This document shows, in pieces, positions 1 to 64,000 of a stretch of 64,000 bases of DNA (its first letter is position 1; each line of letters begins with the position of its first letter). Both the position numbers and the translations under genes were made by a program. The DNA is taken from positions 62,001-126,000 of the forward strand of contig LQBI01000013.1 in assembly GCA_002030045.1 (NCBI GenBank). The letters are read 5' to 3'. This DNA is from Candidatus Aegiribacteria sp. MLS_C. Its GTDB lineage: Bacteria; Fermentibacterota; Fermentibacteria; Fermentibacterales; JCC-6. A model generated the notes under the pieces. That model ran no database searches and had not been told where the DNA came from. It worked only from the letters and a program-made list of their open reading frames with translations.

Positions 1-1539
1 ATGTCACTCTTCACCGGAGCCGCCGTGGTTGTTCTCATACTCTGGGTACCGGTAGTCTACCAGCAGCCTTCCGGAGTGAACGAGCACTTCATGCTCCTGG
101 CCCTCTGGGTCGGTCTGATGTACACGCTCTCCATGCAGAGCTTCAGGACCATCGGATACCCGGTGACCCTCTTCCCCATTTTCCAGGGTTACATGGCCCT
201 CACAGGCTACACGGTCCTTCAGGAGACGGGCTTCATACTGGCTGCCCTGCTGGGAATGGTGGTCTACACTGTGAGGATCGGTGAGAGCGCCAGGGAGATC
301 ATCCCCTCAAGCACCAGGTTCATGCTGGTGACGCTCCTTTCCCTCAGGCTGACGGCTCTTGTCATCCAGGGTTTCAGGAGCGGTATCCTGGAGGATCAGT
401 ACCTCACCGCCGCGGCACTGGCAGGATCGGTACTGCTGGCGGTCTTACTCAACCAGACCCTGCACGCTCTCATGGAATTCAGGGGATTCCACATGCTGCC
501 CCAGGTATTCCGGAAATGCCTCAGGTCGACGGTCTACCCGGGGTTCTTCGTGCTGTTCCTGCTTCCGGCAGCGATTCAGAGCCGGGGATCAAGCTCAGGC
601 GTCTGGGAATGGAACCTCGTAACCGGCGTCATCACCATCATCGTCATTCAGACCGGGCTCTCCCTGCTTCTTGACAGGGCCAGGTTCTCGCACTCGCGTA
701 CAAGGTTCCTTGAGAACGAGCTGGGCAAGCACTCGGAGATACTCACCGACCTGGACACATCCCTGGAGGCGCTGAGGAAGCTGGCCAGGTTCTGGTATCA
801 GGCGGCCGAGCCGGAGGCGGTAAGGGTTTCGTGGAAAAGCATATCGTTCACCTGTCCCACCGGCTTTGATCCCCCGGGAAGAGCCCCCCTGATGAGGGAA
901 GGTGATGAGGGGCTATCACTGGAGATATGGCCGACTTCCAGGACCACCCTTGACAGGGAGAGGGTAGAGATATTCATCCTTCAGACGGAGACGGTGCTGA
1001 AAAACCTGGAGCTGCGTGAAAGTGTCTACAGGAGCGGATGGAAATGCCTGGAGGCGATGGTCTACTCCCTGGACAAGTCCGACAGCAGGCAGACCGGCTA
1101 CAGCCGGATAGTCGCGGACATAGCGAAGGAGATAGGTCTGAGGATGGAGATTTCACCCGGTGAGCTGGAGGACCTGGAGATGGCGGCCATGCTCCACCTG
1201 ACCGCCGAGATCCTGGAAAAGGCCGAGGAGGACTGGCAGGAGGTCTTCCCTTCCTGCCCGTCGCGCACGCAGTTCCAGCTGCCTCCCGATGTAGTACGGG
1301 GGATCAGGCACATGAGGGAGAACTACGACGGGACCGGAAGACCGGACGGGCTTTCAGGCGGCTCCATACCGCTCATATCCAGGATACTGGCCGTTGCCAG
1401 CAGTTTCGTGGCCAACTCGTCCAACCAGTCCATCGAGGGTTCGCTCCTCGATATAAGGAGACGCTCGGGTCTCATCTACGATCCGGAGGTCGTCAGGGTC
1501 CTGGAATCCTTCACGTCCGCAGAGGAGCTGCTCTCCTGA
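1..1539 (+). CDS. Membrane protein with degenerate HD-GYP-like domain (5' end may be cut)
   Basis: The first ~225 residues form about eight hydrophobic membrane segments. A coiled-coil-like stretch (~230-265), a poorly conserved middle region and a C-terminal domain (~345-510) follow. The C-terminal part keeps the GYP-type block (ENYDGTGRPDGLSGG, then IPLISRILAVASSF and a SG..YDPEVV tail) typical of HD-GYP phosphodiesterases. The HD metal pair is absent: where ALLHDIGK is expected the protein has AMLHLTAEI, and the HHE motif reads RHMREN. It is therefore probably a non-catalytic signalling or scaffold protein. An ATG stands at base 1, but the true start could lie upstream of the window. The gene faces a convergent TPR gene, with a terminator between them. 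Confidence 0.75.
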   Translation: MSLFTGAAVVVLILWVPVVYQQPSGVNEHFMLLALWVGLMYTLSMQSFRTIGYPVTLFPIFQGYMALTGYTVLQETGFILAALLGMVVYTVRIGESAREIIPSSTRFMLVTLLSLRLTALVIQGFRSGILEDQYLTAAALAGSVLLAVLLNQTLHALMEFRGFHMLPQVFRKCLRSTVYPGFFVLFLLPAAIQSRGSSSGVWEWNLVTGVITIIVIQTGLSLLLDRARFSHSRTRFLENELGKHSEILTDLDTSLEALRKLARFWYQAAEPEAVRVSWKSISFTCPTGFDPPGRAPLMREGDEGLSLEIWPTSRTTLDRERVEIFILQTETVLKNLELRESVYRSGWKCLEAMVYSLDKSDSRQTGYSRIVADIAKEIGLRMEISPGELEDLEMAAMLHLTAEILEKAEEDWQEVFPSCPSRTQFQLPPDVVRGIRHMRENYDGTGRPDGLSGGSIPLISRILAVASSFVANSSNQSIEGSLLDIRRRSGLIYDPEVVRVLESFTSAEELLS

Positions 1540-1561
1540 AGTGCAAAACAACTCCTGTGCG

Positions 1562-1590
1562 AAAAACCGCCGGACCCCGGGGTCCGGCGG
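1562..1590 (-). terminator. Rho-independent terminator of the TPR gene
   Basis: A perfect 24-bp palindrome (12-bp arms, CCGCCGGACCCC at 1567-1578 and its complement at 1579-1590) is followed on the minus strand by TTTTTC. It lies 25 bases past the stop of the minus-strand TPR gene. The plus-strand side has no T-run, so it serves mainly the minus strand. Confidence 0.85.
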
Positions 1591-1614
1591 TCATCCGTAC
1601 GGGTATCAGGCCTG

Positions 1615-3180
1615 CTACTGGCTGTACCTCTCCACCCGGTCTATCTTCTCCTCGCAGAGGGCGATGGAGTTGCTGGCGGCGTTGATCATGGTCTGGGCGC
1701 TGCCGGCCCTGGACCCCGTGACCAGGGAGAGGTAGGAGATGGCCGTATTGAGTTCGCTGATGGCGGTCTCCCACGCGGGAATGTTCTCCGTCACAAGCTC
1801 CGATATCCTGGCCTTGCTGGAACCGCTCTGGTAGTAGAAGGCACCCATCATGTAGTTGGCCAGGGGATCATTTGGATAGGCGCTGGACAGCCTGGAGAAC
1901 ACGTTCTGCATGGATCCCCTCTGACCGCTGTCGCGGTATATGGTAGCAAGCAGGATGTAGGCTTCCCTGCTGCCTGTGCTCGAGATCAGGGACTCCAGCC
2001 TGTTGACGGCGCTGGTGGTCTTTCCTGCCCAACCCTCGACCTGGGCCGTGTATAGTATCCGCTGAGTATTGTCGGGATCGGCCTCGAGGTAGATCACTGC
2101 GTGGTCCGCAGCCCTGCCGTAGTCGCCGGTCCTCACATAGCACTGAATAAGCCTCTGACGAAGCCCGTGCATGTTGCTGCTTACAGCAAGAATGTCCTCC
2201 ATGTAGGGTATGGCCCTGGCGTAATCCTCGGTCTGGAAGTAGAGCAGCGACAGAGGGAACTTGATCGACAGGTTGCCTGGATTGCTGGCAAGGGCGCTCT
2301 CGAAGCTGGCGATGGCCTGGTCCAGCTCACCGAGTTCCTGGTAGGCCTCGGCCAGGCCGAGATATGCGTCCGGGTTCTCGGGATCTATGTCCACGGCGTT
2401 CTCGAAGTAGGTCTTGGCAGTGGCGGCGTCGCCACGGGCAAGATAGACCTGCCCCATTCCCGTGAGTGCCTGCGAGTTGCCGGGATCCTGAGCTATTATC
2501 TCCTCGAAAATCCCCAGAGCCTGGTCTACGGAATCAACCTCTTCCTCGAGGTAGACCTCTGCCAGCATGAACCTGGCTTCGAGGAGTTCGGGGTTCACGG
2601 CCAGGGCCTGCTTGAGAAACATGATCGCCATCGACCAGTTCTTCATCTGAACGCTGAAGGCCGCCTGGTCGAGTGCCTGCTGGGTCCTGCCTCCCACCAG
2701 CTCGCTTATCTGTTCCAGCATTGAAACGGAGAGGTCCTTCACCGGTTCGGAGTTCTTCTGGACCAGCGAAGGGTCTGCGTTGATGGTGTTTCCGGAGGCG
2801 GGGATGGCGATGTTCCACTGAACCTGGAAAAGCTCACCGCTCTGCGTTACATTGCCGTATATGATCATGTCGGCACCAAGGGCCACTCCTGCGTTCACCA
2901 CGAAGTCAGGAGGAACGCCGTACTCGAAGTGGGAGCAATTGAAACCCTGGTCCTCGAATGCATCCTCCAGGTCGCCCTCGGAGATGAAAACGTAGTCAGT
3001 ATTCTCCTCCATCAGGTCCTTGAGGTTGTCGTAGAGTTTCTCGCTGACCCACCTGGCATCGGAATTGCAGTAACCGAAGGGTACGATGCCCACTCTGGAG
3101 GCCTCTTCTCCACCCTGGGCCACCGCCGTGCTGCAGGCCAGAAGGGCCAGGCAGACAGAAGCAACAAAAAGTCTCATCAT
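1615..3180 (-). CDS. Secreted tetratricopeptide-repeat protein with TolB/CsgG-like N-terminal domain
   Basis: The 521-residue protein begins with a signal peptide (~1-21, cleavage near STAVA-QG; a possible lipobox ALLAC is also present). Residues ~28-150 (VGIVPFGYC..., then LGADMIIYGNVTQSGE) look like the nucleotide-free TolB-N/CsgG-type fold that periplasmic proteins use for protein contacts. From ~165 to the end there are consecutive TPR units with the A...YL..A and NP.N signatures (for example ALAVNPELLEARFMLAEVY). This suggests a periplasmic or outer-membrane scaffold. The start is well supported by GGAGG five bases before ATG. It appears monocistronic, with its own promoter and a strong terminator. 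No partner can be named from context. Confidence 0.8.
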   Translation of the reverse strand: MMRLFVASVCLALLACSTAVAQGGEEASRVGIVPFGYCNSDARWVSEKLYDNLKDLMEENTDYVFISEGDLEDAFEDQGFNCSHFEYGVPPDFVVNAGVALGADMIIYGNVTQSGELFQVQWNIAIPASGNTINADPSLVQKNSEPVKDLSVSMLEQISELVGGRTQQALDQAAFSVQMKNWSMAIMFLKQALAVNPELLEARFMLAEVYLEEEVDSVDQALGIFEEIIAQDPGNSQALTGMGQVYLARGDAATAKTYFENAVDIDPENPDAYLGLAEAYQELGELDQAIASFESALASNPGNLSIKFPLSLLYFQTEDYARAIPYMEDILAVSSNMHGLRQRLIQCYVRTGDYGRAADHAVIYLEADPDNTQRILYTAQVEGWAGKTTSAVNRLESLISSTGSREAYILLATIYRDSGQRGSMQNVFSRLSSAYPNDPLANYMMGAFYYQSGSSKARISELVTENIPAWETAISELNTAISYLSLVTGSRAGSAQTMINAASNSIALCEEKIDRVERYSQ

Positions 3181-3240
3181 TCTATCCTCCGTTTGTCGGA
3201 CTAGGAGTACAGCCCGAGCATGATTGATCGGTAGAGGGCA

Positions 3241-3269
3241 AATATGGCACCGGTACGCGGCACATGCAA
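3241..3269 (-). promoter_or_regulatory. Candidate sigma70-type promoter of the TPR gene
   Basis: On the minus strand TTGCAT (3264-3269) and CATATT (3241-3246) are separated by 17 bases, about 60 bases before the ATG at 3180. Similar TTGCAT boxes precede two tRNA genes in this window. Inferred by inspection only. Confidence 0.45.
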
Positions 3270-3276
3270 GAACGGC

Positions 3277-3912
3277 CTACCTCTCCAGGCAGAGCCACTG
3301 GAGGTTCCTTCCCGCCGTCCCGTCCCTTCTGAAGGAGTGAAACAGGTCCTCCCTGCACATTGTGCATTCAGGGAAGCTGTATACGATGGTCTCCTCCGGA
3401 AGACCCGCCGCCTCCATCTGGGAAATGGCGGAATTCCTCAGGTCAAGTCGCCCGGGAGGATTCCCATGATATCCGGACGACCGGGCAACACTTCTTTCCA
3501 CATCATCCCCGACAGTATAGCAGTCGGTACATATGCAGTTCCCGAGGACCACTATCTCAGGCGGTTCGGGATACAGCCTGAGCATCTCTCCGGCGATCCC
3601 TGCGGCCAGGCCTCTCCAGCCTGCATGGAAGCCGGCGGAGAAGCCGGCGGAAGCCAGGAAGACGGGAAGGCAGTCTGCGGTCCTTATTCCGGGACACCTG
3701 CCGCCTTCCGGAATTATCATTCCGTCACCCTCGGCCCACATCGCGGGATCGAACAGGATACCGCTGCCGTGTATCTGGCTCAGGAAGACCACTCCCTCGC
3801 AGTCGGAGGCATCTGCGCCCGAAATGCCGAATATCCGGTAGACGGCCCCCGGCAGTTCCACGGTAGCTGCTCCTCCAGGTCCGTACTCAGGCCTGATCTC
3901 CAGGACCCGCAT
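3277..3912 (-). CDS. pgeF: Laccase-domain protein, PgeF/YfiH family
   Basis: This is a single-domain multicopper-oxidase-like protein of the YfiH/LACC1 family. Members are zinc enzymes active on purine nucleosides, and in E. coli the protein edits mis-incorporated residues in peptidoglycan precursors. Family motifs are visible: FLSQIHGSG, the core GIRTADCLPVFL, GFHAGWRGLAAGI with the metal His, and the C-terminal HSFRRDG..GRN. The longer reading from GTG 3942 lacks a ribosome site, so ATG 3912 (211 residues) is preferred. It overlaps the end of the DinG-like gene by 26 bases and is the last gene of the recJ operon. Whether the substrate is a nucleoside or a wall precursor cannot be told. Confidence 0.88.
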   Translation of the reverse strand: MRVLEIRPEYGPGGAATVELPGAVYRIFGISGADASDCEGVVFLSQIHGSGILFDPAMWAEGDGMIIPEGGRCPGIRTADCLPVFLASAGFSAGFHAGWRGLAAGIAGEMLRLYPEPPEIVVLGNCICTDCYTVGDDVERSVARSSGYHGNPPGRLDLRNSAISQMEAAGLPEETIVYSFPECTMCREDLFHSFRRDGTAGRNLQWLCLER

Positions 3913-5803
3913 CTTCCACGCTTCCCTTCGATGATGATACACCGGAACCCAGGCAGTGTTCCATCACGAAATCAAGCACCATATCCTCGTGCACGATCCT
4001 GAAGGGCGGGATCGAATCCAGGAATATCCTGCCGTAGGGCCTCGTGACAATCCTCCGGTCCATTATCATCACAACGCCGGTGTCGTCCATGGACCTGATC
4101 AGTCTGCCTACACCCTGTTTCAGCCTCACGGCGGCAAGGGGAAGAGAATACCTGGCGAAGGAGCTGCCCCCCCTCCTCTCGATGAGGTCCATCCTTGCCC
4201 TTGTAAGGGGGTGCCCGGGTGAGGCGAAAGGGAGCCTGTCTATGACCACTGCCTGCAGCATGCTTCCCGGAAGGTCCACTCCCTCCCAGAAGGATGCGGT
4301 TCCCAGTATGACGGCCCTGCCGGACGCACGGAAATCCCTCAGAATACCGCTCCTTGACATCTCGCCCTGGGTCAGCAGCTCGAGACCCTGCGGCAGTTCC
4401 CTTTCGGCCATGTCCTTCACCAGCTTCAGGTTCCTGTAACTGGTGAAGAGCATCAGGGTCCTGCCCCCCAGAGCCTCGGCCAGTTTCCTGCCCCAGTGCC
4501 ATACCGTGACTGCCAGGTCCTCGTGGGAATCGTGGGGCGGAAGCCCGTCTGGTATCGAGAGCACCGCCTGGCCTGCATAGTCGAAAGGACTCCCGAAGCT
4601 CCTGCAGACCGCGTCCCAGGCCCCCAGCCTGTCCCTGAAAAAATCGAACTCGCCCGCCACGGTCAGTGTGGCCGATGTAAGTATGGTGGTGTCGAACCTG
4701 GAATAGACCATTTCCCTCAGGTCAGGTCCAATGTCCAGGGGCACCGCCTTCAGTAGCGGATGACGCCCTTCCGTCTCCACGAAGCAGCAGTACTCCTCGG
4801 TGCTCAGCTCCTGGAACATGCCTGCGGTGGTTCCGACTGCCGAAGCGGCCTGGGCCGCCGGCTGCAGTTCCTCGTCACCCTCCACCTCGGATGCCAGTTC
4901 CTTCGCGGCGATGACCACCTTGGAAAGCCCTTCCATATGCTCAACAGGGTCCCAGGGACCGGTCTCCGTTACACCGTAGGTAAGCTCCGTCACATAAGAG
5001 GAAAGCTTCCTGGCCAGTTCCAGCAGCAGAGCCTTCCGCTGGGTGTCCATCTCACTGAATGCGATGCCGTCGAAGATCGGAAGGAGCACCGCCTCACCCA
5101 GGGCCAGGCCCAGACATTCGCTGGCTGCGTCCTCAAGCCTGTGGCCCTCGTCTATTACCAGCACGTCAGCACCGGGGAGTACTTCCTCCGCAGCCAGGCC
5201 GGACACCAGCAGATGGTGGTTGAGTATCAGCACGTCGGCCTTCCTGGCCTCGCTCCTGGCCCGGTAGAAATGGCATCCGCCCCTGAAGGGGCACGCCGAG
5301 CCGGCACAGTCCAGGTGGTCCGACCTGAAATGCCTCCATACCGATGGATGCAGTTCGTGCTTATAGGAGGTTATGTCCCCGTCCGCGGTACTTCCGGCCC
5401 AGCTGGTGAAATCCTCGTCAGACTCGACACGGGTCCTCCCTCTGTCCCATTTGCGGAGGCAGAGGTAGTTGTTCCTGCCCTTCAGCACGCATACCCCGGC
5501 GTCGGAACCCAGCGCGGCCACCACCGCCGGCACGTCCTTGTTGGCCAGCTGGTCCTGCAGGGTTATCGTTGCGGTGGATATGAAAATCCTGCTTCCGGAC
5601 AGGAGGGCCGGCACTATGTAGGCCATGCTCTTGCCTATGCCCGTACCTGCCTCGAACAAGTGTATGCCCCCGGTGTGTATGGCCCTGCCCACAGCTTCCG
5701 CCAGGCTTATCTGTAGGGGTCTCGCCGAATAACCCGGCACCTCCTCATCCAGGCAGTCACCTGAGAACACCTCCCTGACCCTCTCCGTGAGCCCCCGGTT
5801 CAT
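3887..5803 (-). CDS. DinG/YoaA-family ATP-dependent DNA helicase with iron-sulfur domain
   Basis: Superfamily 2 XPD-like 5'-3' helicase of 638 residues. Walker A is EAGTGIGKSMAY (~residue 52) and motif II is DEGH in LVIDEGHRLEDAAS. The C-terminal helicase domain shows GTASFWEGVDLPG and the arginine-finger motif VGRLIRS. Between motifs I and II, four cysteines (YLCLRKW, then DCAGSACPFRGGC) match the 4Fe-4S domain of the family. ATG 5803 overlaps the recJ stop as ATGA, so translation is probably coupled; an ORF extension to 5869 is rejected. It likely unwinds R-loops, D-loops or forks during repair. DinG versus YoaA cannot be decided from sequence alone. Confidence 0.92.
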   Translation of the reverse strand: MNRGLTERVREVFSGDCLDEEVPGYSARPLQISLAEAVGRAIHTGGIHLFEAGTGIGKSMAYIVPALLSGSRIFISTATITLQDQLANKDVPAVVAALGSDAGVCVLKGRNNYLCLRKWDRGRTRVESDEDFTSWAGSTADGDITSYKHELHPSVWRHFRSDHLDCAGSACPFRGGCHFYRARSEARKADVLILNHHLLVSGLAAEEVLPGADVLVIDEGHRLEDAASECLGLALGEAVLLPIFDGIAFSEMDTQRKALLLELARKLSSYVTELTYGVTETGPWDPVEHMEGLSKVVIAAKELASEVEGDEELQPAAQAASAVGTTAGMFQELSTEEYCCFVETEGRHPLLKAVPLDIGPDLREMVYSRFDTTILTSATLTVAGEFDFFRDRLGAWDAVCRSFGSPFDYAGQAVLSIPDGLPPHDSHEDLAVTVWHWGRKLAEALGGRTLMLFTSYRNLKLVKDMAERELPQGLELLTQGEMSRSGILRDFRASGRAVILGTASFWEGVDLPGSMLQAVVIDRLPFASPGHPLTRARMDLIERRGGSSFARYSLPLAAVRLKQGVGRLIRSMDDTGVVMIMDRRIVTRPYGRIFLDSIPPFRIVHEDMVLDFVMEHCLGSGVSSSKGSVEDAGPGDQA

Positions 5804-7503
5804 CCCCTTCCTCCCGCATGCTTCCTGATGCCCTTGAGGACAAGCTGGATGCTGCCGTCGTTCCTCCATGTGTCAAGCGAGAGAGTGAATGCCAGGTCGA
5901 CCCTGCCGCCAAAGAGGGACTGGCTGTCCGCCATGCCGAAGCCTATCGCCCTGTAGGTGCCGGAACCTATCCTGAAGCTGCAGCTCAGGTGGGAGCCGTC
6001 CTTACCGACTGTACGCCAGTTCAGGGGGTAGGCGCCCCTGGCCAGCCAGACCGGCCTCCGGTTCCCCTCGCCGAAGGGCTCCAGCATGTCCAGGGCCCTC
6101 ACTGTGGCGGCGCAGTAGTCCCCGGGCTCCAGCCTTCCGTCAACGTACAGTACCGAGCCCAGATGGGGGTCCCACCTGCCGTCTTCCATCTCGGAGCGCA
6201 GCTCCTGCTCAAGCTCACCCACCCTTTCCGCCGGCAGCCGGAAACCCGCCGCCATGGGATGCCCACCGATGCTCTCCATTATTCCGCTACGTGCCTGTAT
6301 GTCCATCAGTATCGAATGTATGGGAATGCCCGGCACGCTCCTGGCGGACCCGTAGCCCCTGCCGTCCTCCAGTGAGATCATCAGCGACGGCACTCCGAAC
6401 CTGTCGGCAATTCTGGACGCCACTATACCGATCACACCCCGGTGCCATCCCTCCCCCGCCATCAGTATGCACCTGGGAGACTCCAGTTCCGCTGCTCGGC
6501 CCATGACCTGTCCCTCAACCTCCCTGTCCAGCTTCCTCCTGTTCCTGTTGTGGCCCTCCACGGTCGCGGCCAGAACGCGGGCCTCCCGAAGGTCCTCGGA
6601 CAGCAGCAGCGCCATGGCATCGTCGGCGCGGCCCATCCTGCCGCATGCGTTCAGCCTGGGTCCGAGATAGTAGGCCAGGTCGCCGGAGGTGAGTCCGCCG
6701 GTTTCCACCGAAGCTGACCGTGCAAGGGCCTCCAGCCCCGGGAAGGGGGACTCGCGAAGCAGTCCCAGTCCCCGGGAGACGAGGATCCTGTTGTCGCCGG
6801 TAAGGTCAACGACATCCGCCACCGTGCCCAGCGCAACCAGTTGAAGGAGGCCGTCCAGGTACTCCGTCCCGGCGTCCAGTTCCTCATAGACTCCTCTCAT
6901 GGTCATCCAGGCTACTCCCACTCCGGCGAGGACGCCAGCCGGGGATCCCGGTTCCAGGGCCGGGTCCACGATTGCGACGGCGGGAGGCATCTCTTCTCCA
7001 GGCTGGTGGTGGTCCGTGATAACGACGTCGACCCCGTTCCTCCGCAGTATGCGTACGTGCTCCGCGTCGGAAACGCCGCAGTCAACGGTCACAATCAGGT
7101 CCGCGCCGGCCCGGGCGCAGGCATCCACGCTGGAATCACCCAGACCGTATCCGTCTTCGAACCTGTCAGGAATGAAGAAGTCCGTTCCGGCGCCCAAATG
7201 ACATAGAGCCCTGAAAGCCGTGGCGGTGGCGGTGAGGCCGTCGGCGTCGTAGTCCCCGTGGACCATTATCCGCTGGCCGTTCCTCACGGCGGAGGCTATC
7301 CTGTTCACCGCCGCCCTCATTCCGGGAATGGAATCCGGACGGGAAAGGTGTTCGAGTCCCGGGTTCAGGAACCACAGGAGTGAAGCGCCTGTGTATCCCC
7401 TCCTGGCCAGCAGAAGGGCCACCGAGGGAGGAAGTCCGAAATCGTCCGGCGATTCCTGCATCTCGATGGCCGGTGCGGGTCGTGCAACCCATCGCTTTCT
7501 CAA
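5800..7503 (-). CDS. recJ: Single-stranded-DNA-specific 5'-3' exonuclease RecJ
   Basis: DHH-family exonuclease acting in RecF-type recombination and mismatch repair. The metal motifs are VHGDYDADG, IVTVDCGVSD and ITDHHQPGE. The DHHA1 part shows RLNACGRMGRADDA and GWHRGVIGIVASR, and an OB-like C-terminal domain follows. At ~567 residues it has the normal length. The open frame reaches back to 7566, inside the RNase P RNA gene. A TTG at 7503 has GGAGG five bases upstream and gives the family-like N-terminus RKRWVARP, so that start is used. It lies ~17 bases from the 3' end of the RNase P RNA, suggesting joint transcription. It is followed by the DinG-like gene with a 4-base overlap. Confidence 0.95.
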   Translation of the reverse strand: MRKRWVARPAPAIEMQESPDDFGLPPSVALLLARRGYTGASLLWFLNPGLEHLSRPDSIPGMRAAVNRIASAVRNGQRIMVHGDYDADGLTATATAFRALCHLGAGTDFFIPDRFEDGYGLGDSSVDACARAGADLIVTVDCGVSDAEHVRILRRNGVDVVITDHHQPGEEMPPAVAIVDPALEPGSPAGVLAGVGVAWMTMRGVYEELDAGTEYLDGLLQLVALGTVADVVDLTGDNRILVSRGLGLLRESPFPGLEALARSASVETGGLTSGDLAYYLGPRLNACGRMGRADDAMALLLSEDLREARVLAATVEGHNRNRRKLDREVEGQVMGRAAELESPRCILMAGEGWHRGVIGIVASRIADRFGVPSLMISLEDGRGYGSARSVPGIPIHSILMDIQARSGIMESIGGHPMAAGFRLPAERVGELEQELRSEMEDGRWDPHLGSVLYVDGRLEPGDYCAATVRALDMLEPFGEGNRRPVWLARGAYPLNWRTVGKDGSHLSCSFRIGSGTYRAIGFGMADSQSLFGGRVDLAFTLSLDTWRNDGSIQLVLKGIRKHAGGRG

Positions 7504-7519
7504 GGGATCCTCCAGGATA

Positions 7520-7966
7520 TTGCGAGGGTCAGGCTGTAAGCCGGGTTCTGTCAAGCTCCTAGACACCCCGCCGCGCTAGCGAACAGGGGTCGTAGAGCCA
7601 GTGGCCATCCGTCTGGGATGCCAGTTGCCTGGCAACTCTAGCGGCCAACCCGGAGGCGCGGGAACGGGCAGCTCCCTGCCGGACGGGCTTAGCCCGACCA
7701 GCTGTCCTCCCTATTAGGCCTTGCACCGGACAAGGTTTGCCGTGCGGATGCCGTTACCGGCATCCCGGTGGGCTCTTACCCCACCTTTTCACCCTTACCC
7801 CCGTTCATGGTGTTCTGTAACCGTGTGAATCGGTTCAGAACGGGGGCGGTATCGTTTCTGTGGCACGTTCTCTCCGTTGCCGGAGCCGGGATTTCCCCGG
7901 TGTCCTGCCCTGTGGAGCCCGGACTTTCCTCCCCCGAAGGGGCGGCCACTCGCCTGGCCCTCATTG
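7520..7966 (-). ncRNA. rnpB: RNase P RNA (type A-like)
   Basis: On the minus strand the universal core GAGGAAAGTCCGGGCTCC and AGGGCAGG are followed by GGGAAATCCCGG. The 3' part has AGAACCCGGCTTACAG. The terminal helix P1 can form between 7952-7962 and 7524-7534 with one mismatch, which sets the ends to within a few bases. This RNA is the catalytic part of the enzyme that matures tRNA 5' ends. A TATATT box lies a few bases before the 5' end; the -35 is unclear. It sits between the Zn-ribbon gene and recJ. Confidence 0.95.
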
Positions 7967-7979
7967 TCGAATATAACTG

Positions 7980-8705
7980 TTACCTGGCCTCAGCAAGGGA
8001 GCTGTCCTCGGTCCAGACCACGAACCTGCCGCATATCGGGCAAATGAAGGTGCTCCCCTGGCTTATCTCCACCGCGGTCTGGGGCGGAATTCCCGTCAGG
8101 CAGCCGCCGCAGTTCCCCTTTATCAGGCCCACTACCACCAGACCCTTCCCCGTGGACCGCAGCTGCTGGTATTTGTCAAGGAGCCTCCGCTCCATTCCGG
8201 CCGCTATATCCTTCCTCTCGGCCTGCAGGTCCTTCATGTTAACCTTCAGTATCTCCAGCTGACCGTCCAGGATCTCCTGCCGCTTCTCGAACCTCTTCCT
8301 GTTGCGCTCCCAAACCTTGCGTGCATCCTCCAGCTCGGCCTCCGCATCCTCCTCTTCGTACATCAGTTCTATTATGCGGCTGTCCAGGTCGCTGATCATC
8401 TTCTCAGCGAACTTGATCTGTTCAAGCATCGCCCTGTAGGCCTCGTTGGTCTTCATCTCCAGGAGCTTGTTCTTGAACTCCGCCAGCCGCTGTTCAGTAA
8501 CCTGCCTGCTCTCCTCCGCCTTCCGGCTCTCATCCCTTATGCCCTCCAGCTTACCGGTCTCACGCTCGAACTCCCTCTTCTGCCCCTCCAGTTCCCTCTC
8601 GTGGATCATCCTCTCCCTGGGGATCTCGTCCATCTCCGCCTGGACCCTGTCGATGCGGGAATCCACGTCCTGAATCTCCAGCAGCTTCCTAAGCTCTTCC
8701 TTCAT
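7980..8705 (-). CDS. Coiled-coil protein with C-terminal C4 zinc ribbon
   Basis: The 241-residue protein has a long charged N-terminal coiled coil (~1-180, e.g. RKLLEIQDVDSRIDRV and MKTNEAYRAMLEQI). A zinc ribbon with two cysteine pairs follows (GNCGGCLTGIPP, then FICPICGRFVVW). This layout is the conserved bacterial zinc-ribbon/coiled-coil family often annotated 'C4-type zinc ribbon protein' (COG1579), related to a flagellar chaperone-like protein of Helicobacter. Its exact role is unknown; nucleic-acid or protein binding is inferred. It lies directly upstream of the RNase P RNA on the same strand, with a tRNA operon before it. The ATG at 8705 has only a weak ribosome site. Confidence 0.85.
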   Translation of the reverse strand: MKEELRKLLEIQDVDSRIDRVQAEMDEIPRERMIHERELEGQKREFERETGKLEGIRDESRKAEESRQVTEQRLAEFKNKLLEMKTNEAYRAMLEQIKFAEKMISDLDSRIIELMYEEEDAEAELEDARKVWERNRKRFEKRQEILDGQLEILKVNMKDLQAERKDIAAGMERRLLDKYQQLRSTGKGLVVVGLIKGNCGGCLTGIPPQTAVEISQGSTFICPICGRFVVWTEDSSLAEAR

Positions 8706-8725
8706 GGGTTCCCGTCCCCCGTCTC

Positions 8726-8764
8726 CATATAAACTGAGAGGGGTACCCGAGCGGGTACCCCTCT
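8726..8764 (-). terminator. Hairpin after the tRNA-Met/tRNA-Val operon
   Basis: A perfect 12-bp stem (AGAGGGGTACCC at 8737-8748 and its complement at 8753-8764) with loop GAGC is followed on the minus strand by CAGTTTATATGG. It lies 72 bases past tRNA-Val and just before the Zn-ribbon gene. The T-tract is imperfect, so attenuation rather than full termination is possible. Confidence 0.6.
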
Positions 8765-8835
8765 GCCTGCCAGAGCGAGTGTGACTGGATGTTCACACCG
8801 CGACATGTATACACCGGATGCCCGGTCCGGAGGAA

Positions 8836-8912
8836 TGGTGGGCGGGACAGGATTTGAACCTGCGACCCCAAACGTGTGAAGCTTGTGCTCTAGCCAACTG
8901 AGCTACCCGCCC
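8836..8912 (-). tRNA. tRNA-Val (anticodon CAC)
   Basis: The cloverleaf has acceptor GGGCGGG/CCCGCCC and D-arm GCTC...GAGC. The anticodon stem is CAAGC/GTTTG with loop TTCACAC, and the T-arm contains TTCAAAT. The 3' CCA is encoded. It is cotranscribed after tRNA-Met, 17 bases away. Confidence 0.96.
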
Positions 8913-8929
8913 TTCTTCCTCTGAAAGCC

Positions 8930-9006
8930 TGGTGGGCCCACCTGGACTCGAACCAGGGACCGACCGGTTATGAGCCGGTGGCTCTAGCCAACTGAGCTAT
9001 GGGCCC
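8930..9006 (-). tRNA. tRNA-Met (anticodon CAT, elongator-like)
   Basis: Acceptor GGGCCCA/TGGGCCC is fully paired, including position 1:72, so it is not an initiator. The anticodon loop is CTCATAA and the CCA is encoded. A lysidine-modified tRNA-Ile2 cannot be excluded without identity-element analysis. Confidence 0.93.
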
Positions 9007-9018
9007 GGCAAGAGGTCA

Positions 9019-9047
9019 AATTTATGCCGGAAGGGTCTTTTTGTCAA
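9019..9047 (-). promoter_or_regulatory. Promoter of the tRNA-Met/tRNA-Val operon
   Basis: TTGACA (9042-9047) and TAAATT (9019-9024) on the minus strand are spaced 17 bases apart. The first tRNA base is at 9006, about 13 bases from the -10 box. Confidence 0.8.
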
Positions 9048-9079
9048 TACGAACCGCATTCGGGAAGACCGCGCAGCAC

Positions 9080-9109
9080 TTGCATGCCCTGCTCCGGGCC
9101 GTGCATATT
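9080..9109 (+). promoter_or_regulatory. Candidate promoter of tRNA-Leu
   Basis: TTGCAT (9080-9085), an 18-base spacer and CATATT (9104-9109). This leaves a leader of ~55 bases before tRNA-Leu. Same box style as the candidate TPR-gene promoter. Confidence 0.4.
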
Positions 9110-9171
9110 CGTCGGACGCATCGGGGCGATGGAACAACCCCCCGATTCGCGGCGGTCTCTGCAGGCTCGCG

Positions 9172-9260
9172 GTGCCGGAGTGGCGGAATGGCAGACGCGG
9201 CGGACTCAAAATCCGCTGTCCCTGGCGGACTTGAGGGTTCGAGTCCCTCCTCCGGTACCA
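9172..9260 (+). tRNA. tRNA-Leu (anticodon CAA)
   Basis: Class II tRNA of 89 bases with the long variable arm. The acceptor GTGCCGG pairs with CCGGTAC (one G-U). The anticodon stem is GCGGA/TCCGC with loop CTCAAAA, and the T-loop is TTCGAGT. The CCA is encoded. It is immediately followed by a perfect palindrome. Confidence 0.95.
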
Positions 9261-9262
9261 GT

Positions 9263-9294
9263 CTTAATCAGGGGGACGCGTCCCCCTGATTAAG
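9263..9294. repeat. 32-bp perfect palindrome right after tRNA-Leu
   Basis: Arms CTTAATCAGGGGGA (9263-9276) and its complement (9281-9294) flank CGCG, which is itself palindromic, so all 32 bases are self-complementary. It starts two bases after the tRNA CCA and merges into the first 72-bp repeat. It may end tRNA-Leu transcription or be the edge of an inserted element. There is no T-run on the plus strand. Confidence 0.75.
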
Positions 9295-9505
9295 ATTGGA
9301 GTTTGCTCCGCAAACTCCACGTCGCGAATGAATGGGGACGGAGGATTTGCTTCCGTCCCCTTTACTTAAGATTGGAGTTTGCTCCGCAAACTCCACGTCT
9401 CGTTTGTATTACGAAGGTGATTCCTCCGTCCCCCTGCTTAAGATTGGAGTTTGCTCCGCAAACTCCACGTCGCGTTTGTATTACGAAGGTGATTCCTCCG
9501 TCCCC
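9293..9505. repeat. Three tandem ~72-bp units with internal hairpins
   Basis: Units start at 9293, 9365 and 9437. Each begins AAGATTGGAGTTTGCTCC and contains the hairpin GGAGTTTG-CTCCG-CAAACTCC. Units 2 and 3 are nearly identical over 69 bases (one T/G difference) and end with TCCTCCGTCCCC. Unit 1 differs in its second half, which holds GGGGACGGA...TCCGTCCCC as a full hairpin. The same GGGGACGGAGG core recurs at 10123. This looks like an extragenic palindromic (REP/MITE-like) family. Short open frames across it are artefacts of the repeat. Bases 9506-9719 hold no gene I can support. Confidence 0.85.
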
Positions 9506-9719
9506 TCGGAGACTCCCCTTTGCCATCAGCTACAACAACTTCCGCCAAATCCTCATCCTGAACGACGAGCATTTCAGCATATCCTCTGCAAAGCTCTTCG
9601 AATACAATCCTTTGTCAACTTGACCTATCTACCCCCCCCGTTTTATTCCAGGCATGGTTTCAAAAGGGGGCATTCTATTACATTCATGAACAGAGTACGA
9701 TCCATAAGGAGGGGATTTG

Positions 9720-10059
9720 ATGCACATACTTCTGCTTGCGTTGCTTGCCACCGTCACTGTGAATGAAGTGACTCTGGATACCGATTCTTCTCCCTTCTAG
9801 CTCTGATCTCGAGACTCAGCTTCTTATTAATCCTGCTGATGCATGCATTTACTTGGATATAGGTGCAGTAGTGAATTCACATCTTGATATTCAACTATTC
9901 GACATTACTGGAAGGATGTCTTTGGAGGAATCTTTGATTTCGTCTCTAAGTACTACCAGCATGGAAATCGATGTTAGTGACCTTCCTTCGGGGGTATATG
10001 TTCTCCGAGTAAGCTCAGGCGATATGCAGACTGTTAGAACAATCAGTATCATCCACTAG
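9720..10059 (+). pseudogene. Remnant of a secreted protein: signal peptide plus C-terminal sorting domain
   Basis: A strong AAGGAGGGG site precedes ATG 9720, which opens a signal-peptide-like start (MHILLLALLATVTVNE) but stops at 9798-9800. The frame one base over is open from about 9790 to the stop at 10057-10059. It encodes INPADACIYLDIG, then IQLFDITGR and LPSGVYVLRVSS...ISIIH, the form of a type-IX-like C-terminal sorting domain. The mature enzyme domain that should lie between is missing, so an internal deletion plus a frameshift is inferred. The open part alone could be read from TTG 9853 (68 residues). The codons are AT-richer than those of neighbours. Upstream are hairpin repeats; downstream is a bidirectional terminator. 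Confidence 0.7.
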
Positions 10060-10089
10060 CGGACAAATGAATACTGGTGCTGTAAGAAA

Positions 10090-10118
10090 GGGGCACCCTG
10101 GCGGGCGCCCCCTCTTTT
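10090..10118. terminator. Bidirectional terminator between the remnant and the subtilase gene
   Basis: GGGGC-A-CCC, loop TGGC, GGG-C-GCCCC form a 9-bp-like stem. TCTTTT follows on the plus strand and TTTCTT on the minus strand, so it can serve both the plus-strand remnant and the minus-strand subtilase. Confidence 0.75.
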
Positions 10119-10122
10119 GATC

Positions 10123-10150
10123 GGGGACGGAGGAAGCCTCCGTCCCCTTT
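10123..10150. repeat. Isolated GGGGACGGAGG hairpin
   Basis: A perfect 11-bp stem GGGGACGGAGG/CCTCCGTCCCC with loop AAG is followed by TTTCTT on the plus strand. The core is the same as in the 72-bp repeats at 9335-9505. It lies 12 bases from the subtilase stop. Confidence 0.75.
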
Positions 10151-10161
10151 CTTCACGGGTG

Positions 10162-11865
10162 CTACCTGACCACTGCCATCCTGGCGGTGACCGTGGAGCC
10201 TTCGCAGCTGGCCCTCACGAAGTAGACACCGTTCCCGATGGTACCCGGGACTATCCAGGAGTAGGAGTGGGCACCGCTGCCAAGCTCCTGGGAGTCTATG
10301 GTGACCACCCTCCTTCCGGACACGTCGAAGACGGCTATGTCCACCTTGCCGGGTGAGGCGTTGTAGACCTCGAAGGAGGCCAGTCCGCTCACCGGGTTGG
10401 GATTTACCTGGCTGATGAGTATCCCGGCAGGTCCCGCTGAACCCTGTCCGCCGGCGGTTCCCACTGCAAGGGCCGCCTGGACCGCCGCCAGGGCGTCCAC
10501 CCTGCCGGCGCCGTAGGTGTTGTCCTTGCCGCTGGTTCCGAGGTCAAGGGAGGTCACCTCTATGATGGAGTCGATCTTGGCCACCGAGAGGCTGGGGTTG
10601 GCGTCCAGAATGAGAGCCGCCACGCCGGCCAGGTGAGGGGTGGCCATGGACGTGCCGCTCATGGTGGTGTACCCTCCGCCCCATTTCGTGCTGACCACGT
10701 CGACACCGGGTCCGCTGATGTCGGGGTCGATGAGTGGCGACGAATCGGAATAGTCACTCCAGACGGTGACAGGTCCGCGGCTGGAGAAATCGGCGATGTT
10801 GTCCCCGCTGTCCGTGGCTCCTACCGTGACCACAGCGCTCTGCCCGCCGTGGTGTACCTGGTCGGGATGAAACCAAGGGGGAGGGCTGTCGCCGCTTGAC
10901 AGAACCGTACCGGGGCTGGGACCACTGTTACCCGCGGCCACGCTGTGGTAAACGCCGGCGGTGAGGAGGTTCTCCTCGGCGGTCCTGAGTGTGGTGTTCC
11001 CCTGGCCCGAACCCAGGGACATGGTGAGGACGGAGGCTCCGTACTGGGCTCCGAACTCCATTGCCTCTATCCAGGTGTACTCGCCTCCGCCGTAGTAGTT
11101 GATACGGAGGGCCATGCAGACGGCCCCGGGGGCCACGCCGGTCTCGGTGCCCTCCGAACCGTCACCGAGGACGGAACCGGAACAGTGGGTGCCGTGGCCG
11201 TAGTCGTCCATGGGGTCGTAGTCGTCGTCGTAGAAGTCGTAGCCGTAGTGATAACCATTGGGGGTGTCGTGCCACATCCTGTTGTGAAGGTCCATGTGGT
11301 TGTAGTCGGTGCCGGTGTCGATGACGCCTACTATGATGCCATCACCGTTGTAGCCCAGTGCCCAGACGTCATCGGCGTTGATCTGGGTGACGCTCCAGAC
11401 TATGGCCTTGCCCCTCTCCTCGGTGGTGGGCTCCCTGACCTCCACCGGCTCGATGAGCCCGCTCTCGGGATAGGTTCCCTTCTCCACCAGTATCACATCG
11501 GTCCGGGAGGCTATCTCTCTTATCACCATGGGAGTGGCCTCGCAGAAGATGGAGTTGGCCAGCCACAGCGGGTGGAGGTTGGTGACGTTGTCGTCCCCGT
11601 ATGTGTCCAGCTGGGCGAGGACCGGTGCCTGGGAGGTGGCGGCCCTGTCCTGCAGTGCCGCCACTACGAACTGCTGCCTCTCCTCGCGGGTCATGTCCGC
11701 CGTTGCCGCCTCGATCCATTCCGTATCCAGCTCACCCTGTACAAGGATGAAGACCGGAATGAGGTCAGTATCGAAGGAGGAGGCCATCTCCTGCTGAAGC
11801 TGGGGCTGGATGGCACCACCCAGCAGTACGGCTGCCGTGATGAGGAGTAAAGAGATGTACTTCAA
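10162..11865 (-). CDS. Secreted subtilisin-like serine protease with C-terminal sorting domain
   Basis: S8-family peptidase of 567 residues. It has a signal peptide (~1-19), a propeptide-like region to ~150 and then the catalytic domain. The triad is Asp183 (VIDTGTD), His224 (GHGTHCSG) and Ser405 (MSGTSMATPH), with oxyanion Asn312 (AAGNSG). Residues ~485-567 form a beta-sandwich tail (VNPNPVSG, VFDVSGRRV, GNGVYFVR) resembling type IX secretion sorting domains. Export across the outer membrane is therefore inferred. The start is TTG with AAGGAG six bases upstream. It is a single-gene unit with its own candidate promoter and terminator. Its likely role is extracellular protein degradation. Confidence 0.93.
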   Translation of the reverse strand: MKYISLLLITAAVLLGGAIQPQLQQEMASSFDTDLIPVFILVQGELDTEWIEAATADMTREERQQFVVAALQDRAATSQAPVLAQLDTYGDDNVTNLHPLWLANSIFCEATPMVIREIASRTDVILVEKGTYPESGLIEPVEVREPTTEERGKAIVWSVTQINADDVWALGYNGDGIIVGVIDTGTDYNHMDLHNRMWHDTPNGYHYGYDFYDDDYDPMDDYGHGTHCSGSVLGDGSEGTETGVAPGAVCMALRINYYGGGEYTWIEAMEFGAQYGASVLTMSLGSGQGNTTLRTAEENLLTAGVYHSVAAGNSGPSPGTVLSSGDSPPPWFHPDQVHHGGQSAVVTVGATDSGDNIADFSSRGPVTVWSDYSDSSPLIDPDISGPGVDVVSTKWGGGYTTMSGTSMATPHLAGVAALILDANPSLSVAKIDSIIEVTSLDLGTSGKDNTYGAGRVDALAAVQAALAVGTAGGQGSAGPAGILISQVNPNPVSGLASFEVYNASPGKVDIAVFDVSGRRVVTIDSQELGSGAHSYSWIVPGTIGNGVYFVRASCEGSTVTARMAVVR

Positions 11866-11918
11866 TTTACTCTCCTTTCAATGGTGTTATTCTTATACTG
11901 AGAAAGGTGTCCGACAGT

Positions 11919-11947
11919 AGGATAACTCATCCGGTGATAACGCGCAA
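11919..11947 (-). promoter_or_regulatory. Candidate promoter of the subtilase gene
   Basis: TTGCGC (11942-11947), 17 bases, TATCCT (11919-11924) on the minus strand, about 50 bases before the TTG start. The -35 is weak. It lies in the short gap after the GGDEF-HEAT gene. Confidence 0.4.
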
Positions 11948-11979
11948 TAGCAGTATGATACGGTCAACGGTTCTTCTCC

Positions 11980-13986
11980 CTATCGTTCCTGTAGGTTGTC
12001 TCTCTCCTGAAGGGGTTTTTCGGCGTCCCTGTGCCTTCTGGCCAGGGAGATCACCGCCCGGGCGGCTGCGGTCCTGACCTCCCTGGAATCGTTCCGGAGG
12101 AGCCTCTCCAGGAATTCCCGGGTCACTGTGAACTCACCTGTGGAGGCCCACCTGAGCAGCGAGACCTGGCCCTTCCTCGACAGTTTCAGGGAACCGCGGG
12201 AGATCCGAGAAACGATGGATGACAGGTGGTGTTTCCCGGGCTGCACGCTCCTTGCCTGCATGGTCTGAAGGACGGCCTCGAACTCGCTGGAATCCTCGAT
12301 CTCCTCCAGCTGGTGAAACAGCCGGTCACGTGTGACCTCCATCGGTCCCCACGGTATTCGTGCCAGCAGACCCAGGACCTGGATCCTGTCGTCCCTGCGT
12401 CTGAAATCCCTTGATAGCAGGATCGACTCGAGTATTCCTGAATCCTCGCGTGACAGCCCGGATGGATCGAAGGACCGCAGGTTCTCAACGCACTCGAGAC
12501 AGTCGCCCTCCTCGAAGGCCCTTCGGATCTCCTGCAGGCACATGCTGCCCCCAAGGGTAAGCAGTGTGCTCCAGACGGAGGATTTCCTCACTCCCGGATT
12601 GTTCTTGAGCAGCGTGACAACCAGATTTGACAGGGCAGGGTCTCCAAGGAAGGCAGCTCCCTCCAGCGCCGCGGTCAGCTCCTGCCTGTGGTTGAGCCAG
12701 TACCTTTTGCCTCCGGGTCTTCCCAGTTCTTTCTCCAGTATTGCGGAGGCACCGGCCCAGCCGCTGATCCCGAGACCCCGCAGGGCCGCCCTCCGGACCC
12801 AAGTGTTCCTGTCATCTACGGCTTTGCTGAGGAGAGGTCCGGATTCCCTTCCAAGGACGAAGGGCAGGGCCATGGTGGCCGCCGTCCTGACGTGGACGTT
12901 CCCGTCGGTCATGGCGGCCCTCAGAGCTTCCACCGAATCCTGGCAGGCCATGTTCCCCAGTGCCCTGGCGGCGCTCTTCCTTATCCTGTAATCCTTCTCG
13001 GTGTCCAGTATCTCGGTGAGACAGCCGATCATGCCGGTGTCGCCCAGTATGCCGGCGGTCTCCAGGAGTGCCTTCATCTGTACGGTGTCGGGTACGCAGG
13101 TGTCCCTCCAGCGCCTGAAGTGATCGTAGGTGGGAGAGGAGGCGGCGGAGTCAAGGAAACCGGCTACGGTGTCGGGCAGCAGCTCGCCCTTCACCCTCTT
13201 CTTCTCCAGGCCCGCCTTCATCGCCAGTTCTTCCACCGAGGAACATCCTGTACCGTCCACCAGTGAAACGGTGAGGTCCATCACCGGATAGAACCTGAAC
13301 TCGCCGGTCCTGTCCAGCGCCTCGATGCCCCCGGCCGCATGGTCACGTCCGCTGTAGAAACCCCCGGACCGGCCGTTGAAGATGCGAACCGCGTTCTTGA
13401 CCGCCTCACGGAAATCCTTGCCTTCGCCCACCGCCACGAAGTCATCCCCTCCTACGTGTCCTACGAAATACCCGCTGAGACTCTCGGTCAGTATGGAGGC
13501 AAGCGATCTGAGCACCGCATCACCCCTGCTGAACCCGTAGTAGTCGTTGAAGGGCTTGAAGCCGGAAATGTCGAAGTAGGCAGCCATTGAGGAGCCCTGA
13601 AGAACACCGGACCTCAGCCTGGCGGCTATGGTCGTGTTTCCGGGAAGACCCGACAGGGGGTTCCTGGTGGCAACGCTCTCCGAGAGCCTGGATATCCCCT
13701 CCAGCGTCGCAAGGACCGACTCCGGAGCGAAGCCTTCTTCCACGAAGGCGGAAGCTCCCGCCTCGATCCAGTTAAGGAGGTCTCCGGAGGCACTGTATAC
13801 GGCCCAGGGAATGTCGTCACCGAAAAAGGAACTGATCCTGTCCTTTACCGACGAGGGGTCAAGCCTCCCGGATACCAGGACGGATGAGATGTTCTGAGGT
13901 GAGTCGGTCCCCGGTCCCGAGAGTCCGGGAAATGGCGGTGGTTCACCCTCTCCCATCCATGCGAAGGTTTCCGATGACCGCTCCAT
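11980..13986 (-). CDS. GGDEF-domain protein fused to HEAT-like repeats
   Basis: The 668-residue protein has an uncharacterised N-terminal region (1-100) and a GGDEF fold (~105-275). The GGDEF fold has the entry motif RNPLSGLPGN, the metal-binding segment FDISGFKPFNDYYGFSRGD (Asp139) and the signature loop GGDDF (179-183) in place of GGDEF/GGEEF. From ~300 to ~655 there are alpha-helical HEAT/PBS-lyase-like repeats (e.g. RIRKSAARALGNMA, HVRTAATMALPFVLG). Diguanylate cyclase activity is uncertain because of the E-to-D change. The repeats suggest protein binding. There is no membrane segment. It is the last gene of the long operon; ATG 13986 has GGAG five bases upstream and overlaps the preceding gene by 44 bases. 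Confidence 0.85.
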   Translation of the reverse strand: MERSSETFAWMGEGEPPPFPGLSGPGTDSPQNISSVLVSGRLDPSSVKDRISSFFGDDIPWAVYSASGDLLNWIEAGASAFVEEGFAPESVLATLEGISRLSESVATRNPLSGLPGNTTIAARLRSGVLQGSSMAAYFDISGFKPFNDYYGFSRGDAVLRSLASILTESLSGYFVGHVGGDDFVAVGEGKDFREAVKNAVRIFNGRSGGFYSGRDHAAGGIEALDRTGEFRFYPVMDLTVSLVDGTGCSSVEELAMKAGLEKKRVKGELLPDTVAGFLDSAASSPTYDHFRRWRDTCVPDTVQMKALLETAGILGDTGMIGCLTEILDTEKDYRIRKSAARALGNMACQDSVEALRAAMTDGNVHVRTAATMALPFVLGRESGPLLSKAVDDRNTWVRRAALRGLGISGWAGASAILEKELGRPGGKRYWLNHRQELTAALEGAAFLGDPALSNLVVTLLKNNPGVRKSSVWSTLLTLGGSMCLQEIRRAFEEGDCLECVENLRSFDPSGLSREDSGILESILLSRDFRRRDDRIQVLGLLARIPWGPMEVTRDRLFHQLEEIEDSSEFEAVLQTMQARSVQPGKHHLSSIVSRISRGSLKLSRKGQVSLLRWASTGEFTVTREFLERLLRNDSREVRTAAARAVISLARRHRDAEKPLQERDNLQER

Positions 13987-14965
13987 CGTTACTCCACTCG
14001 ATCTGCCTGTCAGATGAGACCCTGGCTGAGGAAGCTGTCCCGGTTTTACCTAATAAACTGTCAATGATATCGTCAAGTATCGCGATGCCAACAGGCTGGC
14101 CGGTCCTTCCCAGCACCATGCCCGCGGGTGCCGCCGACCGCCTGAGGCTTGCGGTCACGCTTATGAGGTCATGGTCACGCTCGAAGTAGGGAAGCCCCTC
14201 GATGCTGCTCCCGTCCAGCCTTCCTCCGGAACCGGAGAGGGAGTTGCCGTCGGCGTAGCCCCTTATCGACTTTCGGTCGCTTTCCTTGACGAGCACGAAG
14301 GGCGAACCCGAAGCGATCATCTTCTCCATCACCGATCTCTTGCTGTCCCCGATCGCTGCCGCAGGCAGCTCTCCGGGAAGACGCATGACGTCACCGACCT
14401 TGATGTCGTTCATGCTCAGTATCCGCTCCGCCACGGTGCCGGCGTCCGAAGGCGAATCGGTGAGAAGGCCCAGTATCTCGCTCTTGCTTTCGAAAACCCT
14501 TGAGTTCGCCCTGCGTCCTACGATAAGCGTTGAAAGGAAGTCAGCGATCACCACGACAGGGTAGAGGACGATCCTCTGGACCAGCAGCGGCAGCGACAGT
14601 CTGGAGACAACCGCCTCCTTCGATACCAGCATCAGCTGCTTGGGCAGCATCTCCGCGAAGATGAGGACGAAGAAGGTGAGAAGGACCACCAGAACAGGCT
14701 TCATCCATGCCAGACCGGTCCCCTCGGCGAACCTTGTGGTCACGGCCGAAGCCATGACGTTGCCCACGTTGCTCCCCACAAGGGTGGTCGTAAGAAATCT
14801 CCGGGGGTTCTCTATGAACCCCAGGGTCAGCTTCGACCACTTCCTGCCCTCCCGGAGGCGCGCGTACGCTCTTATCCTGCTCGCTGCGGAGAAGGCGGTC
14901 TCCGCGCCGCTGGAGAAGGCGGAAAGAAGTAACGACAACAGCAGCAGTAGCAGGAACAGCATCAT
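13943..14965 (-). CDS. CNNM/CorC-like membrane protein lacking the C-terminal CorC domain
   Basis: The 340-residue protein has an N-terminal DUF21 membrane domain (~1-180) with the family motif SAFSSGAETAFSAASR, then TLVGSNVGNV and FAEMLPKQLML. A CBS-pair region follows (~190-330). Unlike the preceding paralogue it ends without the CorC/HlyC domain. Related proteins are linked to magnesium or sodium-coupled cation transport; which ion applies here is not known. ATG 14965 overlaps the upstream stop as ATGA. The open frame to 15202 is antisense-like noise of the paralogue and is excluded. It is the tandem partner of the next gene. Confidence 0.85.
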   Translation of the reverse strand: MMLFLLLLLLSLLLSAFSSGAETAFSAASRIRAYARLREGRKWSKLTLGFIENPRRFLTTTLVGSNVGNVMASAVTTRFAEGTGLAWMKPVLVVLLTFFVLIFAEMLPKQLMLVSKEAVVSRLSLPLLVQRIVLYPVVVIADFLSTLIVGRRANSRVFESKSEILGLLTDSPSDAGTVAERILSMNDIKVGDVMRLPGELPAAAIGDSKRSVMEKMIASGSPFVLVKESDRKSIRGYADGNSLSGSGGRLDGSSIEGLPYFERDHDLISVTASLRRSAAPAGMVLGRTGQPVGIAILDDIIDSLLGKTGTASSARVSSDRQIEWSNDGAVIGNLRMDGRG

Positions 14966-16191
14966 GGCCCTTCCTCCCGTACCCTGCCCAGCCTGACCTC
15001 CAGCCTGTCCAGTCTCGGACCCTCCCTGGAAACGACCCTGAAGACGAATCCATCCACAGCTATCTCTTCGCCCTCCTCCGGAATCCTTCCGGTCATCTCC
15101 TCGAGAAGTCCGCCGCAGGTCTCGGCGAACCTCGCCCTCAGATCCTTTCCGGTAAGGTCGGAGAGCGATGACAGCTTCATGGCGGCGGGTATGCAGAGCC
15201 ATCCTTTACTGACGCTGACGCCTGGTGGGAGGCTTCCCGGTCTCGTGGCGGAACTGAACAGGAAGAAGTCCAGTATGTCGTGGACGGTTATGATGCCGGT
15301 CCAGTCGCCGTACTCGTCGAATACGGCACCGATCTCCTCGTCCAGGTCCCGGAGCGCTTTGAGTACTGTCTCCAGCGGGGCGTTCTCCGGAAAGGAGGGA
15401 AGATCGTGAAGGGGCACCGGACCCTTCTCCTCCGTTACAAGGAATTCCCTGGAATCAACGTAACCCGACACCTTCTCCTTGGGACCCTGCAGCACCGGGT
15501 ACCTCGTGAACCCGCTCTCGTCCATGACCTTCCGGAACCTGTCCCTGGACCATCCCGTCCTGAGGACTGCGACCTCCGACCTGGGTTTCATCACCTCGGT
15601 GCACTGGTACTCGTTGAGAGTCAGGAGGTTGAGGGTGGCCCCGGCTTCCGAGCCCAGGAATCCCTCGGACCTCCCCAGCTCCACCAGGGCTATTATCTCT
15701 TCGCGGGACAGACCTCCCCCGGGCCTGTGCAGACCGATCCTGGTCGCCACTGAGCCGGAGAACCTGGAGAGTCCGGAAGCCACGGGGGATACCAGTCTGA
15801 GAAGCACCGTGAGGATACCGGAACTCCTGGAAGCCCAGCGCTCGGCCCTCGAGACTGCAAGTGTCTTGGGGGAGATCTCGCCGAAGACCAGGAGGAGCAG
15901 GGTCATCACTCCCACGGCCATGACCAGGCTCAACCCCCCGCTATCGGGAAACAGCTCATAGGTTATGGATGCGGCTATCGCCGATGCTGTGATATTGACC
16001 AGCGTATTGCCAAGCAGAATGGCCGACAGGAGCTTGTCAGGCATCGCCAGCAGGGCGAGGACCCTCCTTCCTGACTCGCTGCGATGGAGTCTCCTCCTCT
16101 GAAGCCTGTCCAGACTGAAGTATGCGGTCTCCGAGCCGCTGAAGAACGCCGACATGGCAAGCAGCACCACAAGGAAGAAGTACCTGAGCAA
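14962..16191 (-). CDS. CNNM/CorC/HlyC-family transporter-associated protein
   Basis: The 409-residue protein has the full family architecture. The DUF21 membrane domain (~1-180) contains SAFFSGSETAYFSLDR, GNTLVNITASAI and FGEISPKTLAV. Two CBS domains follow (~190-315, with VMKPRSEVAVL and AVFDEYGDWTGIITVHDIL). A C-terminal CorC/HlyC domain (~335-405, GRIPEEGEEIAVDGFVFRVV) completes it. Members handle Mg2+ or Co2+ homeostasis. The start is probably TTG 16191 just after GGGGAGG (short spacing). It overlaps the following paralogue by four bases. The tandem pair may work as a heteromer, which is inference from the arrangement. Confidence 0.9.
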   Translation of the reverse strand: MLRYFFLVVLLAMSAFFSGSETAYFSLDRLQRRRLHRSESGRRVLALLAMPDKLLSAILLGNTLVNITASAIAASITYELFPDSGGLSLVMAVGVMTLLLLVFGEISPKTLAVSRAERWASRSSGILTVLLRLVSPVASGLSRFSGSVATRIGLHRPGGGLSREEIIALVELGRSEGFLGSEAGATLNLLTLNEYQCTEVMKPRSEVAVLRTGWSRDRFRKVMDESGFTRYPVLQGPKEKVSGYVDSREFLVTEEKGPVPLHDLPSFPENAPLETVLKALRDLDEEIGAVFDEYGDWTGIITVHDILDFFLFSSATRPGSLPPGVSVSKGWLCIPAAMKLSSLSDLTGKDLRARFAETCGGLLEEMTGRIPEEGEEIAVDGFVFRVVSREGPRLDRLEVRLGRVREEGP

Positions 16192-16200
16192 GGTCCTCCC

Positions 16201-17496
16201 CTAACCCCTGGTGGGGATTTCAACCTGGTCCAGGATGAAGTCCTCGGTGAAGGTCTTGCTGAAGTAGCCCTTGCTGGAGTAGACCGGCTGCACCTCGATC
16301 TCCACCCTGTACTCCCCTCCCGTTACGGGGATACCCCTGTCGGTGGTTCCGTCCCACTCCAGTTCCAGCGGCCCGGCGTCGTGCCTGCCCTCGGCAAGGC
16401 GATACACCAGGTCGCCTCCGGGTCCGTATACGAAGGCTGTCATGAGGGCGTCCTCGGTGATGGTACCGCTTACCCTGAGGCCTCTGGGCAGTCCCTCTAT
16501 GTCGAGTTCCGTCAGGTCCGCCCCTATCCAGAAGTACCTGGCTCCCTCCCTTTCAGCCAGGAATACCTGCCCGTAGCGCTTCCATATGGCTATGCCGGTG
16601 GGATACCAGAGTTCGAGGTCGCCATGGCCGCGGGTACCGAAACTGGTAAGGTACTCAAGCTCGTCCGTCAGCTTGTGCACACAGCAGGAAATGCTGTCGG
16701 TGACCCATACGTTGCCCCAGAAATCCACCGCCGGGTAGTTCAGGGTCTCCCCGCCCATGTCCGAGACGCCGACTATTCTGGTGATCTCGCCGTCATCTAT
16801 CCTTGCAAGCGAGGAACCGTTGCCGGTGACCACCATCACGAACTCCTGCTCACCGTCATGGAACCATCTCTCGCCGCCGATACCGTCCACTCCGGTGGGG
16901 GAATCCAGCGGGACCGATTCCGGAAGGGAATCCGATATGGAGCTGAAGATGTAGAGAAGACCCGCCGACCTGTCGGTTACGTAGACCTGGCCGGTGCCGT
17001 CAAGGTCGACGTCCCAGGGCTCCTCGAAATCCGCCGTGAGCGTCCCCCTTGGAAGCAGCCTGGAGCCGCTCCTCTTCAGAATCACAACTCTGCGGTTGCC
17101 GGTGTCCGCCACAAGGACAAGCCCGGAGGGGTCCGCCGCTATTCCGTGGGGGGCGGAAAGCTGGGAATCCCCCGGACCGTACCCTCCGTAAAACCCCAGG
17201 GTGTACATGTCGGCGTTGTAGATGATATGACCGCTGCCTGAGTTGACGCCGTATACTGCCAGCTCGTCGTCGTCGTCGGTCCCGGGATCGTCCCAGGCCT
17301 CCAGTTTCACACATGCCAGGTCCTGAGGGTCGTCGAAGCGGATCAGTCCCCCCAGGAGCATCGCCAGCTGCTCGGTCCCGGCCCTGTAAATGCCCATGCA
17401 GTGCCCGAAAGGGGGATAAACCAGTGTGGTGGGCTCCTGTGGTTCCGAGAACCAGGCAAAGACCACCATCATCATCAACATCGTGCTCATTCTCAT
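16201..17496 (-). CDS. Secreted NHL/beta-propeller protein with FlgD-like C-terminus
   Basis: The 431-residue protein has a short signal-like hydrophobic start (MLMMMVVFAWF). Repeated blades of NHL type follow (LSAPHGIAADPSGLVLVADT, DVDLDGTGQVYVTDR, VDFWGNVWVTDS, YPTGIAIWKRYGQVFLAE), so a six-bladed propeller is likely. Residues ~345-410 resemble an FlgD Ig-like module (GPGGDLVYRL, LEWDGTTDRGIPVTGGEYRV). The substrate or partner is unknown. It overlaps the upstream lytic transglycosylase gene as ATGA, so a role at the envelope is plausible. Confidence 0.75.
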   Translation of the reverse strand: MRMSTMLMMMVVFAWFSEPQEPTTLVYPPFGHCMGIYRAGTEQLAMLLGGLIRFDDPQDLACVKLEAWDDPGTDDDDELAVYGVNSGSGHIIYNADMYTLGFYGGYGPGDSQLSAPHGIAADPSGLVLVADTGNRRVVILKRSGSRLLPRGTLTADFEEPWDVDLDGTGQVYVTDRSAGLLYIFSSISDSLPESVPLDSPTGVDGIGGERWFHDGEQEFVMVVTGNGSSLARIDDGEITRIVGVSDMGGETLNYPAVDFWGNVWVTDSISCCVHKLTDELEYLTSFGTRGHGDLELWYPTGIAIWKRYGQVFLAEREGARYFWIGADLTELDIEGLPRGLRVSGTITEDALMTAFVYGPGGDLVYRLAEGRHDAGPLELEWDGTTDRGIPVTGGEYRVEIEVQPVYSSKGYFSKTFTEDFILDQVEIPTRG

Positions 17497-19682
17497 CGCC
17501 TTTCGTAGATCCAGGCGGACCTGAGTACCTTTTTAACATATATTCTGGTTTCCCGGTATGTTATCTGTTCAATGTACATCTCCGGGTCCTCCGGGTCCCA
17601 CCCGTGCATGTCCATCCACCTGGAAGCATTCCCCGGTCCGGCGTTGTAGGCCGCCAGGAATAGCGGATAGTCGCCCCGGAAGCCCCTGTACTGCCTGTCG
17701 ATGTAGAGTGCGCCGTAGGGGACGGATGCCGCGGGTTCAAAGAACTGCTCCTCGGAGAGAGGGGGCAGGCCGTACCACCTGGCAACGTCGGCTGCGGTAC
17801 CCGGCATCAGCTGAACCACTCCCCTGGCACCGGCCCTCGAGACCACCCAGCGGTCAAAATAGCTCTCCTCCCTCATTATACCCTGAAGAGCGGCTGCGTC
17901 CAGGAGCAGGCCCTCAGTGGACAGCCGGGCAAGGTCCCGGTAGGGAGCCGGAAAATAAAGCCACAGAAGGGAATCCGGAAGCATCCTTCCCTGTTCCCTC
18001 ATTCCGGTGTCCAGGCGCCTCAGGATTTCCAGTGCCGCTCCGTGTCTACCCATGAGCGAGAGCGCCGCCGCCCTCTCGGGAGCACAGCCGGAGGCGGATG
18101 AGAGCAGTTCCAGAGCCGCCCTGCCGTAACCGGCCGCAGTAAGTTCCACTGCCAGGGAACACACCGGATCCTCCATCAGGCGTATCTCGAATGCATGCAT
18201 GTCGGGACCGTCACCGGAACCGAGCCTTTCCGCGGCAAGCATTCCGTAGAATTCCCAGGGATGACTGCGGCCTGCTTCCGAAAGGAGGGAATCACGAACA
18301 ACTGCCCTTCCGAGTTCACCCTGAAGCCTGGCCCGCCAGAAGAGCATTTCGTCCCGCCAGTAGCCAGCCGGCCATCTTCGGCATCCCTCACGCCAGAGTG
18401 AATCGGCCCTCTCCGGCTCTCCGGACATGTACAGACAGAAGCCGCCCCTCCAGTGGGCCCTCTCGTCCCCGACGAATGAACCGGAGGAAGTGAGGGATAC
18501 CAGGTATGCATCTGCCCCGGCAGCCCATTCCTGTTCACAGTCGTGGTATTTGCCGGCATCGTAGGCCAACTCCCTGGCAAAGGGGTGTTCCGGCCACCGG
18601 CGTGCAAAATCCAGACATGCGGCGTAGGCGGAAGAGGAGGACACTCCGGAACCCCTGAGTGCCCTGCATCGGAAGAGCGCGGCCCTGGCTCTCAGGGAAT
18701 CCGGAGCATCGGATCCCACGGACTCGGTCAGCCGAAGCAGTTCCTGCAATTCCCCCTCCCGCAGCAGGACCGCCATTCGGGAGCCTTCCGCGTGCCACCG
18801 GTCGCCGTTGGCGGAATACTCAGCCGCAAGGTCCGTACTGTCGACGGAGACCAGGGCGTCCACAACTTCCCAGCCGGGGCGGAAGCTGCCGGGGAACCTC
18901 TCCAGCAGTTCCTCCACCGCGACGGCGGCTATGCGGGGGTCGGATGCCAGCATGTCAAGCCAGTGCTGCAGGGAACCGGTATCCGCTGCGGCTTCGGCCT
19001 TCGACAGCGCCAGGTCCCTGTCCGGTCCGGGGGACAACGCCTCAAGAATGCTGCAAGGCAGCGTATCCGCCACCTGCCGGGACCCGTCAAGTTCCCGCAT
19101 CATCGCGGCCCTGACGGAAGGGAACAGGGATTCGAAGGGGGCCATCGCTGCAAGTATCTCCGCCCCCATGCCGCCCTGCGGTGCGGTCCCTGCCAGGGAC
19201 CAGGCCTCTCCGGGACCGGCGGTTACAGGCACTGCGGGAATGCGTGGAACGGAGTCGGTCTCGAACGCGAGCCAGGCGCGAAGGTAAGGATCCTCGAATG
19301 AAGCAAGAGCCAGGGCATCCTCCGGCCTGCCGGAAAGGTCCAGCACCGAGACCTTCCATCCGGTCAGAGCCGGCATGTCCGCCATCTCCAGACTGTCCAG
19401 CAGCAGAAGAAGATTGTCCTCCACCGCCTGTCCGTGGTGCAGGCCCAGGAGCCTGAAGAGCACCTCGTCCGTCCTGTCGGGGTGCTCCGACATGATCCGG
19501 AGAAGATTCTCCCTGGTCCCGGGGAAGTCACCGGACATGGCCAGCGAGTCAGCTTTTCGGAACAGGTCGACGATAATCTCCTCCTCAGGGGCGGGTTCCG
19601 CAGCGGGAGGGTCCTCCGTCATGGTTCCGCCGCAGGCTGCCGGAAGAATCATCATGGAGACCGAAAGAATGAAACGGTTCAT
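17493..19682 (-). CDS. Lipoprotein soluble lytic transglycosylase (Slt-like), paralogue 2
   Basis: The 729-residue lipoprotein has signal MNRFILSVSMMILPAAC with lipobox LPAAC. It has a long alpha-superhelical middle part with TPR-like units. The C-terminal SLT domain has the catalytic Glu in GIMREESYFDRW, then GVVQLMPGTAADVARWYGLP and FLAAYNAGPGNASRW. It cleaves the MurNAc-GlcNAc bond to give anhydro-muropeptides. ATG 19682 overlaps the upstream stop as ATGA. It is a tandem duplicate of the next gene with diverged sequence; the partner is not an obvious lipoprotein, so the two may sit in different places. It belongs to the long rarA operon. Confidence 0.92.
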   Translation of the reverse strand: MNRFILSVSMMILPAACGGTMTEDPPAAEPAPEEEIIVDLFRKADSLAMSGDFPGTRENLLRIMSEHPDRTDEVLFRLLGLHHGQAVEDNLLLLLDSLEMADMPALTGWKVSVLDLSGRPEDALALASFEDPYLRAWLAFETDSVPRIPAVPVTAGPGEAWSLAGTAPQGGMGAEILAAMAPFESLFPSVRAAMMRELDGSRQVADTLPCSILEALSPGPDRDLALSKAEAAADTGSLQHWLDMLASDPRIAAVAVEELLERFPGSFRPGWEVVDALVSVDSTDLAAEYSANGDRWHAEGSRMAVLLREGELQELLRLTESVGSDAPDSLRARAALFRCRALRGSGVSSSSAYAACLDFARRWPEHPFARELAYDAGKYHDCEQEWAAGADAYLVSLTSSGSFVGDERAHWRGGFCLYMSGEPERADSLWREGCRRWPAGYWRDEMLFWRARLQGELGRAVVRDSLLSEAGRSHPWEFYGMLAAERLGSGDGPDMHAFEIRLMEDPVCSLAVELTAAGYGRAALELLSSASGCAPERAAALSLMGRHGAALEILRRLDTGMREQGRMLPDSLLWLYFPAPYRDLARLSTEGLLLDAAALQGIMREESYFDRWVVSRAGARGVVQLMPGTAADVARWYGLPPLSEEQFFEPAASVPYGALYIDRQYRGFRGDYPLFLAAYNAGPGNASRWMDMHGWDPEDPEMYIEQITYRETRIYVKKVLRSAWIYERR

Positions 19683-21862
19683 TCGAAGAGGCCCCCGTAG
19701 ATCCATGCGTTGGTCATCACGCTCTTCACGTAGCCCCTGGTCTCCGTCAGCGGTATCTGCTCGATGAACAGTTCCGGGTCACCCTCCTCGGGAGGGAAGT
19801 CCTCTATCCACCTCTGGGCGTTCCCGGGCCCTGCGTTGTAGGCCGAAAGTGCCAGCATGACGGAGCCCTCGAAGCGCGACAGCTGCCTGTCGAGATAGAT
19901 GGACCCGTACAGTATCGACTTGTCGGGAACGTAGAAATCATCTCCGGAAAGGTTCGGAAGGCCGTACCATCTGGCGATATCCCCGGCTGTGCCGGGCATT
20001 AGCTGTATCAGGCCGGAGGCTCCCACCCACGACCTGGCCCACCTGTTGAAGTAGCTCTCCTGCCTCATGAGCCCGGTGACCAGCTCCGGCTCGATGGAGA
20101 GGCCGGCTATGCACTCCTCTGTGAGCTTCCTGTAGGGCGCCGGAAAATAGTAGCGCAGCAGGCTGTCCGGCAGTATTCCTGCTCCGGTGTCCCTGAGCCT
20201 GTAGTCCAGCCCCCTGAGTACCTCAAGTGACCTCTGGTGCTCACCCATCAGCGCCAGCGCCATTGCCCTGGCGCCCTCATCGGAAGCGCCGGTTCCGTAA
20301 AGCATGTCAGAAGCCATGGTACCGTATCCCCTGGACATCATGCAAACTGCTTCGGCGGTCACGGGATCGGAGGAGAGGTCGATGTCCGACATGGGGAACC
20401 GTTCTCTGTCGCCGCCCGTCCTCGACGATGCCAGGAGACCGTAGAACTCCCACGGGTGCCTGGCCGCCGTGAGCTCAAGCAGCTCGCGGCTCAAGGAGAG
20501 TTCTCCCTTTCTTTCGGCGTAACGGGCTCTCCAGAACAGCATCTCGTCGCACCATGAGGAGAATGGATATCTGTCGATGCCCGTCGCCCAGATGGAATCC
20601 CCCACCACGCCCCTGCCGCACATGTAATGGCAGAATCCGGCTCTCCAGAACGTCCTGGCCTGGCCGAAGTCGCCGGCCCTCAGCGCTGTCAGGTAGGCGT
20701 CGGCTGCGGCTGGCCAGTCCCTTTCGGAATCGTAGTAGCGCCCGGCGAGGTAGGCGGCCTCGCTTGCCAGGGGATGCCGGGAATAGGTTGCCGCGAACAG
20801 GTAATAACTGGCGTAATACTCCGCCGCCGGTCTTCCGAGGGCCCTCTGTGCCCTTGCCCTGAAGAGGGCTCCTCTGGCGAGGAGTGAATCGGGGGAATCC
20901 GGTGGCAGCGAGTCGCAGAGCCTGAGAAGATCGGCGTTCAGTCCCGTCTCCCGAAGCAGGGCCATTTCGACCCCCTGAGCGAAGGCACGGTCGGTGGAAC
21001 ACTCCGCCAGGCTATCCGCCACCCGCGGCATCCCTCCGGAGACCAGGATGTCCGTCAGTCTCCATGAGGATGACCACCTTCCGGGGTCGATCCTCAGCAG
21101 GGCCAGCGCCGCCGGGAGCGAAGTCCTGCCTTCCGCCCCGAGCCTCGCCTCCCACGTGGCGGAGTTTCCCGCCGCAAGATGGAGGTCCCTCTCCGCATGG
21201 AGCAGCTCCAGCCTTTCGCTGGAATGATGTTCCGACAGCTGGAAGATGACCTGGTCCCACCAGGTCCCCTCGCTCTTCATGCCTATCTCAAGCTCGGTTA
21301 GCACCTCGCCGGCGAGGAAGGGCAGGAACAGCGCGTCCCTTACCGTCTGCTCCACCTGACCCTTGCTCATCCTTCCATCCTGGCAGACCATGACCCTCAC
21401 GGCCCTCTCGGCAAGGCAGGAGGGCGCGGGAAGGACCGCCGGCAGGATGATCTCCTCTTCGTCCCTCTGGAGCCAGAGGCCCAGGAGCGGGTCTTCCGGG
21501 GAGACGAAAGCGGCTGCGCGGTCCCCCTGCCTCGAGAGGTCCAGTATGGATACCCTCCATCCGTCCATGTTCCCGGAGCCGGAGGATTCCATGCTGTCGA
21601 GGAGCCCGAGGAACTGCTCCTCCCGTCCGGAGCCGTGGTACAGGCCGGCCAGCCTGAACAGCGCCTGTTCGCTCCATTCGCCCCCTTCATACAGAAAGGT
21701 CAGGAGTACCGTTTCCGCGGAGTCCAGATCCCCCGCAAGTGCGAGGGAGTCCACCGTCCTGAACGGCCCGGCCGCTACGGTGGCCGCGGCCGCTGCCGTT
21801 ACCGCCGCCAGGAGAAGAGCCGCTGGTAGACGGACTGAAAGGCTCCCGATCACAGCCGCCAT
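19679..21862 (-). CDS. Soluble lytic transglycosylase (Slt-like), paralogue 1
   Basis: The 727-residue protein has an N-terminal signal (SVRLPAALLLAAVTAAAAA) and a helical superhelix. The C-terminal SLT domain has Glu in GLMRQESYFNRW, GLIQLMPGTAGDIARWYGLP and LALSAYNAGPGNAQRW. The two paralogues share length and domain order (e.g. FYGLLAS versus FYGMLAA and YYFPAPYR versus LYFPAPYR), showing a tandem duplication. The start ATG 21862 is one base after the purH stop codon. It acts on periplasmic murein. The open frame reaching 21967 is rejected because it lies within purH. Confidence 0.92.
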   Translation of the reverse strand: MAAVIGSLSVRLPAALLLAAVTAAAAATVAAGPFRTVDSLALAGDLDSAETVLLTFLYEGGEWSEQALFRLAGLYHGSGREEQFLGLLDSMESSGSGNMDGWRVSILDLSRQGDRAAAFVSPEDPLLGLWLQRDEEEIILPAVLPAPSCLAERAVRVMVCQDGRMSKGQVEQTVRDALFLPFLAGEVLTELEIGMKSEGTWWDQVIFQLSEHHSSERLELLHAERDLHLAAGNSATWEARLGAEGRTSLPAALALLRIDPGRWSSSWRLTDILVSGGMPRVADSLAECSTDRAFAQGVEMALLRETGLNADLLRLCDSLPPDSPDSLLARGALFRARAQRALGRPAAEYYASYYLFAATYSRHPLASEAAYLAGRYYDSERDWPAAADAYLTALRAGDFGQARTFWRAGFCHYMCGRGVVGDSIWATGIDRYPFSSWCDEMLFWRARYAERKGELSLSRELLELTAARHPWEFYGLLASSRTGGDRERFPMSDIDLSSDPVTAEAVCMMSRGYGTMASDMLYGTGASDEGARAMALALMGEHQRSLEVLRGLDYRLRDTGAGILPDSLLRYYFPAPYRKLTEECIAGLSIEPELVTGLMRQESYFNRWARSWVGASGLIQLMPGTAGDIARWYGLPNLSGDDFYVPDKSILYGSIYLDRQLSRFEGSVMLALSAYNAGPGNAQRWIEDFPPEEGDPELFIEQIPLTETRGYVKSVMTNAWIYGGLFE

Positions 21863-21863
21863 C

Positions 21864-23366
21864 CTAGTGCCTGAAATGCCTGGCGCCGGTGAGGACCATG
21901 GCCATCCCGTGCTCGTCTGCGGCCCTGATGACCTCCTCGTCACGGATGGACCCTCCGGGCTGCACAATGGCTGTTATTCCCTCCTCCGCGGCCCTGTCGG
22001 GACCGTCCCTGAAGGGGAAGAACCCGTCGGAGGCCAGTACGGTCCCCTCGAGGGAATGGCCTTCCCTAAGGGCCCTCCTGATCGCGAGGTCCATGCTCTC
22101 TATCCTGCTCATCTGCCCGGCCCCGACCCCCAGGGTCCCGTTGCTGTCCCCTACGACGATCGCGTTGCTCTTCACCGACCTGCAGACCCTCCAGAGGATG
22201 TCCATCGCCGAAAGCTCCTCCTCGGTGGGCTTCCTTGATGTTACCGCCCTCACCTCCTCCAGGCCCTCCACCCTGTCCGCCTCCTGGAAGAGCATACCTC
22301 CCCATATGCTCCTGACGGTCCTTCCTTCGGGGATTCCAGGCTGCATCTGCAGTATCCTGAGGTTCTTCCTCTTCCTCAGCCTCTTCAGGGCGTCATCTTC
22401 GAAGGAGGGCGCCATGACGATCTCCAGGAAGAGGTCCCTGAGGGCCGAGACCAGCGCCATGTCCACCGGGCGGTTCACGGCGAGAATACCCCCGTAGGGA
22501 GAGGTCCTGTCGGCACGGAATGCGTTCTCGAAAGCCTCGGTCCCGTTCTTTCCCGTACCGGCACCGCAGGGGTTGCCGTGCTTCATGAGAACTGCGGAGG
22601 GCCTGTCCGCGGGCATGGAGACCGCCAGATCCCAGGCGGCGTCGGCATCAAGGTAGTTGTTGTAGCTGAGGGGCTTGCCTCCGAGGACGGAGGCAGCGCC
22701 GAACCCGGTCCTGGGCCACGGGAAATGAATGCCCGCCGCCTGGTGGGGGTTCTCCCCGTAACGGAGTTCAGGCACCAGACCACCCTCCATCCGCAGCGCG
22801 ATCTCCAGGTCGTAGCGGGAGGTGGTGTCGAAGGTCCTGCAGGCCATCATCCTCCGGAATTCCTCGTCGTCTGATCCTGCTGCCACTGCACGGAGGACAT
22901 CGATGAAGACGTCCCTGCCTGTGGCGGATATCACGTGTCTCCAGTTCTTGGCCGCCGCCCTGGCCATGGCGGGGCCGCCGATGTCTATCATCTCCACCAT
23001 TCCCGGGTCATCGGGGGACATTCCACTGGTCCTGTGGAAGGGGTAGAGGTCCACCGCCACCAGGTCGAAGACCGGCAGGCCGTCTGCGATCCTCCTGTCC
23101 CTGTCCCTGCCTTCCGCTAGTATTGCCGCGTGCAGTTCCGGATGGAGGGTCTTGACCCTGCCGCCCAGCAGGGAGCTGATGCCGGTTATCTCCTCGGTTG
23201 GTATTACGGGTATGCCCGCCCCGGATATTACCGAGGCTGTGCCGCCCGAAGCGTAGATGGTCCAGCCCAGCCCGCTGAGTCCGCCGGCAAAATCCTCGAG
23301 ACCCTCCTTGTCCCAGGCGCTGACGAGAGCCGTTCTGCCGCTCCCGGGTCTTCCCTTCTCAGACAT
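21864..23366 (-). CDS. purH: Bifunctional AICAR formyltransferase / IMP cyclohydrolase
   Basis: Performs the last two steps of purine synthesis. The 500-residue protein has the N-terminal IMP cyclohydrolase/MGS-like domain (ALVSAWDKEGLEDFA, YASGGTASVI, GGRVKTLHPELHAAIL). The AICAR transformylase domain follows, with LMKHGNPCGAG and SYNNYLDADAAWDLA, ending VLTGARHFRH. Length is close to the usual ~510-530. It overlaps nadE by eight bases. No other purine gene is nearby, so it is an isolated member placed in the long operon. Confidence 0.97.
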   Translation of the reverse strand: MSEKGRPGSGRTALVSAWDKEGLEDFAGGLSGLGWTIYASGGTASVISGAGIPVIPTEEITGISSLLGGRVKTLHPELHAAILAEGRDRDRRIADGLPVFDLVAVDLYPFHRTSGMSPDDPGMVEMIDIGGPAMARAAAKNWRHVISATGRDVFIDVLRAVAAGSDDEEFRRMMACRTFDTTSRYDLEIALRMEGGLVPELRYGENPHQAAGIHFPWPRTGFGAASVLGGKPLSYNNYLDADAAWDLAVSMPADRPSAVLMKHGNPCGAGTGKNGTEAFENAFRADRTSPYGGILAVNRPVDMALVSALRDLFLEIVMAPSFEDDALKRLRKRKNLRILQMQPGIPEGRTVRSIWGGMLFQEADRVEGLEEVRAVTSRKPTEEELSAMDILWRVCRSVKSNAIVVGDSNGTLGVGAGQMSRIESMDLAIRRALREGHSLEGTVLASDGFFPFRDGPDRAAEEGITAIVQPGGSIRDEEVIRAADEHGMAMVLTGARHFRH

Positions 23367-24108
23367 TGTCCTCCATCCATTTCCTGGCCTCGAAGCATGG
23401 TATCGGCCTGCGCTTGTGCTCCGTGGCCCTGACCATGTCCCCTATCCTGTCAGCTGTTTCCCGCGGTACCTCACCGCCGCGGAAGTACTCCATGATGTCG
23501 CCGTAGGTGAACCCCATCTCCTTCTCATCGCTCTGGCCGGGCCAGAGACCTGCGGAAGGGACCTTTTCGATCACCCAGCCAGGCAGTCCCAGGGCCCGCG
23601 CAAGCTCCCTGACCTCCTCCTTGTAGAGCCTGCCTATTGGAAGCAGGTCGGCTGCGCCGTCGCCCCATTTGGTCCAGTACCCCACTCGCAGCTCCGAGAA
23701 GTTGCCGGTGCCGAGAACCAGCCTGCCGCGGGAGTGGGCGTAGAGCATGGCCATCCTCAGCCTGGACTTGGTGTTGGCGATATTGAGCCTGTCGGTTTCC
23801 TGAAGACCGCCCGCCTCCAGGAAACTCTCCAGCACGGGGGAGAGTTCTATGGTCCGGCCTTCTATGCCCAGGTGCCGTACTATCCTCAGCCCGTCCTCGG
23901 TGTCCGATGTAACGCTGCCGCAGGGCATGACCAGTCCAAGGACCCTGTCCGGTGACAGCGCGCCGGCTCCCAGAGCGGCGGTCACCGCCGAGTCCAGGCC
24001 CCCGCTGACTCCAAGCACCAGCCCATCCATGCCCGCATCGATCAGGGTTCTTCGAATCCAATCGCCTATCGCTTCAGCCAGCTTTTCGTAGTCGATTCGC
24101 GATACCAT
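23359..24108 (-). CDS. nadE: NH3-dependent NAD+ synthetase
   Basis: The 249-residue protein has the PP-loop ATPase motif LGVSGGLDSAVTAAL and the family blocks IANTKSRLRMAMLYAHS and GTGNFSELRVGYWTKWGDGAADLLPIG. There is no N-terminal glutaminase domain, so it uses ammonia to convert deamido-NAD to NAD. The start at 24108 is a few bases after the rnr stop and it overlaps purH by eight bases. Confidence 0.96.
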   Translation of the reverse strand: MVSRIDYEKLAEAIGDWIRRTLIDAGMDGLVLGVSGGLDSAVTAALGAGALSPDRVLGLVMPCGSVTSDTEDGLRIVRHLGIEGRTIELSPVLESFLEAGGLQETDRLNIANTKSRLRMAMLYAHSRGRLVLGTGNFSELRVGYWTKWGDGAADLLPIGRLYKEEVRELARALGLPGWVIEKVPSAGLWPGQSDEKEMGFTYGDIMEYFRGGEVPRETADRIGDMVRATEHKRRPIPCFEARKWMEDNV

Positions 24109-24112
24109 CGGT

Positions 24113-26170
24113 TCATTCCCTTACCGTGATCAGGGAGAGCTTCCTCTCCATCACGTCGACGGAGAGAACCTTAACCCTCACCTGGGAGCCTTCATGGAAG
24201 ATACCTCCGGGACCGTGGAACGGGATGCCCGACCTCCTGATGTCCTTACTGTGGGCTAGACCCTCCACCGGTACGTCCTCCAGCCTTACGAAGATACCGA
24301 ACCTCTTCACGCCGGTTACCACCCCGTCGTGGACGCTGCCGGTCATCCTGGACAGGTAGAGAAGCGCCATCAGCTCCACCGCGTCCCTCTCGGCGCTCTC
24401 CGCGTTGTCCTCCCTGTAGCTGGCGCTCTCCGCCATGTCGGAAACCGGACGGCAGGCAGCCGGTACCAGGCCCTTCTCCTGCATGGAAAGCATCTGGTGG
24501 ACCAGCAGGTCCGGGTACCGTCTTATGGGGCTGGTGAAATGCATGTAGCTCCTGAGCGCCAGACCGAAGTGGCCGAGGTTGCCGGCCATGTAGACCGCCT
24601 TCCTGAGGGACCTCAGGACGTGCTCGGAGACCAGGTCCCTAAGGGCCCTGCTCTCGATCCCCAGCAGAAGGGCCCGCATTCCGGAGGGGCTCCGGATCCT
24701 TCCTCCGGGTATTCTGACCTCCAGTCTGTCCAGCTCCTGTTCCAGTCTTTCGATGGACTTCTCGGCCGGTTCCTCGTGAACCCTGTAGAGCACGGGGAGC
24801 CCGGTCCATGTACAATGGTCGGCAACTGCCCTGTTGGCCTCCACCATGAAGTTCTCTATCATCCTGTGGGATTCGTCGGAGGGCACCGGCAGGAAACCCC
24901 CTGGCCATCCATCCTCATCGAACTCGACCCTGTATTCCGAGGTCTGTATCTCCAGGGCCCCCCTCTCCTCACGCACCCGGTCCAGGTCGGCCGAAAGCCT
25001 TCCCAGGTCTGTGAACAGGAGCTTCAAACGGGGATCACCGCCCCCTCCACGAAGGTACTCGAGAGCCTCTTCGTAGGTCATCCTGCTGTCGGAGCGTATG
25101 GCTGAGGGAAGAATCGAGAAATCCTTCCTCTTACCCGTATCGTCGAACTTCATTATGACCGTCCTCGCAGGCCTGTCCTCGCCGGGCCTGAGACTGCAGG
25201 CCCCGTTCGACAGGACCTGCGGCAGCATGGGTATGACCCTGTCGGGAAGGTACACGCTCGTCCCCCTGCTGCTCGCCTCCGAGTCCAGAGGACTCCCGTG
25301 GGCCACGTAGGCCGCCACGTCGGCGATATGCACGTATAGGATCCTTGTCCCGTCCTCCTCGGCGTAGGATACCGCGTCGTCGAAATCACGGGCATCCACC
25401 GGGTCGACCGTTATGGTCAGCAGTTCCCTCAGGTCCTCCCTGCCCTCCAGGCTCCAGGGTTCACCGGCCTTCCGGGAGGCCAGCTCCTCCATATCCCCGG
25501 GAAATTCCCCGGGAAGACCGTGGTCCATTGCAACTGCATCGATAAGGGCCTCAGGTGACCCGGGTCTTCCCAGGTTCCTTTTCAGTACTGCAGTGGGCCT
25601 GTGACTTCCGTAGTCGAGTTCCGCGTAGACCAGCCTGCCCTGGGACACCGGTTCACCCCGTCCCGTCCGAAGGGGCAGGTTCCTCGGCAGCACCGGGTCC
25701 ACCGGGTCGATCACCCAGCCGTGACCCCTCTTCCGGACTACTCCACTGAGGCCCTTCCTGCTCCTCTCGGCGACTTCCATCACCTTGCCGCCGAAGGTGT
25801 CCTCATCGATCTGCTGGAGCTTTTTAGCAAATACCGTATCACGGTCCAGGGCTCCCCCCGTGTTGCGGCGGTCTATCTCCAGCCTTCCTCCATCGAACTT
25901 CACGAATCCGCTTCCGTCGGATCTCATTACTATTCGGCCCCTGAAGATACCGAGTTGCTCCGGAAGGGCGTAACGTCCACCTCCGGCGGGCCGGAGGCTG
26001 CCTCGCTCCACCAGCAGCTCCACCGCCTCCGATAGCCTGGGATGCTCTCCTTCAAGGCCGGATGCTATCTGCTGGAACGAAAGCCTTGCGGAAGGCCGGG
26101 AAGCGAAAAGGTCCAGCACCTCCGCAGCCGACTCCTCCACACCGGGCGGTATTTCCCTGTCATCGACCAC
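24113..26170 (-). CDS. rnr: Ribonuclease R-like 3'-5' exoribonuclease
   Basis: The 685-residue RNase II/R-family protein has an N-terminal winged-helix region (~10-70) and cold-shock-like domains (LGIFRGRIVMRSDGSGFV; GVVRKRGHGWVIDPVD). The RNB catalytic domain has the metal aspartates in ITVDPVDARDFDDAVSY and the motif YMHFTSPIRRYPDLLVH. A C-terminal S1 domain is present (GSVHDGVVTGVKRFGIFVRL). It degrades structured RNA. It is somewhat shorter than E. coli RNase R, lacking the basic tail. The first 11 bases overlap the kinase-like gene. Confidence 0.94.
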   Translation of the reverse strand: MVDDREIPPGVEESAAEVLDLFASRPSARLSFQQIASGLEGEHPRLSEAVELLVERGSLRPAGGGRYALPEQLGIFRGRIVMRSDGSGFVKFDGGRLEIDRRNTGGALDRDTVFAKKLQQIDEDTFGGKVMEVAERSRKGLSGVVRKRGHGWVIDPVDPVLPRNLPLRTGRGEPVSQGRLVYAELDYGSHRPTAVLKRNLGRPGSPEALIDAVAMDHGLPGEFPGDMEELASRKAGEPWSLEGREDLRELLTITVDPVDARDFDDAVSYAEEDGTRILYVHIADVAAYVAHGSPLDSEASSRGTSVYLPDRVIPMLPQVLSNGACSLRPGEDRPARTVIMKFDDTGKRKDFSILPSAIRSDSRMTYEEALEYLRGGGGDPRLKLLFTDLGRLSADLDRVREERGALEIQTSEYRVEFDEDGWPGGFLPVPSDESHRMIENFMVEANRAVADHCTWTGLPVLYRVHEEPAEKSIERLEQELDRLEVRIPGGRIRSPSGMRALLLGIESRALRDLVSEHVLRSLRKAVYMAGNLGHFGLALRSYMHFTSPIRRYPDLLVHQMLSMQEKGLVPAACRPVSDMAESASYREDNAESAERDAVELMALLYLSRMTGSVHDGVVTGVKRFGIFVRLEDVPVEGLAHSKDIRRSGIPFHGPGGIFHEGSQVRVKVLSVDVMERKLSLITVRE

Positions 26171-27188
26171 GGGGTCCCCCTTCCAGATTCGAAAAAGTGC
26201 GCACCGAGGCTTCGCCGGATATGGTGCCCCACTGCTCTACCCTCATACCCAGCCCGCAGACGCCGCATACGGCGGCACAGGCCGCCATGAGTTCCACCGC
26301 GGCCCCCTCACCGTCCTCCAGCAGCCCGGAGCTTCCCGTCCCGGCCGTCCAGCCGGTCACCACGCGGAGACCCTCCGGGGACTCCTCGGCCTCCACCCTG
26401 ATGCTGCCGCTGCCGTTCACCATCACGGCGGCCGAGGCCGAGACCAGGCATGCCGCGAGCCTGAGATGAGACACCTGAACGGACATCTCGTTATCGGAAT
26501 CAACGGTGGTTCGGAAAGTGATATCGACCGACCGACCGCTGAACATCCTCGTAAGCTGTTCGAGTTCGGTCAGAAGGGCGGAGGTCCGGGTCGATCCTGC
26601 TTCGGGACGGACTGACAGAGCCGCCAGGTTCCTGACGAACTTCCTCATCTCCTCGACCCCGGCCAGCGCTGAATCCAGTTTTCCCGCCGCTTCTTCAGGC
26701 CTCCCGCAGTACATCCTGGCGAGTTCCGCGTTGCCCATTATTCTGGCCAGTATGTTGTTCATGTTGTGCACGAAGAAGGGCAGCAGAGCGCCGGTTACCT
26801 GCCAGATCGGCGTCCTCTTCAGGCCTTCGGGCTTCATCGCAGCAGCCAGACCGTACCCAAGTTCGGCAAGCAGCCTGAATGTGAAACCGTTCTCTTCGAG
26901 AAGGACGTACCTGCCTTCCGGCATAGCTTCCACTCCGGCTCCGGTGAGCACCGCGATCATGGTCCCTCCAGCTTCGGGACGCTCCGGGACCTCCTCCAGC
27001 AGTCTGGACAGCTCCTCCCTGTCCCCGGGACACAACAGCATCAGACGTTCCCCGTACGAGGACATGCCTCCAGTCCCGGCGGCGGTCGACAAACCCGTGC
27101 GGCGGGCAAGGCCCTCCTCGGCTGCCGGGGAGCGGGTACCCATTAGCAGCAGTTTCCCCGGTATTAGGCCCTGTCCGGCCGGGTTCAT
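26160..27188 (-). CDS. Histidine-kinase-like protein with degenerate ATPase domain
   Basis: From ATG 27188 (ATGA overlap with the pcm stop) the protein has 342 residues. A DHp-like helix at ~135-165 carries FFVHNMNNILARIMGNAELARM. This closely resembles the H-box of kinases with 'HDFNNLLTxILGNAELA', with the His retained. The following domain (~190-330) has the length of an HATPase but lacks a recognisable N-box, DxGxG and GxGLG. It may be a phosphotransfer or dimerisation protein rather than an active kinase. The N-terminal part (1-120) is unassigned. No response regulator is nearby. The 231 bases of upstream open frame are inside pcm and are rejected. Confidence 0.6.
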   Translation of the reverse strand: MNPAGQGLIPGKLLLMGTRSPAAEEGLARRTGLSTAAGTGGMSSYGERLMLLCPGDREELSRLLEEVPERPEAGGTMIAVLTGAGVEAMPEGRYVLLEENGFTFRLLAELGYGLAAAMKPEGLKRTPIWQVTGALLPFFVHNMNNILARIMGNAELARMYCGRPEEAAGKLDSALAGVEEMRKFVRNLAALSVRPEAGSTRTSALLTELEQLTRMFSGRSVDITFRTTVDSDNEMSVQVSHLRLAACLVSASAAVMVNGSGSIRVEAEESPEGLRVVTGWTAGTGSSGLLEDGEGAAVELMAACAAVCGVCGLGMRVEQWGTISGEASVRTFSNLEGGPRGR

Positions 27189-27850
27189 CGCCCCCTCCCG
27201 CCCCTGTGCCTGACAAGGGGAACGAACCTCACCGGCAGGGACTCCCTGACCGTCAGACGGTCCCCTTCCCTGAGTATCAGCATCAGGCTCTGCGACCATT
27301 CCCCTGCCGGTATCACCAGTCTGCCTCCTTCGCTGCTCAGCTGCTCTTCCAGCTCCTCCGGCACCCTGGCCGGCGCTGCGGATACTACGATACCGTCGTA
27401 AGGAGCTGCTGGTTCCCATCCGGAATATCCGTCGGCGACCAGGAACCTGACCCTGGACTCCTGCACCGCCTCCGGCAAAGTGTTCATCACGGCCCTCTTA
27501 GCCGTAACCGCCAGATCACAGATCACCTCTACCGTTACAACATCGATCCCCATGGCGGCAAGCAGCGCGGTCTGGTAGCCGGAACCCGTTCCGACCTCCA
27601 GCACGAGGTCCCCCTCCCCGCAGTCCAGCATCTGGAGCATGTAGGCGACTATGAAGGGCTGCGAGATGGTCTGACCGCAACCTATCGGGAATGGATGATC
27701 GCCGTACACTTCCCTCAGCGGAATTCCGGAGGGCATGAAATTCTCCCGGGGAACCCTCAGGAATGCATTCAGTATTAGGGGATCCGTTATTCCCTGTCCG
27801 GCAAGGTCCAGCCGGACCATGCGCTCCCTCTCGGCAATGGAACCGTTCAT
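27185..27850 (-). CDS. pcm: Protein-L-isoaspartate O-methyltransferase
   Basis: The 221-residue SAM-dependent methyltransferase repairs isoaspartyl residues in aged proteins. Family motifs are FLRVPRENFMP, the entry block GCGQTISQPFIVAYMLQ, the SAM motif VLEVGTGSGYQTALLA and YDGIVVSAAPARVPEEL. ATG 27850 lies four bases after the rarA stop codon. Open frame further upstream runs through rarA and is excluded. It overlaps the kinase-like gene as ATGA. Confidence 0.95.
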   Translation of the reverse strand: MNGSIAERERMVRLDLAGQGITDPLILNAFLRVPRENFMPSGIPLREVYGDHPFPIGCGQTISQPFIVAYMLQMLDCGEGDLVLEVGTGSGYQTALLAAMGIDVVTVEVICDLAVTAKRAVMNTLPEAVQESRVRFLVADGYSGWEPAAPYDGIVVSAAPARVPEELEEQLSSEGGRLVIPAGEWSQSLMLILREGDRLTVRESLPVRFVPLVRHRGGRGR

Positions 27851-27854
27851 CTCA

Positions 27855-29180
27855 TCAGCTCCCGCGCTCCCTCGCCCTGGACCTCGCTTCCCTCCACTGC
27901 CTGAGCTTCTCTCCCACGCCAGCCTCCCGTCCGTTCCCTGAAGGCAGGTAGTACTCCTCCTCTTCCTCTTCCATGGCATCCGGGAAGTTGGAATGGGTGA
28001 CAATACCGTCCGGGACATCATGAGCGTACTGGTAGCCCTTTCCGTACTCCAGCGCCTTCATCAGCTCCGTCGGGGCGTTACGGAGATGAAGGGGAACCGG
28101 AAGACTGCCCCTCTCCCTGGCAGTCCCCACTGCCTTCCCCCAGGCCCTGTATACCGAGTTCGACCTGGGCGCCAGGGCCAGGTAGCATGCCGCCTCCGCA
28201 AGGGCCAGGTCCCCCTCGGGCGAACCCAGGAACCTCCAGGAATCGGCGGCTCTCATGGCCACCGTGAGAGCTGATGGATCTGCCAGCCCCACATCCTCCG
28301 TCGCGAACCTGATCATCCTGCGGGCTATGTAAAGGGGGTTCTCACCTGAGACGATCATCCTCGCGAGCCAGTAGAGGGATGCGTCCACATCACCTGACCG
28401 CAGCGACTTGTGGAACGCGCTTATCAGGTTGTAATGCTCCTCACCGGATTTGTCGTAGGACAGTGGCGACGATGACATCGCATCTCTGAACAGGTCCAGC
28501 GTTATGGTACCCCCGGATGCGGTCCCGGCAAGGAGTTCCAGCAGGTTCAGGGCCCTTCGGCCGTCTCCGTCGGCGGACGCGGCGATCCTCTCAAGAACCC
28601 CCTCCTGGATCCCGCCGGGGTTCATCGATCTAAACGCGGGATGCTGGCCGGCCCTCTCCAGTATGGAAAGCAGGTCCCGCTCCTCCAGACGCTTGAGCAC
28701 GTAGACCGTGCAGCGGCTCAGCAGGGGAGCGATTATTTCGAAGGAAGGGTTCTCCGTGGTGGCTCCGGCAAGGGTGACCGTCCCGTCCTCCACGTGTGGC
28801 AGGAATGCGTCCTGCTGGGCCTTGTTGAACCTGTGTATCTCGTCGACGAAAAGCAGCGTTCTTACACCGCGCTTCCTCAGCCTGGAAGCGTCCTCGACGA
28901 TGGCCCGAACCTGCCGGACCCCGCCGGTGACGGCGCTGAAACGGACGAAATTCTGCCCGGTACGCTCCGCGACCAGGAGTATAAGTGTGGTCTTGCCGGA
29001 CCCCGGCGGACCCCAGAGAATGAAGGAGCCCAGCGCGCCCTCTTCGAGAGCCTTCCTGAAAGGGGCTCCCGTAGAAAGCAGGTGGCCCTGGCCGGACACC
29101 TCGTCCAGGTTTCGGGGCCTCAGAAGGTCGGCCAGCGGTGGGTCGGGGACTCGTTCATCCAGTTCATCAAGGAGGTCCAT
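27855..29180 (-). CDS. rarA: Replication-associated recombination protein A (MgsA/RarA)
   Basis: The 441-residue AAA+ ATPase is related to clamp loaders and acts at stalled forks. It has the N-terminal PLADLLRPRNLDEVSGQ, Walker A WGPPGSGKTTL, Walker B FVDEIHRFNKAQQDAFLP, and sensor 1 in LAGATTENPSFEI. The C-terminal tetramerisation domain has HYNLISAFHKSLRSGD and the NAPTELMK..GYGKGY-type end. It is the first gene of the twelve-gene minus-strand operon. GAGG lies four bases before the ATG. Confidence 0.95.
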   Translation of the reverse strand: MDLLDELDERVPDPPLADLLRPRNLDEVSGQGHLLSTGAPFRKALEEGALGSFILWGPPGSGKTTLILLVAERTGQNFVRFSAVTGGVRQVRAIVEDASRLRKRGVRTLLFVDEIHRFNKAQQDAFLPHVEDGTVTLAGATTENPSFEIIAPLLSRCTVYVLKRLEERDLLSILERAGQHPAFRSMNPGGIQEGVLERIAASADGDGRRALNLLELLAGTASGGTITLDLFRDAMSSSPLSYDKSGEEHYNLISAFHKSLRSGDVDASLYWLARMIVSGENPLYIARRMIRFATEDVGLADPSALTVAMRAADSWRFLGSPEGDLALAEAACYLALAPRSNSVYRAWGKAVGTARERGSLPVPLHLRNAPTELMKALEYGKGYQYAHDVPDGIVTHSNFPDAMEEEEEEYYLPSGNGREAGVGEKLRQWREARSRARERGS

Positions 29181-29246
29181 TTGCCTCGATAATAAACCAA
29201 AGCCCTTCCCAAAGAAAGGGAAAAACGAGCGGGAGTCTGAGTATGC

Positions 29247-29693
29247 CTACTGCTTCTCGAGAACCCAGCCGTAGTAGAAATCCGTGGGTCGGACGGTGTC
29301 GCCGAAGTCGTTCACTGCTATGGTGCAGGCGGTTGCACTTGAGTTCAGGGCGTATATGCCCAGCGACGTCATTCCTATCGCGGAGCTGTCGGAGCTTGAC
29401 GTGCAGTATAAGTCTATCTCCTTCGGCATGGTGGAGGTATCCAGTTCGAAGTCACCTTCCCAGGTGCTGGTCTGGTCCGTTCCGACCTGGTCGGTGCGAG
29501 TCCAGCCGCTGTCCTGGAAGACCCAGGTCAGGGTATATGTGAAGCTGGTGTCGGAGAACGCGTAGACCCATGTGCCTTCGAGTTCGGTGGTGTATGCAGA
29601 GGGACCGGTACCTCCCGAATCCCCGCCCAGGCATCCCGCCAGGACCAGCGAAAGGGATACCGCAAGCGCTGCAATGATTTTTCTCGTACCCAT
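29247..29693 (-). CDS. Small lipoprotein of unknown function
   Basis: The 148-residue protein has a clear lipoprotein signal (MGTRKIIAALAVSLSLVLAGC, lipobox LAGC). A Gly/Ser linker and a mostly beta region follow (LEGTWVYAFSDTSFTYTLTWVF, FYYGWVLEKQ), reminiscent of lipocalin-like single-domain lipoproteins. No motif allows a function. AAGGAGGG precedes ATG. Upstream is a candidate promoter and, directly behind it, the 27-bp tandem array. A weak hairpin with T-rich tail separates it from rarA. Confidence 0.75.
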   Translation of the reverse strand: MGTRKIIAALAVSLSLVLAGCLGGDSGGTGPSAYTTELEGTWVYAFSDTSFTYTLTWVFQDSGWTRTDQVGTDQTSTWEGDFELDTSTMPKEIDLYCTSSSDSSAIGMTSLGIYALNSSATACTIAVNDFGDTVRPTDFYYGWVLEKQ

Positions 29694-29757
29694 AAGACCC
29701 TCCTTCTCAGTGGTTACACGGCCGGGGCATGGTCATATGATCCATGCACGATCGAGT

Positions 29758-29787
29758 AGGATAACACTTCATCCGCAGGAAAGTCAA
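29758..29787 (-). promoter_or_regulatory. Candidate promoter of the small lipoprotein gene
   Basis: TTGACT (29782-29787), 18 bases, TATCCT (29758-29763) on the minus strand. The -35 box lies only ten bases from the edge of the 27-bp array, placing the array where UP-element or activator contacts would be. Confidence 0.55.
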
Positions 29788-29796
29788 TAAAAGGAT

Positions 29797-30199
29797 GCTG
29801 CGGCATTTCTGTAACTGTAAAATGCTGCGGCATTTTCCCCACTGCAAAGAGCTGCGGCATTTTCCCCACTGTAAAAAGCCGAGGCATTTTCCCAACTGCA
29901 AAGAGCTGCGGCATTTTCCCCACTGCAAAGAGCTGCGGCATTTTCCCCACTGTAAAAAGCCGAGGCATTTTTCCCCACTGAAAAAGCTGCGGCATTTTCC
30001 CCACTGAAAAAGCCGCGGCATTTTCCCCACTGCAAAGAGCCGCGGCATTTCCCCCACTGTAAAGAGCCGCGGCATTTCCCCCACTGTAAAGAGCCGAGGC
30101 ATTTCCCCCAATGTAAAAAAAACCGCGGCCTTTTCCCCACTGTAAAAAAAAAGCTGCGGCGTTTCTGTAACTGTAAAATGCCGCGGCATTTCTACCGCG
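29797..30199. repeat. 27-bp tandem array, about fifteen units
   Basis: Units of form GCYGMGGCATTTTCCCCACT + GYAAAGA repeat from 29797 with period 27; unit 8 is 26 bases and units 12-13 are 30 because of longer A-runs. The first unit (29797) and the last full one (~30153) carry TTTCTGTAACTGTAAAAT instead of the CCCCACTG form. Internal units alternate among a few variants (GCTGCGG, GCCGAGG, GCCGCGG). On the minus strand all three frames are long and open with 9-residue repeats, an effect of 27 being a multiple of three. There are no unique spacers. The array fills the gap between two minus-strand lipoprotein genes. Confidence 0.95.
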
Positions 30200-30231
30200 G
30201 CATCTCACGCTGAACCAATGCAAGGAAAGGG

Positions 30232-31248
30232 CTAGTTCATTTCCCTTCCCTGTGCACCCATGGAACCCATCTGCTGCTCCATGCCCTGCAGGAACATCAT
30301 CGCCTGTATGGTCTGGGCGGGAGGTCCCGGAAGCAGGTTCTCGGCACCGCTGAAACCGTAGCCCCTGACCTCGACGAAATGGTTCTCGCCGGCGTCCGAT
30401 ACCTCTGCGTACGCAAGCGGAATGATGGGAAGCTCGGAGGAGAGCATCACGCTTATGGTACCCTCGGGATGGACCATGCTCATCTCCATGCCTTCGATCC
30501 TGTTGCCGGCGACCTCCGCATCGGTCTCACGGAAGTCGAAGTCTATGCTGTCAAGCTCTTCCATGATGGTATTCAGGCCCTGCTGACCGCCCTCTGCGTT
30601 GAAACCCTGGACGAAGCCCTGCTGGAACTGCTCCTGGAAGGCCGGGTCCTGGATCATGCCCTCGAGCCACTCTGGAACTCCGACGAGGTCGATGGCCATG
30701 ACCATGTCCTGGTTCTCGAACTTGACCATGCGGATGGACCTGATGAACTGAAGGGCCATCTCCATGCTCTCCTCGTTGCCGAACATATTGGCCATGCCGC
30801 TGGCGTCGGCCATGTTCCCACGTATGTAGGCGGCGGGATCGGCACTGAACTCGCCGAACTGCTCCTCGTAACCGGCCATGGCCTCCTCAAGGCCTTCCGG
30901 GTCCACGAGGACCTGGCCGACGAAGCCTTCGGTGCTGATCTGGACCCAGTAGCACTCGGTCCCCTGGTTCGTTTCGGAATCAACGACGGAGATCGTGACG
31001 GTCTGGGACATCTGGTCGGCGCCGAACTCTATCCACTGGCCCACAGCCAGTTCGGGGGTGCTGAAATCGAAACCGCCGTCGGTGCCGCTCTGGCCGCTGT
31101 CGCCGGTATCGCCTCCGTTATCCTCGATCACCTCGCCGCCGTCGGCGTCCCCGTCAGCTTCACCGTTCCCTGCCTCGCCGGCCTGCTCGCCGCAGCCGAA
31201 GAGCCCAAGGCCGATGATCATCATCGCAAGAAGAAAAAGCCTTGACAT
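30232..31248 (-). CDS. Lipoprotein with acidic glycine-rich linker
   Basis: The 338-residue protein has signal MSRLFLLAMMIIGLGLFGC (lipobox LFGC). A linker rich in Glu, Asp and Gly runs to ~60. The folded part begins at PELAVGQWIEFGADQMSQTV and is rich in Met and Gln (e.g. MEMALQFIRS, PAFQEQFQQGF). No family is recognised. ATG 31248 has AAGGA five bases upstream; the ATG at 31263 and the ORF start at 31329 have none. A palindrome lies between it and apt. Downstream comes the 27-bp array. Confidence 0.75.
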   Translation of the reverse strand: MSRLFLLAMMIIGLGLFGCGEQAGEAGNGEADGDADGGEVIEDNGGDTGDSGQSGTDGGFDFSTPELAVGQWIEFGADQMSQTVTISVVDSETNQGTECYWVQISTEGFVGQVLVDPEGLEEAMAGYEEQFGEFSADPAAYIRGNMADASGMANMFGNEESMEMALQFIRSIRMVKFENQDMVMAIDLVGVPEWLEGMIQDPAFQEQFQQGFVQGFNAEGGQQGLNTIMEELDSIDFDFRETDAEVAGNRIEGMEMSMVHPEGTISVMLSSELPIIPLAYAEVSDAGENHFVEVRGYGFSGAENLLPGPPAQTIQAMMFLQGMEQQMGSMGAQGREMN

Positions 31249-31285
31249 GTCTTTCCTTTCCATGTTTACGAAGCGAACAACAGAA

Positions 31286-31316
31286 CCGTATTTGACTTGG
31301 ATTATGTCAAATACGG
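31286..31316 (-). terminator. Inverted repeat after apt (terminator or operator)
   Basis: CCGTATTTGAC (31286-31296), nine bases, and GTCAAATACGG (31306-31316) make a perfect 11-bp stem 14 bases past the apt stop. The minus-strand tail TTCTGTTG is a weak T-tract. The arm includes TTGAC, so an operator over a -35 box of the next gene is also possible. Confidence 0.55.
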
Positions 31317-31329
31317 GCTTTTCGGTCAA

Positions 31330-31872
31330 TTATCCTTCCGAAAGCACCTCTATGAGGGCCGTGTACTCGACCCCATCCCTCCTGAGCCTTTTCCCCCCCC
31401 CCAGGAACTGCAGGTCTATGACGAAAGCGGCACCCGCCACCGTGCAGCCGGCCTCCCTTATCAGGTGAGCGGCGGCCAGCGCAGATCCCCCGGTGGCGAT
31501 GAGGTCGTCCACTATGAGGACCCTGCTGCCGCCCGGCAGAGCGTCCCTGTGCATCTCTACGGTGTTAGTCCCGTACTCCAGGGCGTACTCCCTGCTTATG
31601 GTCTCGGCGGGGAGCTTTCCCGGTTTCCTTATGAGTACCAGGGGCAGGTCGTCCTCCGCCGCCATCAGGGACCCGAATATGAAGCCCCTGGACTCTATTG
31701 CGGCCACGGCGTCGTAGTCGAAGCTCCCGCTGGCGGCGAGGAGATGGTCCGCGGTGTCCCGAAGGGATCCCGGGTGTGTCAGGAGGGTGGTGATGTCCTT
31801 GAATACCACACCCTCGATGGGGAAGTCCGGCACGTTCCTTATCTGCCTCTCGAGTTCCTCAATGCTGTGCAT
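31330..31872 (-). CDS. apt: Adenine phosphoribosyltransferase
   Basis: The 180-residue type I PRTase salvages adenine to AMP. It has the N-terminal VPDFPIEGVVFKDITTLL, AAIESRGFIFG, the flexible-loop segment VLIRKPGKLP and the PRPP-binding motif VLIVDDLIATGGSA. All are full-family features and the length is normal. The start overlaps the LOG-like gene by 14 bases. Confidence 0.97.
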   Translation of the reverse strand: MHSIEELERQIRNVPDFPIEGVVFKDITTLLTHPGSLRDTADHLLAASGSFDYDAVAAIESRGFIFGSLMAAEDDLPLVLIRKPGKLPAETISREYALEYGTNTVEMHRDALPGGSRVLIVDDLIATGGSALAAAHLIREAGCTVAGAAFVIDLQFLGGGKRLRRDGVEYTALIEVLSEG

Positions 31873-32275
31873 TCGGTCCTCCCGTCCTTTCGATCACGAA
31901 TTCCAGGGCCTGCGAGGGTGTTGCCACCGGGACCACTCCCTCTATTCCGGTCCACCCGCCCATGGAGCATACCGGCCTGCCCGCATCAAGTGCGAAGGCT
32001 ATCTCGGAGAGGGTCCCGTACCTGCCTCCGACTGCCACCACGGCCCTTCCGGTCAGGGCTACTATCCTGTTCCTGGCGGAACCCATCCCGGTCAGGATTA
32101 CGGTGGAGACCCATGGGTTCGCTTCGCCAGGATCGATGCCGGGAAGTATCCCTATGGTCTCTCCCCCCTTCTTCCTGGCTCCCCTGCATACCGCCTCCAT
32201 TATTCCGCCTTTCCCTCCGCAGACAATCGTGTATCCGAGGCCCGCAAGGAGCGTGCCAAGCTCTTCCGCTGCCAC
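31859..32275 (-). CDS. LOG/TIGR00725-like Rossmann protein, start uncertain
   Basis: The 138 residues from GTG 32275 include CGGKGGIMEAVCRGARKKGGETIGILPG and GRAVVAVGGRYGTLSEIAFAL. These are the hallmark 'GGxxGxMxA' and 'PGGxGTxxE'-type motifs of the lysine-decarboxylase-like/LOG fold (TIGR00725 subgroup, sometimes called molybdenum cofactor carrier-like). The same frame continues upstream with KLISVVGGSAATAEDT, the expected first beta-strand and glycine loop. It contains no ATG, GTG or TTG before tRNA-Pro: only CTG 32320 and ATA 32332, the latter three bases after GGAGGG. A non-standard start is therefore possible. It is followed by apt. Confidence 0.8.
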   Translation of the reverse strand: MAAEELGTLLAGLGYTIVCGGKGGIMEAVCRGARKKGGETIGILPGIDPGEANPWVSTVILTGMGSARNRIVALTGRAVVAVGGRYGTLSEIAFALDAGRPVCSMGGWTGIEGVVPVATPSQALEFVIERTGGPNAQH

Positions 32276-32355
32276 GGTATCCTCCGCAGTGGCGGCGGAA
32301 CCGCCGACTACCGATATCAGTTTGCCTGCTATGGTCCCTCCAAGGATGATGGGAG

Positions 32356-32433
<78 letters not shown>

Positions 32434-32453
32434 ACTATCCGTTCGGCCGTGGG

Positions 32454-32482
32454 AATTTACTATCAAAACGCACAGGATGCAA
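32454..32482 (-). promoter_or_regulatory. Promoter of tRNA-Pro(CGG)
   Basis: TTGCAT (32477-32482), 17 bases, TAAATT (32454-32459) on the minus strand, 20 bases before the tRNA. It probably also drives the LOG-like gene and apt. Confidence 0.65.
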
Positions 32483-32490
32483 CTTCCGGA

Positions 32491-33012
32491 TCAGTCCGAG
32501 CCCAGGATGAACCCTATTCCCGCCAGGGCTCCGGACATGACCAGCGTCACCAGGATGCCGGCGACGGCCACTCCCATGGCGATCGCTGGAATGGCCATCC
32601 TCTTTGGTATTCCGAAGAGGAACGCCGCCAGTGAGCCGGTCCATGCTCCCGTGACCGGCAGCGGGACGGCGACGAAGATCGTCAGCCCCAGGGCCTCGTA
32701 CTTCCTTATCTTATCCCCCGCCCTCCTCCGTGTCCTGTCGAAGAGCCATTCGAAGAACCTGTCGAATACCCTCCACCTACGCAGGAACCGGCTCACCGGC
32801 TCCAGGAACCAGAGGATGAACGGCACGGGTATCAGGTTACCCGCCAGGGCCAGCAGGTATATCTTCCACCAGGGCCATGCCCACTGGGAACCCATCACGG
32901 TCCAGGCTATTGGAATGCTTCCCCTGAGTTCGGTGAGGGGAAAGGCAGAGAGGACAATCATCTGGACCTCTCCTGGTATCCCCGAGAGCCAGTTCAGGAG
33001 GGTTTCGCCCAT
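32491..33012 (-). CDS. Small multidrug export family membrane protein (COG2426-like)
   Basis: The 173-residue protein has about four membrane segments. It carries the family-typical opening VLSAFPLTELRGSIPIAW, the second segment KIYLLALAGNLIPVPFILWF and a third with LGLTIFVAVPLPVTGAWTGSLAAFLFGIPKR. This matches the putative small multi-drug export family; the transport role is by family name only and unproven. It lies between two tRNA-Pro genes, 64 bases after tRNA-Pro(GGG), and is probably read from that tRNA promoter. Confidence 0.85.
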   Translation of the reverse strand: MGETLLNWLSGIPGEVQMIVLSAFPLTELRGSIPIAWTVMGSQWAWPWWKIYLLALAGNLIPVPFILWFLEPVSRFLRRWRVFDRFFEWLFDRTRRRAGDKIRKYEALGLTIFVAVPLPVTGAWTGSLAAFLFGIPKRMAIPAIAMGVAVAGILVTLVMSGALAGIGFILGSD

Positions 33013-33076
33013 GGCCGCCTTTCAGGTCCGCAGGGAACGGAGAACCGCTGGAGGACGCCACTTATGAAAAAAAGAA

Positions 33077-33153
33077 TGGTCGGGGCGACTGGATTCGAAC
33101 CAGCGACCACTTGAACCCCATTCAAGTGCGCTACCGGACTGCGCCACGCCCCG
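33077..33153 (-). tRNA. tRNA-Pro (anticodon GGG)
   Basis: Acceptor CGGGGCG/CGCCCCG, anticodon stem CTTGA/TCAAG with loop ATGGGGT, T-loop TTCGAAT, encoded CCA. It shares acceptor sequence with the other tRNA-Pro in this window. Confidence 0.95.
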
Positions 33154-33165
33154 ACCGGGAAAGCA

Positions 33166-33194
33166 AAGTTACCCTCAATCCTCCTGTTTGTCAA
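33166..33194 (-). promoter_or_regulatory. Promoter of tRNA-Pro(GGG) inside the merR 3' end
   Basis: TTGACA (33189-33194), 17 bases, TAACTT (33166-33171) on the minus strand. The -35 box overlaps the last codons of the MerR-type gene, and the tRNA starts 13 bases after the -10 box. Confidence 0.75.
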
Positions 33195-33555
33195 CCGCCA
33201 TGGGATCACGGTCCAGGATAGCTATTATTTCCGATATCTCCCTCCGAACGAAATCCAGTGTCTCGGCAGGAACGGCGGTAATATCCAGCTCGAGGTCCAT
33301 CTGCTCATCGTCGCCGTCCATTTCCTCGATCTTCTGCCTGGCTCCGTCTATCGTGTATCTCTCGTCGTACAGAAGCCTGCTGATGAGCTTGATCAGGCCT
33401 ATGTCCTCCTTCTTGTACACGCGGTTGCCCGACTGGTTCTTAGAAGGCTTGAGCATCGGGAACGCCGTCTCCCAGTACCGGAGAACGTGGGGTTTCAGTC
33501 CCGTCATGCTGCAGACCTCGCTTATCGAGTAGTATAGCTTGCCGCCGGATTCCAT
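33175..33555 (-). CDS. MerR-family transcriptional regulator
   Basis: The 126-residue protein has an N-terminal MerR winged helix: YYSISEVCSMTGLKPHVLRYWETAFPMLKPSKNQSGNRVYKKEDI. A dimerisation helix (GLIKLISRLLYDERYTIDGARQKIEE) and a short acidic tail follow. There is no effector domain and no cysteine metal site, as in the HspR/MlrA-like or 'MerR HTH' proteins found beside DnaJ-type genes. It follows a J-domain gene 10 bases upstream, so a chaperone link is possible but inferred. Confidence 0.9.
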   Translation of the reverse strand: MESGGKLYYSISEVCSMTGLKPHVLRYWETAFPMLKPSKNQSGNRVYKKEDIGLIKLISRLLYDERYTIDGARQKIEEMDGDDEQMDLELDITAVPAETLDFVRREISEIIAILDRDPMAVDKQED

Positions 33556-33565
33556 TTCCGACCGC

Positions 33566-34303
33566 CTACCGCTTCAGGACCCTGGAGATCCTGCCGAAGA
33601 TCTTCTGGATGGAGGGTTTCTCCTCATCCCTGATCTCCCGGATCCTCTTCCTGAGACGGAGTGCCCCCTCGTGCTCCGCGTTCCAGCCCAGCGCCTCCAG
33701 CAGCGCCTTCTCGGCCAGGACCAGCTGCCCCGCCTCGACGTAGATGGAGGCCAGCATCACGAAATTCTCAGGATCATGGTACTCCACCCTGCAGGCAACC
33801 TTCATATGGTTCACCGCTTCGTGGTAGCTCTTCCTTCCCAACGCAGCCTCTGCCAGGGCCTTCCTCAGGCCGGCGTTCTCCGGATGGGTCTTCAGGTACT
33901 TCTCCAGTATCCTGGTGGCTTCCCAGTAGCTCCCCTTGCCGCACAGCCTCGAGGATTCCCTTATGGTCTTCCGCAGTCTGGCGTCCAGCAGGCGCATGTC
34001 CTGGGCCGGACTGTCCGGAGCGGACTGGGCCACCCTTGCCTTCGTGGAACCGGAACGCTGCTCAACCGGTTCCTCGATGCCTATTGACCTGTCGTAATCC
34101 TCCCTCTCGGTGGCCTTGAAGAGAATCCGGTAGGCTTCGTTCACCGCCATGTACCTGGCGGTGAGTTCCGGATCGTCGCCGGTGACGTCCGGATGGAGCT
34201 TCCTGGCCAGCTCGTGGTAGGCTTCCTCTATCTCCTCCCTGGAGGCCCCGTAATCAACTCCCAGTGTCTGGTAGTGGTCCGGGGCCCTTCCTTCGGCCGT
34301 CAA
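33566..34303 (-). CDS. J-domain protein with C-terminal TPR-like region
   Basis: The 245-residue protein has an N-terminal J domain (~8-75) containing YQTLGVDYGASREEIEEAYHELARKLHPDVTG, with HPD intact, so it should stimulate a DnaK ATPase. There is no Gly/Phe region and no zinc domain. Residues ~110-230 look like TPR helices (YWEATRILEKYLKTHPENAGLRKALAEAALG). The start is TTG 34303 with GGGAG eight bases upstream. It lies between the M14 peptidase (12-base gap) and the MerR gene. Confidence 0.88.
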   Translation of the reverse strand: MTAEGRAPDHYQTLGVDYGASREEIEEAYHELARKLHPDVTGDDPELTARYMAVNEAYRILFKATEREDYDRSIGIEEPVEQRSGSTKARVAQSAPDSPAQDMRLLDARLRKTIRESSRLCGKGSYWEATRILEKYLKTHPENAGLRKALAEAALGRKSYHEAVNHMKVACRVEYHDPENFVMLASIYVEAGQLVLAEKALLEALGWNAEHEGALRLRKRIREIRDEEKPSIQKIFGRISRVLKR

Positions 34304-34315
34304 GTAACGGTCTCC

Positions 34316-35782
34316 CTACCTGATGACCGAGAATCTGCCGGTATCCAGGCTTCCGCTACCGTCGGTCACCGAGGCGGTGTAGACGCCGGCCGGCATCCCT
34401 TCGGGGACCGTCCAGTAAAGGTCCAGCGCTCCTCCGGCCGGGTTTTCTGACGATACCCGGTCCACGGCCCTTCCCGAGGTGTCGTAGATGGTCACCTCCA
34501 CCACGGACGAGGAAGGCGTGGATATGCTGAACATGGCGTTCCGGGTGACCGGGTTGGGGGCTATGGAGTTAAGCGAGAGAACCGGTTCGATGCCTATTCC
34601 CCCGCCCTGCTGCTCGATGCCCACGTAGTTGAGGGCGAACATGCAGAAGAGGATGTTCATGGGCCTGCACTCGTCGCAGATGCGGACTATCTCGGTGGTG
34701 TCGTTCTGACTTCCCCAGAAGCCGTTGTCCCCCACCTCGGGGGTCATGCAGTAGATCTTGGGCACGTCGGTGCCGCTGTAGCTCCAGTCCAGCTGGTCGC
34801 CGTTGGTGTTGTACAGGACCTCCCACGCGGTTCCGTACTCGTAGTTGTTGTCGGCCGTCATCTGTATCGCCCAGCTGTCGAAGAGGGGGTCGTCCGGAGT
34901 AAGGATGTCCGCGTAGCCCCATGGGTAGAGCAGGTAGCCGCCGTATGTGTGGTAGCTCATGGCGGCGATCGGCTGCTTCTCTATCACGAAGTCGCGCTGG
35001 ACCTGTGTCTCCGGTTCCGAGAATGCGGCCGTGCCCCTGTAGGTCTCGCTGTTGGGATCGGGGCTGGAGCCGTAGTCGTCGTAGCCCCACATGTAGCCCC
35101 AGTTCCTGTTAAGGTCGATGCCGTTGCCCAGGGTGAAGTTCATGTTCTTCCTGTGCATACCGCCGTTTGGCATGTTGTACTGGTAGCCGTCGGGGTTGGC
35201 TATGGGAATGAAGTACAGTGTGGCGTTGTCGAGTATGTATGCTGCCCTGGTGTCGCCGCCGTCGTAGTTGTCCACAAGCCAGTTGGCGAAGTCTATAAGC
35301 ACCGAGTTACCACCCGGCTCCCTGGCGTGTATCAGGGAGGAAAAGATTATGGCCGGCTTGGGGCCGCCGACACCGCTGGTCATCTCTATGGCGTATATGT
35401 CGCGGCTCTGGTAGGACTGGCCGATGGTCACCGGTGTGTCCACCAGGTCGCCGTGGTCGGCCGCCAGACCGCACCAGAAGGTCCAGTTCTCCTCTGGATC
35501 GTAGTAGTAGCCTGCTCCCCTGGAATTCTCGGGCAGGAGTTCGCCCCACTCCCTTGGCAGAAGCTCGTAATCGACGCTGACCAGCGCGGCCTCATGCACC
35601 CTGTCGTCCGGCAGCATGATGTCGATGAACCCGCCGCGGAGATCCACGTTCGCAACGTCGTAATCCTCCTCTATAAGCTGAACCGCCTGACCCGGGGTCA
35701 TGTCGTACAGCCTCACCAGCCTGTCTGCGGAAGCCGCAGCCAGCAGCCCCGTCATCATGAGGACAAGAATGACATGTCTCAT
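34316..35782 (-). CDS. Secreted M14 zinc carboxypeptidase with C-terminal sorting domain
   Basis: The 488-residue protein has a signal peptide (~1-19) and a propeptide. The metallocarboxypeptidase domain has zinc ligands His152/Glu155 (LIHAREPGG) and His278 (MSYHTYGG), Arg226 in DLNRNWGY, and catalytic Glu349 in TPEVGDNGFW. The C-terminal ~80 residues (APNPVTRN, IYDTSGRAV, PAGVYTASV, RFSVIR) are a type-IX-like sorting tail, as in the subtilase. It probably trims peptides outside the cell. GGAG stands eight bases before the ATG. It is divergent from rpsT. Confidence 0.93.
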   Translation of the reverse strand: MRHVILVLMMTGLLAAASADRLVRLYDMTPGQAVQLIEEDYDVANVDLRGGFIDIMLPDDRVHEAALVSVDYELLPREWGELLPENSRGAGYYYDPEENWTFWCGLAADHGDLVDTPVTIGQSYQSRDIYAIEMTSGVGGPKPAIIFSSLIHAREPGGNSVLIDFANWLVDNYDGGDTRAAYILDNATLYFIPIANPDGYQYNMPNGGMHRKNMNFTLGNGIDLNRNWGYMWGYDDYGSSPDPNSETYRGTAAFSEPETQVQRDFVIEKQPIAAMSYHTYGGYLLYPWGYADILTPDDPLFDSWAIQMTADNNYEYGTAWEVLYNTNGDQLDWSYSGTDVPKIYCMTPEVGDNGFWGSQNDTTEIVRICDECRPMNILFCMFALNYVGIEQQGGGIGIEPVLSLNSIAPNPVTRNAMFSISTPSSSVVEVTIYDTSGRAVDRVSSENPAGGALDLYWTVPEGMPAGVYTASVTDGSGSLDTGRFSVIR

Positions 35783-35804
35783 TTTTCCATCTCCTTCGCG
35801 AAAG

Positions 35805-35833
35805 TTGACTTCCGCCAGGTTCCGGCTTAGAAT
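35805..35833 (+). promoter_or_regulatory. Promoter of rpsT
   Basis: TTGACT (35805-35810), exactly 17 bases, TAGAAT (35828-35833). This leaves a leader of about 60 bases before the TTG start of rpsT. Confidence 0.75.
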
Positions 35834-35899
35834 TCCACACTCTGACGGAACTGATGCATTTATGAATTGCAGTATCTAATTTGTGAAAGGAGTCTCCTC

Positions 35900-36151
35900 T
35901 TGGCAAGGAGCAGGCAGAGCCTCAAGCGACGCAGGACCGACAAGGTCAAGGCACACAGGAACAGGGCGAGGATGCGGGCCCTCCGCACCGCTATTCGGAA
36001 CGTCACCTCCACGGAGGACCCAGAGAAGAGGACCGAATCCCTCAGAAAGGCCCAGAGCCTCATCGACAGGGCAGCCAGGAAGAGACTGATACATCCGAAC
36101 AAGGCTGACAGGCTCAAATCCTCCCTCATGGAGCAGCCACTGGAGCAGTAG
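35900..36151 (+). CDS. rpsT: Small ribosomal subunit protein bS20
   Basis: The 83-residue basic protein binds 16S rRNA and starts at TTG 35900 (ARSRQSLKRRRTDKVKAHRN). AAAGGAG lies seven bases upstream. The family shape is clear: positively charged helices, then RAARKRLIHPNKADRLKSSL. The open frame 11 codons upstream has no ribosome site. A UUG start is also used by E. coli rpsT, where it limits translation; whether that holds here is inference. It is a single-gene unit ahead of the iron operon. Confidence 0.93.
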   Translation: MARSRQSLKRRRTDKVKAHRNRARMRALRTAIRNVTSTEDPEKRTESLRKAQSLIDRAARKRLIHPNKADRLKSSLMEQPLEQ

Positions 36152-36194
36152 CCCCCCCGAAGAGCATCGAGAACCGCCTCTCACGACCGGCGAG

Positions 36195-36230
36195 TTGACG
36201 CATTCCCGGAAACTGTTAGATTCGTCTAAC
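36195..36230 (+). promoter_or_regulatory. Promoter and DtxR-type operator of the iron-uptake operon
   Basis: TTGACG (36195-36200), 16 bases, TAGATT (36217-36222). A palindrome GTTAGA-TTCG-TCTAAC (36215-36230) covers the -10 box, so a repressor bound there would block RNA polymerase. The TTAG/CTAA half-sites resemble those of DtxR/IdeR-type repressors, and the first downstream gene encodes such a regulator. Confidence 0.75.
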
Positions 36231-36248
36231 AAAGATAGAGGTGTCTTT

Positions 36249-37016
36249 ATGATTTCTCAGGCCCAGGGCCTTACGGGTTCCCTCGAGGACTATCTGGAAG
36301 CCATTCTCAGAATACTGGGCGAAAGCTCCGTAGCCAGGGTCCGGGACATAGCGGACAGGCTCCAGGTGAGTCCCGCCTCGGTCACCCCGGCAATGAAGCG
36401 GCTTGCGGACCTGGGCCTCATCAGCTACACCAAGCGAAGCTACATCCAGCTCACGGATGCCGGAAGAAGGGCTGCCATGCGCACCGCCACCAGGCACAGC
36501 CTGCTCTACCGATTCCTGAACGGAATACTGGGCGCCGATCCCGAACAGTCAGACAGGGACGCCTGCGCCATGGAACACCACCTCTCCGACGACTCGATGG
36601 AGAGACTGGCCGCGTTCTTCGAGTTCCTGGCCGCATGCCCCGAGCTTGCCAGTCTGCTGGACAGGGGCTTCGGGAGCTGCCTCGAGGGGCTGGAGGAAAC
36701 CGACACCCGATGCAGCATGGCGTTCTGTCCACTGGTCTCCGAGGCTCCCGGGACGGAACAGCGGGAACTGACCCCCCTCTCTCAGCTGCCTCCCGGCGAA
36801 AGCAGGACGATCGCCAGGATCGGCGGCGGACGGGAACTGAGGAAGAACCTTCTCGACAGGGGTTTCATACAGGGCGCGGAGGTTGCCCTGGAGAGGCCCG
36901 GTTCGGATCGTCTCCCCTGCATCATACTACTTGGAGGGTACAGGATGGAGATACCACTCGAAGCGGCGGGAAGCATTTACCTCCATCCCGCCGGTACCGG
37001 AACGGAGACCTGCTGA
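36249..37016 (+). CDS. DtxR-family iron-dependent repressor with FeoA-like C-terminal domain
   Basis: The 255-residue protein has a winged helix (~8-75: LEDYLEAILRIL, DRLQVSPASVTPAMKRLADLGLI) and a metal-binding dimerisation domain with CAMEHHLSDDSMERL. The latter matches the Cys102/Glu105/His106 site of DtxR, so iron rather than manganese is likely. A C-terminal SH3/FeoA fold is present (~180-250: LPPGESRTIARIGG, RGFIQGAEVAL). Several further cysteines lie at CPELAS...GSCLEG and RCSMAFC. ATG 36249 is preceded by AGAGGTG. It probably represses its own operon through the palindrome at the promoter. It overlaps the next gene by one base. Confidence 0.92.
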   Translation: MISQAQGLTGSLEDYLEAILRILGESSVARVRDIADRLQVSPASVTPAMKRLADLGLISYTKRSYIQLTDAGRRAAMRTATRHSLLYRFLNGILGADPEQSDRDACAMEHHLSDDSMERLAAFFEFLAACPELASLLDRGFGSCLEGLEETDTRCSMAFCPLVSEAPGTEQRELTPLSQLPPGESRTIARIGGGRELRKNLLDRGFIQGAEVALERPGSDRLPCIILLGGYRMEIPLEAAGSIYLHPAGTGTETC

Positions 37017-37636
37017 TGCGGAGGAGACAGGGAAGGCACAGGGGCCGGCCGGCGGGCGGCCCCCGACATGATGACACCCGGCCGGGATACCCCCTGACCA
37101 TGACATCTTCCGGTGAATGGGTCCGCGTAATCACGATAACTACGGACCACGCCGCCGAGAGCAGGCTTGTCAGCATGGGGATAAACCCCGGCGCCCTGCT
37201 CCATGTCATCTCATCCTCCTCAAGGGGACCGATAGTGGTGGCAAGGGACGAGACCAGGTTCGGAATCGACAGGAAGACCGCCTGGCACGTCAGGGTGGTT
37301 CCCGCATCTCCTGACGCAGCCCACAGGGCGTACCCGATGCTCTGCGACGACAACTGCAGAGGCTGTTCCTATCGGACGGAGATGATGAGGGCCGAGTACG
37401 GCGAGAGCGTGACCCTCGATGGTCTCAAGCCCGGCGAGACCGGAAGGGTGATCGCAGTCAGGGGAAGGGAACGCACCGTGGAACGCCTGATGAAGATGGG
37501 TTTCGTGAAGGACTCCCCTGTCACCATGGTGGGAAGGATCAGGGAGAGGAACACGACCGAGGTCGAGGTGGACGGAAGCAGGATAGAGGTCGAGGGGTGG
37601 GACGCCCTTCACGTGATACTGGAGGTGAGGAGGTGA
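37016..37636 (+). CDS. Protein with two FeoA domains joined by a CX3CX2C linker
   Basis: The 206-residue protein has a basic N-terminal tail. FeoA domain 1 (~33-98) has EWVRVITITTDHAAESRLVSMGINPGALLHVI. The linker has MLCDDNCRGCSYR (Cys110, Cys114, Cys117), and FeoA domain 2 (~128-205) has GLKPGETGRVIAV, ERLMKMGFVKDSPVTMV and ALHVILEV. FeoA is a small cytosolic partner of FeoB. The cysteine motif could hold an iron-sulfur cluster or metal, but this is inference. ATG 37016 has GGAG eight bases upstream and shares one base with the dtxR stop. The end overlaps feoB by four bases (GTGA). Confidence 0.88.
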   Translation: MRRRQGRHRGRPAGGPRHDDTRPGYPLTMTSSGEWVRVITITTDHAAESRLVSMGINPGALLHVISSSSRGPIVVARDETRFGIDRKTAWHVRVVPASPDAAHRAYPMLCDDNCRGCSYRTEMMRAEYGESVTLDGLKPGETGRVIAVRGRERTVERLMKMGFVKDSPVTMVGRIRERNTTEVEVDGSRIEVEGWDALHVILEVRR

Positions 37637-39723
37637 AACGCCTTCCTGTGGTGGCTCTGGCGGGCAACCCCAACTCCGGCAAGACCTCCATCTTCAACGC
37701 AATGACGGGCTCACGCCAGCACGTCGCCAACTATCCGGGCATAACCGTTGAGATCAAGGAAGGCGAGGCCAGATCGACCGAGCCCCACATGAGGGTGGTG
37801 GACCTCCCCGGCACATACAGCCTGACACCCTACTCACCGGACGAGGTGGCAGCCAGGGACTACCTGCTCGACCAGCATCCCGACCTTGTCATACACGTTG
37901 TGGACGCCTCCAACCTGGAGAGGAACCTCTACCTCACCACCCAGCTGATGGAACTGGGCGTTCCTCTATTACTGGCCCTGAACATGATGGACATCGCCGA
38001 GATCAGAGGGATCAGAATAGACACCGACAAGCTGTCCAGGGTCCTGGGCGTACCGGTGGTCAGGACAGTGGGCAACAGGGGGACCGGTACCGAGGAACTC
38101 CTGGCGAAGGCGGCGGAGATGTCCTCCTCCCACTCGGATTGGGTACCCGTGGACCTGACCTACGGCAGTTCCTCGGACAGGGCTCTCGCCATGCTGGAGA
38201 AGATGATAAGGGAATGCGGCCTCCTGAAGGACAAGGTCCATCCCCGATGGCTGGCCCTGAGGCTTCTGGAACAGGATTCCCACACCATAGAGAGGGTCGA
38301 GAGGCTGGAGGCAGAGGGGGCGGAGGAGATACTCGACGCCGCGGAGAAGCTTGCCGAGCAGGTCTTCCGGGAGATGAACGACGAGACGGAGGGTGTTATC
38401 GCCGACCACAGGTACGGTTTCGTGGCTGGAGTAGTGAAGCGGGTGAAGACCTCCCCCCTCGAGAGCAGGCTCTACATGTCGGACCGCATCGACCGTTTCC
38501 TGACCAACCCGGTCCTCGGTCCCGTAGTGATGACCCTGGTGCTCTTCGGTCTCTTCCAGTTCACCTTCGCGGTAAGCAGCGCTCCCGTATCATGGGTGGA
38601 GTCCTTCTTCGGATGGCTGCACGGAGTGGCATGGGAGCTCATTCCTGAGGGCTTCCTCCGTTCCATGGTGGTCAGCGGGGCCATAGACGGAGTAGGAGGA
38701 GTGGTGGGGTTCGTACCGCTCATCATGTTCATGTTCTTCTTCATAGCGGTCCTGGAAGACACCGGATACATGGCCAGGATAGCCTTCCTCATGGACAGGC
38801 TGTTCAGGAAGTTCGGTCTTCACGGGAGTTCGATAGTGCCGTTCATCGTCTCCGGAGGGATCACGGGAGGCTGCGCGGTACCCGGTATAATGGCTGCCAG
38901 GACCCTCAGGGACCCCAAGGAGAGGTTCGCCACCATACTATCGGTCCCCTTCATGAACTGCGGCGGCAAGCTCCCTATCTATGCCCTCCTCATAGCCGCC
39001 TTCTTCTCATCCCACGAGGGGTTTGTCCTCTTCGGACTGACCATCCTCTCCTGGGTCTTCGCCATGTCATCGGCCAAGCTACTCCGCTCAACGGTTCTGA
39101 GGGGGGAATCGACCTCCTTCGTACTGGAGCTGCCTCCCTACAGGCTGCCGTCGATGAAAAGCCTTCTGCTGCACATGTGGGAGAGGACCTGGCTCTACCT
39201 CAAGAAGGCCGGGACCGTGATACTCCTGGCCTCCGTCCTGATGTGGGCCCTCATGACCTTTCCGGTCCTGCCGGAAGACCGCGCTGAGGGTCTTTCCGGC
39301 GATGAGCTGGCAAGGGAGAGTCTCTCGTATTCAGTGGCAGGCCGTGCGGGAAGGGCCGTGGAGAACGTGACGGGACCGCTGATGGGATTCGACTGGAAGG
39401 TGAACGTTGCGCTGATCGGCGGTTTCGCGGCCAAGGAGATCGTGGTGTCCACACTGGGTACGGCCTACTCCATGGGCGAGGCGGAGGCAGAGGACACCAC
39501 CTCGCTGTCGGAGAGGCTGAGGGTGGAACCCGGCTGGAACCCGATAATGGCCCTCGCCCTGGTGATATTCACCATGCTCTACATGCCCTGCGTCGCCACC
39601 GTAGCCGTAATTAAACGGGAGACCGGCTCCTGGGGATGGATGGGCTTCTCCATTCTGTACACCACCATAGTGGCAGGGGTGATGGCCACCCTGGTCTACC
39701 AGGTGGGAATGCTGGTCACCTGA
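37633..39723 (+). CDS. feoB: Ferrous iron transporter FeoB
   Basis: The 696-residue protein has an N-terminal G domain: ALAGNPNSGKTSIFNAMTG (G1), NYPGITVE (G2), VVDLPGTYSL (G3), LNMMD (G4, an N-x-M-D variant of NxxD). A helical guanine-dissociation-inhibitor region and the membrane domain follow, with repeated gate motifs (FVPLIMFMFFF, VSGGITGGCAVPGIMAARTL, SVPFMNCGGKLPIYALLI). GTG 37633 overlaps the FeoA gene stop; GGAGG seven bases upstream supports it. It imports Fe2+ into the cytoplasm under anoxic conditions. It is the last gene of the operon. Confidence 0.97.
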   Translation: MKRLPVVALAGNPNSGKTSIFNAMTGSRQHVANYPGITVEIKEGEARSTEPHMRVVDLPGTYSLTPYSPDEVAARDYLLDQHPDLVIHVVDASNLERNLYLTTQLMELGVPLLLALNMMDIAEIRGIRIDTDKLSRVLGVPVVRTVGNRGTGTEELLAKAAEMSSSHSDWVPVDLTYGSSSDRALAMLEKMIRECGLLKDKVHPRWLALRLLEQDSHTIERVERLEAEGAEEILDAAEKLAEQVFREMNDETEGVIADHRYGFVAGVVKRVKTSPLESRLYMSDRIDRFLTNPVLGPVVMTLVLFGLFQFTFAVSSAPVSWVESFFGWLHGVAWELIPEGFLRSMVVSGAIDGVGGVVGFVPLIMFMFFFIAVLEDTGYMARIAFLMDRLFRKFGLHGSSIVPFIVSGGITGGCAVPGIMAARTLRDPKERFATILSVPFMNCGGKLPIYALLIAAFFSSHEGFVLFGLTILSWVFAMSSAKLLRSTVLRGESTSFVLELPPYRLPSMKSLLLHMWERTWLYLKKAGTVILLASVLMWALMTFPVLPEDRAEGLSGDELARESLSYSVAGRAGRAVENVTGPLMGFDWKVNVALIGGFAAKEIVVSTLGTAYSMGEAEAEDTTSLSERLRVEPGWNPIMALALVIFTMLYMPCVATVAVIKRETGSWGWMGFSILYTTIVAGVMATLVYQVGMLVT

Positions 39724-39727
39724 GGGA

Positions 39728-40990
39728 TCAGATCCGGAATCCGTCCTCCAGCATGGTGTTCTTGGGAATGACTATGATGCCTTCCCTGATGCAGTAGAGG
39801 TCGGAAGTGTACTCCTGGACGCCTCCCGCGTTCTCCAGCCTGCAGCCGTTGCCTATTCGGGCGTTCTTGTCGATGATGGCGTTCCTGATCACGCAGTCGC
39901 GGCCTATGCCCAGGGGAAGAAGACCGCTGTCGCGGTTCCTTGGATCCAGGTAATGCCCCTCCCAGTAGTCCGAACCCATGAAGACGCAGTCCTCCATCAG
40001 CGTTCCGGGCATCACCTTGCCCCTGAGCCCGACCAGGCACCTGTTGAACTCCGAGCCCGAGACGTCAGATGCGTCGCAGATGATGGTGTCGCTGAAGATG
40101 CAGCCTGTTATTCTGGCCCCGGGAAGGGCCCTGGCGCTGGTGTAGAGAGGTGAGAAGCTCCTGTACATGTCGAACTGCGGTTCCGGCATGGCCATGTCCA
40201 GGTTGGCCCTGAAGAAGTTGCCTATTGTCCCGATGTCCGACCAGTAGCCGTCGAAGGGGAACGAGGTGACCCTGTAGGAACCCAGGGAGTTGGGAATTAT
40301 CTCCTTGCCGAAGTCTATGACGTCGGGTTCGTTCTCCAGAACCTCCTGCAGCACTCCGGGGTCGAACATGTAGATGCCCATGTTGCCGAGATAGGGCTTC
40401 GTCCCGGTGGTTCCCTTCTGGGCGCTCTTCAGGCCGTCCAGTTCATCCCTGGGGGGCTTCTCCCTGAACTCGGTGATGATACCGTCGTCCCCGACCTTCA
40501 TTATTCCGAGGGAGGTGGCATCCGCAGCCGTCACGGGCTTTGTGGCGATGGTGATGTCGGCGTTCCGGCTGAGGTGGTAGTCAGCCACCTGGTTGAAGTC
40601 CAGCCTGTACAGCTGGTCGCCGGAGAGTATCAGCACCAGGTCCGGATGCTGGCCCTTTATGTACTTCAGGCTCTGCCTGACCGCATCGGCCGTGCCCTGG
40701 AACCATTCCGAGTTCTCGTCGGTCTGCTCGGCTGCCAGTATGGAGACGAAGCCATGGGTGAACCTGTCGAACCTGTAGGTCCGTGCCACATGGCGGTTGA
40801 GGCTCTCGCTGTTGTACTGCGTAAGCACGAGTATGTGCCTTATACCATCGTTTATGCAGTTGGAAAGCGGAATGTCTATCAGGCGGTACTTGCCCCCGAT
40901 GGGCACCGCCGGTTTGCTCCTGTCCCTTGTGAGGGGGTAGAGCCTTGTTCCCCTGCCTCCCCCGAGGACCACAGCTATGATGCGGTTCAT
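39728..40990 (-). CDS. glgC: Glucose-1-phosphate adenylyltransferase
   Basis: The 420-residue ADP-glucose pyrophosphorylase of glycogen synthesis has the N-terminal LGGGRGTRLYPLTRDRSKPAVPIGGKYRLIDIPLSNCINDGI. Other motifs are ILSGDQLYRLDF and YWSDIGTIGNFFRANLDM. A C-terminal left-handed beta-helix follows. ATG 40990 has GGGAGGG four bases upstream; the ORF start at 41035 does not. It has its own promoter. No other glg gene is in view. It is convergent with feoB, with only four bases between the stops. Confidence 0.96.
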   Translation of the reverse strand: MNRIIAVVLGGGRGTRLYPLTRDRSKPAVPIGGKYRLIDIPLSNCINDGIRHILVLTQYNSESLNRHVARTYRFDRFTHGFVSILAAEQTDENSEWFQGTADAVRQSLKYIKGQHPDLVLILSGDQLYRLDFNQVADYHLSRNADITIATKPVTAADATSLGIMKVGDDGIITEFREKPPRDELDGLKSAQKGTTGTKPYLGNMGIYMFDPGVLQEVLENEPDVIDFGKEIIPNSLGSYRVTSFPFDGYWSDIGTIGNFFRANLDMAMPEPQFDMYRSFSPLYTSARALPGARITGCIFSDTIICDASDVSGSEFNRCLVGLRGKVMPGTLMEDCVFMGSDYWEGHYLDPRNRDSGLLPLGIGRDCVIRNAIIDKNARIGNGCRLENAGGVQEYTSDLYCIREGIIVIPKNTMLEDGFRI

Positions 40991-41017
40991 CAGACCCTCC
41001 CGAGTTAGGGTGAGCAC

Positions 41018-41046
41018 AATAGAACCACAACGCACCCCCCGGTCAA
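41018..41046 (-). promoter_or_regulatory. Promoter of glgC
   Basis: TTGACC (41041-41046), 17 bases, TCTATT (41018-41023) on the minus strand, about 28 bases before the glgC start. Confidence 0.6.
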
Positions 41047-41138
41047 TGGGGTCTCCCTGTCACCGGCACCCGGCCGTTATTCGGAACAGCGGCGGAATCC
41101 GGACCGCCGGACCAGTCGGTCTGAACGGAGGGATCAGC

Positions 41139-41321
41139 ATGGAGGGGGCCGGCCAGGACTGCGAGGGCGATGATGAGCGATCATGCGTTGAACACGCCTG
41201 CCTCCAGGAAGGCGGTACGATCACGATAGCACTATCTGCCGAACCCAAGATACCCGAACCGATACCCGGGTGCAAGCCGGGAAGGGGAACCGATCCAGAG
41301 CAATCCCGAACTCACTGTTGA
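41139..41321 (+). CDS. Possible small ORF in the glgC-DUF2089 gap
   Basis: The 60-codon frame from ATG 41139 has GGAGGG six bases upstream. The product is acidic at the start with Cys residues (MEGAGQDCEGDDERSCVEHAC) and Pro-rich later (PKIPEPIPGCKPG). No family is recognised and no promoter is clear. It may be chance in GC-rich DNA. The rest of the 41047-41339 gap shows nothing I can support. Confidence 0.2.
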   Translation: MEGAGQDCEGDDERSCVEHACLQEGGTITIALSAEPKIPEPIPGCKPGRGTDPEQSRTHC

Positions 41322-41339
41322 ATTTTCTTCACATAATAC

Positions 41340-41367
41340 TTGACAATATTTATGTTTTGCTTATTAT
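41340..41367 (+). promoter_or_regulatory. Promoter of the DUF2089 operon
   Basis: TTGACA (41340-41345), 16 bases, TATTAT (41362-41367) in a notably AT-rich stretch, followed by AGGAGG six bases before the ATG. This is among the strongest promoter/ribosome-site combinations in the window. Confidence 0.8.
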
Positions 41368-41392
41368 TGTTTAAGAAATTAGGAGGTTATGT

Positions 41393-41743
41393 ATGGATAT
41401 TGGAAATGCCAGGTGCCCGGAGTGCGGAAAGGCCATGACCCCCGTGGCCTGCAGGTGCGACGACTGCGGCATTAGGATGGAGGGCAGATTCTCCGTCTCC
41501 ATCCTGTCCCAGCTCTCACCTGAGGACCAGGCCCTGATCATCGCCTTCGTCCGAAGTTTCGGAAGCATCAAGAGGATACAGGAACTGCTGGATGTGAGCT
41601 ATCCCACCGCAAGGGCCAGGCTTGAGGAACTGGTTGAACGGCTGGATTCCACCATGCAGGCTCCGGACAACCGCGAGAACATGGTGCTGGACAGGCTGAA
41701 AAGGGGAGATATTACTTTCAGACAGGCAATGGAGGAGCTGTGA
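41393..41743 (+). CDS. DUF2089-family protein: zinc ribbon plus helix-turn-helix
   Basis: The 116-residue protein has an N-terminal cysteine cluster (CPECGKAM and CRCDDCGIRM), probably a zinc ribbon. A helix-turn-helix-like part follows (IAFVRSFGSIKRIQELLDVSYPTARARLEELVERL), with a C-terminal helix VLDRLKRGDITFRQAMEEL. DUF2089 proteins of this form are thought to be DNA-binding regulators. AGGAGG is six bases upstream. It overlaps the small membrane gene by four bases (GTGA) and may regulate the operon it starts. Confidence 0.85.
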   Translation: MDIGNARCPECGKAMTPVACRCDDCGIRMEGRFSVSILSQLSPEDQALIIAFVRSFGSIKRIQELLDVSYPTARARLEELVERLDSTMQAPDNRENMVLDRLKRGDITFRQAMEEL

Positions 41744-42000
41744 TTCCTGCAATGATACTGCTGCTGAGAATAGGCAGGGTACCTGTACCGCTGCCGTGGT
41801 TCATCATCTGGCTGCTGGCGCTGCCCTTCGCGATCCTGGGATTCCTGGCGGGGAACATAGGGCTGCTCTTTTCCCCCGGGAGCTACGCGATGCTGGCGGC
41901 GAGCCAGATGTGGAGGGTGGTACTGCTGATGATGTCCGTTCACGGCATGAAGGTCCATGTGGACACGGCCGACGAGCAAGTACTGCTTCAGTTCATCTGA
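41740..42000 (+). CDS. Small membrane protein of the DUF2089 operon
   Basis: The 86-residue protein has two strongly hydrophobic segments (~16-45, WFIIWLLALPFAILGFLAGNIGLLF; ~48-66, SYAMLAASQMWRVVLLMM). A short soluble tail follows (VHVDTADEQVLLQFI). No family is recognised. GTG 41740 overlaps the DUF2089 stop, with GGAGG four bases upstream. Its placement between a putative DNA-binding protein and a SHOCT-like protein suggests a membrane sensor or target, by context only. Confidence 0.75.
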   Translation: MIPAMILLLRIGRVPVPLPWFIIWLLALPFAILGFLAGNIGLLFSPGSYAMLAASQMWRVVLLMMSVHGMKVHVDTADEQVLLQFI

Positions 42001-42015
42001 GGAAAGGAGAACGAA

Positions 42016-42429
42016 ATGAGGAACGAATCACAGAAGAAGATCCTGGAGATGCTGGCGGAGGACAGGATAACCGTCGAGGAAGCCACCGCACTGCTATCGA
42101 AGCTGGGAAGGTCCGAAGAACCCGAGGAAGCCGCCGGGGAGCCCGAGGAACCACAGACAAGGAAGAAGATGCCCAGGTACCTGAGGGTGATAGTGGACTC
42201 GGCCGACGGGGACAAGGTCAACGTCAGGATCCCTCTGAGCCTGATCAAGACCGGAATAAAGCTCTCGGCACTGGTCCCGGGCGACGCAGCCGACAGGATG
42301 AGCAGCCACGGTCTGGACCTCTCCCAGCTCTCCAGGCTGGACGGGGACGAACTCATACAGGCCCTTAACGACATGACCGTAGATGTCGAGAGCGCAGACG
42401 GCGACAACGTCAAGGTGTTCACCGAGTAG
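42016..42429 (+). CDS. SHOCT-like / YvlB-N-like protein
   Basis: The 137-residue protein has an N-terminal helical hairpin (KKILEMLAEDRITVEEATALLSKLG), a SHOCT-type module found at the start of YvlB/LiaX-like envelope-stress proteins. An acidic linker precedes a domain (~53-137) of beta/alpha type (YLRVIVDSADGDKVNVRIPLSLIKTGIKLSALVP, then ALNDMTVDVESADGDNVKVF). The function is unknown. AAGGAG precedes the ATG; 15 bases follow the small membrane gene. Confidence 0.8.
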   Translation: MRNESQKKILEMLAEDRITVEEATALLSKLGRSEEPEEAAGEPEEPQTRKKMPRYLRVIVDSADGDKVNVRIPLSLIKTGIKLSALVPGDAADRMSSHGLDLSQLSRLDGDELIQALNDMTVDVESADGDNVKVFTE

Positions 42430-42520
42430 CACTCCCGGTGGTCGGTACTTCCCCGGGGACGATGGCGGCCCCGGGGCTATCCATCTTATATTCCGGTTCC
42501 ACCGGGACCGGAGGTAGAAG

Positions 42521-43510
42521 TTGAAGATAGCACTGGCAGGCAAGCCCGGCTGCGGCAGGTCAACCCTTTTCAAGGCTCTTGCGGGCAGCCCCGATGCCGA
42601 CACGACCAGGCCGCTGACGGTGGACGTCCCGGACGAAAGGCTCGATCTGCTCGAGGAGATACACGAACCCGAGAAGAAGACTCATGCAAGGGTGATCTTC
42701 ACGGATGTTCCCTCGCCCGCCCTGGCCCCCCGGAACCTCGCACTGCTCAGGAACGCAGCCGTTCTCGCAGTTGTGCTTGACAACTACGCCCTGGGAGATG
42801 TGACCGGCGACTTCCTGGAGATAGATTCAGAGCTGGTCCTTGCCGACATGGCCCTCTGCGAGAAAAGGGTGGAGAGACTTGTGAAGGAGGGCTCCGGCAG
42901 TTCCAGGGAAGCTGGTCTGCTCAGGGAACTGCTCTCACGGATGGAGGAGAGCAGACCGCTCAGAGTGCTGGAGCTGGATCAGGACAGGAAGGATATCCTC
43001 TCACCCTACTCCCTGCTATCCCTGAAGCCGCTGCTGGTCATATCCAACAGGATGGGGAAGCCGGTCACTCAGGAGGAGGATCTGGCAGTGCTTGTCCGGG
43101 AGCATGGCGGAAGGCTCCTGGAGGCCGACGCCGGTTTCGAGATGGAGCTCGCGGAGATCGATGAGGATGAGAGGGGGCCCTTCCTCGAGTCCATGGGCTA
43201 CCGGTCCGGCAGCCTATCCAGGATCATACGCGCCGCCTACGAGGCCCTGGACCTCATAGTCTTCTTCACGGTGGGCAGCGACGAGGTGAGGGCCTGGCCC
43301 GTCAGACGGGGGGCTACTGCGGTGGAGGCCGCCGGTGCGATCCACTCGGACATGGCCAGGGGGTTCATACGAGCGGTGGTCGTGCCCTGGGAGGTGTACA
43401 GTGCGACTCCTGACAGAAACCTGCTCAAGGAACGGGGCCAGCTGGGGGTTGAGGGGAAGGATTATGTGGTCTCCGACGGGGATGTCATCGAGATCAGGTT
43501 CAGCGTCTGA
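42521..43510 (+). CDS. Divergent YchF/Obg-like GTPase with TGS-like C-terminus
   Basis: The 329-residue protein opens MKIALAGKPGCGRSTLFKAL (modified P-loop; Lys replaced by Arg in the GxxxxGK[ST] position). The next YchF block survives as VDVPDERLDLLEEIHEPEKKTHARVIFTDVPSP. The G2 and G3 motifs and NxxE of true YchF are weak or missing. The C-terminal domain (IVFFTVGSDEVRAWPVRRGATAVEAAGAIHSD, then GLEGKDYVV-like VEGKDYVVSDGDVIEIRF) is the TGS/DUF933 part. The start is TTG with GGAGG upstream. It is probably nucleotide-binding with altered activity. It is convergent with the YihY gene and overlaps it by 11 bases. Confidence 0.8.
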   Translation: MKIALAGKPGCGRSTLFKALAGSPDADTTRPLTVDVPDERLDLLEEIHEPEKKTHARVIFTDVPSPALAPRNLALLRNAAVLAVVLDNYALGDVTGDFLEIDSELVLADMALCEKRVERLVKEGSGSSREAGLLRELLSRMEESRPLRVLELDQDRKDILSPYSLLSLKPLLVISNRMGKPVTQEEDLAVLVREHGGRLLEADAGFEMELAEIDEDERGPFLESMGYRSGSLSRIIRAAYEALDLIVFFTVGSDEVRAWPVRRGATAVEAAGAIHSDMARGFIRAVVVPWEVYSATPDRNLLKERGQLGVEGKDYVVSDGDVIEIRFSV

Positions 43511-44465
43511 GCCTGGATTCCCGACCCAGCCTCCTGCCCAGGACGGTTGTCTTTCTCCATAGAACGACCAGCTGGCTTATCACCGCCGCGCCCAGCAGTA
43601 TCACACACTCCCAGTAAAGCAGGAAGAAGGTGGCCATCAACCTGGCCATCGATCCATACACCACACCCCAGCCGAGATGGCTGACGGTCCAGATGTAGAC
43701 CTCGGTGCCGATCCAGGTGAAGAAGGCGGCCAGTCCGGTGGCAAGGGCGGCCTGGCAGAAGCTCACCTTCTTGTTGGGAGCTGCCTTGTAGAGGGTGAAG
43801 AAAAGGAGCAGGGTAAAGGAGATACCCAGTATCTGGGCCAGGCTTCCGCCTGTGAGGCTTCCTATCAGCGGCCACTGTGAGACGATGTCGCCCACGGTGC
43901 TGTCTACCACCAGTTCGGCCATGGTCGAGAAGATCACGGCGGCGATAAAACAGACGCCCACCAGCAGCGCCAGGACGAAATCCCAGAGCTTGCCCAGGAC
44001 GATGCTCCTGCCCTCGGGCACTTCGAATATCCTGTCCAGTGCGGTCCTGATCGTCCCGAAGAGCCTGCTGACGAGCCACAGCAGGAACACGAACCCGACG
44101 ATGCCGGGTATTCCCGTTTTCCCCGACAGGATGGTCTCCTCGATCTCCATGCGCGTGGAGTCCGGTATGAGGGGATTGGCGGTGTCCAGCCATGAGGTGA
44201 GGCCCTGCTGAAGCTCCTGGTGCTCGCGGAAGGCCATGCCGCTCAGCGAGAAGATCAACAGCCCAAGGGGAAGGATGGTTATCAGCACGTTGAAGGCTAT
44301 GGCGGCGGCTGAGAAGAAGACGCTGTCGTCGTTCCACTTGTTGTAGAGCCTCCGCCAGAAGAAGTACCTCATGAAGACCCATGTTCTCCTGGGGAACCTG
44401 AGCAGATATCGCCAGCGGAACCTTACGCTGTCCCAGCGTTCCCTTCCGCCTCCCGGAGGCGTCAC
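43500..44465 (-). CDS. YihY/BrkB-family inner-membrane protein
   Basis: The 321-residue protein has a cytoplasmic N-terminus and about six membrane helices. It carries family motifs NDDSVFFSAAAIAFNVLITILPLGLLIFSLSG, LWLVSRLFGTIRTALDRIFEV and LFFTLYKAAPNKKVSFCQAALATGLAAF. The family was once called ribonuclease BN but is a membrane protein of unknown transport role. GTG 44465 overlaps the glmS stop (GTGA); the ORF start at 44513 lies inside glmS and is less likely. It is the last gene of the tRNA-Thr-glmM-glmS operon. Confidence 0.88.
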   Translation of the reverse strand: MTPPGGGRERWDSVRFRWRYLLRFPRRTWVFMRYFFWRRLYNKWNDDSVFFSAAAIAFNVLITILPLGLLIFSLSGMAFREHQELQQGLTSWLDTANPLIPDSTRMEIEETILSGKTGIPGIVGFVFLLWLVSRLFGTIRTALDRIFEVPEGRSIVLGKLWDFVLALLVGVCFIAAVIFSTMAELVVDSTVGDIVSQWPLIGSLTGGSLAQILGISFTLLLFFTLYKAAPNKKVSFCQAALATGLAAFFTWIGTEVYIWTVSHLGWGVVYGSMARLMATFFLLYWECVILLGAAVISQLVVLWRKTTVLGRRLGRESRLRR

Positions 44466-46297
44466 TCTACGGTTACGCTCTTGGCCAGGTTCCTGGGCTT
44501 GTCCACGTCGCATCCCCTGGCCACAGCGATGTGATAGGCCAGCAGCTGCAGGGGGATCACGCTCAGGAGGGGTACCAGCATGTCGGCGGTCTCCGGGACC
44601 CTTATCACCCAGTCGGAGAGTGACTCTATATCGTCGTCACCCTCGGTGGCTATAGCGAGGACCCGCCCCTGCCTCGCCCGGACCTCCTCGATGTTGGAGA
44701 GCACCTTGTCGTAGGCCGCCCCCTTAACGGCGATGGCGGCGATGGGCATCATCTCGTCTATCAGGGCTATCGGACCGTGCTTCATCTCCGCCGCCGGGTA
44801 TCCCTCGGCGTGGATGTACGATATCTCCTTGAGCTTCAGGGCGCCCTCCAGCGCCACCGGGTAGTTGACGCCCCTGCCGAGGTAGAGGAAATTCCTGGCA
44901 TAGGTGAACTCCTTGGCTATCTCCGCTATGCCCCCGGAGTTCTCCAGTATCCTCTTCACCTTTCCGGGTATCGATATTATCTCGCTTGTCAGCTCCAGGC
45001 CCTTTTCGCGGTCCAGGACCATTCGTGCCCTTCCAAGGGCCAGGGATATCAGTACGAGTGCCATGACCTGGGATGTGAACGACTTGGTGGATGCCACACC
45101 TATCTCGGGTCCGGCATGTATGTAGACACCGGCGTCGGTCTCTCTGGCTATCGTGGAACCCACCACGTTTACGATTCCCAGTGTCCTGCAGTTCCTCTTA
45201 CGAGCCAGTCTGAGCGCCGCCAGGGTATCGGCGGTCTCCCCGCTCTGGCTGATCACTATCATCACCGTGTCAGGAGTAAGAACCGGGTCGCGGTACCTGA
45301 ACTCCGAGGCGTACTCGACCTCCACCGGTATCCTGGCCAGGGATTCCAGAAGGTACTTGCCTATCAGTCCCGCATGCCAGGATGTGCCGCATGCCGTGAT
45401 CAGTATCCGTCCTATGGAACGCATGTCATCATCGGTCATCTGAAGGCCGCCCAGGTGGGCGGTCCCCTGCTCCAGGTCCAGTCTGCCCCGGAACGCGTTC
45501 CTGAGTGATTCGGGCTGGCTGTAGATCTCCTTCAGCATGAAGTGGGGATAGCCGTCCTTTTCGATGTCTGTGATGTCCCAGTCTACGTATTCCATCCGCT
45601 CCCTTATGAGGGATGGATGCCCGTTGTCGGAGAGAATGCCCTTCAGGTTGACCTCGATGACCTCCCCCTCCTCGAGGTAAATGACGTCCCGGGTGTGGGA
45701 GACTATGGCCGCGACGTCGCTGGCCACGAAATACTCCTCCTCGCCGATGCCGGCAACCAGAGGGCTTCCGTACCTGGCTGCCACCAGGGTGCCCGGCTCG
45801 TCCGCGGAGATGACAGCTATCCCGTAGGCGCCATGGACCCTCCTGAGAGCGTCCTTGACCGCCTGGAAGAGTCTCTTCCCCCTTGAGGCCTCCAGGCTGA
45901 TAAGCTTGGGAAGCACCTCGGAATCGGTCTGGGATTCGAACTCCATTCCCTGTTCCGTCAGCTCCTGCCGAAGCACCTTGAAGTTCTCGATGATGCCGTT
46001 GTGCACGACTGCTATCCGCATACCGCTGTCGTAGTGGGGATGGGCGTTGACATATGAGGGTTCCCCGTGGGTTGCCCATCTCGTGTGGGCTATACCCACG
46101 CTCGACAGCGCAGCTTCTCCCTCGTCCAGCTTCTCGAGGTCGCTGACCCTGCCGGCACACTTCCTGATGAGAAGGTTCCCGCCGTACTGCAGCGCATACC
46201 CGGCGGAGTCGTAACCCCTGTACTCCAGTCTCCTGAGCCCGGCAAGGAGAATCTCCCTCGCGGGTCTTCTGCCCACGTACCCTACTATTCCACACAT
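44462..46297 (-). CDS. glmS: Glutamine--fructose-6-phosphate aminotransferase
   Basis: The 611-residue enzyme makes glucosamine-6-phosphate. It has an N-terminal Ntn amidotransferase (MCGIVGYVGRR with Cys2 as nucleophile, RLEYRGYDSAGYAL, HTRWATHGEPS). Two SIS isomerase domains follow (ACGTSWHAGLIGKYLLE, SQSGETADTLAALR, GRGVNYPVALEGALKLKEISYIHAE), ending with the typical PRNLAKSVTVE. It overlaps glmM by 13 bases, so the two steps toward UDP-GlcNAc are made together. Confidence 0.98.
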   Translation of the reverse strand: MCGIVGYVGRRPAREILLAGLRRLEYRGYDSAGYALQYGGNLLIRKCAGRVSDLEKLDEGEAALSSVGIAHTRWATHGEPSYVNAHPHYDSGMRIAVVHNGIIENFKVLRQELTEQGMEFESQTDSEVLPKLISLEASRGKRLFQAVKDALRRVHGAYGIAVISADEPGTLVAARYGSPLVAGIGEEEYFVASDVAAIVSHTRDVIYLEEGEVIEVNLKGILSDNGHPSLIRERMEYVDWDITDIEKDGYPHFMLKEIYSQPESLRNAFRGRLDLEQGTAHLGGLQMTDDDMRSIGRILITACGTSWHAGLIGKYLLESLARIPVEVEYASEFRYRDPVLTPDTVMIVISQSGETADTLAALRLARKRNCRTLGIVNVVGSTIARETDAGVYIHAGPEIGVASTKSFTSQVMALVLISLALGRARMVLDREKGLELTSEIISIPGKVKRILENSGGIAEIAKEFTYARNFLYLGRGVNYPVALEGALKLKEISYIHAEGYPAAEMKHGPIALIDEMMPIAAIAVKGAAYDKVLSNIEEVRARQGRVLAIATEGDDDIESLSDWVIRVPETADMLVPLLSVIPLQLLAYHIAVARGCDVDKPRNLAKSVTVE

Positions 46298-47631
46298 ATG
46301 TCGTTCACCGCTTCCATGAACACTCCGTATTCACTCTCGATGCGTTCGCCGACGAGGTCCTCCGCTATGAACCTTACCACCGGCTCGGTGCCCGAGGGCC
46401 TGATATGGGTCCATCCACCCGATCTCCTGTACCACAGACCGTCCCTGGTATCATCCGGCTCTCCGAGCCTCGACACAAGTCCTTCGCCCAGCCTGCGGAA
46501 ATCCCCCCCGATGGAGACCTTTCTCTTCATCATACTGTAATCCGGGAAACCGTCGGCCCAGGAGCCTATCGAAACGGAAGCGCCGCTCCTGAGCATGGAA
46601 ACGGCGTAGGCCATTGCGATCCCGCTGTCCCTGCCGGGGTGGAAGTTCCGGTCTATCACGCCGCCGTTCCCCTCCCCGCCGATGGTGGATCCCCTCAGCT
46701 CCATCTCCTCGACCACGTTTACCTCGCCCACGGGACTTCTGTAAAGACTGCACCCGTGCCTGGCCGCGGCATCTTCGGCCAGCATCGACGTGGAGAGGTT
46801 GACAACCGCCGGTCCCGGTCTGAACGCGAGCACGTGGTCGATGGCCAGCGCCACCGTGTAGTCCTCCCCTATTATCCTTCCTCTGCCGTCCACCATGGCC
46901 AGACGGTCACCGTCCGGGTCGAAGGCGAAGCCGAGGTCGGCGCCGCTGTCGACTACGGCGGATGACAGGTCCTGAAGGCTCTCCACCGTAGGCTCGGCCT
47001 GCCTCGGAAAGTCTCCGTCCGGCCCCATGGAGGCATTGATCACCGTGTACTCAACGTTCATGGCCTCCATCAGCATCGGTGCGAAGAAGGCGGCGGTACC
47101 TCCGGTGACGTCGAGCACCACCCTCAGCTGTCTTCCCCGGACCGCTACCCCCGGAAGGGACAGGATGCGGTCGACGTGCCTCTCCATGGCCCCGGAGACA
47201 GCGCCGGGCCTGCCCGCGCCCCTGTAGTCCCTGTGGTCCCGATGACCTTTGAGCAGGTCCATGAACCTCGCCCTGGCGGATGCCCTGAGGAAAACGCCGT
47301 CGGGACCGATCAGCTTGAGTGCGTTCCATTCGCCGGGATTGTGGCTGGAGGTGATTGCTATCCCGCCGCTGACGCCGTCTGCCATGGCCTCAAGCTGCAC
47401 CGTGGGAGTAGGCACGACCCCCAGGTCGAGGGGATCGCATCCCGCCGACATGAGACCGGCGAAGACCGCTGACTGGACCGCCGGACCCGTTATCCTGGTA
47501 TCGCGGCCCACCACGACGGGTCCTCCTCCGCAGAGCGCTCCGAAGGCGGAGGCGAAATCCAGGGCGCTGGATACGGTCAGGCTGCGTCCGAACACGCCCC
47601 TGATGCCGGAGCCGCTGATGATCGGTTTCAT
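46285..47631 (-). CDS. glmM: Phosphoglucosamine mutase (GlmM-like)
   Basis: The 448-residue alpha-D-phosphohexomutase has the N-terminal SGSGIRGVFG, VVGRDTRITG, the phosphoserine loop ITSSHNPGEWNALK, the metal loop FAFDPDGDRLAMVDG and the sugar-binding GGEGNGGVI. The C-terminal phosphate loop has RPSGTEPVVRF. Pairing with glmS favours glucosamine-6-phosphate to glucosamine-1-phosphate conversion; a phosphomannomutase activity cannot be excluded. The start is only 22 bases after the 3' end of tRNA-Thr, without a strong ribosome site. Confidence 0.93.
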   Translation of the reverse strand: MKPIISGSGIRGVFGRSLTVSSALDFASAFGALCGGGPVVVGRDTRITGPAVQSAVFAGLMSAGCDPLDLGVVPTPTVQLEAMADGVSGGIAITSSHNPGEWNALKLIGPDGVFLRASARARFMDLLKGHRDHRDYRGAGRPGAVSGAMERHVDRILSLPGVAVRGRQLRVVLDVTGGTAAFFAPMLMEAMNVEYTVINASMGPDGDFPRQAEPTVESLQDLSSAVVDSGADLGFAFDPDGDRLAMVDGRGRIIGEDYTVALAIDHVLAFRPGPAVVNLSTSMLAEDAAARHGCSLYRSPVGEVNVVEEMELRGSTIGGEGNGGVIDRNFHPGRDSGIAMAYAVSMLRSGASVSIGSWADGFPDYSMMKRKVSIGGDFRRLGEGLVSRLGEPDDTRDGLWYRRSGGWTHIRPSGTEPVVRFIAEDLVGERIESEYGVFMEAVNDICVE

Positions 47632-47653
47632 AGGACTTTCCCGGAAATCTGGA

Positions 47654-47729
47654 TGGAGCCGGCGAACGGGATCGAACCGTTGACCTGCGCATTACGAATG
47701 CGCTGCTCTACCAGCTGAGCTACGCCGGC
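47654..47729 (-). tRNA. tRNA-Thr (anticodon CGT)
   Basis: Acceptor GCCGGCG/CGCCGGC, anticodon stem GCGCA/TGCGC with loop TTCGTAA, T-loop TTCGATC, encoded CCA. It is transcribed ahead of glmM. Confidence 0.95.
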
Positions 47730-47742
47730 TCCGAAGTCATGG

Positions 47743-47771
47743 ATACTATCGAAAATCCGCATGGTCGTCAA
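47743..47771 (-). promoter_or_regulatory. Promoter of the tRNA-Thr-glmM-glmS operon
   Basis: TTGACG (47766-47771), 17 bases, TAGTAT (47743-47748) on the minus strand. The tRNA starts 14 bases after the -10 box. Confidence 0.75.
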
Positions 47772-47777
47772 TGATTC

Positions 47778-48416
47778 TCAGAAGAGGGACTCCTGGCCCC
47801 CGAAGAGGCTGACCGGGAACGTGATGCAGAACTGGGAACTTCCCAGATCCGCCTCGGCTGCCGGGTAGACAGAGGACTCGTTGCCGTCTATGATGGCGTT
47901 GTCGGTCTTGAAATCTGCGAAGGAACGCCTGTACTCCAGTCTGCCGGAAAGGGGTCCGGCCAGGATCACCTCCGCTCCAAAGGCCAGTGTGAAACCGGCC
48001 GAGGTACCTTCCACCTCGACGTACTCCCCGAAATCGTCGGTGCCGTTGTAGCTTCCCGAAATGTAAGTCCCTCCGGCTCCGGCGAAGACATGGAAACTCC
48101 TGAGGAGTTCGTACTCCACCAGAGGCATCACGGATATCAGCCATGCACTGATCTCCCCGTCCCAGCCCGTGGGGGAGGAATCCTTCCAGAAGTACTCGCC
48201 GCATATCCTGAAATCCAGGATCCCCGGAGCGTCAACGTCCAGCGCCAATCCCGCTGAGGTGCCAGGGGTCAGGAACCGGTCCTCGTAGGAGGTATCCAGG
48301 GGAGACAGGTTGGATATCATGGGTCCCGCGCTGACCTCGATGCCATCGACAGCGGAGACCACGGTGGACACGGCCAGAAGGAGAAGAAGCGGGAACGAAC
48401 GGACGACCGCTGTCAT
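47778..48416 (-). CDS. Outer-membrane beta-barrel protein (porin-like fold)
   Basis: The 212-residue protein has a signal peptide (SFPLLLLLAVSTVVSA) and alternating amphipathic strands (ILDFRICGEYFWK, AWLISVMPLVEYELL, FHVFAGAGGTYISGSY, GRLEYRRSFADF). The end FCITFPVSLFGGQESLF carries aromatic residues, as in small eight-stranded barrels of the OmpX/OmpA type. ATG 48416 overlaps leuD as ATGA, an odd partner. The role is unknown. Confidence 0.75.
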   Translation of the reverse strand: MTAVVRSFPLLLLLAVSTVVSAVDGIEVSAGPMISNLSPLDTSYEDRFLTPGTSAGLALDVDAPGILDFRICGEYFWKDSSPTGWDGEISAWLISVMPLVEYELLRSFHVFAGAGGTYISGSYNGTDDFGEYVEVEGTSAGFTLAFGAEVILAGPLSGRLEYRRSFADFKTDNAIIDGNESSVYPAAEADLGSSQFCITFPVSLFGGQESLF

Positions 48417-48904
48417 TCCTCCCCCCTCCCGAACCGTTTCGAGATGTGTTCCAGGAGTCCGCCGTCCTCCAGTATCTCAAGCATCTCACCTGGAAGGGGA
48501 GGAAAGGCGAACTTCCTGTCCCCCACCGTTACCTCCCCCGCTGCGGGATCGACGGACACCTCATCGCCTTCACTGTAGTGCTCCACCGCCTCGGGGCTGG
48601 TCACGAGAAGCAGACCCTGGTTGATGGCGCTCCTGTAGAATATCCTTGCGAAGGATCTGGCTATCACGGCCCTTATGCCGGCGTGCCTGAGCCCGAGGGA
48701 GGGCTGCTCTCTGCTGGAGCCGCAGCCGAAGTTATCGCCGGTGATTATTATGTCCCCGGGCTGGACGCGGCCAGAGAAGGTCGGGTCCAGGTCCTCCAGC
48801 AGGTGCTCCATTATCTCGGGTCCGGTGGAGCAGGTGTAGGTGTACTTCCCCGGGAAGAGGAGATCGGTGTTGATGTCATCCTGCGGGTAATGGAACACTG
48901 TCAT
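48413..48904 (-). CDS. leuD: 3-isopropylmalate dehydratase small subunit (LeuD/HacB type)
   Basis: The 163-residue aconitase swivel-domain subunit begins FHYPQDDINTDLLFPGKY. It carries the substrate-loop block GDNFGCGSSREQPSLGLRHAGIRAVIARSFARIFYRSAINQGLL. It works with LeuC in leucine synthesis, or as homoaconitase in a few lineages. ATG 48904 overlaps the leuC stop (ATGA). Frame extension to 49090 runs inside leuC and is dropped. Confidence 0.92.
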   Translation of the reverse strand: MTVFHYPQDDINTDLLFPGKYTYTCSTGPEIMEHLLEDLDPTFSGRVQPGDIIITGDNFGCGSSREQPSLGLRHAGIRAVIARSFARIFYRSAINQGLLLVTSPEAVEHYSEGDEVSVDPAAGEVTVGDRKFAFPPLPGEMLEILEDGGLLEHISKRFGRGEE

Positions 48905-50160
48905 TTCGCAACCTCCCTGGGATCGGTGATCCTGCCTGTCAGGGCCGAGGCCGCGGCGGTTTCCGGGCTGGCCAGGTATATCTCGGCATCCTTCTCCCCC
49001 ATGCGGCCCCTGAAATTCCTGTTCGCCGTGGACAGACACTTCTCGCCGGGCGCAAGCACTCCCTGGTGGGCGCCCAGGCAGGGACCGCAACCCGGCGGGA
49101 GCATCACGGCCCCGGCGCTGACGAGTTCCGCTATTATCCCCTGCCGGTCGGCTTTCAGGAACTCATTTCTCGATGCCGGTCCGACTATGAGCCTTACTCC
49201 ACTGGCGATGGTGTGTCCCCTGAGTATGTCGGCGGCGGCCTTCAGGTCCTCGAGCCTTCCGTTGGTGCATGTGCCCAGGAAGACCTGGTCGATCCCGATA
49301 CCCTTCAGATCGGCGACCGGCACGACGTTGTCAACCTTGTGAGGTTTGGCAACCACCGGGACGACGTCCGAGAGATCGTACTCCATCGTCCTCTCGTAGA
49401 TGGCGTCGTGATCGCTCCAGACGGCGCCGGTGATGGGAATGTCAAGGTTCCTGAAGTACTCGCCTGTCCTGATGTTGGATGGGAATGCCGCTATCTTGGC
49501 CCCCATTTCTATGCCCATGTTTGCCATGGTCATCCTGTCGGACATCCTGAGCCCTCCCACAGCGGGACCGTTGAACTCGACAGCCTTGTAGTTCGCACCT
49601 CCCGAGCCCACATCGCCTATGATGGTAAGGATGAGGTCCTTGGCGGACACTCCTCCCGCAAATGCGCCGGTCAGCTCGATGTTGATGGTGGCGGGGACCC
49701 TCAGCCAGGTCCTTCCAGTGATCCAGAGACCGGCCGCCTCCGTCCTGTCGATCCCTGTGGCGAAAGCGTTGAAGGCCCCATAGGTGCAGGTATGGCTGTC
49801 GCTTCCCAGCACTATGGAACCCGGAAGGACCAGCCCCATCTCCGGCATTACCTGGTGACAGACACCAACGCCTACGTCGAAGAAGTTGCTTATTCCCTGT
49901 TCCCTCACGAACTTCCTTACCTGCCGGTGCCCGGCGGCGTTCCTGCTCGTTGCGGCAGGGACGACATGGTCCAGCACGATGGCGATCCTGTCCGGATATC
50001 TGACCTTGCCACCCGGTACCGTCGATTCGAATTTGTCGATAATGGCGGCACTGTTGTCGTGGGTCAGGACGAAATCGGGTTCGACGAAGACGATCTCACC
50101 CTCGCTCACCTTCTTACCAGTGGCCCTGCCAAGGACCTTCATGGCAAAAGTCTCGCTCAT
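48901..50160 (-). CDS. leuC: 3-isopropylmalate dehydratase large subunit (LeuC/HacA type)
   Basis: The 419-residue member of the aconitase superfamily is of the shorter archaeal/bacterial IPMI subtype. It has VLGSDSHTCTYGAFNAFATGIDRTEAA and the cluster cysteines in FLGTCTNGRLEDL and LPPGCGPCLGAHQGVL. The 4Fe-4S enzyme isomerises 2- and 3-isopropylmalate. No leuA or leuB is in view, so the homoaconitate alternative stays open. It is divergent from the FAD oxidase gene. Confidence 0.92.
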   Translation of the reverse strand: MSETFAMKVLGRATGKKVSEGEIVFVEPDFVLTHDNSAAIIDKFESTVPGGKVRYPDRIAIVLDHVVPAATSRNAAGHRQVRKFVREQGISNFFDVGVGVCHQVMPEMGLVLPGSIVLGSDSHTCTYGAFNAFATGIDRTEAAGLWITGRTWLRVPATINIELTGAFAGGVSAKDLILTIIGDVGSGGANYKAVEFNGPAVGGLRMSDRMTMANMGIEMGAKIAAFPSNIRTGEYFRNLDIPITGAVWSDHDAIYERTMEYDLSDVVPVVAKPHKVDNVVPVADLKGIGIDQVFLGTCTNGRLEDLKAAADILRGHTIASGVRLIVGPASRNEFLKADRQGIIAELVSAGAVMLPPGCGPCLGAHQGVLAPGEKCLSTANRNFRGRMGEKDAEIYLASPETAAASALTGRITDPREVAK

Positions 50161-50291
50161 CGGAGCTTCCCTTCCAGTCGGCGTTCCTGCCGTAGAGATA
50201 CATCCACTATAGTATCAATTATACAATCGGTTCCGGTCCGGGGAACAACTCTTGACCGAAGAGGCCGGAACTGCATGCAGATCGGAGTACC

Positions 50292-51791
50292 ATGAGGACC
50301 GTGGAGGGAAGGGACAGTATTCGGGAACTCTGCGCAGACCTTCTGGAGGACGAATCGAACATGTCCGGAGCCTGGTGCGAGCTGGCATCGTGGCCCGGAA
50401 ACCTGGAGGAGACAGCAGCAGCGGTCGGTCGATGCGCTTCCGAGGGACTGGGCGTCACGGTATCCGGAGGACTTACCGGCATTGCAGCTGGAGCCCTGCC
50501 GGAGGGCGGCGCCGTTATATCCACCTCTATGCTCAGGGATATCGAGATGCTGGACCGGCAAAGGGTAAGGGTCGGAGCGGGCGTCACCCTGGAACAGCTG
50601 AGGTCGTTCCTCAAGGAGGGCACAGGAGGGCTCTTCTATCCTCCGGACCCCACCGAGGAGACGGCATCCATCGGAGGTACGGCAGCCACCGACGCATCGG
50701 GGTCGGACAGCTTCCTGTACGGCTCCACCAGGGCCTGGGTCGATGGTATCAGTGTCGTGCTGGCCGACGGTTCGGTCCTGGAACTGAGGAGAGGTGAGCA
50801 CCTCTTCGAAGGACTTGCGCTCCGCCATGCGCAGCTCGGTCTCCTCAACCTGCCGGTACTGGGAAGGCCGCAGCCGCCCAAGAACGCCGCCGGCTACCAT
50901 ATGAGACCGGACATGGACCTGGTGGACCTCTTCATAGGATCCGAGGGCACACTGGGCCTGATAGCCGAAGCTGAGCTGCTCCTGGCAGCCGAACCGGCCC
51001 ATGTAATCGACCTGGCCGTATTCCCGGCGGAACCCTCCGTCTTCTGGGAGCTCTACCTGCGACTGCTGCACCACGGACCGCAGCTTCGTCTCAGGGCTCT
51101 TGAGATGATGGACCGGGGGTGCATCCGTTTTCTTCGCCGGCATCCGGGCGAGCTGCCTCCGCCCCCGGAAGACGCGGAGTTCGTGCTCCTGCTTCGGGCG
51201 GAGGCCGGAAACGAAGACGCCATGGAGGAGTCCCTGATGCTGCTGGAGGGAATGATCGGGGACTGCGGTGTTGACCCGGAGGGCGTATGGGGAGGCTTCG
51301 AGGCCTCCGAACACAGGAAGATGAAAGAATTCCGCCATTCGCTGCCTGAGTCGGTCAACCACCGCATAGCCTTACTGAGGAGGGAATTCCCGGGAATGCA
51401 CAAGTTCGGCTCCGACGGTGCGGTGCCGCCGGACAGGCTGGAGGAATACTACCGCACATGCTGCGGTATCCTCGAGGACCTCGAACTCCCCTTCCTGGTC
51501 TTCGGACACGCCGGCCAGGGACACATCCATGCCAATGCCATACCGGAGGACCCGGAGGGTCTCCCGAGGGCGGAGGAAGCCATGAGAGCGATAGCGGAGG
51601 CGGCCGTGGACATGGGAGGGACCATCTCGGCGGAACACGGTCTCGGAAGGCTGAAGCTGCCCTATCTGGACCTGATGTACACGGAGGATGAGATAAGGTG
51701 CATGGAACGAATCAGGAGGAGCCTGGACCCTTGCAGGCTGTTCGCAAGGGCAATGGACTTCTCCGCAGGTGGCGGAGCGGCCCCGGGCTGA
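50292..51791 (+). CDS. FAD-linked oxidase of the GlcD/D-lactate dehydrogenase family
   Basis: The 499-residue protein has an N-terminal FAD-binding type 4 domain (ASWPGNLEETAAAVGRC, TVSGGLTGIAAGALPEGG, FYPPDPTEETASIGGTAATDASGSDSFLYGSTRAW). The C-terminal FAD-oxidase domain has FGHAGQGHIHANAIP and GGTISAEHGLGRLKL. It probably oxidises a 2-hydroxyacid such as glycolate or D-lactate. The usual GlcE/GlcF or iron-sulfur partner is not adjacent, so the electron acceptor is unknown. GGAG lies four bases upstream of the ATG. Confidence 0.9.
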   Translation: MRTVEGRDSIRELCADLLEDESNMSGAWCELASWPGNLEETAAAVGRCASEGLGVTVSGGLTGIAAGALPEGGAVISTSMLRDIEMLDRQRVRVGAGVTLEQLRSFLKEGTGGLFYPPDPTEETASIGGTAATDASGSDSFLYGSTRAWVDGISVVLADGSVLELRRGEHLFEGLALRHAQLGLLNLPVLGRPQPPKNAAGYHMRPDMDLVDLFIGSEGTLGLIAEAELLLAAEPAHVIDLAVFPAEPSVFWELYLRLLHHGPQLRLRALEMMDRGCIRFLRRHPGELPPPPEDAEFVLLLRAEAGNEDAMEESLMLLEGMIGDCGVDPEGVWGGFEASEHRKMKEFRHSLPESVNHRIALLRREFPGMHKFGSDGAVPPDRLEEYYRTCCGILEDLELPFLVFGHAGQGHIHANAIPEDPEGLPRAEEAMRAIAEAAVDMGGTISAEHGLGRLKLPYLDLMYTEDEIRCMERIRRSLDPCRLFARAMDFSAGGGAAPG

Positions 51792-51794
51792 GGC

Positions 51795-52082
51795 TCATGA
51801 CTCCCTGACGTGCTCCAGTCCGATCCTGACGAGGTCCTCCACGTGATCGTCATCGAGACTGTAGAAGACGTGCCTTCCCTCTCTCCTGCTCCTGACGAGC
51901 CTGGCCGTGCGAAGTGAACGCAGCTGGTGGGAGACCGCCGACATGCTGACCCCGGACCCATCGCTGAGATCGCATACACATGTCTCCCCCCGAAGGAGTG
52001 CCATCAGGAGCCCCAGCCTCGTGGGATCCGCCATCTGGTGGAAGAGTTCGGCGAGTCCTGCGAGTTCGTCCTCCGTCACCAT
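51795..52082 (-). CDS. ArsR/SmtB-family metal-sensing repressor
   Basis: The 95-residue winged-helix protein has a recognition helix VSMSAVSHQLRSLRTARLV. It carries ETCVCDLS (Cys35, Cys37), the ELCVCD-type alpha3 motif. It also has Asp78-x-His80 and His91-x2-Glu94 in the last helix (DDDHVEDLVRIGLEHVRE), an exact match to the alpha5 zinc site of SmtB. It probably releases DNA on Zn, Cd or a similar ion. It is the second gene of the permease operon, preceded by a four-copy 16-bp repeat that duplicates its start region. Confidence 0.92.
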   Translation of the reverse strand: MVTEDELAGLAELFHQMADPTRLGLLMALLRGETCVCDLSDGSGVSMSAVSHQLRSLRTARLVRSRREGRHVFYSLDDDHVEDLVRIGLEHVRES

Positions 52083-52136
52083 TCTATTCCGTCACCATTC
52101 TATTCCGTCACCATTCTATTCCGTCACCATTCTGTT
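52073..52136. repeat. Four-copy 16-bp tandem repeat across the permease stop and arsR start
   Basis: Units begin at 52073, 52089, 52105 and 52121 (plus-strand form CCGTCACCATTCTATT). On the minus strand each gives ATGGTGACGGA; the lower-most copy is the true arsR start (ATG GTG ACG GAG). The middle copies read ATG GTG ACG GAA TAG, i.e. Met-Val-Thr-Glu-stop. The uppermost copy supplies the permease C-terminus and its TGA. Confidence 0.9.
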
Positions 52137-53313
52137 CTTCTTCCGCTTCGTAACCGGCTTCCCTTACGGCTTCCAGTGCATCCTCAAGCCTTCCCCTGCC
52201 GCTGTCCGCAAGGGATATCTCCGCCATTCCCTCGACGGCGGAAACCCTCACCACCTCGATGCCGGGAACCGTCGCGAGTGCCGCCCTGATCCTGCGTTCG
52301 CAGCCGGAGCAGGTCATTCCGCTTATCCTTATCCTTGCTCTCATGCTCATCCTGCCTGCACCTCCCCTCAGCTTCCCATGGATCCCGGAAAGGAATCTCC
52401 TGATGTCTTTGAGGGCGAACCATAAGATACCGGCCGCAACAACCGCAGATGCAGCGGCTGCCGGTACTCCCTCCGCCCCGCCTGCACCGTGGCTGCTGTG
52501 CGCCGAGGTCGCGGCCGAGGGCAGCTGAATCGAGTTAAGGAGAAGTCCGACGGCCAGGCTGACGATCACCACGGTTAGCACGTAGATGAGGAAAACCCTG
52601 GAGCCGAGGGTCTTCCTCACGGCGCCCATGGTCGCGGCGTTGGTGGCGGGACCCGCCATCAGGAAGACCAGCGAGCTGCCCACGGGGAATCCGGCGTAGA
52701 CCAGCCCGGCGGCTATGGGCACGGATGCGACCGAGCATACGTACAGAGGGATGCCGAGGACCAGCGCGGCAAGGAGGCCCGCCGGCCCCCTGAGGATCGG
52801 ATCGCCGGCCAGCTGTCCCGGCTCGAGGATCATGGTCATCAGTGCCGATACCATGATACCCGCCGCAACCCAGCCGTATATATCCCTGAAGATAGTGCGG
52901 ACGGAGTAGTCCCACATCCTCGAGAGGAAATGACCCTCATCCCGCTCCGCGCATCCTGCGGGGCCCGCATCGGTCTCCGCCGGCCTGCCGAACCTGTCGG
53001 CAAGTGTACCTCCGATCACGCCTGCAGCGAAGGCGGCCACCACCTTGGCCAGAGCCACGGGGAGACCCAGTAGTCCCCATGTCACCGCTACGGAGTCCAC
53101 GCCGGTCTGGGGCGTGCTTATGAGGAATGATGTCACCGCTCCCCGCGATGCTCCGTCCCTCTTCAGCGACATGGCCGCCGGCAGGACACCGCAGGAGCAC
53201 AGGGGCAGAGGAACTCCGATCAGGGATGCCTTGATGCTGCTCACAGGACCAGGCCGTCCCAGGTGGCCGGTTATCCTGTCCCTGCGTACCGTTACATGAA
53301 GGATACCGGCCAC
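52108..53313 (-). CDS. SO_0444-like heavy-metal efflux permease fused to an HMA domain
   Basis: The protein has two blocks of membrane helices typical of the COG0701 permease family, with the conserved metal motif VPLPLCSCGVLPAAM and STPQTGVDSVAVTWGLLG. It continues with LGIPLYVCSVASVPIAAGLVYAGFP. A C-terminal HMA domain (~320-395) has ISGMTCSGCERRIR. It probably exports Zn, Cu or a related ion. GTG 53313 cuts the first helix. The frame continues upstream as EFLFELRSTTEALSPSLLLGLL to a CTG at 53382 with AAGGTG seven bases before it, so a CTG start (424 residues) is likely. It is first in the operon with arsR. Confidence 0.88.
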   Translation of the reverse strand: MAGILHVTVRRDRITGHLGRPGPVSSIKASLIGVPLPLCSCGVLPAAMSLKRDGASRGAVTSFLISTPQTGVDSVAVTWGLLGLPVALAKVVAAFAAGVIGGTLADRFGRPAETDAGPAGCAERDEGHFLSRMWDYSVRTIFRDIYGWVAAGIMVSALMTMILEPGQLAGDPILRGPAGLLAALVLGIPLYVCSVASVPIAAGLVYAGFPVGSSLVFLMAGPATNAATMGAVRKTLGSRVFLIYVLTVVIVSLAVGLLLNSIQLPSAATSAHSSHGAGGAEGVPAAAASAVVAAGILWFALKDIRRFLSGIHGKLRGGAGRMSMRARIRISGMTCSGCERRIRAALATVPGIEVVRVSAVEGMAEISLADSGRGRLEDALEAVREAGYEAEEEQNGDGIEW

Positions 53314-53405
53314 GAGGAGTCCGAGCAGCAGGGACGGGGACAGGGCCTCAGTGGTGCTCCGGAGTTCGAATAGGAATTCCAGTTCGGGTCACCTTTCATA
53401 ATTGA

Positions 53406-53455
53406 ATATTTGAGCAATTACTCAACTATTATATGCACCGAAAACGGGAAGTCAA
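53406..53455 (-). promoter_or_regulatory. Promoter with ArsR-type operator of the efflux operon
   Basis: On the minus strand TTGACT (53450-53455), 16 bases, TATAAT (53428-53433). An inverted repeat TTGAG-CAATTA-CTCAA (53410-53425) sits just after the -10 box over the start site. It is embedded in AT-rich flanks, as in ArsR/SmtB operators. Autoregulation by the second gene is inferred. Confidence 0.85.
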
Positions 53456-53477
53456 GTCCCCGCGGTACAGCCGGTAC

Positions 53478-55214
53478 TTACCTGTGAATACCCCGTACAA
53501 GTGCGTAATCGTCTATTATGGACACGCCCCTGCGATGGTCCCTGGACCTGCTCTCCTCGACGGACCTCGCCAGGTCTTCCCTCATCGAACTCCTGAGTTC
53601 CTCCAGCCGGGAGCGGGAGTAGCCGGAGTACCGGCTTCCCATGACGGATTCGGAGAGCTGCCTGTCCATTTCAGTCGCCGAAGGTGAGTCCATGGTCTCC
53701 AGCGCGAACAGGTCCGCGTGAAAACGGTACGTGCGTACGGCGGCCAGCCTGTGCTCCTCGGTCAGGAAGTTCCTGCCGAGTCCGGGGATCTGGTCCTCGG
53801 TGTAGTGGCTGCGGGTCTCCTCCACATCAAGCCTGTCCAGGGCATCCAGCATGAGCTGGACGGTCTCGGCCCTGACAATCCCGGCATCCGGCGGCTTCCA
53901 GTGCACCGCCCTGTTCCTCTCCCTGTACTTGGCGTCGTTCCTCAGGACTGCGAACATGTTGTCGGAAAGGACCCATCCGGGAATTATCTGGTTCCACGCC
54001 GGGGGCACGCCGTCGATCCTCCGGAAGGGCTCACAGATCAGGGAGAAGGGGAACTCCACCCTCTGGGGCAGAGTTGTGACGCCTGTTGCTATGATGGAGT
54101 ACGGAGCCCTGTGGAAATCGGCCGGGAACTTCACCGAGCAGGCCAGGCCGAAGAACATTCCCTCGCCGGGTCTTATCTCCTGGTCGGGTAGCCTGGAGGT
54201 ATGGTTGCTTCCAACGTTCGCACCGTACCCGATGTTCCCCCTGCCCTCCGGCCATCTGGCCGCTATCAGAAGGGCCTGGTGGTGACAGGCGGTGAACGGG
54301 CCTGCGAGGGATGAGGTTATCTCCCCCTCCCCGAGGACTGAATTCGGGCCGAGGTACGAAGCAGTCAGCTTGCCGTGCTTCTCCACCATGGATGCCTCGT
54401 CCACCACGGATCCGTCGACGAACGCCATGGAATCCACCGTGCACGACCACCTGAGTATGGAATCCCTCACAAGCGCGCCGTCCCTTACCGACGAACCGGC
54501 CATGAGGGTGCTGTTCCTCACGGCGCGGGCGTTGTCCACCGCGGCTCCAGGGCCCACCAGGGTGTTCTCTACCACGGAAGTGTCCTTGATGCTGCATCCC
54601 GATCCAAGTACGCCGCCGTCCATCCCTCTGAGAAGGTCCGCCAGGTCCAGGGCCGTTGACCGGTAGACTTCCAGGAGGGATCGTCTGGTTTCACCCCCGG
54701 AGAGCAGGCTGGCAGTCTCCATGTCCAGGAGGGGTGATGAGGGCACGTTCCGCTCTCCGGTCTCAACTCCGAGCTCAAGTTCCCGGAGCGAACCGAAGAG
54801 CGAACCCCCTGCGCATCCTATTCGACCGCACCTCTCGACCGTGACGCACTCCTCCAGGACCATTCCGCTCAGAATGCCGGTATCGATCACTCGGCATCCG
54901 GGGCCCACTACCACATCCTCCAGCCCCGATCCGCGCAGCATCGGCAGACGGGCACTGCCATCGAGGACCGCCGGTTCCAGAGTGAGGCGGACCCGGCCGA
55001 AGAACCTGCAATCCGTCACAGCCCCCAGGTCCGAACCGGGCGAGACGAATACACCCGACCAGTCGTCGCACCTGCAGCCCCTGGTCTCCAGGAATGATGC
55101 CTGTTCTTCCGTAAGTGGCATCCAGTCATCCCGTTCGGAATATCTGGACGGGATCTCCCTCACGGCCTGCTCCAGGGCCTTCGCCAGCTTTTCCCTGAAC
55201 TCCTCAGCCGTCAT
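53478..55214 (-). CDS. DUF4954-family left-handed beta-helix protein
   Basis: The 578-residue protein has many hexapeptide-type turns in the first 350 residues (VVGPGCRVIDTGIL, SIKDTSVVENTLVGPGAAV, LMAGSSVRDGALVRDSIL), as in nucleotidyl- and acyltransferases with beta-helix folds. A conserved block follows (GNIGYGANVGSNHTSRLPDQEIRPGEGMFFGL), then a C-terminal helical part. The DUF4954 assignment is from overall pattern; the reaction is unknown, perhaps a sugar-nucleotide-related enzyme. ATG 55214 overlaps pepD by 11 bases; the site is weak. It ends a four-gene minus-strand run. Confidence 0.78.
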   Translation of the reverse strand: MTAEEFREKLAKALEQAVREIPSRYSERDDWMPLTEEQASFLETRGCRCDDWSGVFVSPGSDLGAVTDCRFFGRVRLTLEPAVLDGSARLPMLRGSGLEDVVVGPGCRVIDTGILSGMVLEECVTVERCGRIGCAGGSLFGSLRELELGVETGERNVPSSPLLDMETASLLSGGETRRSLLEVYRSTALDLADLLRGMDGGVLGSGCSIKDTSVVENTLVGPGAAVDNARAVRNSTLMAGSSVRDGALVRDSILRWSCTVDSMAFVDGSVVDEASMVEKHGKLTASYLGPNSVLGEGEITSSLAGPFTACHHQALLIAARWPEGRGNIGYGANVGSNHTSRLPDQEIRPGEGMFFGLACSVKFPADFHRAPYSIIATGVTTLPQRVEFPFSLICEPFRRIDGVPPAWNQIIPGWVLSDNMFAVLRNDAKYRERNRAVHWKPPDAGIVRAETVQLMLDALDRLDVEETRSHYTEDQIPGLGRNFLTEEHRLAAVRTYRFHADLFALETMDSPSATEMDRQLSESVMGSRYSGYSRSRLEELRSSMREDLARSVEESRSRDHRRGVSIIDDYALVRGIHR

Positions 55215-56667
55215 GCCGTTCCGTTCCGTCGATCCCTGCAAGAACAGCCGAGATGAATTCCCAGAACTTCCGCAGCGAGGATATGCTGACCTTCTCACCC
55301 GGTACGTGCACGTCCCTTATGTCGGGACCGATGGAGATCATCTCCATGCCTCCGACTCTGTCCCCAATGATACCGCACTCCAGCCCTGCGTGTATGCTCA
55401 GGACCTCGGGCTCCCTGCCGAACAGGCCGGTGTATATAGACTTCATCCGTTCGAGCAGACGGGAACCGGTGTCCGGCATCCATCCCGGGTATTCACCGCC
55501 CTTTTCGGCCGAGAAGCCGGCAAGTCGGGCAGCTGCATGTATCCTCTCCCCCAGCGCGTTCCTGGCGCTGGACAGGGGACTCCTGACGCTGAGCTGAACC
55601 GCCAGGTCCTCCCCATCCATGGAGAGCACGGCCAGATTGACCGATGTCTCAACGAGACCCGGAATGGATCCGCTCATCTTCTCGACGCCGTGGGGAAGCG
55701 AAAGCAGCAGGTCCGTCACCCTGCGGATCTGTTCCGGGGCCATAACCGGCGCATCCGATGCCTCCCCGCCGAGTTCCACTCTTATGGAATCCTCTATTCC
55801 GGAGTACTCGAGACGCAGTTCCTTCTCCAGCCGAAGGACCTCTTCCCCGAGACGTCCCCCGTCATCCTCAGGCACCGCTACCATGCATCCGGCCTCCCTG
55901 GGTATCGCGTTCCTCTTGCTCCCTCCCCACAGGTATCCGGCCTGGATTCCAGCCCCGCAGTTAATGCGGCCGAGAGCGCGGGCAAGGAACCTGATGGCAT
56001 TCCCCCTGTTCCCGTCTATCTCGATCCCCGAGTGGCCGCCCCGTAGACCGCGGACTGAGAGCGGCACGCAGGACCTGCCTTTCGTGAGGGGTATCCTGGT
56101 TCTCAATACGTGGTCGGCTCCGCCGGCGCATCCGATGGTGAAGACGTCCAGGTCCTCGGAATCGAGGTTGATCATCCTCCTGGCGGTAATCCACCCGGGA
56201 TCGAGGCTGGAGGCTCCCGTCAGTCCCCTTTCCTCGTCGGTGGTGAAAATGCACTCAAGTGGCGGGTGCGGAAGTTCCTCGGAATCGAGTATCGCCAGCA
56301 TGACTGCGACTCCGATCCCGTTGTCGGCGCCCAGCGTGGTGTCCGGCGATGTCACCCAGTCACCGTCTATCACCGGTCTGATGGGGTCCCGGTGGAAGTC
56401 GTGGCTGCTGGAACCCGTCTTCTCCGGTACCATGTCAAGATGAGCCTGGAGTGCCAGAGGAGGATTCCCGACCCTTCCGGGACCCCTGGCCGGCTTTCGG
56501 ATGAGCACGTTGTCCGCACCGTCCCTGAGGAACTCCAGTCCCCTGGACTCGGCAAAGGCCTGGACGTGGTCGGCCGCCCTGCCCTCGTCGCCCGAGGGTC
56601 TTGGAATGGCGCACAGTTCCTCGAAACGGACCCAGACCTCCCTGGGTTCAAGATCGCCGATCCTCAT
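55204..56667 (-). CDS. pepD: Aminoacyl-histidine dipeptidase (M20, PepD-like)
   Basis: The 487-residue dinuclear zinc dipeptidase has ALQAHLDMV (metal His), SPDTTLGADNGIGVAVMLAIL, FTTDEERGLTGASSL (catalytic Glu) and NLDSEDLDVFTIGCAGG. A later block, IHAGLECGII, completes the site. It splits dipeptides such as Xaa-His in the cytoplasm. A GGAGGGAGG tract precedes the ATG. It overlaps the DUF4954 gene. Confidence 0.94.
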   Translation of the reverse strand: MRIGDLEPREVWVRFEELCAIPRPSGDEGRAADHVQAFAESRGLEFLRDGADNVLIRKPARGPGRVGNPPLALQAHLDMVPEKTGSSSHDFHRDPIRPVIDGDWVTSPDTTLGADNGIGVAVMLAILDSEELPHPPLECIFTTDEERGLTGASSLDPGWITARRMINLDSEDLDVFTIGCAGGADHVLRTRIPLTKGRSCVPLSVRGLRGGHSGIEIDGNRGNAIRFLARALGRINCGAGIQAGYLWGGSKRNAIPREAGCMVAVPEDDGGRLGEEVLRLEKELRLEYSGIEDSIRVELGGEASDAPVMAPEQIRRVTDLLLSLPHGVEKMSGSIPGLVETSVNLAVLSMDGEDLAVQLSVRSPLSSARNALGERIHAAARLAGFSAEKGGEYPGWMPDTGSRLLERMKSIYTGLFGREPEVLSIHAGLECGIIGDRVGGMEMISIGPDIRDVHVPGEKVSISSLRKFWEFISAVLAGIDGTERHDG

Positions 56668-56698
56668 TCTTCGGACCTCCCTCCAACCTTTCCCCGGA

Positions 56699-57415
56699 TC
56701 ACCGGTGGAACCATCGGCCGCCGAAGAAGTAGCCGAAGAACACCGCCCCGGTATCTATCGACGGTCCACCCGCCAGCACTTCGTCTACGTCGATGCCGTT
56801 AACCTCCAGGAGTTCCCTGTCCCTGCGGAACATGTTGTTCCCGTCCTCCCTGTCGAATTCAGGATGGAACTGGAATCCCATGAGCCTCCTGCTCCCGTCG
56901 ACGAAGGCCTGGATCCGTGTATGTCCGTTGGATGCCACGATCTCCGCTCCCGCCGGAACAGCTTCGACCCGGTCGAAATGGGACTGGAGCACCCTCACCC
57001 TGCCGGAGGCCCCGGGTATCTTCAGACCGCTCCCCATCATGTCCACATCCATCCATCCGGCTTCAATACCCTCAGGACACCTTCCCACCGCCTCCGGACC
57101 CAGCAGGGCACGACACAGGAGCTGATGGCCGTAGCATACTCCTACCTGGGGGATTCCCAGCCCGACGCATTCCTCCACTATTCCAGCCGCCTCCGGCACG
57201 AAGTCCGCGTCGACGCAGATGGAGAGGCTGGAGCCGGTGTGCATCACATGGGAGAAACTCGAAGCGGAAGGGATCCCGTCCCCGGAGAACACGCTGGAAA
57301 CAATAGCTTCGGACCCGCTCGGGACGTATTTCGAGAAGAGAGGTCCCTCGGACCTGTCCACGGAATAATCCAGTATCAGGACTCTGGGAAATCCACCGGG
57401 AAAAACGGCCATCAT
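56699..57415 (-). CDS. Class I glutamine amidotransferase-like protein
   Basis: The 238-residue stand-alone domain has nucleophile Cys94 (GVCYGHQLL) and His184/Glu186 (GFQFHPEFD), so the triad is complete. It resembles GMP-synthase-type amidotransferase domains that lack a synthetase part; such proteins often act on gamma-glutamyl compounds. The acceptor is unknown. It overlaps the OsmC gene by four bases. Confidence 0.88.
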   Translation of the reverse strand: MMAVFPGGFPRVLILDYSVDRSEGPLFSKYVPSGSEAIVSSVFSGDGIPSASSFSHVMHTGSSLSICVDADFVPEAAGIVEECVGLGIPQVGVCYGHQLLCRALLGPEAVGRCPEGIEAGWMDVDMMGSGLKIPGASGRVRVLQSHFDRVEAVPAGAEIVASNGHTRIQAFVDGSRRLMGFQFHPEFDREDGNNMFRRDRELLEVNGIDVDEVLAGGPSIDTGAVFFGYFFGGRWFHR

Positions 57416-57834
57416 CCCTCCGGCTCGACAAGGGTTATCGTGTAGCCTATGTCCACTGTGTGCCTAAGCATCGCGCTTACACCGCAGTACCTCTCACTGG
57501 AGAGAAACACGGCCCTTTCTATCCTGTCCCTGGGCAGGTCCCGGCCGGTGAAGATGAACTCCACCTCCAGCTCGCTGAAGACCTTGGGATGCTCCTCGGT
57601 GTACTCCCCCCTGGCTTCGACGGTCAGGCTGTAACCCTCGACCTTCATCTTCCGCAGGATGGACACCACGTCCATCCCGGTGCAGCACGCCAGTGCGGTG
57701 AGCAGCAGGTTCTTGGGTCTGGGTCCCCGGTCGGCACCTCCGAACTCGGGGGTTCCGTCTATGGTCAACCGGTGACCGTCCTGCAGCACCGAGAACTCGA
57801 GACCCTGTTTCCAGTCAGCCTTTACGGAAGGCAT
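57412..57834 (-). CDS. OsmC/YhfA-family peroxiredoxin-like protein
   Basis: The 140-residue protein has the two catalytic-type cysteines: PKNLLLTALACCTGMDVVSIL and ERYCGVSAMLRHT. It has the usual C-terminal domain shape. Members reduce organic hydroperoxides, though some YhfA types have unknown activity. A TTG sits directly on the AGGAG tract; ATG 57834, six bases after it, is the more likely start. It is the first gene before the amidotransferase and pepD. Confidence 0.9.
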   Translation of the reverse strand: MPSVKADWKQGLEFSVLQDGHRLTIDGTPEFGGADRGPRPKNLLLTALACCTGMDVVSILRKMKVEGYSLTVEARGEYTEEHPKVFSELEVEFIFTGRDLPRDRIERAVFLSSERYCGVSAMLRHTVDIGYTITLVEPEG

Positions 57835-57939
57835 GGGCAACTCCTGTCATCATCATGGAGGAAGACTCCGGCATGGTGGTGATTCCCTGGCAGGAACGTC
57901 CGATCTGTCCTCAAGCAGGGATCCGTCGAGAAGGGGCCG

Positions 57940-58587
57940 TCAGGGGAAACTGCTGAGACCCATGAAGGTGGAGATCCTCCAGTCGTCCCTGACCTTGACC
58001 AGCTCGGCCTGGAATGGGAGTTCGACTCCCGACGAAGTGATGAAGGTGAGGGGAACACTTATCCTGTCCCCGTTTACGGTGTACTCACCTATCTCCATCC
58101 TGTATATGGAATAGCGAGCCTTCATCACCGGAAGCTCCACCGTGGACGTCAGGTATTCCATCGGCGACCAGTCCTCCACCTCGTCGGCGGTGGCAGTATA
58201 TCCTGCGCCGGTCAGCCTGGACATCACCGCCTCCGGGTCGTCGTCGAGGTTCTGCTTGAGTATATTCAGCATGATGTCTATACTTTCGAGACCCTCCTCG
58301 GAGATGAGCTGCGAGACCATGTAACCGTCACCGGTCCTCAGAGCTTCGAAGAACGCCGTGACGACGGCACCGGGCTGTCCCGGGACCTGGACTTCCTCCT
58401 CGTCCATGACAGGGGAGTCCGCAGTACCTTCCTCCGACTCCCCCCCGGGGTTCTCCGAGGACGGAACGGTTTCCTCTTCGGTGACCTGGAGCGAATCCTG
58501 CGGCTGAACGGCTTCCTCTTCGGTCTGAGCGCCTGCCGCGGTCACCAGGAGAAACACCGTCAGGACCGCAAACGCTTTATTTTTCAA
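57940..58587 (-). CDS. Exported protein with acidic linker and NTF2-like C-terminal domain
   Basis: The ~215-residue protein has signal peptide KAFAVLTVFLLVTAAGAQ and a Glu/Ser/Pro-rich linker to ~75. A domain of DUF4878/NTF2-like shape follows (VVTAFFEALRTGDGYMVSQLIS, ARYSIYRMEIGEYTVNGDRISVPLTFITSSGVELPFQAELVKVRDDWRIS). The ligand is unknown. The ribosome site AGGAG fits TTG 58587 (seven bases) better than GTG 58593. It has its own promoter upstream. Confidence 0.75.
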   Translation of the reverse strand: MKNKAFAVLTVFLLVTAAGAQTEEEAVQPQDSLQVTEEETVPSSENPGGESEEGTADSPVMDEEEVQVPGQPGAVVTAFFEALRTGDGYMVSQLISEEGLESIDIMLNILKQNLDDDPEAVMSRLTGAGYTATADEVEDWSPMEYLTSTVELPVMKARYSIYRMEIGEYTVNGDRISVPLTFITSSGVELPFQAELVKVRDDWRISTFMGLSSFP

Positions 58588-58631
58588 GGTCACTCTCCTA
58601 GGATGCAGGTAATGGCCTCTTCATGTACTCC

Positions 58632-58660
58632 ATAATAGTATATAAACTCACCGGGGGCAA
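58632..58660 (-). promoter_or_regulatory. Promoter of the exported NTF2-like protein gene
   Basis: TTGCCC (58655-58660), 17 bases, TATTAT (58632-58637) on the minus strand, ~40 bases before the start. Confidence 0.6.
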
Positions 58661-58707
58661 ATACACCCCGTTTCTCCTGCGTCCGCGTGCCTGAGCCCTT
58701 TCCGTGA

Positions 58708-59973
58708 CTATATAGGACCGCTGGATCTTCTTTGTTCCACTCCCCAGGTTCTGAGAGTGGCCATGAGCGTTGCCAGGGACTGCTCGAGCCCTTCCTCCGC
58801 GACCCATTCCCTCCTTGAATGGAAGAGTTCACCTCCGGTGGGAAGGTTGACGGTGGGGACCCCCATGAACGAGAGCCGGGAACCGTCGGTCCCACCCCTT
58901 ATGGCGGTCTCCTGGGGCCGGATGCCAGCCTCCATGGTCCCTCTCATGGCGTACTCGACCGCCCTGGGATCCTTCTTCAGGACCTCCGCCGGATTGCTGT
59001 ACTGCCGGGATGTCTTCAGATCGATGCCCGCCACCGGATAGCGCAGCACCATGAATTCACGCAGGGCATCCAGGTATTCCAGCCTCCTCTTCATACCCTC
59101 CTCGGTGAAATCCCTTAGAATGAGTCTCAGCGCGGCTTCGCCCGTGGTTCCCGAGATGCTCATGGGATAGGTATAGCCTTCCGTTCCCTGGCTGTTCTCC
59201 GGCATCTCCTCGTGCATGAGCGTCGAGACCAGGTCCGAAGCTATCCTGACAGCGTTGACCATCTGGCCCTTCGCACTGCCGGGATGAACCTCCCTGCCCT
59301 TTATGGCGAACACCGCCGAACACGCGTTGAAGGTCTGTGTATCGACCTTCCCCACAGGACCCCCGTCAACGGTATACGCCAGTTCGGCGCCGAACTTCGA
59401 AGTATCAAAACCGTCCATTCCCCGACCGATCTCCTCGTCGGTGGTGAATGCGACCCGCACCGGAGGCCTGGGTATCCCAGGATCCTCCATGAGTATCCGG
59501 CACGCCTCCATTATCACGGCTACACCGGCCTTGTCGTCGGCTCCCAGCAGCGTGGTCCCGTCGGAGGTTATTATCGTACCCCCGACGTAGTCGCTCATCC
59601 GCTCGGTATCCGAGGGATCGATGACCGTCCCTCCCTCGAGCACGATGGGACCTCCGTCCCAGTTCCTGTGGACCCTGGGGCTCACCCCCCGCCCCGGCGC
59701 TTCCGGCGATGTGTCCACGTGGGCCAGCAGTCCTACCACGGTTTCGCCGGAACCCCCGCCAGGCAGGCCGGCGTACAGTGTTCCCGCCGGATCGAGTTCC
59801 ACTCCCTCCATGCCCATGCCGATCAGCTCGTCCCTGAGCATCATGAGGAAATCCATCTGTACGGCGGTGCTGGGACTGGTATCGGAGGAGCCGTCGGAGG
59901 CTGTGTCTATCCCGGCGTACCTGATGAACCTCAGCGCAAGTTCCGACAGTTCCGTTTTCTCATGCTCGGGCAT
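58708..59973 (-). CDS. pepT: Peptidase T (tripeptide aminopeptidase)
   Basis: The 421-residue M20 peptidase has GLLAHVDTSPEAPG, TTLLGADDKAGVAVIMEA, FTTDEEIGRGMDGFD, YTVDGGPVG and IRGGTDGSRLSFMGVPTVNLPTGGELFHSR. All metal and catalytic positions seen in family members are present. It removes N-terminal residues from tripeptides. GTG 59976 is only two bases from GGAG; ATG 59973 has the normal five. It is divergent from pyrB. Confidence 0.96.
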   Translation of the reverse strand: MPEHEKTELSELALRFIRYAGIDTASDGSSDTSPSTAVQMDFLMMLRDELIGMGMEGVELDPAGTLYAGLPGGGSGETVVGLLAHVDTSPEAPGRGVSPRVHRNWDGGPIVLEGGTVIDPSDTERMSDYVGGTIITSDGTTLLGADDKAGVAVIMEACRILMEDPGIPRPPVRVAFTTDEEIGRGMDGFDTSKFGAELAYTVDGGPVGKVDTQTFNACSAVFAIKGREVHPGSAKGQMVNAVRIASDLVSTLMHEEMPENSQGTEGYTYPMSISGTTGEAALRLILRDFTEEGMKRRLEYLDALREFMVLRYPVAGIDLKTSRQYSNPAEVLKKDPRAVEYAMRGTMEAGIRPQETAIRGGTDGSRLSFMGVPTVNLPTGGELFHSRREWVAEEGLEQSLATLMATLRTWGVEQRRSSGPI

Positions 59974-60083
59974 CACATCTCCTTTTCAGTGCTTGTAGGC
60001 TTTGTATATATATCCTAAGTGCAGTGCGGGAAAGCTACCGGTACAATGATCCGGACCGCAGGACCGGTGAAGGAAGGTGATGA

Positions 60084-61007
60084 TTGGCGTCTTTCAGGGG
60101 TAGGAGCATAGTGTCAATCAGGGACATGTCACTGGAGGACCTGGACATGATAGTCAGGACCACCGAGGCGGTGAAGGGCGGGAAGTACTCGGGTTTCCTG
60201 AGAGGAAAGACCGTCGCCACGCTCTTCTTCGAACCCTCTACCAGGACCAGGTTGTCCTTCGAGTCGGCCGTATGCAAGGGAGGGGGGTCGGTCTTTGGAA
60301 TAGCGGACCCTGCTGCCTCGTCACAGAGCAAGGGGGAAACCTTCGCGGATTCCATCAGGACCGTCTCCGGCTACTGCGATGTCATGGTTATTCGGCATCC
60401 TGTGGAAGGGGCGGCCAGAATGGCGTCGGAACTATGCAGCATTCCGGTCATCAACGCCGGGGACGGGGCCAACCAGCACCCTACGCAGACCTTCCTCGAC
60501 CTCTTCACGATCAAGGAGCAGCTGGGAAGGCTAAGCGGTCTCAGGGTGGGAATGATGGGGGACCTGAAATACGGCCGCACGGTCCATTCCCTCACCCACG
60601 CCCTCTCCATGTTCGGCAACGAACTCACGTTCATCTCCCCTCCGACACTGAAGATGCCGGACCACATACTGGCCGAGCTTCAGGGAACGGGGCTCTCCTT
60701 CAGGACCGTGGACAACCTCGAGGACGCAGCGGGAGCAGGTCTGGACATACTGTACGTTACAAGGATACAGAAGGAGAGGTTCGGCGACCCGCAGGAGTAC
60801 GGGAAGGTGGCCGGGACCTACAGGATCGACAGGGATACCGTCCGCATGCTCGGAGAGGATATCCGTATCATGCACCCGCTGCCCAGGGTGGACGAGATCG
60901 ACGAGCAGGTGGACGCCACTCCCAACGCGATCTACTTCGTCCAGGCCCATAACGGGATACCTACCAGGCAGGCCCTCCTGGGGCTGGTCACCGGAGGAAT
61001 TGAGTGA
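60084..61007 (+). CDS. pyrB: Aspartate carbamoyltransferase catalytic subunit
   Basis: The 307-residue protein has the carbamoyl-phosphate motif FFEPSTRTRLSFESA, HPVEGAARM, the HPTQTFLDLFTI block and MHPLPRVDEI. It catalyses the first committed step of pyrimidine synthesis. It starts at TTG with GAAGGTGA upstream. It overlaps pyrI, pointing to a regulated dodecamer of E. coli/archaeal type. The gap to pepT (59974-60083) has AT-rich stretches and must hold divergent promoters, but no convincing pair can be fixed. Confidence 0.97.
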   Translation: MASFRGRSIVSIRDMSLEDLDMIVRTTEAVKGGKYSGFLRGKTVATLFFEPSTRTRLSFESAVCKGGGSVFGIADPAASSQSKGETFADSIRTVSGYCDVMVIRHPVEGAARMASELCSIPVINAGDGANQHPTQTFLDLFTIKEQLGRLSGLRVGMMGDLKYGRTVHSLTHALSMFGNELTFISPPTLKMPDHILAELQGTGLSFRTVDNLEDAAGAGLDILYVTRIQKERFGDPQEYGKVAGTYRIDRDTVRMLGEDIRIMHPLPRVDEIDEQVDATPNAIYFVQAHNGIPTRQALLGLVTGGIE

Positions 61008-61465
61008 TGGACAGGGCGTACAAGGTCTATTCGATAGAGAACGGCACGGTGATCGACCATATCCCCACTCCGCTGGCCCTCAAGGTGATACGCATACTGG
61101 GACTGGAGAACGAGGGCATAATGACAATAGGGATAGGTTTCCGTTCGGACAAGCAGCCCGGGGGCAAAGACATAGTCAAGGTCGAGAACAGGGAACTCTC
61201 CCATGATGAGACCAACAAGATCGCCCTCATAGCACCCGACGCCACCATCAACATCATAAAGAACGGCAGGGTGGCCGAGAAGCGTCAGATCAAGCTGCCA
61301 GAGGAGGTCAGGGAGATCATGTCGTGCCCCAACCCCAACTGCGCCACCAATGTCCTCGGGGCCAGCACGCACTTCCTTCTCGAGAAGGGTGACAGAATCA
61401 TCTACAGGTGCAGGTACTGCGAAAGGGCCACCGAGGTCAACGCGGACCTTCTGACATCCAGGTAG
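61004..61465 (+). CDS. pyrI: Aspartate carbamoyltransferase regulatory subunit
   Basis: The 153-residue protein has an allosteric nucleotide domain (KVYSIENGTVIDHIP, RILGL, MTIGIGF, LSHDETNKIALIAPDATINII). The C-terminal zinc domain has cysteines in CPNPNC and CRYC, matching C-x4-C and C-x2-C. It binds CTP/ATP to tune PyrB. GTG 61004 overlaps the pyrB stop; GGAGG lies six bases upstream. Confidence 0.97.
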   Translation: MMDRAYKVYSIENGTVIDHIPTPLALKVIRILGLENEGIMTIGIGFRSDKQPGGKDIVKVENRELSHDETNKIALIAPDATINIIKNGRVAEKRQIKLPEEVREIMSCPNPNCATNVLGASTHFLLEKGDRIIYRCRYCERATEVNADLLTSR

Positions 61466-61480
61466 GCCGGGAAGGAAGTC

Positions 61481-62023
61481 TCAGCGCCTTCTCAGGTATC
61501 TGTCCCTCTCGCTGAATATGCACCCGCAGTATGGCTGCCGGTACATTCCGGCTTCCCTTGAGAGCCTGACCGATTCCCGGTAAAGGGGGGTGTAATCCCT
61601 GAAGATGAACTCAACACCCCATTTGTCCCGGGCGTTCTCGCCGGCCCTGATTATTCTGGACAGGTCCTGATAGGGCGAAACGGTGAGTGTCGTGGAGAAA
61701 CTGCCGATGCCCATCCCCGAGGCCATGCGGGCTGTAGCCTCGAGCCGGTCGGAGAAGCAGGCGCTGCATCTGTCCGCTGAACCCAGCAGGAGTCTCAGGT
61801 TCTCCTCCAGCGGGTACTCTCCATCCACCTCCAGAGGTATGCCCATGTCCGAAGCGTACCTGGTGAGTGTCTCCAGCCTTCTCTCCCTTTCCTTCCAGGG
61901 ATGTATGTTGGGATTGTAGAAATACGCGGTGACGTCGAAACCCTCCCGGGTGAGTTCCCTGTGGACAACGGTGATGCAGGGACCGCAGCATGCATGCAGC
62001 AGGAGAGGTTTCCCGGCGGTCAC
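61481..62023 (-). CDS. queH: Epoxyqueuosine reductase QueH
   Basis: The 180-residue DUF208-family protein performs the last step of queuosine synthesis in tRNA. Conserved cysteines are in [24 protein letters not shown] and [12 protein letters not shown]. The pattern [21 protein letters not shown] is typical. GTG 62023 overlaps the ruvB stop (GTGA). The ORF extended to 62791 upstream is out-of-frame reading through ruvB and is rejected. Association with ruvB is by operon position only. Confidence 0.94.
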
Positions 62024-63051
62024 AGCGACAGTTTCCCCTGTCCTGCATGGTGAAGACCCAGGTGCCTGCATGCCTTCTCGGTGGCCACCCTTCCCCTGCT
62101 CGTCCTGTTGAGGAATCCCGAGATGAGAAGGAAGGGCTCCACCACGTCTATGAGAGTGTCCTGCTCCTCGTTCAGCGTGGCGGCAAGCGCCGCCACACCC
62201 ACGGGTCCGCCGGAGTACTGCGTGATTATCACGCTCAGGTACTTCCTGTCCAGTCCGTCGAGGCCCGCCTCGTCCACTCCGTGAATGTCCATGGCTTCCA
62301 CGGCCAGGCTTTCCGTTACGGCGCCGGCCCCCTCCACCTGCGCGAAATCCCTCACCCTCTTGAGGAGACGGTTGCATATCCTCGGAGTGCCCCTGGACCG
62401 GAGGGCTATGGTCTCCGCCCCTCCCTCGGTTATGTCCAGCCTGAGTATCCTGGAAGACCTCCTTATGATCTCGGCCAGCTCGGAGGTGGAGTAGAAGGAC
62501 ATGTGCATGGAGAGACCGAACCTGTTCCGAAGGGGGCCGGTTATAAGCCCGGCCCTGGTGGTAGCGCCCACCACCGTGAACTCGGACAGCTCCAGCCTTA
62601 CGGTCCTCGCGTGGGGTCCGGGATCGAGGATTATGTCTATCTGGAAATCCTCCATCGCCGGGTAAAGGTACTCCTCCACAACCCTGGGAAGGCGGTGTAT
62701 CTCGTCGATGAACAGCACGTCGCCCCTCTGGAGGTTGGTCAGGATGCCCACAAGGTCCGCCGCACGCTCCAGGGCCGGTCCCGACGTGCACACCAGCCCG
62801 GCGCCCATCTCGTTGGAAACTATGTGCGCCAGGGTGGTCTTGCCGAGCCCGGGAGGCCCGTGGAACAGGACATGGTCCAGGGGCTCGCCCCTTCCCAGGG
62901 CCGCCTTGATGGCTATGGCCAGCTTCTGTACCGCTGACTCCTGTCCGACGTACTCCGCCAGCGTCCTGGGCCTGAGCGAGGCAAGCGTCGTCTCTTCAGC
63001 TGTTTCCTCGGGACCCAGGGGTTCGCCGGAGACTATCGATTCCCTGCTCAT
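62020..63051 (-). CDS. ruvB: Holliday junction branch migration ATPase RuvB
   Basis: The 343-residue AAA+ motor has [11 protein letters not shown], Walker [13 protein letters not shown], Walker [25 protein letters not shown], sensor 1 VGATTRAG and PLRNRFG. The C-terminal winged helix has [17 protein letters not shown] 63051 overlaps the ruvA stop (ATGA). Confidence 0.98.
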
Positions 63052-63659
63052 CCGTCTCTCCTGATCCGCATCGCCTGTTTGACGACCTCGGCCGTGCCGG
63101 CTCCTTCACCGAGTTCGGCGCAGGCTTCGTCGATCAGCCTGTCCGCCTCCGTCATAGAAACTCCCAGCTGCCTGAGGACCGCTCTTGCCTCACCCCTGGG
63201 ACCGGAGGCCGACGGTCCCGCCCCCCCGGATCCGGTACCTTCACCGTAAAGACCCCGCATCTGTTCCTGAAGCCCCGCGATTATCTGCCTGGCCCGTTTT
63301 GCGCCTATTCCGGGCAGGGTTGTCAGGAAGTCGCAGTCCCCGGAAGAAATGGCGGCAGCGATCCTCACCGGAGGTTCCTGGAGCGCCCTGACCGCGGCCC
63401 TGACACCCACCCCCGAGACGGAGATGAACCTCTCGAAGAACTCCCTGTCGCGGACGTCGGGAAAACCGACCAGCAGGGGGACGATACGGTTACCCTCCAT
63501 CTGGAGGTGAAGATAGACCGGAAGCTCCACGTCCATCCCGGGGGAGAGCCGCCTCAGGAAATAGCCCGGTGTGAGCACGCTGATGACCACGGGACCGGTG
63601 CGGACCAGCATCACCGATTCAGCCGTCGCCTCTACCGATCCTCTTAAGCTTTCTATCAT
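63048..63659 (-). CDS. ruvA: Holliday junction branch migration protein RuvA
   Basis: The 203-residue protein has an OB domain ([14 protein letters not shown]...), helix-hairpin-helix motifs ([35 protein letters not shown]) and a C-terminal RuvB-binding domain after a Gly/Ser linker. It overlaps the ruvC end by 41 bases, more than is usual. Confidence 0.95.
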
Positions 63660-64000
63660 TGCTTTCGCTTTCGTAGGCCGCTATCGCCGCCGCCAGGGCA
63701 TCCGTCACGTCGTTGGGCCTGATCTCACCGCGGATCCCCAGCAGGTGCCTGACCATACCGGCCACCTGCTCCTTGGCCGCCCTGCCGTTGCCGGTCAACA
63801 GCTTCTTTATCCTGGTGGCCGGAAGCTCCACCGGACGAACCCCGTTCCGCACCGCGGCAAGGCACAGGACCCCCCTGGCATGTGCCATCCTTATGGCGGT
63901 CATGGGATGACGGTAGTGGGAGTACAGCTCCTCGATGCCCATGGCCTCAGGATGGAACTTCTCTATGACCTCCACTATGCCACAAAACAGCTCGTCGAGC
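63619..64000 (-). CDS. ruvC: Holliday junction resolvase RuvC (5' part beyond the window)
   Basis: The frame is open to the window edge. Visible are LDELFCGIVEVIEKFHPEAMGIEELY (with a catalytic Glu in the GIEE region), TAIRMAHARGVLCLAA, YPATRIKK-like LPATRIKKLLTGNGRAAKEQV and the final RPNDVTDALAAAI carrying the acidic pair. The N-terminal first Asp lies upstream of base 64000. It is followed by ruvA and ruvB. Confidence 0.93.
   Translation of the reverse strand, partial: LDELFCGIVEVIEKFHPEAMGIEELYSHYRHPMTAIRMAHARGVLCLAAVRNGVRPVELPATRIKKLLTGNGRAAKEQVAGMVRHLLGIRGEIRPNDVTDALAAAIAAYESESNDRKLKRIGRGDG

Follow-up and report, generated by a model that had tools for sequence, protein, structure and literature searches.

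A compact DUF2089, membrane protein and SHOCT-like gene trio of Fermentibacteria as a candidate membrane-to-DNA switch

Background

What could hold together a DNA-binding protein, a small membrane protein and a SHOCT-like protein, encoded by three adjoining short genes, is the question raised by positions 41340 to 42429 of the 64,000-nucleotide stretch of Candidatus Aegiribacteria sp. MLS_C analysed here (the window). Hardly any experiments exist on DUF2089 and SHOCT-like proteins, common though both are. A sequence-only reading of the locus had called the trio uncharacterised. That is not quite right, as a 2024 study described DUF2089/SHOCT-like/Toastrack neighbourhoods and proposed them as likely PSP-like membrane-stress systems (Ravi et al., PMC11237479). 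The liaXYZ genes correspond to YvlB-PspC-YvlD, with LiaX/YvlB consisting of SHOCT-like and Toastrack parts.

Results

Architecture and promoter

The trio and its expression signals, all on the forward strand, are:

41340-41367, +, predicted sigma-70-type promoter of the trio, TTGACA-N16-TATTAT, 11 of 12 consensus matches
41382-41387, +, Shine-Dalgarno AGGAGG of ORF1, from sequence (GGAGG is kept upstream of ORF1 in relatives)
41393-41743, +, ORF1, DUF2089 protein (PF09862) with putative zinc ribbon (CPEC...CDDC), HTH and short SHOCT-like tail
41740-42000, +, ORF2, predicted 86-aa membrane protein (AlphaFold model of joined ORF2-ORF3, family alignment)
42016-42429, +, ORF3, 137-aa protein with SHOCT-like head (PF22746) and predicted C-terminal domain (AlphaFold)

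The zinc-ribbon HTH protein, 86-residue membrane protein and SHOCT-like protein that had been read from the sequence are all present at these coordinates, and a single promoter ahead of three tightly packed genes, also claimed at that stage, is borne out by the coordinates, the 11 consensus matches and a position kept in 35 loci. The ORF1 stop and ORF2 start overlap by 4 bp, the ORF2 GTG lying within GTGA; in most relatives ORF2 begins ATG-Pro-Ala, one codon after the GTG used here, and close overlap or abutment with ORF1, with a shifted start, is therefore the conserved trait. Across Fermentibacteria loci ORF1 and ORF2 mostly lie within a few bases of each other and ORF3 follows 10-40 bases on.

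Scanning alone proves little for the trio promoter, because it returned 3 promoter-like sites overall against 1.1 +/- 1.1 in shuffles. Unlike that count, the fixed position of the promoter in relatives exceeds chance: the distance from TTGAC to the ORF1 start is constant within 2 bases in all 35 readable Fermentibacteria loci, the window included (L052, which reads N at the promoter site, is not among them). In these loci the -10 hexamers of the relatives are TATATT- or TATAAT-like, the leader of the trio transcript is estimated at ~18 bases, and no palindromic operator is evident in the promoter consensus; a sequence scan found no internal promoter or forward terminator within the trio region. 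As a regulon marker the -35 motif was uninformative: with one mismatch allowed it occurred at 7 places and its reversed control at 4, and it delineated no clear regulon.

Domains of the three proteins

The HTH of ORF1 matches PF09862 (E 4e-16, 58.9 bits against a cut-off of 33.4); its zinc ribbon matches PF22747 at E 6e-5 with 23.5 bits, under the curated cut-off of 27.6, and carries CPEC...CDDC. The head of ORF3 matches the SHOCT-like family PF22746 at residues 7-34 (E 1.1e-7, 31.6 bits against a cut-off of 27). Although the PF22746 Pfam model itself has no match in ORF1, comparing the profile of ORF1 tails with that of ORF3 heads gives probability 96 and E 1.5e-9, with a reversed control at 0.17 (E-values of single comparisons), and by this measure one SHOCT-like module is present both at the tail of ORF1 and at the head of ORF3.

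In its AlphaFold model, which is of modest confidence (mean pLDDT 67, pTM 0.39), ORF3 consists of the SHOCT-like head (residues ~2-31, two helices), a low-confidence linker (~33-54) and a C-terminal domain (~55-137) predicted to fold as a beta-hairpin, helices and a beta-hairpin. This domain gave no significant match in Pfam, in NCBIfam, or in the PDB by sequence profile or by fold, and on these searches it is an uncatalogued domain, absent from Pfam and new here. ORF3 was also considered as a Toastrack (DUF4097) protein and rejected, there being no match at E up to 1.

ORF2 was modelled joined to ORF3, with TGA read as Trp (NCBI table 4) and no claim that the cell does so. The joined model, again of modest confidence (mean pLDDT 67.5, pTM 0.33) and with no significant match to solved folds, places in ORF2 an N-terminal beta-hairpin, hydrophobic helices at 20-44 and 49-66 and a C-terminal beta-hairpin, such that both chains are predicted as hairpin-helices-hairpin. 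ORF2 has no match in Pfam or NCBIfam, the LiaI/LiaF-type helix families PF18917 and PF22570 included. Profile comparison of its C-terminal hairpin with the last hairpin of ORF3 gave E 6.4e-4 for the whole family and 8.7e-5 for the C-terminus alone, against ~0.013 for reversed controls and with none of 150 column shuffles reaching the score. This supports a resemblance between the two hairpins, with the reservation that so short a match may have arisen by convergence. The N-terminal hairpin of ORF2 has no profile match in ORF3, and its homology is not supported. A first ORF2-ORF3 alignment was dropped because the aligner put the ORF2 hairpins onto the ORF3 hairpin, a misplacement that may itself hint at similarity.

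Conservation within Fermentibacteria

DUF2089, ORF2 and ORF3 occur in that order in 36 of 36 named Fermentibacteria loci (Candidatus Fermentibacteria, Aegiribacteria and Sabulitectum), and all 36 also keep the spacing and the close ORF1/ORF2 junction, overlapping or abutting. ORF3 was found in 41 of the 42 genomes of the class and in all 24 good ones, and DUF2089 in all 42, mostly in two copies. The DUF2089 genes of the genome under study number only two, as do its PF22746 proteins, and each of the former lies beside one of the latter. Of the two loci so formed, the one outside the trio (L078:4691-6118, genome contig C30) encodes a SHOCT-like/DUF4097 protein followed by DUF2089, and is closer to published PSP-like contexts than the trio; the Toastrack of this genome sits there and not in the trio. 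No PspA (PF04012) was found in this genome, which is 97.65% complete, by a search positive in 9 of 14 controls. Nor was PspC (PF04024) found, by a search of limited sensitivity, since its control missed B. subtilis, a carrier of a PspC homologue. PF18917, for LiaI/LiaF helices, was not detected there either.

Upstream of the trio lie feoB and a divergently oriented glgC (window 37597-41035), the latter in nearly all Fermentibacteria and feoB in some. Downstream, a divergent YchF-like GTPase (42521-43510, +; 184.7 bits, below the 279.2 required by TIGR00092) follows directly and in the same direction in most Fermentibacteria loci; it was considered as a fourth member and set aside as separable, being displaced in several genomes with the trio intact. 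A BrkB/YihY-family membrane protein (PF03631; 43500-44513, -) converges on the YchF-like gene in most relatives.

Conservation beyond the class

ORF3 matches occur in 93 genomes of a sample of 385. Among 40 loci outside the class with an ORF3-like gene, 34 have DUF2089 on the same strand within ~2 kb, upstream in 32, where, given one or two DUF2089 genes per ~2.5 million bases, proximity by chance is estimated at no more than ~1% for each locus. Four ORF3-like genes have no DUF2089 nearby (L107, L108, L117, L122); of the other two loci, L091 is cut off by the end of its contig, and in L128 the match is confined to the SHOCT-like head.

In Dehalococcoidia (Chloroflexota) the gene of a two-helix protein overlaps DUF2089 by four bases, and ORF3 is present as well. 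An additional upstream copy of ORF3 occurs in three of them; in L070-L072 two ORF3 copies flank DUF2089. Their DUF2089 proteins (L069:4338-4700, L071:1108-1470) have lost the zinc-ribbon cysteines and kept the HTH and SHOCT-like tail. The membrane protein is recognisable by position and by its C-terminal pattern (as in LHGLEVDVQNGNKYVYVSVV); because the Fermentibacteria ORF2 profile finds it weakly (L069) or not at all, homology to ORF2 is likely, not proven. The conservation outside this genome on which the sequence-only reading had staked its proposal is present in the class as a whole; Dehalococcoidia and a few further lineages also show it, there with a membrane partner that has diverged.

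In more distant loci the partners vary. Some are LiaI/LiaF-type helices that carry SHOCT-like tails, some are Toastrack-like proteins ending in a SHOCT-like part (assigned by eye, and confirmed by Pfam for the copy in the genome under study), and some are fusions. LiaF-TM, SHOCT-like and ORF3 domains are fused in L125 and L130. In L103 (3912-4436) and L120 (3793-4305, - strand) membrane helices are, by eye, fused to a C-terminal ORF3-type domain with no SHOCT-like part, and these genes adjoin DUF2089 and ORF3, directly upstream of both. Because loci with DUF2089 and ORF3-like genes elsewhere carry such LiaI/LiaF-type, Toastrack-like or fused partners, the trio is a reduced variant of the neighbourhoods published as PSP-like.

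Discussion

Because it is kept together across the phylum and, in variants, in many others, the trio suggests a little-studied membrane-to-DNA switch without the usual membrane-stress proteins. We put at about an even chance that it is a minimal, PspA-free variant of DUF2089/SHOCT-like membrane-associated regulatory modules in which ORF3 serves as the adaptor that connects ORF2 in the membrane with DNA-binding ORF1. An adaptor is the simplest reading of ORF3 because it has one module in common with ORF1 and another in common with ORF2, and this reading agrees with the proteins in which membrane helices and an ORF3 domain are fused. The C-terminal domain of ORF3 would sit at the membrane on the cytosolic strands of ORF2, while its SHOCT-like head would pair with, or compete for, the SHOCT-like tail of ORF1; a change in the membrane would then alter the ORF3-ORF1 contact and with it the binding of ORF1 to DNA, most simply at its own promoter. 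A classical SHOCT domain, of a different family from SHOCT-like, failed to self-associate in one published experiment (PMC3581485), which by analogy may count against a simple SHOCT-SHOCT contact. Were the adaptor model true, many lineages would use a small domain missing from Pfam to connect a transcription factor with proteins of the membrane; the trio, three short genes behind one promoter, would be the smallest form seen here.

The three-part system of DNA-binding, membrane and effector proteins proposed earlier survives in its DUF2089 HTH, predicted membrane protein and conserved unit. Its effector is unsupported: with a module common with ORF1, a hairpin common with ORF2 and nothing catalytic seen, ORF3 fits better as an adaptor. 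Envelope or membrane stress as the signal is guilt by association, from the neighbours (Toastrack, LiaF-type helices) and from work on LiaX and YvlB. A stronger version, in which ORF2 and the ORF3 domain are related, ORF2 being the member with its helices in the membrane, and the trio is a self-contained membrane-to-DNA switch that needs no PspA, PspC or two-component system and is bridged at both ends by ORF3 through the modules it has in common with each of the others, strikes us as rather doubtful.

The absence of an enzyme signature in ORF3 and the existence of its fusions to membrane helices would suit a structural platform, in which assemblies of SHOCT-like proteins lie beneath the membrane and shield it themselves, as has been suggested for Toastrack/SHOCT-like assemblies, while ORF1 only tunes expression of the operon; anchoring of proteins by SHOCT-like domains at the inner leaflet has been proposed (Ravi et al. 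2024, PMC11237479). We think this somewhat unlikely, because the same SHOCT-like module on ORF1 and ORF3 argues that the two are linked physically and not just expressed together. The strong promoter, with its fixed place and short leader in every genome, looks constitutive, and with the YchF-like gene next in the same direction in most loci it could point to a housekeeping regulator unrelated to the envelope, tied for example to that GTPase. However, the YchF-like gene lies 1-4 kb away in several genomes with the trio intact and, in L038, behind an unrelated opposite-strand gene, again with the trio intact, and in distant relatives the partners are LiaF-type helices and Toastrack-like proteins, which makes this explanation improbable. 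Least probable is a metal-responsive regulator with the zinc ribbon of ORF1 as sensor: the paired cysteines CPEC...CDDC and a feoB two genes away speak for it, whereas the Dehalococcoidia homologues dispense with the cysteines yet keep HTH, SHOCT-like tail and operon, and glgC, on the opposite strand, stands between feoB and the trio.

The adaptor reading can be set against known systems. Like the four-gene neighbourhoods of Ravi et al., the trio links membrane and SHOCT-like proteins to a DUF2089 protein made up of an HTH, a SHOCT-like part and a zinc ribbon, the last of these putative in ORF1; unlike them it has no Toastrack, PspC, LiaI/LiaF-TM or sigma factor, and its membrane partner is of another type. 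New relative to them are the C-terminal domain of ORF3, the SHOCT-like module on ORF1 tail and ORF3 head, the putative ORF3-like hairpin of ORF2 and the adaptor logic. ORF3 resembles YvlB and LiaX in its N-terminal module of PF22746 type and differs in having a small predicted hairpin-helix-hairpin domain in place of Toastrack, and the trio has no two-component system. LiaI/LiaF-type proteins (PF18917, PF22570) are small helical membrane proteins that in other lineages occupy the position of ORF2 beside DUF2089 and ORF3-like genes; ORF2 matches neither family, has predicted beta-hairpins and lacks a SHOCT-like tail. In two leaderless bacteriocin clusters, bawcin and enterocin DD14, which unlike the trio hold bacteriocin and transporter genes and for which the published gene tables report no ORF3, DUF2089 adjoins a membrane protein of 90-94 aa, according to annotation (PMC10707071, PMC7332713).
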